Under the pieces are notes generated by a model that was not told the DNA's origin, made no database searches, and worked only from the letters and a program-made list of their open reading frames with translations. This document shows positions 1 to 30,476 of a DNA stretch of 30,476 nucleotides, piece by piece. The stretch is from a virus: the IMG/VR virus record IMGVR_UViG_3300022074_000240, positions 1 through 30,476 of that record. One strand, 5' to 3'. Positions within the stretch are counted from its first letter, which is position 1. Each line of letters starts with the position of its first letter. A program made the translations under genes and the position numbers.

Positions 1-153
1 GTCATACTCTACTTCGTATATGCCAATGGCTTTCTTTTCGGCAACAGTCCATAAAGAAAAAATCTTACTAGAGTATTGAATATTATTGATTGTTAATTTT
101 TTAGGATGATTAAATTGTTTGGTAATGCTACCACTTTCTACTATTGCATACAT
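1..153 (-). CDS. Partial gene downstream of tail fiber, unknown function
   Basis: An open frame starts at an ATG at 153, two bases after the fiber stop codon, and runs off the window edge after 51 codons. It begins MYAIVESGSITKQF and has an IYEVEYD-type end. I recognise this N-terminus (MYAIVESGSI, then a short basic stretch) as recurring in marine phage proteins next to tail fibers, but no biochemical role is known to me. It is probably translationally coupled to the fiber and may be a fiber-associated or host-range protein; that is inference from position. The C-terminal part is missing. Confidence 0.65.
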   Translation of the reverse strand, partial: MYAIVESGSITKQFNHPKKLTINNIQYSSKIFSLWTVAEKKAIGIYEVEYD

Positions 154-156
154 ATT

Positions 157-1911
157 CTAACTCTCACTTAAATTCATTGATCTACCAATTTCTTGCCAGA
201 TAGCACCATTGTATCTAAATACATGAATGTCAGTCTTGCCATCAGTAGCAGTTTCCGTTGGTTCTGTACTTGCTGGAAATTCAAATACTGTGTTCCATCC
301 GATAGTATGTGAACCATTGTAATTAATTTCTAAACAAATAAATGCACCTTCAACAGCGTTGCTTGGTGCAGAGAAAGTCGTGTTCTCTGTTGTTATATGA
401 TAGGCATTTGGTTTAGCTTGAGTATCCCAGGCTACCGCATTTGATGATGATGTAATTGCTTGTTGAGGAATGTATGCCAAGTCATTAAATTGTATTTTAC
501 CTGTGCCATTAGTTGTTAATGTAATATTGCCATTTGTATCGGTAGAAGAAATATCATTTCCGTTTACGGTAATATTATCTACGGATAGAGTTGTTAGTGT
601 ACCAAGAGAAGTAATATTAGATTGAGCCGCCCCTGTAACTGTAGCCGCTGTACCAGAAGCATTACCTGTTACATTACCTGTTAGTGGTCCAGCAAAAGCA
701 TCAGCAGTTACCGTACCATCAAAGTACGCATCTTTAAATTCAACACTATTACTACCAAGGTCAAGAATATTATTTGCACCAGGAGTTAAAGCACCATCAG
801 TTAAGATTAATTGTTTTTCATTACCCGCATAAAAGTTAATTGTATCAGCAGTTTCAAAATCTATTTTAGTTTCATTATCCTCACCAATTTTTATATCGGT
901 AGCGAGTAGGGAAGTAATCCCTGTTTGTGCCGCATCAACAGTAAAAGTTAAATCATACGGATCAGCATCAGTACCATTAGAAGTATCAGTCCAGTTTGTT
1001 GTAATACCAGAGCCAATAAACTTAACTTCTTTTCCATCTTCAATTGAAACTTCTGTACCATCATCATCCTCTAGTACAAAGTTTGTCATAGAACCAGAAC
1101 CCGCTGGTCCAGTTGGCCCAGTAGAACCCGTAGGTCCAGATGGTCCAGTTGGCCCTGTTGGACCCGCTGGTCCTGTAGAACCTTGAGATCCAGTAGACCC
1201 AGTATCACCTGTAGGCCCCGTAGGTCCTGTAGGTCCTTGACTTCCAGTAGGTCCTGTTGGTCCTGTTGGGCCTGTAGCCCCCGTAGCACCAGTAGGTAAA
1301 CCAAAAGCAAATGCACCTGTTGTAGTATTGTATGTAGCAGTAGCAGAACCACCAGCGGCTACAGTAGATACAGAAACACTTGTTCCAGGTTTAGCTATAG
1401 ACTCTAAGGCAGTACCATTGCTGTCATAAGAAACAATTTTATTTGCATTATTAGAAGCTGTATTATCGTAAGGCCAAATTAATTCACCAGATGTACCTGT
1501 GCCAGATGTAGTTCTTTTTGTATAAGGGGATAATTGAATAGACCTAGAAATATTCTCAGACATTTGCTGATCAAATATAACTTGGTCATCTAATTCTGTT
1601 TCTAAAGAAGAAGCTGTCATTGATCCACCAGTTGAGTACGCAGTAGTACGCTGTATTGTATCAGCCGATAAAATTGTAACTATGTCATCTTCAGAAGGAA
1701 ATTGACCCGAAGCAAAAGTAATAGAACCCGATCCAGAGGACAGGGAAACAGTATAATGTGTAGTTAATGTTTTTAATGTTGAATTAACATAGACAGCTAA
1801 ATCTGATCCAGAATTAACTCTAAAGGTAAAAGCATAAGGACCTTGTTGGTTACTTGAGCCAACGGTGAATTGTGCTTTACGGTGTACGTCAGTTATTGTA
1901 AAATCTGCCAT
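157..1911 (-). CDS. Tail fiber protein, T7 gp17-like N-terminus with collagen-like stalk
   Basis: This 584-residue adsorption protein is built in three parts. Residues 1-145 resemble the T7 gp17 N-terminal domain that attaches fibers to the tail: a beta-rich start ([14 protein letters not shown]), then a helical part near 103-127 ([20 protein letters not shown]). Residues 208-273 are about 22 uninterrupted Gly-X-Y triplets, mostly GPT, predicting a trimeric collagen-like rod. Residues 274-584 are Gly/Thr/Asn-rich, including a [17 protein letters not shown] segment common in marine phage fibers, and end in a likely receptor-binding tip. Its length is close to T7 gp17 (553 residues). It follows the ejection-protein genes, as in T7, across a 72-base gap. 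The start lacks a strong ribosome site. Host receptor is unknown. Confidence 0.88.
1096..1290 (-). repeat. Collagen-like (Gly-X-Y) coding repeat
   Basis: About 22 in-frame Gly-X-Y codon triplets inside the fiber gene (residues 208-273), dominated by Gly-Pro-Thr with GSQ, GST, GDT, GPA and GPS variants. The 9-base units make the DNA itself a degenerate tandem repeat that could expand or contract by slippage or recombination. The sense strand is locally G/C-rich compared with the flanks. Confidence 0.9.
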
Positions 1912-1983
1912 CTAATTTGTAAACCTATGTTTTGCCATTTGTAAAGCATAAACCAAATATTTTGAATAGAAACATATCATAAC

Positions 1984-4900
1984 CTAAAACATACCTTTAG
2001 GAGCTGATTGACCGTTTTCATCCATAAAGATTTTACGATCTTCTATACGGGAAGCTAAATCTGGATGTATTCCTGTTTGTCCAGGTGTTCCTAACATTTG
2101 TTCTTTAGATAATTTAAAATAATCATTCTTAATACTATTCATATGATTTTCTTGTTCGCCTAAACTTAGATTTAAAAACGGGGTATAGTTCAATAAATCA
2201 TGTTGCATCTTTTCTTGCATATTCATTTCTTTTTTAACACCATTGACATAATAAGATTTAGTTAAAGTATTAGCTAATGAAATGTAATCATTGTACTGAA
2301 TAGCAGTCATTGGGATACCATCCATTGTTTTAGGTGGCATCGTAAAACCAATACCGTTTTCACGAAGATAAGTATCTAAGAAATTAAATTTACTATTTTG
2401 TAATTTAAACGGTGTCCAATAAGACCAATGAAATTCACCTACACCTGGAGTTACTACTTCACCCCAAAAGTTTAATGCTGGAGGAACGTCTTTGTTAAAA
2501 TAAGGTGTTCTTGATTTCCATCGTTGAACAGCTTCAGACCAGCCAATAAACCATGCATTACCTTCTGTATTTGTAGGCATGACATTAGATGACTCTGGGT
2601 CCATAAATCTTTCATAGTTAGCAATCAATGCACCAAATGGTCCTGTAGTTGTAGATAAACCAGCAGTTGTTACTTGTTTAGCTAGTAACTGTTTTAATCT
2701 TTCAAATCGTGTTGTTGGGCTTTCATATTGTCCACCAATTAATTCTGAAAATTCTGCAACAGATTGCAAGAAAGGCATATCTGATAAATAACTAAATATT
2801 GCACCACCACCAGCTATCATCATGTTTTCTAAATCACTTTGATTATTACCTGTGGAATGATTAGACATCCAAGCCATATCAGCAGACACCGCTAATAAAG
2901 CTGATAAAGGTTCAAACCTTGCATATGATATCCATTGCATCTCACCATTTTCCATTCGTATACCAATACTATAAGGAGGAATGTTTTCTGATTTCCAAGA
3001 ATTTTTAACTGCTTGGTCATATGGTAAACCACCTGTAATAACAACATCATCATCCATTGTACCAGAAGCCATAGCTGTAAATGTTGCAACTAAACCTGTA
3101 CCCATTATCATTTTACCCATTGCTCTATCTGATCTAGCACCACCAGCTTTTAAATCAGCTAAAACACTTGGTTGTAATAATCCTGTTGGTAATCTTTTAT
3201 TAACTTCCAACATAATGTTAGTAGGTGTTTTATAAAAAGGTATCCATATCTTGGCCACAGGATGTGACATTGTTCCTTGTATCTTTCCTAAAAATCCATC
3301 TAGGTCTTGTTGGAATGTAGCAATTTGTGCAGACTTTGTTGCTTGTTGTGTTACGTCATTAGAAGGATTAATTAATATTTGTCTGTAGGCTTCTTCTGCT
3401 AATTCTTTGTTACCTGTCTTTTCAAATGTTTGCATAGCATTAGCATACGCAATTTTATGCATTTCACCACGGTAAGCTATTGTTTTAAAAAACTCATCTT
3501 CCGCTACAAGAAATCTTCCAGGACCACGGTAGATCATTCCAATGACATCTATCATTTGCCCCATAGTAGAGTTTTTATCTAATCCAAAATTTTCTGATGT
3601 AATAGCTTTTTGAACACGCTGATCCATTTTAGACGTAAAGTCTGTTGGCATTTCTGTTTTAAAAGCAGTCCACATATTTTGTAAGGCTTCAAACATGGCA
3701 GTTTTATATCCATAATTTATAGCCATCATTTCACCTATGTAAGCACGATCACCTTCACCTTTACCCATAAATCTGTAATCACCAAAACCAATTCCTTTTT
3801 CTGGTATAACACCCATTTTAATTAACTTAGTACGAACAGAACCTACAACACCTTCCACACCAGCTTCGGGTATTTTGTACATCATAAAAGAAGTGTTACC
3901 AAAAATATTAACCATGTGTGTAACAGGGGAGGATAGTAAAGAATTAATCCATACTTCTGAAAATATGTCACCACCTTTATTCATCCAATTTTGATCTTTT
4001 AAAAACATTGTTTGTTTATGCTTATCTGTAAACAACATAAAATTATTGGCGTGTTTAACAATGTTATCAAGACTTAAATTCATGTCTTGACTCATTTCAT
4101 CTAAGCCTTTGACATTTTCTGGTGAGTCTAATCCTTTTGTATTAGTATGCTTTTTAATATTACCTAATACCATTAGTGATCTTGCTACTTCAGCATTATT
4201 ACCACCAACATGAGCTAATATAACATTAAAAAATCCAACTTGTTTTGCATACTCAATAGCTGTTTCATCTGCTGTCTTACCTGGTAAAGCACCACCAGAA
4301 CGAACTAAATTAGCTAAATTTCTTGTTTGATGTAATTGTTGTATCATTACAAGATTTGCTCTTAATACTTCTGGTGCATTTTTAAGCATCTCTCTTGGTT
4401 TTAAATTTATAATTTTAGATAGTATTTCATCATTACCAATTGCTGATGCTTCTTTAATTAATTGATCCATGTCTACTTTACCAGCTTTGGCTTGTTCAAC
4501 AAAAGGAGCAAAGGCTTTAGTTACAGCTTCCGCATACATTTTAACATCATCTGGTCCAGCAATTTGATCGAGGTTAATTAAAACTTGATTATAGTTACCA
4601 GTAATCTTTCCTTCTAAGACACCAGACTTTTGAAATGTTTCTTCTAATAAAGTAATCATTTCTGGTTCAGCGTCTTTGATATAAATTTTACCATCAACAA
4701 CAGTAACTAGATCATCACTTAATACAGGTTCACCTCTTGGTTTAAGATCATCTGGATCAACTTTAGGTATTTTAAATGGACCAGCTACTTCAACAGCTTG
4801 ATCATCTAAAAATATATTTTCTTGTTCGGGTATAACATTTTCTGGAACAGCACTTTCTACTTGGTCTATAGGAATATCATCTGTTGGAACTAATTCTGGA

Positions 4901-5004
4901 TTGTTATTAATTGACTCAACAATTTGATCTGGCTCTGGTGTATTAATAGACTTTGCAATCTTTTCTACACTATCTGGTTGTACGTCTAATATATCTTCTC
5001 TCAT
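1984..5004 (-). CDS. Large internal virion (ejection) protein, second copy position
   Basis: This 1006-residue protein lies directly upstream of the fiber, where T7 has gene 16 (internal core protein D). Residues 1-100 are acidic and proline-rich (low complexity). Residues 150-330 are helical. A segment at 351-370 (VWINSLLSSPVTHMVN) and the region 492-605 (with PGRFLVAEDEFFK and PFYKTPTN) resemble segments I associate with large phage polyvalent or ejected proteins. A hydrophobic stretch at 630-648 could enter a membrane. I see no lytic transglycosylase motif. The stop codon of the preceding 977-residue protein overlaps this start, so the two are probably co-translated. Role in DNA ejection is inferred from size and position, not from a catalytic motif. 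Confidence 0.7.
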   Translation of the reverse strand: MREDILDVQPDSVEKIAKSINTPEPDQIVESINNNPELVPTDDIPIDQVESAVPENVIPEQENIFLDDQAVEVAGPFKIPKVDPDDLKPRGEPVLSDDLVTVVDGKIYIKDAEPEMITLLEETFQKSGVLEGKITGNYNQVLINLDQIAGPDDVKMYAEAVTKAFAPFVEQAKAGKVDMDQLIKEASAIGNDEILSKIINLKPREMLKNAPEVLRANLVMIQQLHQTRNLANLVRSGGALPGKTADETAIEYAKQVGFFNVILAHVGGNNAEVARSLMVLGNIKKHTNTKGLDSPENVKGLDEMSQDMNLSLDNIVKHANNFMLFTDKHKQTMFLKDQNWMNKGGDIFSEVWINSLLSSPVTHMVNIFGNTSFMMYKIPEAGVEGVVGSVRTKLIKMGVIPEKGIGFGDYRFMGKGEGDRAYIGEMMAINYGYKTAMFEALQNMWTAFKTEMPTDFTSKMDQRVQKAITSENFGLDKNSTMGQMIDVIGMIYRGPGRFLVAEDEFFKTIAYRGEMHKIAYANAMQTFEKTGNKELAEEAYRQILINPSNDVTQQATKSAQIATFQQDLDGFLGKIQGTMSHPVAKIWIPFYKTPTNIMLEVNKRLPTGLLQPSVLADLKAGGARSDRAMGKMIMGTGLVATFTAMASGTMDDDVVITGGLPYDQAVKNSWKSENIPPYSIGIRMENGEMQWISYARFEPLSALLAVSADMAWMSNHSTGNNQSDLENMMIAGGGAIFSYLSDMPFLQSVAEFSELIGGQYESPTTRFERLKQLLAKQVTTAGLSTTTGPFGALIANYERFMDPESSNVMPTNTEGNAWFIGWSEAVQRWKSRTPYFNKDVPPALNFWGEVVTPGVGEFHWSYWTPFKLQNSKFNFLDTYLRENGIGFTMPPKTMDGIPMTAIQYNDYISLANTLTKSYYVNGVKKEMNMQEKMQHDLLNYTPFLNLSLGEQENHMNSIKNDYFKLSKEQMLGTPGQTGIHPDLASRIEDRKIFMDENGQSAPKGMF

Positions 5005-7937
5005 TATATTCCTCCTTGGTTGGAAGGAATATTAGTAGTTAAACCTTCTTGTTGTTTAAGAGCTGATTCGATTTGTCCGATGATATTGTCGTAGGCTGTT
5101 CCGTCAAAGGTGTATCCGTATTTATTTGCGAATTGTTCATCGAATTGCTTTTTCTTTTTGAGAAGTGATGCGACTGTTTCGAGAATATCCAATCTTCCTT
5201 GGTCGCTAATTTTCTTGATATAATCTTGCCCATTGTTTCCTATACTTAATAAGTTACCATCGCTTTGTGCGTATTTGATAGTAATATCAGCATCTAGATT
5301 TTTTTCAACAGTATTCTCTATGTTTTGTACAAATGTTTTATTATCCATTGTAGAAAAATTAACAACAAAAATACCGTCTGGTCCATTTATTAAGCCAATG
5401 TCTGGATTATCTATTGCTTTACCTAAAGCTACTGTTTCTTCAGCAGTTAATTGTCTACCTATATCTACATACATACTATTAGCTTTAGACTTAGTTTTTA
5501 TAATAGATGGTCTTGTATAACCTACAGCATCTTGTAATAAAATTAATCCTCTAGCTGATGAATAAATATCTAGTAAGTTTTTACCAGCTTCATCCATTGC
5601 ACCTATGTCAGTACCTTTTGCTTTAGAGGTAGCAAATTGTGATTGCGTAGAAGGATTAGATACACCATCCCAAAATCCTGGTGCTTCAAAATCACCTGGT
5701 GATAGTAATCCTAATTCTTTAGCTAGTATGTCATGACCGTTAGCATCAACAAACAACGAAGAAACACTAGTATGATATTGTGCTTTCATTGTATTTGGTG
5801 CAGATCGTAATTCAATTAAATGATTTGTAAAATCACCTGGCATAGACTCCCAACTTACTTGGGCTAAATTATTATCTAAATTATCAGCAAAACTTAAAGC
5901 AGAGTTAGCAAGTTTATCTGCATCTAATGGTTCACCAAAAGCTAATTTATATTGAATATCAAAATATTTTTTTGGATCAACAATAGTAAATTTATTATTA
6001 ACTAATTTACCAGCACCAGTTGTTAATGCTTCTGCTTTAGCTTTAGATGCAACAGCTTCAAATCGAGCTTTAGTTGCTACCCAAATAGATGCTTGTGCTT
6101 GTTCTATTTCCCATCCTTTTTTATCAGCAACTTCTTTTACATATTTTTCTATAAAGTCATATTTAACTGGACCAACATTTACATCATAAAAACCAAATGC
6201 TCTTGCCATCCATAAATCAACTGTAATTCCTTCTGTAGCATTAGGATCAATACTTTTAATTATGTTGTTATAAAAAGCATTTGTTTTACGCCCACCCCAA
6301 TCTTGATTTTTAGTTAATACTAAATGTGCTTTTACATCTCTGGATTTAGCAGAAATATTATCATAGTCACCATGACGAACAACAGTTGCTGTTCCATCAC
6401 CCATATCTATAATTTCTAAACCACTTGATTTTTGTCCTTTAACTTTTTGACCACCACCAAATTCACTTAATAATTCTTTAAAAAATTTAGCTTGTTGTGT
6501 TTTATTTAAACCTTCTGGTATTGTGACAGTTCTTAAAATATCACCATCCCATATAGGAATACCAGCTTGAAATTTATTCCAGGCTTTGATAGCAAATTGT
6601 GTATTGACAGCAACATTAGTTTGAGGAGAATAAATAGCAATTAACTGTGCAAATTTATCAGCTTTGTCTGCATCACCACCAACATATTTAAGAATTGATT
6701 CACCACTATCTTTGTACCAATTTTTTCCACTTTCACCTTCATCAGATAATTTCATCATGTCTGTAGAAAGTTTTGTTTCTAATTCTTTAGTAGCTAACTT
6801 TTGATTTTCTACTGTCATTTCACCTGTTGTGGTAGATTTCATTTTAGTAACATCATCTACTTGATTAATATTATCGGGAACAACAACACTAGCACCACCT
6901 TCTTTAAAAGATTGTACTTCAAATTCTTCTCCTAAACTTTGAACAAGTTTGTTAGCTAAATCTTCTCTGTCAAAGGAAGCTATAACTTCACCGTCTTTAT
7001 TAGTAACTTTAAAAACACCTTCTAATCCATTATCTTTAACAGCTTCTAAACCTAGTTCTTTTGAAAATAATTCTCTACCTTGTTTGTTATGTTTTAACGC
7101 AAACATACTTTTATAAAATGGAAAGATAAATTCTACAAAACCAGCTACAGGTAAATTACCAAAAGCATCTTTATATTTAGCTTCAAAAACTGTATCATCT
7201 TCATCTCTTGCTAAACTATCTACTATTTTATTATAGACATCTTGACTTTCAGCATCAGCTAAACCAAACATTTGTAACATTGCTGGAATGTTTGTTGCTT
7301 CGGGATCAGCAGTACCACCCGCTGTAAATTCCATACCTAGTTCAGCTAATAATATTCTACCAAAATTTTTCCATGAACCAAGTGTTGCAAAACCTTTAGG
7401 TAATATTTTTTTTGCTAAAGCATATGATCCAAATCCAGTAGGGGCGTATTGTCCAGCAATTTCAAAACCCATTCCTAATGCACCTTCTTGTCTGTCTGGT
7501 AAATTTTCCATAGGCATAGAACCAGCAGATTGTCTAATGCCAGAAGAAGAATACAAACCTCCTGTTATTAAATCTACAAAGTCACCTGTATTTTTTGCAC
7601 CAATAGCAAACCCACGCCATAATCCCTTAACTGATCTTTCTATTTTATCTGGCTTACTCATAAAATTTAAAATGTCCTCTGACATCTGTGCTTTAGATTT
7701 AGATTTATTCATTTGGGCTTTACCCATCATTTCTAAGAAACTATAAGATTGGTTGCCTGGTTCTTTTATGCCAAAACCATTTTCATCGTATCCATAAGTA
7801 ACGGTGTCACCTTCAGTATTTTTTACAGTAAATTCATGGTCATACATTTTGTCTAAGTCATAATTATTGACATCAGACATAAACCCAAAAAGTTTATCTA
7901 CTATGTTAAATCTTTTTTCTGTTTCAACTTCTATCAT
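5004..7937 (-). CDS. Large internal virion (ejection) protein with polyvalent-type domain
   Basis: This 977-residue protein sits between the gp15-like protein and the second giant protein. Residues 105-300 contain glycine-rich and hydrophobic stretches (AGFVEFIFPFYKSMFAL near 264-280) compatible with membrane insertion during ejection. Residues 406-635 (NWYKDSGESI, IAIYSPQTNVAVN, GGRKTNAFYNN, VDLWMARAFG, SIWVATKAR) form one recognisable unit resembling DUF7178-type domains of phage polyvalent proteins; that assignment is from memory. The C-terminal 120 residues are helical and charged. It overlaps the next gene by one base and starts one base after the previous stop. Probably delivered into the host with the DNA. 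No gp16-type transglycosylase signature was found. Confidence 0.68.
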   Translation of the reverse strand: MIEVETEKRFNIVDKLFGFMSDVNNYDLDKMYDHEFTVKNTEGDTVTYGYDENGFGIKEPGNQSYSFLEMMGKAQMNKSKSKAQMSEDILNFMSKPDKIERSVKGLWRGFAIGAKNTGDFVDLITGGLYSSSGIRQSAGSMPMENLPDRQEGALGMGFEIAGQYAPTGFGSYALAKKILPKGFATLGSWKNFGRILLAELGMEFTAGGTADPEATNIPAMLQMFGLADAESQDVYNKIVDSLARDEDDTVFEAKYKDAFGNLPVAGFVEFIFPFYKSMFALKHNKQGRELFSKELGLEAVKDNGLEGVFKVTNKDGEVIASFDREDLANKLVQSLGEEFEVQSFKEGGASVVVPDNINQVDDVTKMKSTTTGEMTVENQKLATKELETKLSTDMMKLSDEGESGKNWYKDSGESILKYVGGDADKADKFAQLIAIYSPQTNVAVNTQFAIKAWNKFQAGIPIWDGDILRTVTIPEGLNKTQQAKFFKELLSEFGGGQKVKGQKSSGLEIIDMGDGTATVVRHGDYDNISAKSRDVKAHLVLTKNQDWGGRKTNAFYNNIIKSIDPNATEGITVDLWMARAFGFYDVNVGPVKYDFIEKYVKEVADKKGWEIEQAQASIWVATKARFEAVASKAKAEALTTGAGKLVNNKFTIVDPKKYFDIQYKLAFGEPLDADKLANSALSFADNLDNNLAQVSWESMPGDFTNHLIELRSAPNTMKAQYHTSVSSLFVDANGHDILAKELGLLSPGDFEAPGFWDGVSNPSTQSQFATSKAKGTDIGAMDEAGKNLLDIYSSARGLILLQDAVGYTRPSIIKTKSKANSMYVDIGRQLTAEETVALGKAIDNPDIGLINGPDGIFVVNFSTMDNKTFVQNIENTVEKNLDADITIKYAQSDGNLLSIGNNGQDYIKKISDQGRLDILETVASLLKKKKQFDEQFANKYGYTFDGTAYDNIIGQIESALKQQEGLTTNIPSNQGGI

Positions 7938-7938
7938 A

Positions 7939-9900
7939 TTATAATTGTGCTAGTTGTGCCTTTAAGGTTTTTAAATTAGCTATAGTAATTCTTACTTTTT
8001 GTTTTTGCGTAGACCATCCAGTATAGCCATTATCTTCTGTTATAAGAACACGGGTATTATCTTTTTTCTGATTAAGATCATGTTGTAATACTGTTATCCA
8101 TTGATCTATTTGTGCTGGTTGTATATCTTTTGTTATAGGCTGTAAGTTGTAAACGGTATCACCAATACTAAGATCAAATTCTTTATTAGCAAAAACAGGG
8201 AAGCTAGTAGTTATGGATGTAACAGTATTATTTATTCCTGTTTTAGATAATGTATCTAATTCAGTTGTAATCATATTATTAACAAATTCTGTAGCGTTAA
8301 ATGGATTTTCTATTTCATCACCTGTTTGAATAGTATCTTCATATTTCATTTGTTCTTCTAGTAATGCTATATTAACTCTTTCATACAATTGCATTGCTAT
8401 TCTATTTTCTTGTGTCCAAGTATCAGAGTTAGCAATATCTTGTGGCATATTTTTAATTTTACCTTTTACAATTTTCATTGCTTTCGTTACATTTGCTGTG
8501 TTCTGTGCTTTAGCTTCTTTTATTAATGTATTAATTGTTTCTAATCGTAATGTGCCAGAACCAAAGAAACCATAATCATCGTTTTCTATTAATTGATAAA
8601 TGTCATACACATTGACACTACCAGTTAATATTTGATTTCTAACTTTATCTTCTAGGTTTGGTGTGTTAAATCCAATAGAGTTACTTGATTGTAATACTTT
8701 TAACAAAGATTCTACTTGATCAGCATAAACAGGATTAGTAGCTAAAAATTCTAAAATAGTTCTTGCACCTTCTAAATCACCATTAACCATAGCTAAAGAA
8801 AATTCTAATGTTTTTTTGTTTAATATATCTGCTTCTGCTTTATCTATTTGACCATTAATTATACCCATTCTTGTTTGATGCTGATTAACTTGATTCATAG
8901 CATTGGTATAAATAGCTTCTTTATCTTCTAATGAGTTAAAGATACCCTCTGCTTGTATTAATTTATCTTTAGCTGGACCATCTTCTAATTCATTTATACC
9001 TTCCCATTGATACACATTATCTGGATCATTAAATCCATTTTGCATTAAGTAAATAAAATCCATTCCATTTTCATCGGGATATAAATCACGTTGTATTTCT
9101 TGTAAGAAATTTTTCTTTCCTTCTATAACAGCAGTATCCCAAGTGTTTTGAAAAGTTTGTACTTGTGACTCACTAAAATTATTTGCAATCATATTATTAG
9201 TAATAGTTAATTTTGTTGCATCTAATTGCGTATCAATATCAAATTTAACACCCTTAATTTCTAATTCACCAGCACGAATAATTTCTGGAATATCATTTAT
9301 TTCAGCATGACTATTTTGAACTATTAAAGATTGAGTTTGTACTAACCCGTCATTTAATAATTTGGTTGCATAATTACGATGATAAGTATTTGCTTTAATA
9401 CCAAGTTGTGCTTTTATTTTTAAACCAGCTTCGGGGCTTACACTTACAATAGATTGATAGTAACCATCAATAGCTCCGTTTAATTTGTTTTCTAATTCTT
9501 CTAAAGATAATTTATTAACAACAGCGTTATCATATATTTCCCCTATATGACTATTAGCTTCTATAATAACATTTGTAGATAATACTTCTAATAAAGTTGC
9601 TTTAATAGCTCTACCTCTTACTGTTGAGTCATTACCACCTTTTGCTTCTATTTGTTTTGCTATTTCTGTTGGGTTAGCATCATAATATTGTTGTAGTGTA
9701 ATAGGATTACCAACAGCATATTCTTGACCTTCCAATTGCATTTCAGCAGATACTTGATCATTAGCGTAATTAACAAGAGAACCAATCTTTTGATTAAGAC
9801 TATTGAACATATTAGCTTGTTCTTTCAAACCAGCAAAACTTGTACCTGGTACTGAAAAACCTTGTATGCCTAATTTTCTATATGCGGGTATCTGTGCCAT
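7939..9900 (-). CDS. Internal virion protein, T7 gp15-like (core protein C position)
   Basis: This 653-residue, mostly helical protein is placed between the gp14-like protein and the giant ejection proteins, the slot of T7 gp15 (747 residues), which forms part of the inner core and ejectosome tube. The N-terminus (MAQIPAYRKLGIQGF, then a helix LKEQANMFNSLNQKIGSL) is typical of such proteins. The rest is glutamine/asparagine-rich helix without catalytic motifs. The stop codon lies one base from the next gene's start, and its start overlaps the upstream stop. The call relies mainly on gene order, length and composition. Confidence 0.7.
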   Translation of the reverse strand: MAQIPAYRKLGIQGFSVPGTSFAGLKEQANMFNSLNQKIGSLVNYANDQVSAEMQLEGQEYAVGNPITLQQYYDANPTEIAKQIEAKGGNDSTVRGRAIKATLLEVLSTNVIIEANSHIGEIYDNAVVNKLSLEELENKLNGAIDGYYQSIVSVSPEAGLKIKAQLGIKANTYHRNYATKLLNDGLVQTQSLIVQNSHAEINDIPEIIRAGELEIKGVKFDIDTQLDATKLTITNNMIANNFSESQVQTFQNTWDTAVIEGKKNFLQEIQRDLYPDENGMDFIYLMQNGFNDPDNVYQWEGINELEDGPAKDKLIQAEGIFNSLEDKEAIYTNAMNQVNQHQTRMGIINGQIDKAEADILNKKTLEFSLAMVNGDLEGARTILEFLATNPVYADQVESLLKVLQSSNSIGFNTPNLEDKVRNQILTGSVNVYDIYQLIENDDYGFFGSGTLRLETINTLIKEAKAQNTANVTKAMKIVKGKIKNMPQDIANSDTWTQENRIAMQLYERVNIALLEEQMKYEDTIQTGDEIENPFNATEFVNNMITTELDTLSKTGINNTVTSITTSFPVFANKEFDLSIGDTVYNLQPITKDIQPAQIDQWITVLQHDLNQKKDNTRVLITEDNGYTGWSTQKQKVRITIANLKTLKAQLAQL

Positions 9901-10349
9901 TAATCAAACATTCCTTGTTGTTTCATATTAGCCCCTTGCATAGCTATAGTAGCAAAAGCATTTATGTATCCAGTTTTCTTCGCTACTCTTCCAGCTTGTC
10001 TAAGTTGTAATCCTTCAAAGACACTCATGCCTTTAACAAATTTTTCATTTAGTTGTGTTAATTTTAATTCTTCCCCACCAGCCCTACGCATTGATGTAGT
10101 TAGTGTTGTTAAATATCCCTCAAAACCAGCACCACCAGAACCAGCCCTTGCTACTGCTGTTGCTAAAGTTGCATTAAGATTAGCTAATGCTACATTGCCT
10201 TGTTCTTTTGCTTTTGTTCCTTCTACTTTACCTTCAAATTCTTTTGCCATTGCCTGTGCATCGTAATACGCTTTCATGGCTTCACCTTGATAAATTTGAC
10301 CATAGGCTTGTACTGCTGTTCCCGCTACTGCTACTATTGTCCAAAACAT
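9900..10349 (-). CDS. Internal virion protein, T7 gp14-like
   Basis: A 149-residue protein with a hydrophobic N-terminus (FWTIVAVAGTAVQAYG, residues 2-17), then a long alanine-rich amphipathic helix and a glycine-rich turn (RAGSGGAGFEGYL) near the middle. This matches the gp14/core protein B family, which inserts in the outer membrane during ejection in T7 (196 residues there). Gene order (tail tubular B, this gene, gp15-like) is that of T7. Start and stop both overlap neighbouring genes by one base. Confidence 0.75.
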   Translation of the reverse strand: MFWTIVAVAGTAVQAYGQIYQGEAMKAYYDAQAMAKEFEGKVEGTKAKEQGNVALANLNATLATAVARAGSGGAGFEGYLTTLTTSMRRAGGEELKLTQLNEKFVKGMSVFEGLQLRQAGRVAKKTGYINAFATIAMQGANMKQQGMFD

Positions 10350-12667
10350 TATTGCCCCGTACTCACTTTGTATTCCAAACCAAGCAACGTAAAAAATAAT
10401 GGTGCTGATTGTGAAATGGTTATTTGCCCTTGGTTATCATAACCCATTAAAGGCATAATTCTTTTCTTCCCTGTAAAAATATTATTACTACCAAGAGTAA
10501 CAGGAAATGTTTCTACGGATACATCACTACCGTTAAGCGTAATGTTTTCTGTTAAATATAAAATTAATGTTGCTTCTAGTATTCTTTTTTTCATGCCAAT
10601 AATTGTGCCACTTGGTAACTGTGTTTCAACAGGCATGGTTGTAATTGTTGGTGTGTAATCTAATCCTACTTCAATATAACTTGTTGGTAATTCATCAGCT
10701 ATTATAGTTCCAGAAGATACAGTTTCATTAGCTAGTGTTCTTCCGTCATTAATAATTTTAACTGACTCAGCTTCTAAATGAGTAAAGCCTGTTACGGATG
10801 CACCACTTGGAGTATTAGCTACACCTCCCATAGCCGCATGAGATGAACATTGATAATGTAAAGTAGATGCTCCACTTGCTACAACAATTTGTGTGTATGC
10901 TCCAGAAGAACCTGGTGTTCCACTTGTAGTTACTCCTGTTGTATAAGCTGTACTTTTACTTGCGTCTAAATAAAATCTTAATGGATGACTAGAATTAGAA
11001 CTATCTGCTTGATCAAATTTGTAAGTATGACCTTCATATAAATTAAGTGTTGGTGTTTGAACTCCATCTATAAAATATTTATTTGATCCCGAAACACTTT
11101 GTACTGTAACAACTTTATTTATTGTAGATGAGTTTGGTAAGTTTCCCGCTACCGTAGAATATTGAACAGCACTATCTAAGGTAAAATCATCATTCCATTT
11201 TTCTACATTGTAAACAGTAGAACCATTAATAGATCGTTTAATAACAAAGTATGTTGTATCTACATCAACACCTACATTAATAAAATCACCATCGGTTGTT
11301 TGAGAAGAGGGGGCTACTACTTGTTGTCCTTTAAGAATAGAATATGTTGTTAGGTTTCCATCTGTTCCATTGACAATCAATAGTAAATCCCCTTCATCTG
11401 TCGATGTTGCTCTTCGTAAAGCCATATCGCTGGGTGCTTTAAGTAAGTGTGATGATAGTAAAGAAATATTATTTGAGATGTATGATAACTCTACATCAGA
11501 AAAGTTAAACTCTCTTAATGATTTACCAGACCTTTGAATAAATAATGTACCACTCTCTGCTATAACAGGGCGTATACCATCTTTACTTCCTCTTCTTGTT
11601 GATGGTCTAACAACAATATTAGAAGGAGTAATAGGATTTAAGTCTGATTGCGGTAAATAAAATTCACCACCCTTAGTAAATAATTGTAAATCTCTTCCAC
11701 TAACAATACCGTTAATGGCGTTCATTTGATCTGTGTCTATAGTAAAAAATATTCCATCATCATCTAAACCCTCACCAGGATTAAAATCAAAAAAATCATT
11801 TACTCTTGAAGCCCACACACCTGTTGGTAATGTTTTACTACCACCAAAATATAATCTCCCTTCATGGAATACACAGGACCTTGGATACCCGTAAGTACCA
11901 GACCAGGCATCAACGTAATCTGTTTCTAAAACCCAATCACCATTTGCTAAAGCATCCGTAGAAAAGAACGGTACTTCGACAATTGCCTTAACAGATGTTG
12001 CTGAAGTAAAATCAATTATTCTTGCTCTACCTATTCCGTCTTTTGCTTCGACATAATCATTAATATTACCACTTGCAAAAACACTAGCGGAAGCTGTTAG
12101 TGTAACATTACCATCAACAGCAGAAGGGGTAACTGTTCCCGAAGGTTCAGAAGTTGATAAAGTAAAAGCATATTTAGGCGTAAAGTCAAAACTAATATCA
12201 CTAATAGTCCAAGTGCTATGTGATCCACCTCTAACTATTTTTTTAGGGGCCATGTCCTCTTGCACAATAATTAATGTGTCAGCCGACTGTGTCCAATTCA
12301 TTGTACCAATATTAGCCGAAGCAATACTTGTTGTTAAATAATCATCACTCCCACCATTGATGCCTGTTTGTAATGCACCATCTTTGTAAACGTACATTCT
12401 ATTATTAACAAACAATAACATATACGATTGTGTTGTAGAAAATTCAAAAGGTACTAAACGACATCCACTTTGCGGATTAGACGCAGAAGGTATTGTTCCT
12501 ACATACTGAAGTCCTGGGCGTCTTGTAACACCGCCTTGAGGTTGTACTAAAACATTTGTTGCTGAAGCTAATCCGTTATAATATTGTTTAATATCGGTTC
12601 TACTTCTTAATAGGGGATCAATCTCACCTGTCGTAAAGTTAGACTGAAAGCTCGTAACTCTACTCAT
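10349..12667 (-). CDS. Tail tubular protein B (gp12-like nozzle) with cupredoxin-like insert
   Basis: This 772-residue protein matches T7 gp12 (794 residues), the tail nozzle. The N-terminal signature FTTGEIDPLLRSRTDIKQYYNG with VQPQGGVTRRPGL (residues 11-53) is diagnostic. Further family blocks include GYPRSCVFHEGRLYFGG (260-276) and LFTKGGEFYLPQ (329-340). Residues 521-620 look like an extra beta domain carrying His561, Cys607, His610 and Met613 in the spacing typical of type I copper sites (YQCSSHAAMGG). Such modules occur in marine phage tail proteins; actual copper binding is inferred. The family C-terminal part resumes from about 625. It overlaps tail tubular A upstream by one base and the gp14-like gene downstream by one base. 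Confidence 0.9.
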   Translation of the reverse strand: MSRVTSFQSNFTTGEIDPLLRSRTDIKQYYNGLASATNVLVQPQGGVTRRPGLQYVGTIPSASNPQSGCRLVPFEFSTTQSYMLLFVNNRMYVYKDGALQTGINGGSDDYLTTSIASANIGTMNWTQSADTLIIVQEDMAPKKIVRGGSHSTWTISDISFDFTPKYAFTLSTSEPSGTVTPSAVDGNVTLTASASVFASGNINDYVEAKDGIGRARIIDFTSATSVKAIVEVPFFSTDALANGDWVLETDYVDAWSGTYGYPRSCVFHEGRLYFGGSKTLPTGVWASRVNDFFDFNPGEGLDDDGIFFTIDTDQMNAINGIVSGRDLQLFTKGGEFYLPQSDLNPITPSNIVVRPSTRRGSKDGIRPVIAESGTLFIQRSGKSLREFNFSDVELSYISNNISLLSSHLLKAPSDMALRRATSTDEGDLLLIVNGTDGNLTTYSILKGQQVVAPSSQTTDGDFINVGVDVDTTYFVIKRSINGSTVYNVEKWNDDFTLDSAVQYSTVAGNLPNSSTINKVVTVQSVSGSNKYFIDGVQTPTLNLYEGHTYKFDQADSSNSSHPLRFYLDASKSTAYTTGVTTSGTPGSSGAYTQIVVASGASTLHYQCSSHAAMGGVANTPSGASVTGFTHLEAESVKIINDGRTLANETVSSGTIIADELPTSYIEVGLDYTPTITTMPVETQLPSGTIIGMKKRILEATLILYLTENITLNGSDVSVETFPVTLGSNNIFTGKKRIMPLMGYDNQGQITISQSAPLFFTLLGLEYKVSTGQ

Positions 12668-13284
12668 TATTTTCTAATTTCTACTAATGGAAAATCTACT
12701 ATTGCTTGAGGAGGATTTCCTCTGCCATCTATGTTCATTGCTTGTCTAAAATAACCACCACGATTATTTTCTGAAGGACCACCTAAGGCAATATTACGCC
12801 AGTAGTTTCCTTTTTCTGTTTGATCAGTAATTGGTTCTGCTAAATGCCACGCCATCATGTATTTCATTAATTGTACAAAGTATGTTGGCATTAAATCTTC
12901 TGGAACTCGGTAAACGTAATCTATGTAAATAGTTGTTTCATTTGTAAACAATTCATTACCGTATATTTCAAATGATTGTATAGGATGAGTAAAGGTATTT
13001 GATGTATTAAAAACAGCAATAGGGTTTCCCGCTATAGCATCGGCTGGAAGAGGGTAAGCATACTTCCATTCATTTATAGGTGTTGTTGTTGATTGTGCTA
13101 AGACAACTTTCTTTGTACCCCATGACCATTTATACATAGTCAATGTTGAGTCTCTAATGTCTGGATATAAAGCCTGGCATAATCCACTAGCTTCAGTTCC
13201 ATCTGTAAAAGAGGTGATAACATTAGCCCCAAGCATCCTTAGAGCATCAGCACATATTCCCACATCTGTATCACCACTAGCCAT
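12667..13284 (-). CDS. Tail tubular protein A (gp11-like gatekeeper)
   Basis: A 205-residue protein close in length to T7 gp11 (196 residues), which forms the adaptor ring between portal and nozzle. The start (DVGICADALRMLGANVITSFTDGTEASGLC, given here as DVGICADALRMLGAN then SFTDGTEASGLC) and the block YPDIRDSTLTMYKWSWGTK are typical of the family. The Val-Tyr-Arg-Val-Pro-Glu-Asp-Leu block followed by FVQLMKYMMAWHLAEPIT is also conserved. It overlaps the gp12-like gene by one base. A terminator separates it from the capsid/decoration genes upstream, as between T7 genes 10 and 11. Confidence 0.9.
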   Translation of the reverse strand: MASGDTDVGICADALRMLGANVITSFTDGTEASGLCQALYPDIRDSTLTMYKWSWGTKKVVLAQSTTTPINEWKYAYPLPADAIAGNPIAVFNTSNTFTHPIQSFEIYGNELFTNETTIYIDYVYRVPEDLMPTYFVQLMKYMMAWHLAEPITDQTEKGNYWRNIALGGPSENNRGGYFRQAMNIDGRGNPPQAIVDFPLVEIRK

Positions 13285-13300
13285 AATATCCTTTTGTAAA

Positions 13301-13318
13301 AGGGGGCCGAAGCCCCCT
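13301..13318 (-). terminator. Intrinsic terminator after capsid/decoration genes (T-phi-like)
   Basis: On the minus strand AGGGGGC-TTCG-GCCCCCT forms a perfect 7-bp G/C stem with the very stable UUCG tetraloop, followed at once by TTT and a T/A-rich run. It is 12 bases past the decoration-like stop and 16 bases before the tail tubular A start. T7 places its T-phi terminator at the same point, just after gene 10. It probably reduces rather than abolishes read-through. Confidence 0.85.
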
Positions 13319-13330
13319 CGTTAATTAAGT

Positions 13331-13606
13331 TTAGTCTGAGTCAGTAACAGCTATAGTCGTGCCATCACTTACATCTACAACGCCAGAAGCATTGGACAAA
13401 ACAATAGAAATTACCATTGTTGGTGCATCGCTATCATATAAAAACATAATATCGCCCACTTTCAATAGGTCACTTGCAGTATTGAAATATCCAGAAGTAT
13501 TCATATCCGCTGTACTATCTGTAGTAGTATAAGTCCACATTGCTGGTGCAGTACCAGCTCGGCTATTACCACCAATCGGATTTAATCCGTCAATTGAAAA
13601 GGCCAT
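13331..13606 (-). CDS. Putative head decoration or capsid-associated protein
   Basis: A 91-residue, acidic, Ser/Thr-rich beta protein directly downstream of the capsid gene (one base between stop and start) and upstream of the terminator. The N-terminal LNPIGGNSRAGTAPAMWTY and the TSGYFNTASDLLKVGDIMF blocks recur in small phage structural proteins beside capsid genes. Co-transcription with the capsid suggests high copy number and a head-surface role; this is inference. No enzymatic motif is seen. Confidence 0.6.
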   Translation of the reverse strand: MAFSIDGLNPIGGNSRAGTAPAMWTYTTTDSTADMNTSGYFNTASDLLKVGDIMFLYDSDAPTMVISIVLSNASGVVDVSDGTTIAVTDSD

Positions 13607-13607
13607 A

Positions 13608-14450
13608 TTAAGACTCCCTACAAGTTATTTCAACAATACCGTCAGCATCAATGCCAACAGCACCAGCAGAGAACATAGAGTTCACTAAGAATGATGCTTT
13701 TTCGGGTATGTAGTTGATTTCAGTTTTTTGGCTCATATTTTCTGCTAAACCCACAGAAGATTTATGCCATGCTAGTACAGTTCTATCAGAAGAACCATCA
13801 ACAGCTAGGCCACCCTCATCTCTATCACCGATAGTAATGAATGTGAAACCAAGGAATGATTTTAACGAACCAGTCGCTAAAACCTTAGTTGTATTAAAAT
13901 CAATAGACTTTACATCAGCTTCATCTAATAAACCTTGCATACTCTTAGCGTGACATAGAATGTATCTATCTTCCGCTGGTACGTTTTTTGTATCCATTAG
14001 TTGTTTTGCTTTTAAAAGTTTATCAACATTTAAGTTAGTATTAGAACCACCAATTGAATTGGCTACAGTTAAAGAAGTTCCAGCACCATCAATCGCATCA
14101 ATGATCATTTGATCAAGTCTACGCCCAATAGCTTTAGAAACTACTTCTACTAGCTCTCTTCTTTCGTCAAAATTTACCTTAGCTTGCATAAAAATATCAC
14201 TATATTCACCAGCAGAGAAATCTGTCATAGATACAGATACTTGACTGTGAGCAACACCCAATGGAGTAATGTCCGCTTGAGGTACTCTTAATGTAGCACT
14301 ACCTTTACCAATTTTAGGAAATTTATAAGTATTGCCCTCTACTCCCGATCTTAATCGAACAGTATCACGAAGCACACTTGATGCTTGGTAAGCCTGTTTA
14401 ACTTCAGAATCAAAAAGAGTAACATAAGCAGTAGATAATGTTAAAGACAT
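13608..14450 (-). CDS. Major capsid protein (HK97-fold, T7 gp10 position)
   Basis: A 280-residue protein, shorter than T7 gp10A (345 residues), located right after scaffold and before the decoration-like gene. The sequence shows typical capsid features: an early helix (FDSEVKQAYQASSVLRDTV), a strand block (GNTYKFPKIGKGSATLRVP), an HSQVSVSM segment, a spine-like helix with FDERRELVEVVSKAIGRRLDQ, and a C-terminal SFLVNSMFSAGAVGID. It has its own 143-base leader with a promoter candidate, and a GGAAAAG ribosome site 6 bases before the ATG. A terminator follows one gene later, giving a short high-expression unit. Confidence 0.85.
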   Translation of the reverse strand: MSLTLSTAYVTLFDSEVKQAYQASSVLRDTVRLRSGVEGNTYKFPKIGKGSATLRVPQADITPLGVAHSQVSVSMTDFSAGEYSDIFMQAKVNFDERRELVEVVSKAIGRRLDQMIIDAIDGAGTSLTVANSIGGSNTNLNVDKLLKAKQLMDTKNVPAEDRYILCHAKSMQGLLDEADVKSIDFNTTKVLATGSLKSFLGFTFITIGDRDEGGLAVDGSSDRTVLAWHKSSVGLAENMSQKTEINYIPEKASFLVNSMFSAGAVGIDADGIVEITCRES

Positions 14451-14502
14451 AATATCTTTTCCTTTTAATTAATAAGTTTGATTTCAGTTGTTCGATTAAC
14501 TC

Positions 14503-14593
14503 GGCTGAATATATAAATGTTCGGCCATAAAAAATATGGTTAGCGATCTTAGAAATCTATTTCATATTATAAAAAATTTGTGAAGAACAACAA
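14503..14593 (-). promoter_or_regulatory. Candidate promoter and leader hairpin for the capsid unit
   Basis: In the 143-base gap between scaffold and capsid genes, the minus strand carries a perfect TATAAT (14566-14571) 16 bases after TTGTTG (14588-14593). This predicts a start near 14559 and a leader of about 110 bases. Within that leader an imperfect inverted repeat (14503-14509 with 14520-14526) could form a hairpin that protects the message. No phage-type RNA polymerase promoter repeat was recognised elsewhere, so host-type sigma-70 use is assumed. Confidence 0.5.
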
Positions 14594-15430
14594 TTAAGCA
14601 ACAGGCACTTTCACCGATCCACCGTAGGCTTTCTCAAATGCTTTTTCTACTCTACTTCTATACGCTGGGTCCGTTAAATATCGTGGATCAGCAATCATAG
14701 AATTAAGTTCATCACCAGAAGGTTGTCCTTCTATGTCAACAGATTGCGTAGGAATAGTTTGTTCCCCGTAGTATCTTCTAATTTTATTTAATACTTTTAT
14801 ACCATCAGCAGTTCCCGCCATTGCTTGAAACTCATTCATGTCATCCGCACCCAATACACCTTTGCGTACTAAGCCTTTAGCAAAGTCACGAATACCAGAA
14901 ACTAATTGATCAGCATTAGGTCCTAATTTTTTTAACTCTTGTTCTCTTGCAAACTTTGTATCTTCTGTATTAGCTTCCGTAATAGATAACACGCCCTGGG
15001 CTAATTCATCATACGCACCTTGAGTAATACCATGTTTTAAAGACCAATCATGAAATGTTTTTACAGTAGGATCATCCATTGAAAGATTTTTATCAGAGAA
15101 TACTTCAGTATTATATTCTTTAGGAGCTTTGTGTTTACCTTGTTTAAATTGTGTTTCTAATTCTGTATACGACTTAGCTAACTTTTCTAACTCTGGTCCA
15201 TCATCCCCCCAAAACTTTTCTGGAATAAAATCGGGTCTTTCGTATTCTACATCCTCTGGTTCTTGACCATCCTCTGCTATTGTCGCTGGTTCATTTGATT
15301 TATCTATGTGTGATAATTCTTCATTAGCTTTAGGTGTACTATCTTCTACTACCTCATTTGCTAATCCATCTAATAATCCTGTTTCTTGTTGTGTTTCTTG
15401 TTGTGTTTCTTGTACTGCTTCTTCAGCCAT
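14594..15430 (-). CDS. Capsid assembly scaffolding protein (gp9-like)
   Basis: A 278-residue, strongly acidic protein (T7 gp9 is 307). The N-terminus carries tandem QET repeats (QETQQETQQETG). A conserved motif follows (RPDFIPEKFWGDDGPELEKLAKSYTELE, here split as RPDFIPEKFW and LEKLAKSYTELE, residues 65-94), typical of scaffold proteins in T7-like phages. The C-terminal ~30 residues (RYLTDPAYRSRVEKAFEKAYGG) are the likely capsid-binding helix. It overlaps the Bbp19-like gene by 8 bases and precedes the capsid gene. Confidence 0.88.
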   Translation of the reverse strand: MAEEAVQETQQETQQETGLLDGLANEVVEDSTPKANEELSHIDKSNEPATIAEDGQEPEDVEYERPDFIPEKFWGDDGPELEKLAKSYTELETQFKQGKHKAPKEYNTEVFSDKNLSMDDPTVKTFHDWSLKHGITQGAYDELAQGVLSITEANTEDTKFAREQELKKLGPNADQLVSGIRDFAKGLVRKGVLGADDMNEFQAMAGTADGIKVLNKIRRYYGEQTIPTQSVDIEGQPSGDELNSMIADPRYLTDPAYRSRVEKAFEKAYGGSVKVPVA

Positions 15431-15728
15431 TTTTAACCCTTTCTATTCTTGATATTATTTCTCTGACTATTGAGTTCTGTCCTTCCCTTGCATAACCAAA
15501 TGAAGGTTCAGCCCCAGGTATCCACGCTGGTTGATCAATAGTTTTACTTTGTAAATGCTTGAGTAATTTTTCACCATCTTTCGTAGTAAAAACTCGTAAG
15601 TATAAACGATCTAATTCATCTTGGTCTTGGTGTTGATTTTTTGTTAACTTGACAGCATTAGCATTAACACCTTGCCATCCAGGATCATTTATTGATTGTA
15701 TATGTTCTGATTGTGTATTTCGTTTCAT
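15423..15728 (-). CDS. Bbp19-like small structural protein
   Basis: A 101-residue protein with the pattern LDRLYLRVFTTKDGEKLLKHL followed by FGYAREGQNSIVREI, which I recognise as the Bbp19-type family found beside portal and scaffold genes of podoviruses. The exact role is not established; position between portal and scaffold suggests head assembly. It overlaps its neighbours by 4 and 8 bases, as expected in a coupled late operon. Confidence 0.65.
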   Translation of the reverse strand: MKRNTQSEHIQSINDPGWQGVNANAVKLTKNQHQDQDELDRLYLRVFTTKDGEKLLKHLQSKTIDQPAWIPGAEPSFGYAREGQNSIVREIISRIERVKNG

Positions 15729-15979
15729 GTTTTTTTATTTTTGTTTGCAAAATTACGGGCGGCCGCTACGCTTGAAAAACCCCATTTTTTTAATGCTAAA
15801 TTTTTTCTAGTTGGCGAACCATCGGGTTTTGTCATAGGCCCACTCATACCAGCAAATCTTGCGGCAAAAGAAACTCTTCGTGGATTTGTACCAGATGAAA
15901 TTGGTTTTTTTACACCGTAGTGTTTTCTTCCAGCATCATTTAATCCGCCTGTAGGGTTTTGGTATTTCTTTTTCGTCAA
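15725..15979 (-). CDS. Small basic protein, conserved near phage portals
   Basis: An 84-residue, strongly basic protein. The N-terminal NPTGGLNDAGRKHYG and the central RRVSFAARFAGMSGPM recall a small phage family with an SFCARM-like core (here SFAARF, the usual Cys replaced by Ala). The DNA- or head-binding role suggested by charge and context is inference. The start overlaps the portal stop by 4 bases; the stop overlaps the Bbp19-like start by 4 bases. Confidence 0.6.
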   Translation of the reverse strand: MTKKKYQNPTGGLNDAGRKHYGVKKPISSGTNPRRVSFAARFAGMSGPMTKPDGSPTRKNLALKKWGFSSVAAARNFANKNKKT

Positions 15980-17574
15980 GCACCCACCTCATTTGCTACT
16001 GCCGATGCGGGTTCTTCCAAAGGAGGGGAACCAGGAGGACCACCTTGTCCACCTTGCATTTGCATAGCTTGAGCTTGGGCCATTTGCATTGCTTGTTGTT
16101 GTATCATTTCTCTTTCTTCGTTTGTTGTACGAAGAGTTGAGCTGACACCTAATTTGTCTGCGATGAAATCTGCAATCGCATCTGGTTTAACTGTTGACAT
16201 ACCACCAGGTCCTAATGCTTGACACATTTGGAATAATTGCATGGCTTCATTTACTTCTTCCATGTTCTGTGCTTTGGCTAATGGGGATACAGGAATAACT
16301 TTTACTTCTAACCCATTAACTTTTAAAGGCATTTCAATTAAACCTTTTTCATCCATAATCATTAATGTTCTTTTAATAATAGGAACCATTGTTTCTGTAA
16401 TCAATCTACCAAAAGACGCACCAAGATTTTGTGCTAGTTCTTTCATTCTTTCTACAACTTCGGTAGCTGATCTTGCACTCATGTTGTCGGGAGGAAGGCT
16501 TTCATCCATGAGCATCTTTTTAATACTAATAACTAAATCATTAATAACTAATTGTGTTACATTAAAATCACCAGCACGGGGAAGAGGGGCTAATGAAGCA
16601 CCTTGTGGTCCACCGTTTCTTGCAACAGGAATAACTGCTCCAGGTACAATTTTAATTGTTTGCGGATTTAACACACCATCATCACTTGCTGTATAAACAC
16701 CAGAGATAGCAATGGATGCGTTCTTTAATAATAATTCTTTTGTTTTATTTAATGTTTTAATATCGGGTAATGCGGATACAAGAGGACCTCTACCGTATAC
16801 TTCACCAGCCACTTTAGTAAAGCGACTAACAATCCACGGGCTGTTATCCATATCTCTATACACTAATTCTGATTGTGATTTTTCATGGATGACATGATAA
16901 CAATAAGTACCCATTTCTAAATCGTAAATAGTTGCTTCTAATAATTCTACATCTTCCCCTGGTTTGTTTTTCATTAACTCTAAAACAGCATCGGGTATAC
17001 TTGCATCTGGCCATTGACGTAGAATAGCTTCACCTCTTACTTTCATTCTACGATAAACATTATCAATAGAACCGTAAGGACCTTCTTCTAAGGCAACAAG
17101 ATACTGAGGAACGGGAGTAAAAACAATAGGATTAACATCATCACCAGGTTGTACTAACATTACAGCAGTACCAACAGCTAGGTCTAAAATAAATTCACCC
17201 ATTGCTAAATCAAAGTTTGATTGTCGTAAAACAGAAAATAATTTATCTAAGTACATATCCAATGCCATCTGTACTTCTTGTTTGTTTGCTTCTGGTATTT
17301 CGTTTCCTGGTTCTAGTCTGCACCATTTTTTATATGGTGGAAATAATCCCGATTGTATTTTATTAGCAAAGCGTTGCGTTGAATCTATGGCTGTAGAGTC
17401 AAAGACTACATTCATTTTGTTTTGACCAGGAACACCGCCTTCATAAAAACCATCGTATAAATTACGTTGTGGTAAAGCATAACGATAACAATCTTCATAA
17501 ATAGATCGCCAGTTATCTTTACGGGATAAGGCTTTTTGATGCCTACCAATAATGTCTTTAATAGGTAATGGCAT
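15976..17574 (-). CDS. Portal protein (head-to-tail connector, gp8-like)
   Basis: A 532-residue protein matching T7 gp8 (536 residues), the dodecameric DNA gate used by terminase and tail. Diagnostic blocks are the N-terminus RHQKALSRKDNWRSIYEDCYRYALP (as WRSIYEDCYRYALPQRN), FDSTAIDSTQRFANKIQSGLFPP, and the clip/stem region LLKNASIAISG and SLPPDNMSARSATEVVERM. The C-terminal ~45 residues are a Met/Gln/Ala- then Gly/Pro-rich tail. The ATG at 17574 lies 3 bases after a tiny membrane-protein gene, so coupling is likely. Confidence 0.93.
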   Translation of the reverse strand: MPLPIKDIIGRHQKALSRKDNWRSIYEDCYRYALPQRNLYDGFYEGGVPGQNKMNVVFDSTAIDSTQRFANKIQSGLFPPYKKWCRLEPGNEIPEANKQEVQMALDMYLDKLFSVLRQSNFDLAMGEFILDLAVGTAVMLVQPGDDVNPIVFTPVPQYLVALEEGPYGSIDNVYRRMKVRGEAILRQWPDASIPDAVLELMKNKPGEDVELLEATIYDLEMGTYCYHVIHEKSQSELVYRDMDNSPWIVSRFTKVAGEVYGRGPLVSALPDIKTLNKTKELLLKNASIAISGVYTASDDGVLNPQTIKIVPGAVIPVARNGGPQGASLAPLPRAGDFNVTQLVINDLVISIKKMLMDESLPPDNMSARSATEVVERMKELAQNLGASFGRLITETMVPIIKRTLMIMDEKGLIEMPLKVNGLEVKVIPVSPLAKAQNMEEVNEAMQLFQMCQALGPGGMSTVKPDAIADFIADKLGVSSTLRTTNEEREMIQQQAMQMAQAQAMQMQGGQGGPPGSPPLEEPASAVANEVGA

Positions 17575-17577
17575 TAA

Positions 17578-17691
17578 TTAAAATAAACCAACAATAATAA
17601 TAACAACTATTAATGCACCCGCTACTACTGTAATTTGGCTTTTTTTATCTAATGAAACAAACCAATCTTTAATATTTTTTAGCTTTTCCAT
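17578..17691 (-). CDS. 37-residue single-span membrane protein
   Basis: The frame reads MEKLKNIKDWFVSLDKKSQ, followed by a continuous hydrophobic helix (residues 20-37, Val/Ile/Ala-rich, ending VGLF). Charged N-terminus then one membrane span suggests an inner-membrane miniprotein. It ends 3 bases before the portal ATG and overlaps the 53-residue gene upstream by 23 bases. Function is unknown; a pinholin or lysis-timing role is possible but the location in the head operon does not favour it. Confidence 0.55.
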   Translation of the reverse strand: MEKLKNIKDWFVSLDKKSQITVVAGALIVVIIIVGLF

Positions 17692-17830
17692 ATTTCCTTT
17701 TCATATCACCTTTAGGTGTATTTTTAATTTTACCGCCAGTAGAAGAAGCATACGCTTTTGCACCAGCCATACCTTTTTTTGAATAACTAAAATTTTTAGT
17801 CTTTCCGTCTTTAGTCACCACTTTCGGCAT
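17669..17830 (-). CDS. 53-residue basic Gly/Lys-rich protein
   Basis: The frame starts MPKVVTKDGKTKNFSYSKKG and ends in KRKYGKAKKY, with about one third Lys/Arg. A ribosome site (AAGGAGAACGAAG) lies just before the ATG at 17830. Small basic proteins of this kind (VTKDGK, FSYSKKGMAGAK) are seen in late operons of marine podoviruses; a DNA-condensing or head role would fit the charge but is only inference. Confidence 0.6.
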   Translation of the reverse strand: MPKVVTKDGKTKNFSYSKKGMAGAKAYASSTGGKIKNTPKGDMKRKYGKAKKY

Positions 17831-17921
17831 CTTCGTTCTCCTTTATTTTTTCAGCAATCTTCTCTTGATTAGAAGGCTCATCCTTAAATCGTGGATTGCG
17901 TATGTAAATTTCTTCAGCCAA
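17811..17921 (-). CDS. Possible 36-residue acidic protein with TTG start
   Basis: From a TTG at 17921 the frame reads MAEEIYIRNPRFKDEPSNQE and continues to AESGD, rich in Glu/Lys. It overlaps the upstream gene by 8 bases and the downstream 53-residue gene by 20. An AGG lies about 8 bases before the TTG. The evidence is that it exactly fills an otherwise unused 80-base interval in a tightly packed operon; no ATG in that frame exists. Confidence 0.35.
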   Translation of the reverse strand: MAEEIYIRNPRFKDEPSNQEKIAEKIKENEDAESGD

Positions 17922-18186
17922 GTTTAGTACCTGTGTCACCTAATAATATTTTTCTTTTATTTCTAACCGAAGCTACTTCCGTCATCCCATCTGTTGTATC
18001 TAAATTCTTTTTTCTCGTAGAACGAATTAATTTTGTTCTTGAAACTGTTGTACCTTCTGGAACAGTTTTTTTAACTATTCTAGATTTAGATTGTACTTCT
18101 GGCCTTCTTTGCGTTGCATTAGAAGTTGGTCTTACTATTTTTTCTATATTTTTTTTAACTAATTTAACTACTGGATTACCACCCAT
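17914..18186 (-). CDS. Small basic protein, unknown function
   Basis: A 90-residue, very basic protein (VKLVKKNIEKIV, RSTRKKN, RNKRKILL) with few hydrophobic residues, probably disordered or nucleic-acid binding. It has a strong ribosome site (AAGGAGGG, 4-5 bases before ATG) at the end of the previous gene. It lies in the packaging/head segment between the gp13-like protein and the portal. I do not recognise the family. Confidence 0.6.
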   Translation of the reverse strand: MGGNPVVKLVKKNIEKIVRPTSNATQRRPEVQSKSRIVKKTVPEGTTVSRTKLIRSTRKKNLDTTDGMTEVASVRNKRKILLGDTGTKLG

Positions 18187-18437
18187 TATACCCTCCTTAT
18201 TGTTTCATACGGATCTCTTACCGATACGGTGTCCGTAAGTGTTGGGCCTACGCCTGTAGGGTCGTTATCTGGGTTCAGTAACATTCGTCTATTTTGACGA
18301 AGTGATCTTGTACGGGAAGCAATCTTTTTTAATTCCGTTTTTCTTTTTGCATCAGCCATTGCATCTCTTTCTGCCTGGGCATCCGTCACCGATTGTGGCA
18401 TCTCTGGTGCTTTTGGCATTTTCATTAAACTTCCCAT
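18186..18437 (-). CDS. Small charged protein in head operon, unknown function
   Basis: An 83-residue protein with a Met/Pro-rich start (MGSLMKMPKAPEMPQSV), a charged helix (AQAERDAMADAKRKTELKKI) and an Arg-rich middle (SRTRSLRQNRRMLLN). This layout resembles small podovirus head proteins that begin with an MPKAP-type motif. No function is assigned. One-base overlaps with both neighbours support it as a real gene. Confidence 0.6.
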   Translation of the reverse strand: MGSLMKMPKAPEMPQSVTDAQAERDAMADAKRKTELKKIASRTRSLRQNRRMLLNPDNDPTGVGPTLTDTVSVRDPYETIRRV

Positions 18438-18937
18438 TAATAAATCCTTGCGTACATTTCCCAGTCTGATTGATCAGTACCAAACTTTCGCAATACGCCT
18501 TCGCTGGTAAAATACATTGCTTTGATCCATTTGTGAGCCACAACATTTGACGAACAAACTGTGCATTGCAAACGGTGTAATTTTAATTGACTAGCAACTA
18601 AATCAAAAAATTTTAATGAGCCTTTATGAAATTTCATTTTATGTTTTGGTAAATCTTTATCGGGTATCATCCAAAATTCTACAACATGGTTCCAGTAGGG
18701 AAGTATACCCCAACAATTTATCGGCTGTTCTTTATCAAAAAAAGTATACGCAGTTCCTACATCATTGGCTTGATCAATATACGAAAAATAATCTTCGTGA
18801 TGACTCATTACACTTAGATCAACATCCTTGAGTTCCATTAATTTTAAATGATCCGCTTTAAATGGTTCTATGCGTAACTCATATCCATCTAAACCGAACA
18901 AGGTATTCATGTCATCGTAATCGTAAATATCAAGCAT
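18437..18937 (-). CDS. gp13-like internal virion protein A (GNAT-like fold)
   Basis: A 166-residue protein with blocks INCWGILPYWNHVVEFWMIP, HKGSLKFFDLVASQL and HKWIKAMYFTSEGVLRKFG. These match the T7 gp13/DUF2833-type family, which has an acetyltransferase-like fold and acts in virion assembly in T7. The last block resembles the acceptor part of GNAT enzymes (W...LGF-EG.LR..G). No clear acetyl-CoA loop (Q/RxxGxG/A) is visible, so enzymatic activity is doubtful. Unlike T7, the gene lies directly after the large terminase gene rather than after tail tubular B. Overlaps of one base flank it. Confidence 0.7.
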   Translation of the reverse strand: MLDIYDYDDMNTLFGLDGYELRIEPFKADHLKLMELKDVDLSVMSHHEDYFSYIDQANDVGTAYTFFDKEQPINCWGILPYWNHVVEFWMIPDKDLPKHKMKFHKGSLKFFDLVASQLKLHRLQCTVCSSNVVAHKWIKAMYFTSEGVLRKFGTDQSDWEMYARIY

Positions 18938-20460
18938 TAAGCAAATACATCAAAATCTGAATTAGCTGTAGCCATACCTTTCAGCATATTCTTATTGCGT
19001 GTTAAGGCTCTGTGTTCACCACCACCAAGTAAACAATACATAAATGCATCACCGATATGGGAGTGTTCATTTTTATTTGGTGAATCTTTGTATCGTTCTT
19101 CCCCCGATATTTGGACACGCTTAAAATGATAGCCACCACTTAATGCTTTGCGTAATCGTAAACATTTTTTATTAACCAGTATACCTGGTTTACCCATAAT
19201 CATTCTACCCATTGGGGATGCACCAGCTTCCCGTCTAATTTTAAAATCATTGGATACGGTAGGTCTTGCGTTATAGCCTAGCGTTTTTAAATGATCAAAG
19301 GCTGTCGTTTCGTATATCGCATCTCTTTGCATACCAGCGGGATCACCCCATATTAATATTTCATTCTTCGGAAAATGAATGTTAAGTTCTGTTTGTAAAA
19401 TATGACCAAAACGTTCTAAGCCCATATCAAAAGTAACAATCTCATGCAGTATACGCCATTGACCTTGTAATGTTTTCTGACCAAATATTGCTGCTGGAGT
19501 TAAACCAAAGTCAATCCCAATATGAACAGGTAGAGCAGCATCAACTTCTAAATCAGCGGACATTAAATGATCATCGTATTCGGGAATAACAGGCTTACCT
19601 TCTTGGACATAAGTGTACTTACCTTCAGCGTAACATTGTATCCAATCTAAATTTTTTCCTAGCAACAATTGTTCATAGTATCCATCGGGTAAATTTTTTG
19701 TATTCTCTGCTTTGTTGTTTTCTTTCCACCATCTACCAGCGGAAAAAACATATCCATTGGCTTCGGGGTTCTCTGGTAAGTCATCACCCGATACTTGATT
19801 AACTGCTGGTGTCTGCTTATAAAACTTCCAAGCAAACTTCCCTGTCATCTTTTCTTTCTCGGCTAGTGTAAACCACCAATGATCATCGTCCATCGGGTTC
19901 GTATCCATCCATACACCACGCCATGTCGGACCACCATCACCTTTGGTTGGGTATCTTCCTACCCTATGTGTTAATCCATCTATAACAGCCTTGGGTAATT
20001 CTCTTGCTTCATTGACCCATGCACCAGTAAGTTCCATAGATAATAATTTTCGTACATCCTTTGGCTGGTCCAGGGCTAAGAATATCACTTCACAATCAAT
20101 ACCGTGGGCTTTATCTCTACTCGGTAATTTAATGTGGTGCGTAATAGGCGGTGACCATCTCATGTTGCCCCAGGTATGTTCGGGAAATAATTCTAGCCAT
20201 GTCTTAATGGTAGTAGTGCGTAGTTCTGGGTAAGAGTTTCTGACAATAACAAACCTAGAATATCGTATCCCATCCTTCGGACTAGGCTTTTGCCTAACAG
20301 CTTTCAGCATAATCTCTGAAGCACAGGCATACGACTTACCCGATCCTACAGGCCCCATTAATCCTCTCACAAAACTTTTATCTTGTAGAAACTTCCAGAC
20401 AATAGGGGAGGTTGAATAGTCTAGTTTTAAATTAGTAATTTCATTACTCATCGTCAACAT
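18937..20460 (-). CDS. terL: Terminase large subunit (TerL)
   Basis: A 507-residue packaging motor protein. The Walker A motif GPVGSGKS is at residues 36-43, followed by typical adaptor residues (ASEIMLKAVRQ). The ATPase part includes IVRNSYPELRTTTIKTWLE and a TGAWVNEARELP block that contains the catalytic Glu. The RNase H-like nuclease is marked by GIDFGLTPAAIFGQ, LIWGDPAGMQRDAIYETT and the C-terminal HIGDAFMYCLLG, carrying the expected Asp residues. It translocates DNA into the prohead through the portal and cuts it. Start could be ATG 20460 (overlap of 17 bases with the small subunit) or the inner ATG 20451. Confidence 0.95.
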   Translation of the reverse strand: MLTMSNEITNLKLDYSTSPIVWKFLQDKSFVRGLMGPVGSGKSYACASEIMLKAVRQKPSPKDGIRYSRFVIVRNSYPELRTTTIKTWLELFPEHTWGNMRWSPPITHHIKLPSRDKAHGIDCEVIFLALDQPKDVRKLLSMELTGAWVNEARELPKAVIDGLTHRVGRYPTKGDGGPTWRGVWMDTNPMDDDHWWFTLAEKEKMTGKFAWKFYKQTPAVNQVSGDDLPENPEANGYVFSAGRWWKENNKAENTKNLPDGYYEQLLLGKNLDWIQCYAEGKYTYVQEGKPVIPEYDDHLMSADLEVDAALPVHIGIDFGLTPAAIFGQKTLQGQWRILHEIVTFDMGLERFGHILQTELNIHFPKNEILIWGDPAGMQRDAIYETTAFDHLKTLGYNARPTVSNDFKIRREAGASPMGRMIMGKPGILVNKKCLRLRKALSGGYHFKRVQISGEERYKDSPNKNEHSHIGDAFMYCLLGGGEHRALTRNKNMLKGMATANSDFDVFA

Positions 20461-20866
20461 CTATGACTTCTGGACCATGCATTGTAATACCAACAACACT
20501 AGGTGTATTCACATTGCTCTCTGATTCTAATAATCCTTGAGCCTTCGCTAGTAGTCTTAAAATGGCTACCTTGTCATGCATTTCTACTTCCAAGCTGTCA
20601 CCATTCTTACCAGGAACGACTTTAATTCTTTTAATGGCCTTAATAGCAAATTCATCAATATCCTTCGAGTCTTTCACTTTGACATTCCCGTTATTATCCC
20701 ATTCCATAATGTGGCCAATGTTGGCACGGGCAATATCAACTATTTCTTGGGCTACCGCATCCTTACTATGATCAAGGACATCTGATTTATTAATCCTCCT
20801 CTCAACAACTCGGACACCGCCAAATCTATTAAGGGGAGGTTTTGTAATAACTTTCTTTTTAGCCAT
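20444..20866 (-). CDS. Terminase small subunit-like protein
   Basis: A 140-residue protein immediately before terL. Its basic N-terminus is followed by a helix (KDAVAQEIVDIARANIGHIMEW), a loop, FAIKAIKRIKV, and a C-terminal helix MHDKVAILRLLAKAQGLLE of the type seen in small terminase subunits that recognise the packaging site. A classic N-terminal helix-turn-helix is not obvious. The gene starts one base inside the preceding 52-residue gene and overlaps terL by 17 bases, consistent with coupled expression of the two subunits. Confidence 0.7.
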   Translation of the reverse strand: MAKKKVITKPPLNRFGGVRVVERRINKSDVLDHSKDAVAQEIVDIARANIGHIMEWDNNGNVKVKDSKDIDEFAIKAIKRIKVVPGKNGDSLEVEMHDKVAILRLLAKAQGLLESESNVNTPSVVGITMHGPEVIDVDDE

Positions 20867-21024
20867 TAAGACTTAGCAGTTTTCTTTGATGCCTTTAACG
20901 CCTTATCGGTAACTGTACCTTTACCAGGTCTACTCGTACCAGCTTTCTTTCTTTGGTTCATGTTGTAGTATAATCCCTTCTTGGCAGTTCCACCGCTTTT
21001 CGTTTTATGATAACCTTTTTTCAT
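20866..21024 (-). CDS. 52-residue basic protein upstream of terminase
   Basis: From the ATG at 21024 the frame reads MKKGYHKTKSGGTAKKGLYY and ends KASKKTAKS, with about 30% Lys/Arg. A near-perfect ribosome site (AGGAGGATACA before ATG) supports it, and its TAATG stop/start junction with the small terminase gene suggests coupling. It resembles the other small Gly/Lys-rich proteins near the portal in composition. The function is unknown; nucleic-acid binding would suit the charge. Confidence 0.65.
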   Translation of the reverse strand: MKKGYHKTKSGGTAKKGLYYNMNQRKKAGTSRPGKGTVTDKALKASKKTAKS

Positions 21025-21033
21025 TGTATCCTC

Positions 21034-21252
21034 CTATAGTGGTATATCTTCTTCAAGATCACCTTTAGGCTTGTATTGGTCCTTAATGGTAATCTGCATC
21101 ATCTTTGTATTGCCATCTTTGGAGGTCTGCTCCCAGATAGAAACATCATAGGTTCCTGGAGGTAATGCTTCTTTTAACTCACACTTCCCGTTCTTCCATA
21201 ATGGGCCATTCCCATCGTTCTTGAAGGTATTTAAGTAGATTGGTTTTTCCAT
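21034..21252 (-). CDS. Small conserved-looking protein, unknown function
   Basis: A 72-residue protein beginning MEKPIYLNTFKNDGNGPLWK, with a central YDVSIWEQTSKDGNTKMMQI and an acidic end (LEEDIPL). The strand-rich pattern and acidic tail recall small phage single-stranded-DNA-interacting or accessory replication proteins, but I cannot assign a family. It follows a long structured leader (21253-21411) and a GAAAGGAAATC ribosome site. Confidence 0.6.
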   Translation of the reverse strand: MEKPIYLNTFKNDGNGPLWKNGKCELKEALPPGTYDVSIWEQTSKDGNTKMMQITIKDQYKPKGDLEEDIPL

Positions 21253-21306
21253 GATTTCCTTTCAAAAAAAAAATTCCCAAAAATTGGAAAATAGTTTTGT
21301 GGTCCA

Positions 21307-21363
21307 CCCCCTATATCGCAGTAGGGGGCGGGGGGGATAAGGTCGTTTTTTTCCAGACCCCCC
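21307..21363. other. Structured G/C-run spacer between replication and packaging genes
   Basis: The 159-base gap (21253-21411) contains a dense set of homopolymeric G and C runs in an otherwise A/T-rich genome. CCCCCTA (21307-21313) pairs with TAGGGGG (21322-21328). Next comes a run of seven G (21330-21336) that can pair with six C (21358-21363) around a T-tract. The four runs can also pair in alternative ways. Flanks hold two further short dyads (AAACCA...TGGTTT and CCAA...TTGG). Candidates are an attenuator, a packaging site, or a messenger-processing element; the sequence alone does not decide. Confidence 0.6.
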
Positions 21364-21411
21364 GTATTAAATACAAACCATATACGTTGGTTTGCAGTTT
21401 GTAAACAATAG

Positions 21412-22269
21412 TCATGGCCTAGTGCTTCTGGCTATAGCTTTTACAAATCTTTCTAAATCATCATCATTATTATTCTTAGGTTTATTCAGCATCATCCTAT
21501 TGAAATACTTAATACTCCTGGGCATTTCCTGTCTTGGAAAGAACTTACCTTTGTACCATTGCAGCAATCTATGTAGCTTCCTAACTATCTGTTCGTACTC
21601 CATACCAGATTGTAACCAAGAGATAGCAATATTGATGTGATTATCATTGAATGTGAAATACTGGCCAGAAAGTTCCTCAGTCTTACGTTGCCATTGTATT
21701 AGTATCTCTTTACCCTTAATATATATATCATTGTTAATTGAGGTGTTATGTATTCCTTCTGAGTGCATACTTCGTATTCCTTCTGAGGGAATATCTGCAT
21801 TACCATTACCTCTACGATTATTCCTTGAGGGAATACTTTTCTTCTTCTTATCCACAGGCTTGTCCGTCATCTTAGGACCTTCTGGGAACTCTAATGGCTC
21901 TTCATCGGACCTCTCTGTTGCAGTCGCTATGGCCTTGGCATCCTCTTCACTAATCGCATTATCAAACACCATGAAGTATTTATTGCCCTTGAGTCCAGGA
22001 TGCTTCTTGGCGTACTTCAGATACCCAAACTCCATGAGCTTCTTGATGTGCTTACTCACGGATGGTTGACCGATGCCCATGATCTTACCAATGGTAATTT
22101 GATTGGGCCAACAGACACCTTGACGATTGGTATAATTACCTAACATCGCTAAGACTCTGAACGTCTGAGGGAACCTCTTGAAACGTTGATCTACGACAGC
22201 AGACTGTGCCAACACACAGAAGTACCCAGGAGTCTTTCCCTTACCGTAGTCCTTCTTTTCATTTGACAT
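21412..22269 (-). CDS. Winged-helix replication initiator-like protein (lambda O type)
   Basis: From ATG 22269 this gives 285 residues; a start at 22299 would add ten residues. Residues 34-98 form a winged helix-turn-helix (FRVLAMLGNYTNRQGVCWPNQITIG, as LAMLGNYTNRQGVCWPNQ, then QPSVSKHIKKLMEFGYLKY), the arrangement of phage O-like initiators and HTH_36 proteins. Residues 105-180 are a hydrophilic linker encoded by repeated DNA (candidate origin). Residues 190-285 form a C-terminal helical domain (HINIAISWLQSGMEYEQIVRKLHRLLQWYKG) that could contact a helicase or loader. It probably melts the origin and recruits host DnaB. The start overlaps the DnaA-like stop by 11 bases. Confidence 0.7.
   Translation of the reverse strand: MSNEKKDYGKGKTPGYFCVLAQSAVVDQRFKRFPQTFRVLAMLGNYTNRQGVCWPNQITIGKIMGIGQPSVSKHIKKLMEFGYLKYAKKHPGLKGNKYFMVFDNAISEEDAKAIATATERSDEEPLEFPEGPKMTDKPVDKKKKSIPSRNNRRGNGNADIPSEGIRSMHSEGIHNTSINNDIYIKGKEILIQWQRKTEELSGQYFTFNDNHINIAISWLQSGMEYEQIVRKLHRLLQWYKGKFFPRQEMPRSIKYFNRMMLNKPKNNNDDDLERFVKAIARSTRP
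21701..21856. other. Candidate replication origin inside the initiator gene
   Basis: Within the linker-coding part lie three related repeats: TATTCCTTCTGAGTGCATA (21751-21769), TATTCCTTCTGAGGGAATA (21775-21793) and TATTCCTTGAGGGAATA (21819-21835). The last two are perfect TATTCC/GGAATA dyads. On one side is a perfect DnaA box TTATCCACA (21848-21856). On the other is an A/T-rich stretch with an (AT)n core (21701-21741). DnaA box, iterons and A/T-rich element in the initiator gene reproduce the lambda O/ori plan. Function is inferred from architecture. Confidence 0.6.
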
Positions 22270-22618
22270 CAAACATCTTTTCAATCGTTGCCAGATCACC
22301 TGGTTGATGTTTGTTAAGATAATGCATAACGCTTGTATGATCCTTGTTAATACTTCTAGCTATCATCGTAAGCGTAACCTTCTCAGAACAATGCTTCATC
22401 GCTAAATGAGCAAAGTCTATTCGTGCTAACACAAATGGTCTGGCTCTGCATGGACCTTCCAATTGCTCTATTGTTAAACCATGAAAGACACTTACAGCTT
22501 TCTTTAACTGTGAGAGTTTAGGTACATACTGATTAGGACCAGAAGAACCAACAAGAGTATTTTTTAAACTACGAATAAAAAGTATTTCATCGGATGTAAG
22601 ACTAGGAACATAACTCAC
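22259..22618 (-). CDS. Stand-alone DnaA domain IV-like DNA-binding protein
   Basis: A 119-residue protein whose residues 58-104 resemble domain IV of the bacterial initiator DnaA: an ARPFVLARIDFAHLAMKH helix, a VTLTMIARSI helix, then DHTSVMHYLNK (residues 93-103). This last block matches the DnaA signature helix (DHTTV) that reads the DnaA box. No AAA+ ATPase or other DnaA domains are present, and the N-terminal 55 residues are unfamiliar. It probably binds DnaA boxes, either helping phage initiation or competing with host DnaA. It is translated in a DUF3310 - DnaA-like - initiator series with 4- and 11-base overlaps. Confidence 0.72.
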   Translation of the reverse strand: MSYVPSLTSDEILFIRSLKNTLVGSSGPNQYVPKLSQLKKAVSVFHGLTIEQLEGPCRARPFVLARIDFAHLAMKHCSEKVTLTMIARSINKDHTSVMHYLNKHQPGDLATIEKMFDVK

Positions 22619-22863
22619 TTTTCACCGTGCCTGTCAGTCATTAACCGCATTAATCTTTCAAGAAACCAATGAGCCTTACCTACTGCAACAGAGCCTGGTT
22701 CACCGTCTTTAACACCCATCCTTGATAGATATTTCATGGCTGATCCTTTGAGATAGCCTACAGCTTCGGGGTAACTCATTTGTGATAGTATGGCTTCTAT
22801 AGTCTCAATTCTCTGGCCATTTCCTTGTCTTTTGTAGTGATTTGGATTGATTTGATCAGTCAT
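22615..22863 (-). CDS. DUF3310 family protein
   Basis: An 82-residue protein with the DUF3310 signature: NPNHYKRQG near the start, IETIEAIL, GYLKGSAMKYLSRMG and KAHWFLERL. The family includes the C-terminal part of T7 gp1.7, a nucleotide kinase, and is common as a small stand-alone phage protein; whether this short form is catalytic is not known. It is the first leftward gene after the divergent promoter region, with an AGAGGT ribosome site just before its ATG, and overlaps the DnaA-like gene by 4 bases. Confidence 0.88.
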   Translation of the reverse strand: MTDQINPNHYKRQGNGQRIETIEAILSQMSYPEAVGYLKGSAMKYLSRMGVKDGEPGSVAVGKAHWFLERLMRLMTDRHGEK

Positions 22864-22970
22864 ATTACCTCTTTGTTAATATATTTTGTAAAATGTGAAT
22901 AATATATATTGCAAATACTGTTTTGATGTTTATATGTATATAGAACATAACAAGAAAAGGAATAGAACTA
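22864..22970. promoter_or_regulatory. Divergent promoter/control region
   Basis: A 107-base, very A/T-rich gap separates the leftward replication block from the rightward recombination block and must hold both promoters. Leftward, TTGCAA followed 18 bases later by TACAAA is a possible sigma-70 pair; rightward candidates (TTGCAA or TTGATG with TATATG/TATATA) are weak. A DnaA-box match, TTATTCACA on the minus strand (22894-22902), lies between the two starts. About two TTATNCACA matches are expected by chance in 30 kb, so only its position makes it notable. Confidence 0.5.
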
Positions 22971-23702
22971 ATGCCTAAGAAATCATTCTTTCAAGATGCT
23001 TCAGAGTTAATGGGTAACAGTAAAGCTGGTAAAGCACACTACGGAAAGTATGTTGCGTACTACCGTGTATCAACAAAGAAACAAGGTGATACAGGTTATG
23101 GTTTAGAAGCACAGCAGAAAGCAGTCCAGGATCATTTAAACGGTGGTCGCTGGAAGTTAGTAGGGGAGTTTACTGAGGTAGAGAGTGGTCGTAACAATAG
23201 ACGGATGCAATTTAAAGAAGCATTAAAACTATGTAAAAAAACAGGTGCTAAACTTATTGTTGCAAAGCTAGATCGTTTATCCAGGAATTTATTATTCCTT
23301 GCTACTTTGATGGAGTCTGGCGTAGAATTTATTTGTTGTGATATGCCACAAGCCAATAAGTTAACCCTACAAATTATGGGTGCTATGGCAGAAGATGAGA
23401 GTTCTAGGATAAGAAAAAGAACCAAGGATGCATTAGCAGTAGCCAAGGCTAAAGGCGTTAAATTAGGCAATCCCCATGAGAATCTACGCTTAAAAGCTGG
23501 TAAAAAGGGGAACAAGGCCCAGAATGAAGAAGCTAATATTTTTGCTTGGGAGATACTACCTTTGATTGACGGGATAAAGGCTTCTGGCTTATCATCATTA
23601 AAAGATATTGCAGACGCATTAAATGCAAGAGGGGTTACTACACAGCGTGGTGGTACTTGGTATCCATCTACGGTGTCTAATATTTTAAAGAGGAGGAAGT
23701 AA
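22971..23702 (+). CDS. Serine recombinase (resolvase/invertase family)
   Basis: A 243-residue site-specific recombinase. The catalytic domain (residues 26-165) shows VAYYRVSTKKQGD with nucleophile Ser34 and Arg32, the VAKLDRLSRN motif (Asp101, Arg102, Arg105) and the E-helix start MAEDESSRIRKRTKDAL. A short C-terminal DNA-binding region has IADALNARGVTTQRGGTWYPSTVSNILK, similar to the start of the Recombinase domain of larger serine integrases, but the protein stops there. It could invert, resolve or integrate DNA; no paired inverted sites around a fiber gene were seen. It is first in the rightward operon, with an AAAGGA-type ribosome site, and its stop overlaps the next ATG (TAATG). Confidence 0.9.
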   Translation: MPKKSFFQDASELMGNSKAGKAHYGKYVAYYRVSTKKQGDTGYGLEAQQKAVQDHLNGGRWKLVGEFTEVESGRNNRRMQFKEALKLCKKTGAKLIVAKLDRLSRNLLFLATLMESGVEFICCDMPQANKLTLQIMGAMAEDESSRIRKRTKDALAVAKAKGVKLGNPHENLRLKAGKKGNKAQNEEANIFAWEILPLIDGIKASGLSSLKDIADALNARGVTTQRGGTWYPSTVSNILKRRK

Positions 23703-24193
23703 TGAGAACTAAAATGGAAAGTAGATTTCCACAGTTATATAAAAAACTTAATTCTAAAGATGTAGCTAATTATACGAGATGGATAAAACAACTAGCAGAA
23801 ATGTATTATGATTATAAATTACTTACACTTTTTGATTCACATCCTAAATGGACAGGTGTGTGTTTTTTAATGGAGTCCTGGTTTGATCAAAAATTAGTCT
23901 CAAAAACTGACATGGCAAAACACATGATAGGGATGAGTAGAGATGGGTCATTAAAATTTATTAATCACATGATTGATACGGAAGTTTTATTTGAACACGG
24001 TGATGATACAATTAAACTTGATCAACGAAAAAAGTATCTTGTACCAGCCAGTGAATTATCAGAAGAATGGTTTGTTTATGTTAAAGAACGATTAATGACA
24101 GGTATTGAGCATAATAATATAATTACTTTAGGTGGTCATCCTATTGCAAGAGATGTCAATGAAATGTGCTACAAAGTTAAAATTGTTAAGTGA
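23702..24193 (+). CDS. Putative winged-helix DNA-binding protein
   Basis: A 163-residue protein between two recombinases. Residues 75-125 have the spacing of a winged helix: SKTDMAKHMIGMSRDGSLKFINHMIDTEVLFEHGDDT, with a helix-turn-helix (TDMAKHMIG, SRDGSLKFINHM) followed by a beta hairpin. The rest is helical without catalytic motifs. Translation is coupled to the serine recombinase. The location fits a recombination directionality factor or a repressor of the integration module. No family was recognised. Confidence 0.5.
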   Translation: MRTKMESRFPQLYKKLNSKDVANYTRWIKQLAEMYYDYKLLTLFDSHPKWTGVCFLMESWFDQKLVSKTDMAKHMIGMSRDGSLKFINHMIDTEVLFEHGDDTIKLDQRKKYLVPASELSEEWFVYVKERLMTGIEHNNIITLGGHPIARDVNEMCYKVKIVK

Positions 24194-24212
24194 AAATACT
24201 ATGATTAAGTAC
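24193..24212 (+). repeat. Direct repeat, left copy, flanking the tyrosine recombinase
   Basis: AAAATACTATGATTAAGTAC begins on the last base of the preceding gene's stop codon. It recurs with one mismatch at 25233-25252, 1040 bases to the right. Directly downstream is a dyad CAGTA-TATT-TACTG (24213-24226). AAGTACAGTAT (24207-24217) also reappears inverted at 25275-25285. This mix of direct and inverted short repeats is what recombinase core and arm sites look like. Confidence 0.75.
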
Positions 24213-24262
24213 AGTATATTTACTGACTATTATTTTATGTATTTGTGTGCTGTGGTTACACT

Positions 24263-25234
24263 ATGAATAATCTGATTAAAAAAGATAGTTCTAAACATTT
24301 AAAGATTAAGGATTTACAAAAAGAAGCCATATATTATGCCAAACAGAGTGTGGCTGAGAATACAAAGAGGGCGTACACAGCCGATTGGAATGCCTTTGTA
24401 TCTTTTTGCAAAGATTATGATGTCAATCCATTACCAGCAAGTTATGAAAATATTGCTCATTTCCTGGTTAGAGAAGCTAGGACCTTAAAACATTCTACAC
24501 TACAAAGACGATTAGGCGTTATTCGTACCTATCACCGATTAAAAGGTCATTACCTGGACCCGCATCATCCCGTGTTAGAGTCGGTGTGGCGTGGAATTAA
24601 GCGTGTCAAGGGAACAAAAACAGAAAGTAAAGAAGCCATTTGGACCTCAGATTTAAAGAAGTTTATTGATGTATTAGAATATCATAGCATTGGTAATATA
24701 CGAGATAGAGCAGTTTTATTATTTGGGTTTTTATCGGCTCAACGAAGAGAGAATATAGCGGAAGTACGTCTAGAAGATTTAACTTTTAGTCCGCAAGGTA
24801 TTATCTGGAAGATGCCTAAATCCAAGACTGATCAAAGCGGAGAGGGAACCTTAATTCCAATTCCTTATATGCGTACTCCTAAGTATTGTGCGGTAACCCA
24901 ATTGGATAATTGGCTGCGTGTTAGTGGTATTAAAGAGGGGTATGTGTTTAGACGTATTTTTAAGAATAATGCTGTCAATGAGAAAGACCAGCCTATTTGC
25001 GGGGCTACCGTAAATGGTATTGTAAAGAGAACAGCTAAAATAGCGGGGTATAATCCAGAGAAGTATGGGGGCCATAGCCTTCGTATTGGCTTTATTAGTC
25101 AAACCAGAAATACCAATGCTCCCGATCATACCATTATGAAAGTCACAGGCCACCGTGATACCCGCATGATTGATCATTATGCCCAGGAAGGTAATATCTT
25201 TCAAAACTTAGCTACCCATAAACTACGCTTATAA
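24263..25234 (+). CDS. Tyrosine recombinase/integrase
   Basis: A 323-residue protein from ATG 24263; a GTG at 24245 would add six residues. Neither start has a good ribosome site. Numbering from 24245, residues 20-110 are a SAM-like core-binding domain (SVAENTKRAYTADWNAFVSFC). The catalytic domain follows: Arg167/168 (LSAQRRENIAEV), Lys194 (PKSKTDQ), His277 and Arg280 (GGHSLRIGF), His303 (VTGHRDTRMIDHY) and nucleophile Tyr312. All active-site positions are present. It probably integrates the phage or moves its own gene. The flanking direct repeats begin exactly at the neighbouring stop codons. An SOS-type box lies 65 bases past its stop. Confidence 0.93.
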   Translation: MNNLIKKDSSKHLKIKDLQKEAIYYAKQSVAENTKRAYTADWNAFVSFCKDYDVNPLPASYENIAHFLVREARTLKHSTLQRRLGVIRTYHRLKGHYLDPHHPVLESVWRGIKRVKGTKTESKEAIWTSDLKKFIDVLEYHSIGNIRDRAVLLFGFLSAQRRENIAEVRLEDLTFSPQGIIWKMPKSKTDQSGEGTLIPIPYMRTPKYCAVTQLDNWLRVSGIKEGYVFRRIFKNNAVNEKDQPICGATVNGIVKRTAKIAGYNPEKYGGHSLRIGFISQTRNTNAPDHTIMKVTGHRDTRMIDHYAQEGNIFQNLATHKLRL

Positions 25235-25252
25235 AATACTATGACTAAGTAC
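25233..25252 (+). repeat. Direct repeat, right copy, flanking the tyrosine recombinase
   Basis: AAAATACTATGACTAAGTAC overlaps the recombinase stop codon and matches the left copy (24193-24212) in 19 of 20 positions. It is followed by a dyad CTAGGA-CTTTA-TCCTAG (25252-25268) and by ATACTGTACTT (25275-25285), the inverse complement of bases 24207-24217. It may be a core recombination site or half of an att-like pair. Confidence 0.75.
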
Positions 25253-25298
25253 TAGGACTTTATCCTAGATATTAATACTGTACTTTTACCCCCTACCT

Positions 25299-25313
25299 GT
25301 TCGCATAATGTTC
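25299..25313 (+). promoter_or_regulatory. Candidate SOS box (alphaproteobacterial LexA type)
   Basis: GTTC-GCATAAT-GTTC exactly fits GTTC-N7-GTTC, the LexA-binding consensus established in alphaproteobacteria. It is in the 281-base gap before the membrane protein/exonuclease/ERF/LexA-like operon. A CATAAT (25304-25309) and TATACA (25317-25322) overlap or adjoin it as possible -10 elements; no strong -35 is visible. By my rough estimate about 0.5 chance hits occur in 30 kb, far fewer in intergenic DNA alone. The rest of the gap has a GAACAT dyad partner near 25334 and a G-run cluster near 25385-25420. Confidence 0.55.
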
Positions 25314-25515
25314 GTATATACAAGGTGTTATCAGAACATATATAAACCATGATACAAGCAAACATACACCAAAGCAGAAAACAGGGAAAATCTGGCTTCT
25401 GTCAAGGGAAAGGGTTTTGGGGTTTATATTTGATGTTTAAGAATGATTTGCTGTTTATACAAATAAAATCTCTTAAATTTCTGATTTAACTACTTAATAT
25501 TAAAAAAGGATCACT

Positions 25516-25749
25516 ATGTCTGTAATTATAAGAAACGATAACTCCCCGATCTCGAAAAATAAATATCTAACAATAATAAGAGATCAAGTAAATTTATATA
25601 TTAAGCCCGAATGGCTTGGTATCGCTAATAAAATCATACAAGCATCATACCGATTAATTATCACTTTGATAAGTTTTATTCTCACACTAAGTCTTGGTGT
25701 CATTATCCCCATTTTTTTGTTTGTACTCTTAAATATAGGAGGTCAATAA
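25516..25749 (+). CDS. Small single-span membrane protein
   Basis: A 77-residue protein with a hydrophilic N-terminal half and one hydrophobic helix at about 47-72 (RLIITLISFILTLSLGVIIP, then IFLFVLLNI). A good AAAGGA ribosome site precedes the ATG. It leads the recombination operon, and its end carries the AGGAGGT ribosome site of the exonuclease gene. The function is unknown; superinfection exclusion is one possibility for a membrane protein in an integration/early block, but nothing in the sequence proves it. Confidence 0.65.
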   Translation: MSVIIRNDNSPISKNKYLTIIRDQVNLYIKPEWLGIANKIIQASYRLIITLISFILTLSLGVIIPIFLFVLLNIGGQ

Positions 25750-26688
25750 ATGCCTAAACTTACGATAACTGGAAAAGAATTAGGCTGTTCGGAATTACCT
25801 AGTATTGTTGAAACTCATGATGGTTTTACTGGGTATAATAGCAGAAACGATGTCTTAAAAAGGCATATTGATGCTAGAGTTAGTGGTCATGTCGATAATC
25901 GCTTGGGTGATGTGAACGCTAAAGTTAGGGCTGGAAATTATATGGAAGGCACTATAGGGCAGATGGTCCTAGATAAACTGAACCAAATAGGAAAAGTCAC
26001 TACTTCATTACCTACTGAAGCAGATAGAAATCCTCTTGTTCCAGGTCTAGGATCATCACCCGATTACTATGTAACAATACAAGACAGCATTGAGTTTAAA
26101 GATAACTTTCAAGTATCACACACATTAACAGGTAAAGGATTATTAGAGATTAAGAATTCTACGATACCTGGATATCCAACTAATGTTCGTATTCAAGCAC
26201 AAGGCCAAATGCTTTGCGGTAATTTCTCTTGGTGCATTGTAGCAAGGTTAGTTAGTGGTTGGGATCTACAATTGTATGTTGAATATTCTAATAGAGATGT
26301 CCAAGAAAAAATAACAGAAGCTGTTACAGACTTTTGGCATCGTGTTGAAACAGAGGATTATTATGATCCAGACAGTTCTTCTGAAGCTAGTCGTTTAATT
26401 AAAGGTAACGGTATTGCAGACCCAATAGATTTATCTGGCAATAATCAATTACCTACTTTGATACATGAATGGAAAGCTAATGAAAAGATTATGAAACATT
26501 CTAAACAAATTAAAGATGACTTAGAGATTCATATGAAGTCTATATTAGGTCAAAACGAAGTAGCCAAGTGTCAAAACTATGAACTACGACACACCACCGT
26601 AAATTATAAACCACAGCCAGAGAAGTTAGTTCCAGCTAAAGAAGGATACAGCACAAGACGATTTGGTATTAAGGAGTTAAATGAGTAA
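25750..26688 (+). CDS. YqaJ-type (lambda Exo-like) recombination exonuclease
   Basis: A 312-residue PD-(D/E)XK nuclease. Motifs in order: Glu66 in AGNYMEGTIGQMVLDKL, Asp105 in GLGSSPDYYV, the Glu-X-Lys pair at 133-135 (GLLEIKNST), and the glutamine motif RIQAQGQMLCG (148-156). Spacing is that of viral recombinase YqaJ/lambda exonuclease proteins, which resect double-stranded ends to give 3' single strands. The C-terminal ~120 residues are less typical. It is paired with an ERF-type annealing protein downstream (8-base overlap), forming a Red-like system for recombination or concatemer formation. Confidence 0.85.
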   Translation: MPKLTITGKELGCSELPSIVETHDGFTGYNSRNDVLKRHIDARVSGHVDNRLGDVNAKVRAGNYMEGTIGQMVLDKLNQIGKVTTSLPTEADRNPLVPGLGSSPDYYVTIQDSIEFKDNFQVSHTLTGKGLLEIKNSTIPGYPTNVRIQAQGQMLCGNFSWCIVARLVSGWDLQLYVEYSNRDVQEKITEAVTDFWHRVETEDYYDPDSSSEASRLIKGNGIADPIDLSGNNQLPTLIHEWKANEKIMKHSKQIKDDLEIHMKSILGQNEVAKCQNYELRHTTVNYKPQPEKLVPAKEGYSTRRFGIKELNE

Positions 26689-27346
26689 TATATATTTAAA
26701 GATGAACAATGTTATGGCTGGATGTCAGCCTATTGTTAAAGATAAAGCTAAAGGTATTCCCTATCCTGTGCTGCCCTGGAATAAAGTGTCAGACATGGTG
26801 AAGGATTTATTAGTAAAAGAAAAGATTACTTTTATACCTCAGATAAGAGAAACAATTGCCAATGGTAATATGACTATCACAACAGTTGATGGTGAGTTTA
26901 TTAATGCAGAAAATCCGGAAGAGAAGATTACCATTAATGGCTTTACTGGATACGGTATTGATAGTTCAGATAAAGGACCAGGTAAGGCTTACTCTTATGC
27001 AATAAAATATTTATTTATTAAAACATTTTGTATGCAGATTGGTGATGATGAGGATAGTGAAAAATCTAATCCTCAAGCACAGCCAATTGATAAGCTAGTA
27101 AAAGTTTCTGATAAAAAAGTTGTTAATCTTAATACAAAAAAGCAAGATGATATTATAGTTGCAATGCAACGCATAATTAAAAATGCTGAGTCTACATTAG
27201 AGACAAGACAAGCAGATTTAGAAAATTATTTTTTTAATCAAGACTCAGTTATTAAAACGCTTACACCAGCACAGCAAAAACAACTAACAGATGTATTTGA
27301 TAGTTATCATCGTCAAATAAAAGCAAAGATTAAGGAATCAAAATGA
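26681..27346 (+). CDS. ERF family single-strand annealing protein
   Basis: A 221-residue protein with the ERF signature: an N-terminal domain ending in GFTGYGIDSSDKGPGKAYSY and IKYLFIKTFCMQIGDDED (about 88-125), close to the family's G-(S/D)KGPGKA-YA-KY-L---F pattern. The C-terminal half is a charged linker and helices. ERF proteins, first known from phage P22, anneal complementary single strands; the partner exonuclease is encoded just upstream. An AAGGAG ribosome site lies in the exonuclease 3' end. Confidence 0.85.
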   Translation: MSNIYLKMNNVMAGCQPIVKDKAKGIPYPVLPWNKVSDMVKDLLVKEKITFIPQIRETIANGNMTITTVDGEFINAENPEEKITINGFTGYGIDSSDKGPGKAYSYAIKYLFIKTFCMQIGDDEDSEKSNPQAQPIDKLVKVSDKKVVNLNTKKQDDIIVAMQRIIKNAESTLETRQADLENYFFNQDSVIKTLTPAQQKQLTDVFDSYHRQIKAKIKESK

Positions 27347-27552
27347 TAGGTCCAACTGAGAAACAACAAAGGTGTTTAAATTTTATTAAAGATTTTTTAG
27401 ATAAAGAAAAAAGATCACCTACACTTAGACAGATTAAAGATCATCTTGAATTAAAATCACATACTTCTGTTTGGCATATGCTGAGACGTATGGAGGAAAG
27501 AAATCTAATTAAAGTACACATTGGTAAAGCAAATGGGATTGAGGTCCTATGA
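27343..27552 (+). CDS. LexA-type helix-turn-helix protein without protease domain
   Basis: This 69-residue protein aligns over its whole length with the LexA N-terminal domain: GPTEKQQRCLNFIKDFLDKE, then SPTLRQIKDHLELKSHTSVW and HMLRRMEERNLIKV, ending GIEVL like the GIRLL of E. coli LexA. The S24 autoprotease/dimerisation domain is absent, so it cannot be inactivated by RecA-stimulated self-cleavage. It probably binds SOS-type sites or a phage operator; the GTTC-N7-GTTC box upstream of the same operon is a candidate target. It overlaps ERF by 4 bases and the next gene by 4 (ATGA). Confidence 0.85.
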   Translation: MIGPTEKQQRCLNFIKDFLDKEKRSPTLRQIKDHLELKSHTSVWHMLRRMEERNLIKVHIGKANGIEVL

Positions 27553-27674
27553 CGGAACAAGATATAAATTTTGATACTGCAAAAATAGAGAAGTGGATGG
27601 AAAATAACAAAGAAAATCCGTATGTCTTAATACTTGGCAACATCTGGCTTCGTAAATTGTGGAATTTAATATAG
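27549..27674 (+). CDS. 41-residue protein at the end of the rightward operon
   Basis: An ATGA overlap with the LexA-like gene starts a frame reading MTEQDINFDTAKIEKWMENN and ending in hydrophobic/aromatic residues (ILGNIWLRKLWNLI). The classic coupled start and the position just before the convergent hairpin region support it as real. The function is unknown. Confidence 0.5.
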   Translation: MTEQDINFDTAKIEKWMENNKENPYVLILGNIWLRKLWNLI

Positions 27675-27835
27675 TTTCTAAAGAGGTTTTTGTTTTTTTT
27701 TCCTTCTTTAGAATAGGGGCTGGTTACTCCTTACTAAAAAAACTAGCCCCACCCTCTAATTAGCCATATAAGGACCATACAAGAGGTTTAGTGTTTTTAA
27801 GGCACAATCACCCTAGGAGGGTGCTAGAAATGGAT
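27675..27835. terminator. Convergent intergenic region with hairpins (transcript ends)
   Basis: Rightward and leftward operons meet here. Inverted repeats: TTCTAAAGA/TCTTTAGAA (27676-27684, 27705-27713) enclosing a T-rich loop; GGGGCTGGTT/AACTAGCCCC (27716-27725, 27741-27750; one G-T wobble in the + strand RNA); and CACCCT-AGG-AGGGTG (27809-27823), 13 bases past the leftward stop. None has an ideal downstream U-tract, so termination may rely on Rho or on convergent structure. No gene is seen in the gap. Confidence 0.45.
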
Positions 27836-28120
27836 TTAAAGGTGTATTCTGACAATCTTTTTAACGATACCTACAGGAAAAACATTGCGATCACCGTAAG
27901 ATTCTTCATTATCTACTTGATAGGTAGCAAATGTATAAATGTAGTCTTTTGTTCGCTTGTATAAATAACATTTACTAATTAAATTTGCTGGTTTCATTTT
28001 TCCAAACTCTTCTGCTGTAGCAATACTACTGTCACCTAAAATATCCATCCAATGTATTTCTACTTCGGGATACTTTTTACCGTGTACTGTTATAGATTTA
28101 TATTTTCGTGAGTTCGCCAT
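27836..28120 (-). CDS. Small protein at the end of the lysis-side operon, unknown function
   Basis: A 94-residue protein from ATG 28120, which has a GGAAGGTGGG ribosome site; a GTG at 28132 is the alternative. It contains VHGKKYPEVEIHWMDILGDS and FGKMKPANLISKCYLYKRTKD, a beta-rich fold with a charged surface that recurs as a hypothetical protein in marine phages to my memory. No catalytic motif. It overlaps the phosphoesterase by 23 bases and ends before the convergent hairpins. Confidence 0.6.
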   Translation of the reverse strand: MANSRKYKSITVHGKKYPEVEIHWMDILGDSSIATAEEFGKMKPANLISKCYLYKRTKDYIYTFATYQVDNEESYGDRNVFPVGIVKKIVRIHL

Positions 28121-28817
28121 CCCACCTTCCACCTTTTAATAATCGCATTGGTATTAAATGTGGTATGCCTTTGTTGATTAACATACATCCAAGTACAGGT
28201 CTAGCTAGTGATCCATTCCTGGAATAAGCAAAAGCCATACTATCTTTATCTATCATACTTCCAATCGTACACGCCCACTTTAAACTTTCTGGTGTAGAAA
28301 AATAGGTACAGGTAAATAAACTGTGAAAATGTGATTGCACATATCCATCATAGCCAAGAGCCTGGGCTGACTTTACACAATCTTTATTAAGGTTATGTAT
28401 AAAATAAAAAGAACCCCATTTAGATTTAATAAGAATATGAGAGTGCCAAGTCCATTTATTTTTATCTACTTCTAATACATCAGCATATTCTTTCATCATT
28501 TGCTCTGGTAACATGTGATGTTTTCTTTTACGGTAGAGAAGGGAGCCATGATTAGAATGTAAGAACATCATGTCGGGAACAATCTCTTTTAACTTATGTA
28601 AAAAAATTTTAGCTTGATCTAATTCTTTAGTAGGTGCATCTAAATCTGGATCAGTTTGATGAAAAGACCAAGAATTACCATCCACCTCATCTCCCATACA
28701 AACCCATCTTGTAGGCTTGTACTTTTTCTTACACGCTTTAATAAAAGCTAATGCATCTCTATGCTGGTAGGGAGAATGAAGGTCAGAGATACAAAATATT
28801 CTTTTGTTTATGTCCAC
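28098..28817 (-). CDS. Calcineurin-like metallophosphoesterase
   Basis: A 239-residue protein starting with GTG right after the holin stop. It has the dinuclear-metal motifs in order: DLH (Asp12, His14), GDEVD (Asp43, Asp46), SNH (Asn89, His90), an IHN segment in the middle and SHFH near residue 160. These are mild variants of D-X-H, GD-X-X-D, GNH-D and GH-X-H. The fold cleaves phosphomonoesters or phosphodiesters; the substrate (protein phosphate, nucleotide or DNA end) cannot be told. It is embedded in a lysis-side operon, which is unusual. Confidence 0.82.
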   Translation of the reverse strand: MDINKRIFCISDLHSPYQHRDALAFIKACKKKYKPTRWVCMGDEVDGNSWSFHQTDPDLDAPTKELDQAKIFLHKLKEIVPDMMFLHSNHGSLLYRKRKHHMLPEQMMKEYADVLEVDKNKWTWHSHILIKSKWGSFYFIHNLNKDCVKSAQALGYDGYVQSHFHSLFTCTYFSTPESLKWACTIGSMIDKDSMAFAYSRNGSLARPVLGCMLINKGIPHLIPMRLLKGGRWDGELTKI

Positions 28818-29207
28818 TTACTTTTTAAATTTCATTAATTTATCTACGCCACGGTATCCTATAGCACTAGACAATCCCGCAAAAAGTAGCCACATATACC
28901 ATTCTGGAAGTTCTTCTAAAACGGAGAAGCCAACTTTAATATGCTCTACTGCTGGTGGATAAAAAGCACATAGACATGGTGCAAGTAAAATAGCTAAGAC
29001 TACTTCATCTTTATACGATGTTTCTAAATTCTTTTGTGCTTGGTTCTCCCATTTAATTTTACCTTCAGCCATTAATTCTTGCTGTTTGATTTTAGCTTTG
29101 ACTTCGCTGTTCTTTAACTCTTGTTTTAATTTTCTACCCTCAACAACAGATTCTGTTACAGTTTTTGCAATGTTTGTTAATGGGCTAAGTAAACTAAATA
29201 AAGCCAT
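28818..29207 (-). CDS. Putative holin
   Basis: A 129-residue protein with a charged, Lys/Glu-rich N-terminal helix (residues 20-65) followed by two hydrophobic segments (about 69-85, VVLAILLAPCLCAFYPP; about 103-119, MWLLFAGLSSAIGYRG) and a basic tail (LMKFKK). The layout resembles class II-type phage holins that form membrane pores releasing endolysin. The endolysin gene is directly upstream in transcription, overlapping by one base. Holin assignment is from topology and neighbourhood. Confidence 0.65.
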   Translation of the reverse strand: MALFSLLSPLTNIAKTVTESVVEGRKLKQELKNSEVKAKIKQQELMAEGKIKWENQAQKNLETSYKDEVVLAILLAPCLCAFYPPAVEHIKVGFSVLEELPEWYMWLLFAGLSSAIGYRGVDKLMKFKK

Positions 29208-29656
29208 TATATTTCCCTCAACTTTCTTGATATTTCTTGCACCCTATGTGGTACTTGACGATGCCATTTTGATCGTAAAATTTCTTCGGATGCTTCTTCG
29301 TGTTTTCCTTCTTTAATTAATTTAATAGTATTTTTAAATTTACTAAAACCATTTTTGCCCAGAACAAAAACACACTCTATTCCAGCTTCCTTCGCCATAG
29401 GATGACAATCACCTAACAATTGATCTGCCCCAGCTTTGGCTTTAGAAAAATCTATTTCAAATAATGTTTCTATAAAATCATAACCATATTCTTTGGTAAC
29501 ATCTATGTTATCACTCTCTGTAACACGGTGTCCGTGGCCAATTGTAAAGAATGGTTCTTTTACCAATCCATCCGCTGTGTTGTATTCTAACTGATAGGCT
29601 CTTAATCTTAGCCCTTCATGTTTTTTAATTTCATCTTTTAATCTGTAATAGTCCAT
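29207..29656 (-). CDS. T4-type lysozyme endolysin (GH24 family)
   Basis: A 149-residue muramidase. The catalytic Glu14 is in KKHEGLRLRAYQ, the Thr-Ile-Gly-His-Gly-His motif (residues 37-44) matches TIG-X-GH, and the C-terminal SKWHRQVPHRVQEISRKLR matches the family's W--Q-P-R---- block. The second catalytic residue (Asp20 in T4) is replaced by Leu23/Glu24, with an insertion of about 11 residues (YNTADGLVKEP) before the Thr. It degrades peptidoglycan at lysis and needs the adjacent holin. No signal peptide is evident. Ribosome site GGAGAG precedes the ATG, inside the 3' end of the previous gene. Confidence 0.85.
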   Translation of the reverse strand: MDYYRLKDEIKKHEGLRLRAYQLEYNTADGLVKEPFFTIGHGHRVTESDNIDVTKEYGYDFIETLFEIDFSKAKAGADQLLGDCHPMAKEAGIECVFVLGKNGFSKFKNTIKLIKEGKHEEASEEILRSKWHRQVPHRVQEISRKLREI

Positions 29657-29877
29657 ATAGTATTCTCTCCATTCATATTCATTTCTTCAAAGCATTTAGT
29701 ACGCATATACAAACCTCGTTCTGTAAACTCTGGATGGAGTACGTTTATCAACTCATTCATCTTGAAATTGCACTCTGCCAAGGTTTCAAATTTCACAGGT
29801 ATCCTAACATCAAAACACAGATTTGTCGATTGTATGTTTGAGACGCACAAGATACCAGCAATAATATAGTTAATCAT
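29638..29877 (-). CDS. Small exported Cys-containing protein
   Basis: From ATG 29877, with GGAGG four bases upstream, this is a 79-residue protein; a start at 29910 would lie inside the dioxygenase gene. Residues 1-18 are hydrophobic (MINYIIAGILCVSNIQS), a likely signal or anchor, followed by four Cys-containing segments (NLCFDVRIP, AECNFKMNE, TKCFEEM). Exported disulfide-bonded proteins like this occur beside lysis genes; spanin-like or superinfection roles are guesses. It overlaps the endolysin gene by 19 bases. Confidence 0.65.
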   Translation of the reverse strand: MINYIIAGILCVSNIQSTNLCFDVRIPVKFETLAECNFKMNELINVLHPEFTERGLYMRTKCFEEMNMNGENTIWTITD

Positions 29878-29878
29878 A

Positions 29879-30454
29879 CTACCTCCAGGGTTGACCACAT
29901 ACCCAGCCAACTAAAGAATAGCGTGTACCTTTTGTGACAGGTTTAACACGATGATATAAGTAACTAGGAAATATAATAGCACCACCTTGCGTAGTTTTAT
30001 CTAATGTTTTAATTCTATCTTTGTCATTAGGATTACCTATTTCAAATTGAAAATTACCACCGTCATATTCTGCTGGATCATTTAATAAAATACTAAAACT
30101 AATCTTGCGTACTAATCCTTCTAAGTATCCATCTTCAAAAGGTTTATCTAAATCATTATCCCTATGCCAATCATAAAAATCACTTTCACCGTAGCTAGTG
30201 AATTGTATGCACTCTATAACCATAGTTTGTAAGTTCCACCGCAATTGGTCGTTCGCCTGTTGTAATTGTGTATACAAGATTTGACCTAAATGAAAGTCGT
30301 TCATCCAACTGATTTTGGATTTGCGTTGTTTCTGTTGGTCTTTGCCCCAAGTCTTGCCCTCCGTCAAATTCTTCTTCCCATTCTGTATTATCGTCTGGCA
30401 ATCTGTTACTTTCAAGAAGTTGTTGAAGTAACCATAGTTTATAGGTGTTATCAT
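29879..30454 (-). CDS. PKHD-type 2-oxoglutarate/Fe(II) dioxygenase
   Basis: A 191-residue double-stranded beta-helix oxygenase. Iron ligands are His97 and Asp99 in YDWHRDND and His168 in FPSYLYHRV; Arg178 in KGTRYSLVGWVCG should bind 2-oxoglutarate. The N-terminal FNNFLKVTDCQTIIQNGKK is typical of prolyl-hydroxylase-like (PKHD) proteins. The reaction would be hydroxylation of a protein residue or other substrate using O2 and 2-oxoglutarate. It precedes the exported protein by one base. A collagen-like fiber, at the other window edge, is a possible substrate. Upstream, the last 22 bases of the window are not enough to call a gene. Confidence 0.88.
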   Translation of the reverse strand: MITPINYGYFNNFLKVTDCQTIIQNGKKNLTEGKTWGKDQQKQRKSKISWMNDFHLGQILYTQLQQANDQLRWNLQTMVIECIQFTSYGESDFYDWHRDNDLDKPFEDGYLEGLVRKISFSILLNDPAEYDGGNFQFEIGNPNDKDRIKTLDKTTQGGAIIFPSYLYHRVKPVTKGTRYSLVGWVCGQPWR

Positions 30455-30476
30455 TTGTCATCCGTTTCTTCGCTTG

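Follow-up and report, generated by a model that had tools for sequence, protein, structure and literature searches.

The virus record of 30,476 bases analysed here (the window; 30.5 kb) very probably has an initiator-bound replication origin inside its initiator gene, in the part that encodes the protein's linker. Three dyad iterons lie in this part of the gene next to a conserved A/T-rich element. By analogy with lambda, the Stx phages, SPP1 and plasmid pSK41, whose demonstrated origins follow the same plan, replication would start at this site.

The initiator gene and its surroundings

The initiator gene occupies positions 21412..22269 on the minus strand (ATG at 22269) and encodes an O-like winged-helix protein of 285 aa. 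In the Pfam scan, HTH_36 alone passes the cut-off (2.3e-8), and the PHROG matches range from 2.5e-9 to ~3e-9 (replication initiation PHROG_270, 2.5e-9; O-like PHROG_391, 3.2e-9), which bears out the earlier note's placement of the repeats inside a winged-helix initiator gene. The AlphaFold2 model of the protein is moderate, with a mean pLDDT of 65. It predicts a winged-helix domain at residues ~20-102 (21964..22212, minus strand; pLDDT ~74-87 over most of it), in which HTH_36 covers residues 35-84 and residues 68-81 form the predicted recognition helix (22027..22068, minus strand). A linker predicted to be disordered (residues 116-179) leads to a C-terminal helical domain at residues 179-283 (21421..21735, minus strand; pLDDT ~76-87 at residues 181-260, then lower), which is presumed to contact the helicase or its loader. 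For this domain, no relative of known structure was identifiable by sequence or fold search; the fold search gave weak winged-helix matches only, among them 4pt7, "Structure of initiator" (E 0.61). RepA_N and DnaD-like domains were sought in the initiator by sequence, with no RepA or DnaD match. About 100 homologues came from viral contigs, and none from the bacterial genome contigs searched.

The portal, capsid, tail tubular A/B and internal virion proteins are of podovirus type by their PHROG matches and are held in common with phage MEP301, to whose MCP that of the window is 64% identical. The T7-type virion assumed earlier is thus confirmed. No P-type helicase loader was recognised among the window proteins scanned, MEP301 and several relatives being ~4 kb longer than the window. 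Positions 22971-23702 and 24260-25234 hold a serine recombinase and a tyrosine integrase, both present in this phage, and the rightward gene cluster includes a RecE-like exonuclease, an ERF annealing protein and a LexA-like DNA-binding protein. Past the initiator gene, the intergenic region 21253-21411 contains long A and G/C runs and a CCCCCTA...TAGGGGG hairpin; a scan of this region for a classical terminator found none.

The iterons and their distribution

The three related dyad repeats reported at 21751, 21775 and 21819 lie at exactly these coordinates, with their dyads on the gene-sense (minus) strand. Along the gene, a DnaA box is followed by iteron 1 (TATTCC-CTCAA-GGAATA, 21819..21835), iteron 2 (TATTCC-CTCAGAA-GGAATA, 21775..21793) and iteron 3 (TATGCA-CTCAGAA-GGAATA, 21751..21769), all on the minus strand, and then by the A/T-rich stretch. 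All three iterons fall in the linker-coding part of the gene, where iteron 1 encodes the peptide SIPSRNN in the window. The pattern TATKCM-N7-GGAATA has three matches in the 30.5-kb window, all within two iteron sites, where 0.02 would be expected by chance. Outside the initiator gene, the strict iteron pattern is absent from the window and has 0 occurrences in 117 kb of relatives, compared with 24 within the gene; the pattern, like the division into two types described below, was defined after viewing the sequences, and its controls are the reading-frame, permutation and column-scan results.

The earlier note had regarded homologues without repeats at this place as evidence against an origin. 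Such homologues do exist, but only in the distant subfamily L194-L205 and in MEP301 gp55, where iterons were not found in the gene. In the subfamily L194-L205, the linker is shorter and position 73 carries different residues, so these homologues do not contradict the origin reading for the clade of the window. Iterons sought elsewhere in this subfamily revealed no obvious origin. Dispersed repeats of CATTGTTCTATTTCCTTTC were seen in L200 (6100-8700) and L201 (6300-7850), in many copies; they may represent conserved promoter or translation-start elements of the opposite strand. An iteron array of the window's type was likewise not found in MEP301 or in the pelagiphages that carry a DnaA-domain-IV gene. 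In the pelagiphage HTVC100P (L210), gp12, annotated as a transcriptional regulator, contains a direct repeat, AACGGCTATCTTGTGT / AACGGCTATCTGGGGT, 22 nt apart (2811-2848), and these repeats are possible embedded iterons in pelagiphages.

Probable recognition of the iterons by the initiator

The relatives have two iteron types, TATTC...GAATA and TATGCA...TACATA. Residue 73 of the initiator, which falls within the predicted recognition helix, matches the iteron type in 69/69 scorable genes, with 3 ties: the first type goes with Lys, the second with Arg. In the window the residue is Lys (codon 22051-22053, minus strand). In a scan of all columns outside the linker, residue 73 was the sole perfectly segregating one, the next best reaching 0.913. 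The tree places four changes at this residue, and the 3 well-supported independent pairs are all concordant; a phylogeny-aware sign test gives p = 0.25, the 3-4 independent K/R switches being too few for significance. Among tree neighbours, L044 (Arg) differs from L022 and L135 (Lys) in both the residue and the sites. At position 4 of the half-site, G accompanies Arg and T accompanies Lys, and the pairing of Arg with G would be chemically sensible as an Arg-guanine contact. The left half-sites are looser than the right ones, with TATT in some Arg phages and TATG in some Lys phages. As the half-sites change together with a residue of the recognition helix, the initiator most likely reads the iterons in its own gene.

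Binding of this kind could also serve autoregulation or copy control, the initiator acting as a road-block in its operon rather than starting replication. The covariation of residue 73 bears on binding only, and autoregulation is frequent among lambda-type and plasmid initiators. However, the sites lie >430 nt inside the gene and not at a promoter, and no strict site occurs elsewhere in the window or in the 117 kb of relatives. Moreover, the strongest synonymous constraint falls on the A/T-rich stretch past the iterons, for which autoregulation has no need. We therefore consider it unlikely that the iterons serve autoregulation instead of an origin.

Spacing of the iterons and the A/T-rich element

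The centres of iterons 1 and 2 are 43-43.5, 64.5 or 32.5 bp apart, depending on the lineage, and iterons 2 and 3 are 24-25 bp apart. The spacings of iterons 1 and 2 differ by whole helical turns: all equal n + 0.1 turns of 10.5 bp, an agreement with a chance of ~0.015 given three length classes.

Next to iteron 3, an A/T-rich, synonymously constrained element (CATAAC N9 AACAAT-ATATATAT) extends over codons 174-192 (21694..21750, minus strand). Its motif CATAAC-N9-AACA was found in 19 of the 21 diverged representatives used for comparison, where synonymous permutation predicts 2.8. The (AT)n-rich stretch of the earlier note is thus real and conserved in sequence, but it is not richer in A+T than coding predicts: the best 42-nt stretch reaches 0.796 against an expected 0.780 (mean of the relatives). 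High A+T alone, being within synonymous expectation, was accordingly rejected as evidence of an origin. The significance of the stretch lies in its conserved sequence, not in its composition, and 21694-21750 is a candidate unwinding element.

It is very unlikely that the iterons and DnaA boxes merely load an initiator complex and that melting and initiation take place at another A/T-rich region, such as 21253-21411 with its long A runs or 22864-22970 with a DnaA-box consensus, given that a conserved and synonymously constrained A/T-rich element directly abuts iteron 3, as in lambda. GC skew was rejected as an origin marker; its sign change near 22.9 kb, at the divergent promoters, merely tracks gene orientation.

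Selection on the DNA of the iteron region

The 21 representatives, taken from IMG/VR, were compared with synonymous permutations of their own genes. They contain 51 iterons, about four times the 12.8 expected, and no more than 23 were reached in 500 permutations. For 17 linkers, the count is 41 against 7.9, and for the window's own gene it is 3 against 0.62 (p = 0.013). The iteron word is read in different frames. In most lineages, iteron 1 lies in frame 0 and encodes YSLRRNT, YSPRVNN or YAPRVHN; frame 2 yields DIHSEGLH or SIPSRNN; and frame 1, the third reading frame, in which iteron 2 lies in L118 and L120, yields IFTQTAY. Examples are TATTCACTCAGAAGGAATACA for YSLRRNT (L009), ATGCACTCAGAAGGAATACAT for MHSEGIH (window) and ATATTCACTCAGACTGCATAT for IFTQTAY (L118). 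One DNA word in three frames across phages excludes selection on the peptide as its cause, so the earlier view of coding pressure as a weak explanation can be put more strongly: frame and permutation tests refute selection on the protein alone.

Where diverged relatives have the same amino acid at a position, their codons agree in 46% of cases in the N-terminal part of the gene and in 50% in the C-terminal part. The figure rises to 81% over iterons 2 and 3 (codons 159-173) and to 85% over the A/T-rich stretch (codons 174-192). Across the gene, 7 close relatives diverge by 5-13%, yet 0/55 iteron bases have changed in any of them. Permutation, reading frame and codon identity all answer positively the question, raised by the earlier note, of whether the repeats are conserved beyond the needs of the protein. 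Judged by this comparison of homologues, the iterons and the adjoining A/T-rich stretch are demonstrably selected as DNA.

Such selection could also maintain a packaging, partition or recombination element bound by another phage protein, for example the small terminase subunit, and the packaging genes do come next in the same leftward gene cluster. The chance of this is very slim, as the half-sites follow a residue of the initiator and the site is found within the initiator gene in all lineages with this linker. Almost no credence can be given to the repeats being a by-product of a repetitive hydrophilic linker under selection as protein alone: the peptides DIHSEGIH / DIPSEGI do recur and show partial conservation, but the same word encodes unrelated peptides, the dyads vanish under synonymous permutation and the peak of codon identity falls exactly on the iterons and the A/T-rich stretch.

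DnaA boxes and the DnaA-domain-IV protein

The perfect DnaA box TTATCCACA that the earlier note had placed at 21848..21856 (plus strand), adjoining iteron 1, is exact, but it is not a constant part of the origin and is absent from most lineages. The word TTATNCACA occurs 2 times in the window against 2.65 expected, so the box by itself is no more than chance would give. The box is exact in 3/8 of the nearest phages, and one base change removes it in 5/7 of the nearest relatives; these losses, together with its absence from most lineages, rule out the DnaA box as a constant part. A second consensus box, TTATTCACA, lies in the divergent intergenic region (22894..22902, minus strand) and is also present in L003.

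Exact TGTGGATAA boxes were found in 11 linkers from five lineages and nowhere else in these genes. Their carriers are only the window, L007, L008, L024, L030/31, L051 and L118-120/L193. For the 21 representatives, the count is 8 against 0.67 by synonymous permutation. The exact boxes mostly occur where iteron 1 is absent, as in L024, L030 and L051, and L118 and L120 have two in tandem. In the sequences compared, a DnaA box recurs beside or in place of iteron 1 without being a fixed feature.

A gene for a small protein consisting of DnaA domain IV only (22259..22618, minus strand; Bac_DnaA_C 9.4e-9) overlaps the start of the initiator gene. Its syntenic neighbour is a DUF3310 gene (22615..22863, minus strand), and the order DUF3310 - DnaA-IV - initiator is conserved. 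Most lineages have a protein of 160-190 residues with DnaA domain IV at the same place (matches to 1.1e-21). A gene of this kind directly upstream of the initiator in most lineages is a new observation. In the close relative L003 (5553-6008), a strongly diverged version (Pfam 0.016) takes its place, although the initiator is 96% identical. In L073 (5444-6001), a gene resembling, by eye, an MT-A70-type adenine methyltransferase lies between the DnaA-IV gene and the initiator.

The DnaA-IV gene was not found in L030-L038 or L119/L193. Exact host-type boxes occur in L030/31 and L119/L193 among these lineages, but not in L032-L038. As some lineages without the gene bear exact host-type boxes at the place of iteron 1, the phages may alternate between a DnaA stub of their own and the DnaA of the host; a role of the DnaA-IV protein as a dedicated co-initiator, replacing host DnaA at the embedded origin, is a tentative and rather doubtful proposal. 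A diverged box for the phage DnaA-IV protein was sought in linkers without a canonical box, with no excess of near-matches (11 versus 11.8).

Proposed course of initiation and its significance

An initiator dimer would bind each dyad iteron, and the complexes on iterons 1, 2 and 3 would stack because the iteron spacing keeps helical phase. The adjacent element (21694-21750) would melt, and the C-terminal helical domain may bring in the helicase and replisome of the host, because the window has no recognised gene for a polymerase, primase or helicase. In some lineages, a protein binding the DnaA box, either host DnaA or the upstream domain-IV protein, would dock beside or in place of iteron 1 and aid opening.

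No polymerase is recognised in MEP301, the nearest isolate of this marine T7-like group, and the replication start of such phages is undescribed. A candidate origin, its initiator and the base that is likely contacted can now be named from the sequence. The family offers a natural experiment in the coevolution of initiator and iterons, in which one residue of the recognition helix and the matching half-site change, and in which the iteron region is constrained doubly, as protein and as DNA. It also suggests a role, open to testing, for the DnaA-domain-IV orphans of marine phages.

Comparison with known systems

The iterons of iteron plasmids generally lie outside the initiator gene and are mostly direct repeats bound by monomers, whereas those of the window are dyads inside the gene. 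Plasmids P1, F, RK2, pSC101 and R6K combine iterons, a DnaA box and an A/T-rich region with helical phasing (PMC5043065), and the window has all of these too. In the RepA_N rep gene of pSK41, the winged-helix N-terminus binds boxes central in its own gene, the central domain encoded by ori serves as a linker, and the helical C-terminus serves host recruitment (PMC5703833). The N-terminus of pPR9 Rep is HTH_36 (Pfam PF13730), the same family that the window's initiator matches, but the C-terminal domain of the latter lacks detectable sequence similarity to solved RepA/DnaD structures.

The orphan DnaA-domain-IV proteins of pelagiphages (HTVC100P gp21, Greip gp42, Skadi) are of the same small type and share the D-H-T-T motif. 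Unlike in the window, no relative of its initiator was found beside the DnaA-IV gene in the pelagiphage isolates examined.

In the lytic phage SPP1, oriL has repeats and an A/T-rich unwinding element within gene 38, the gene of the origin-binding protein (PMC6316719), a likeness to the window. SPP1, in contrast, has its own helicase loader, a helicase and a second origin, oriR, none of which was recognised in the window.

The ori of lambda and the Stx phages has inverted-repeat iterons of ~19 bp midway along the initiator gene O, an adjoining A/T-rich element and a linker encoded by ori (PMC7466680, PMC5043065). The window shares the O-like initiator, the mid-gene dyad iterons, the adjoining A/T-rich element and the ori-encoded linker. 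It differs from lambda in that its three iterons are unrelated in sequence to those of lambda and unevenly spaced (43, then 24 bp), in the DnaA box beside the iterons in some lineages of its family, and in its T7-type virion and upstream DnaA-domain-IV gene, with no P-type loader gene seen. The kind of origin, embedded in the initiator gene as in lambda, is therefore already known; the version that the window probably carries is new.
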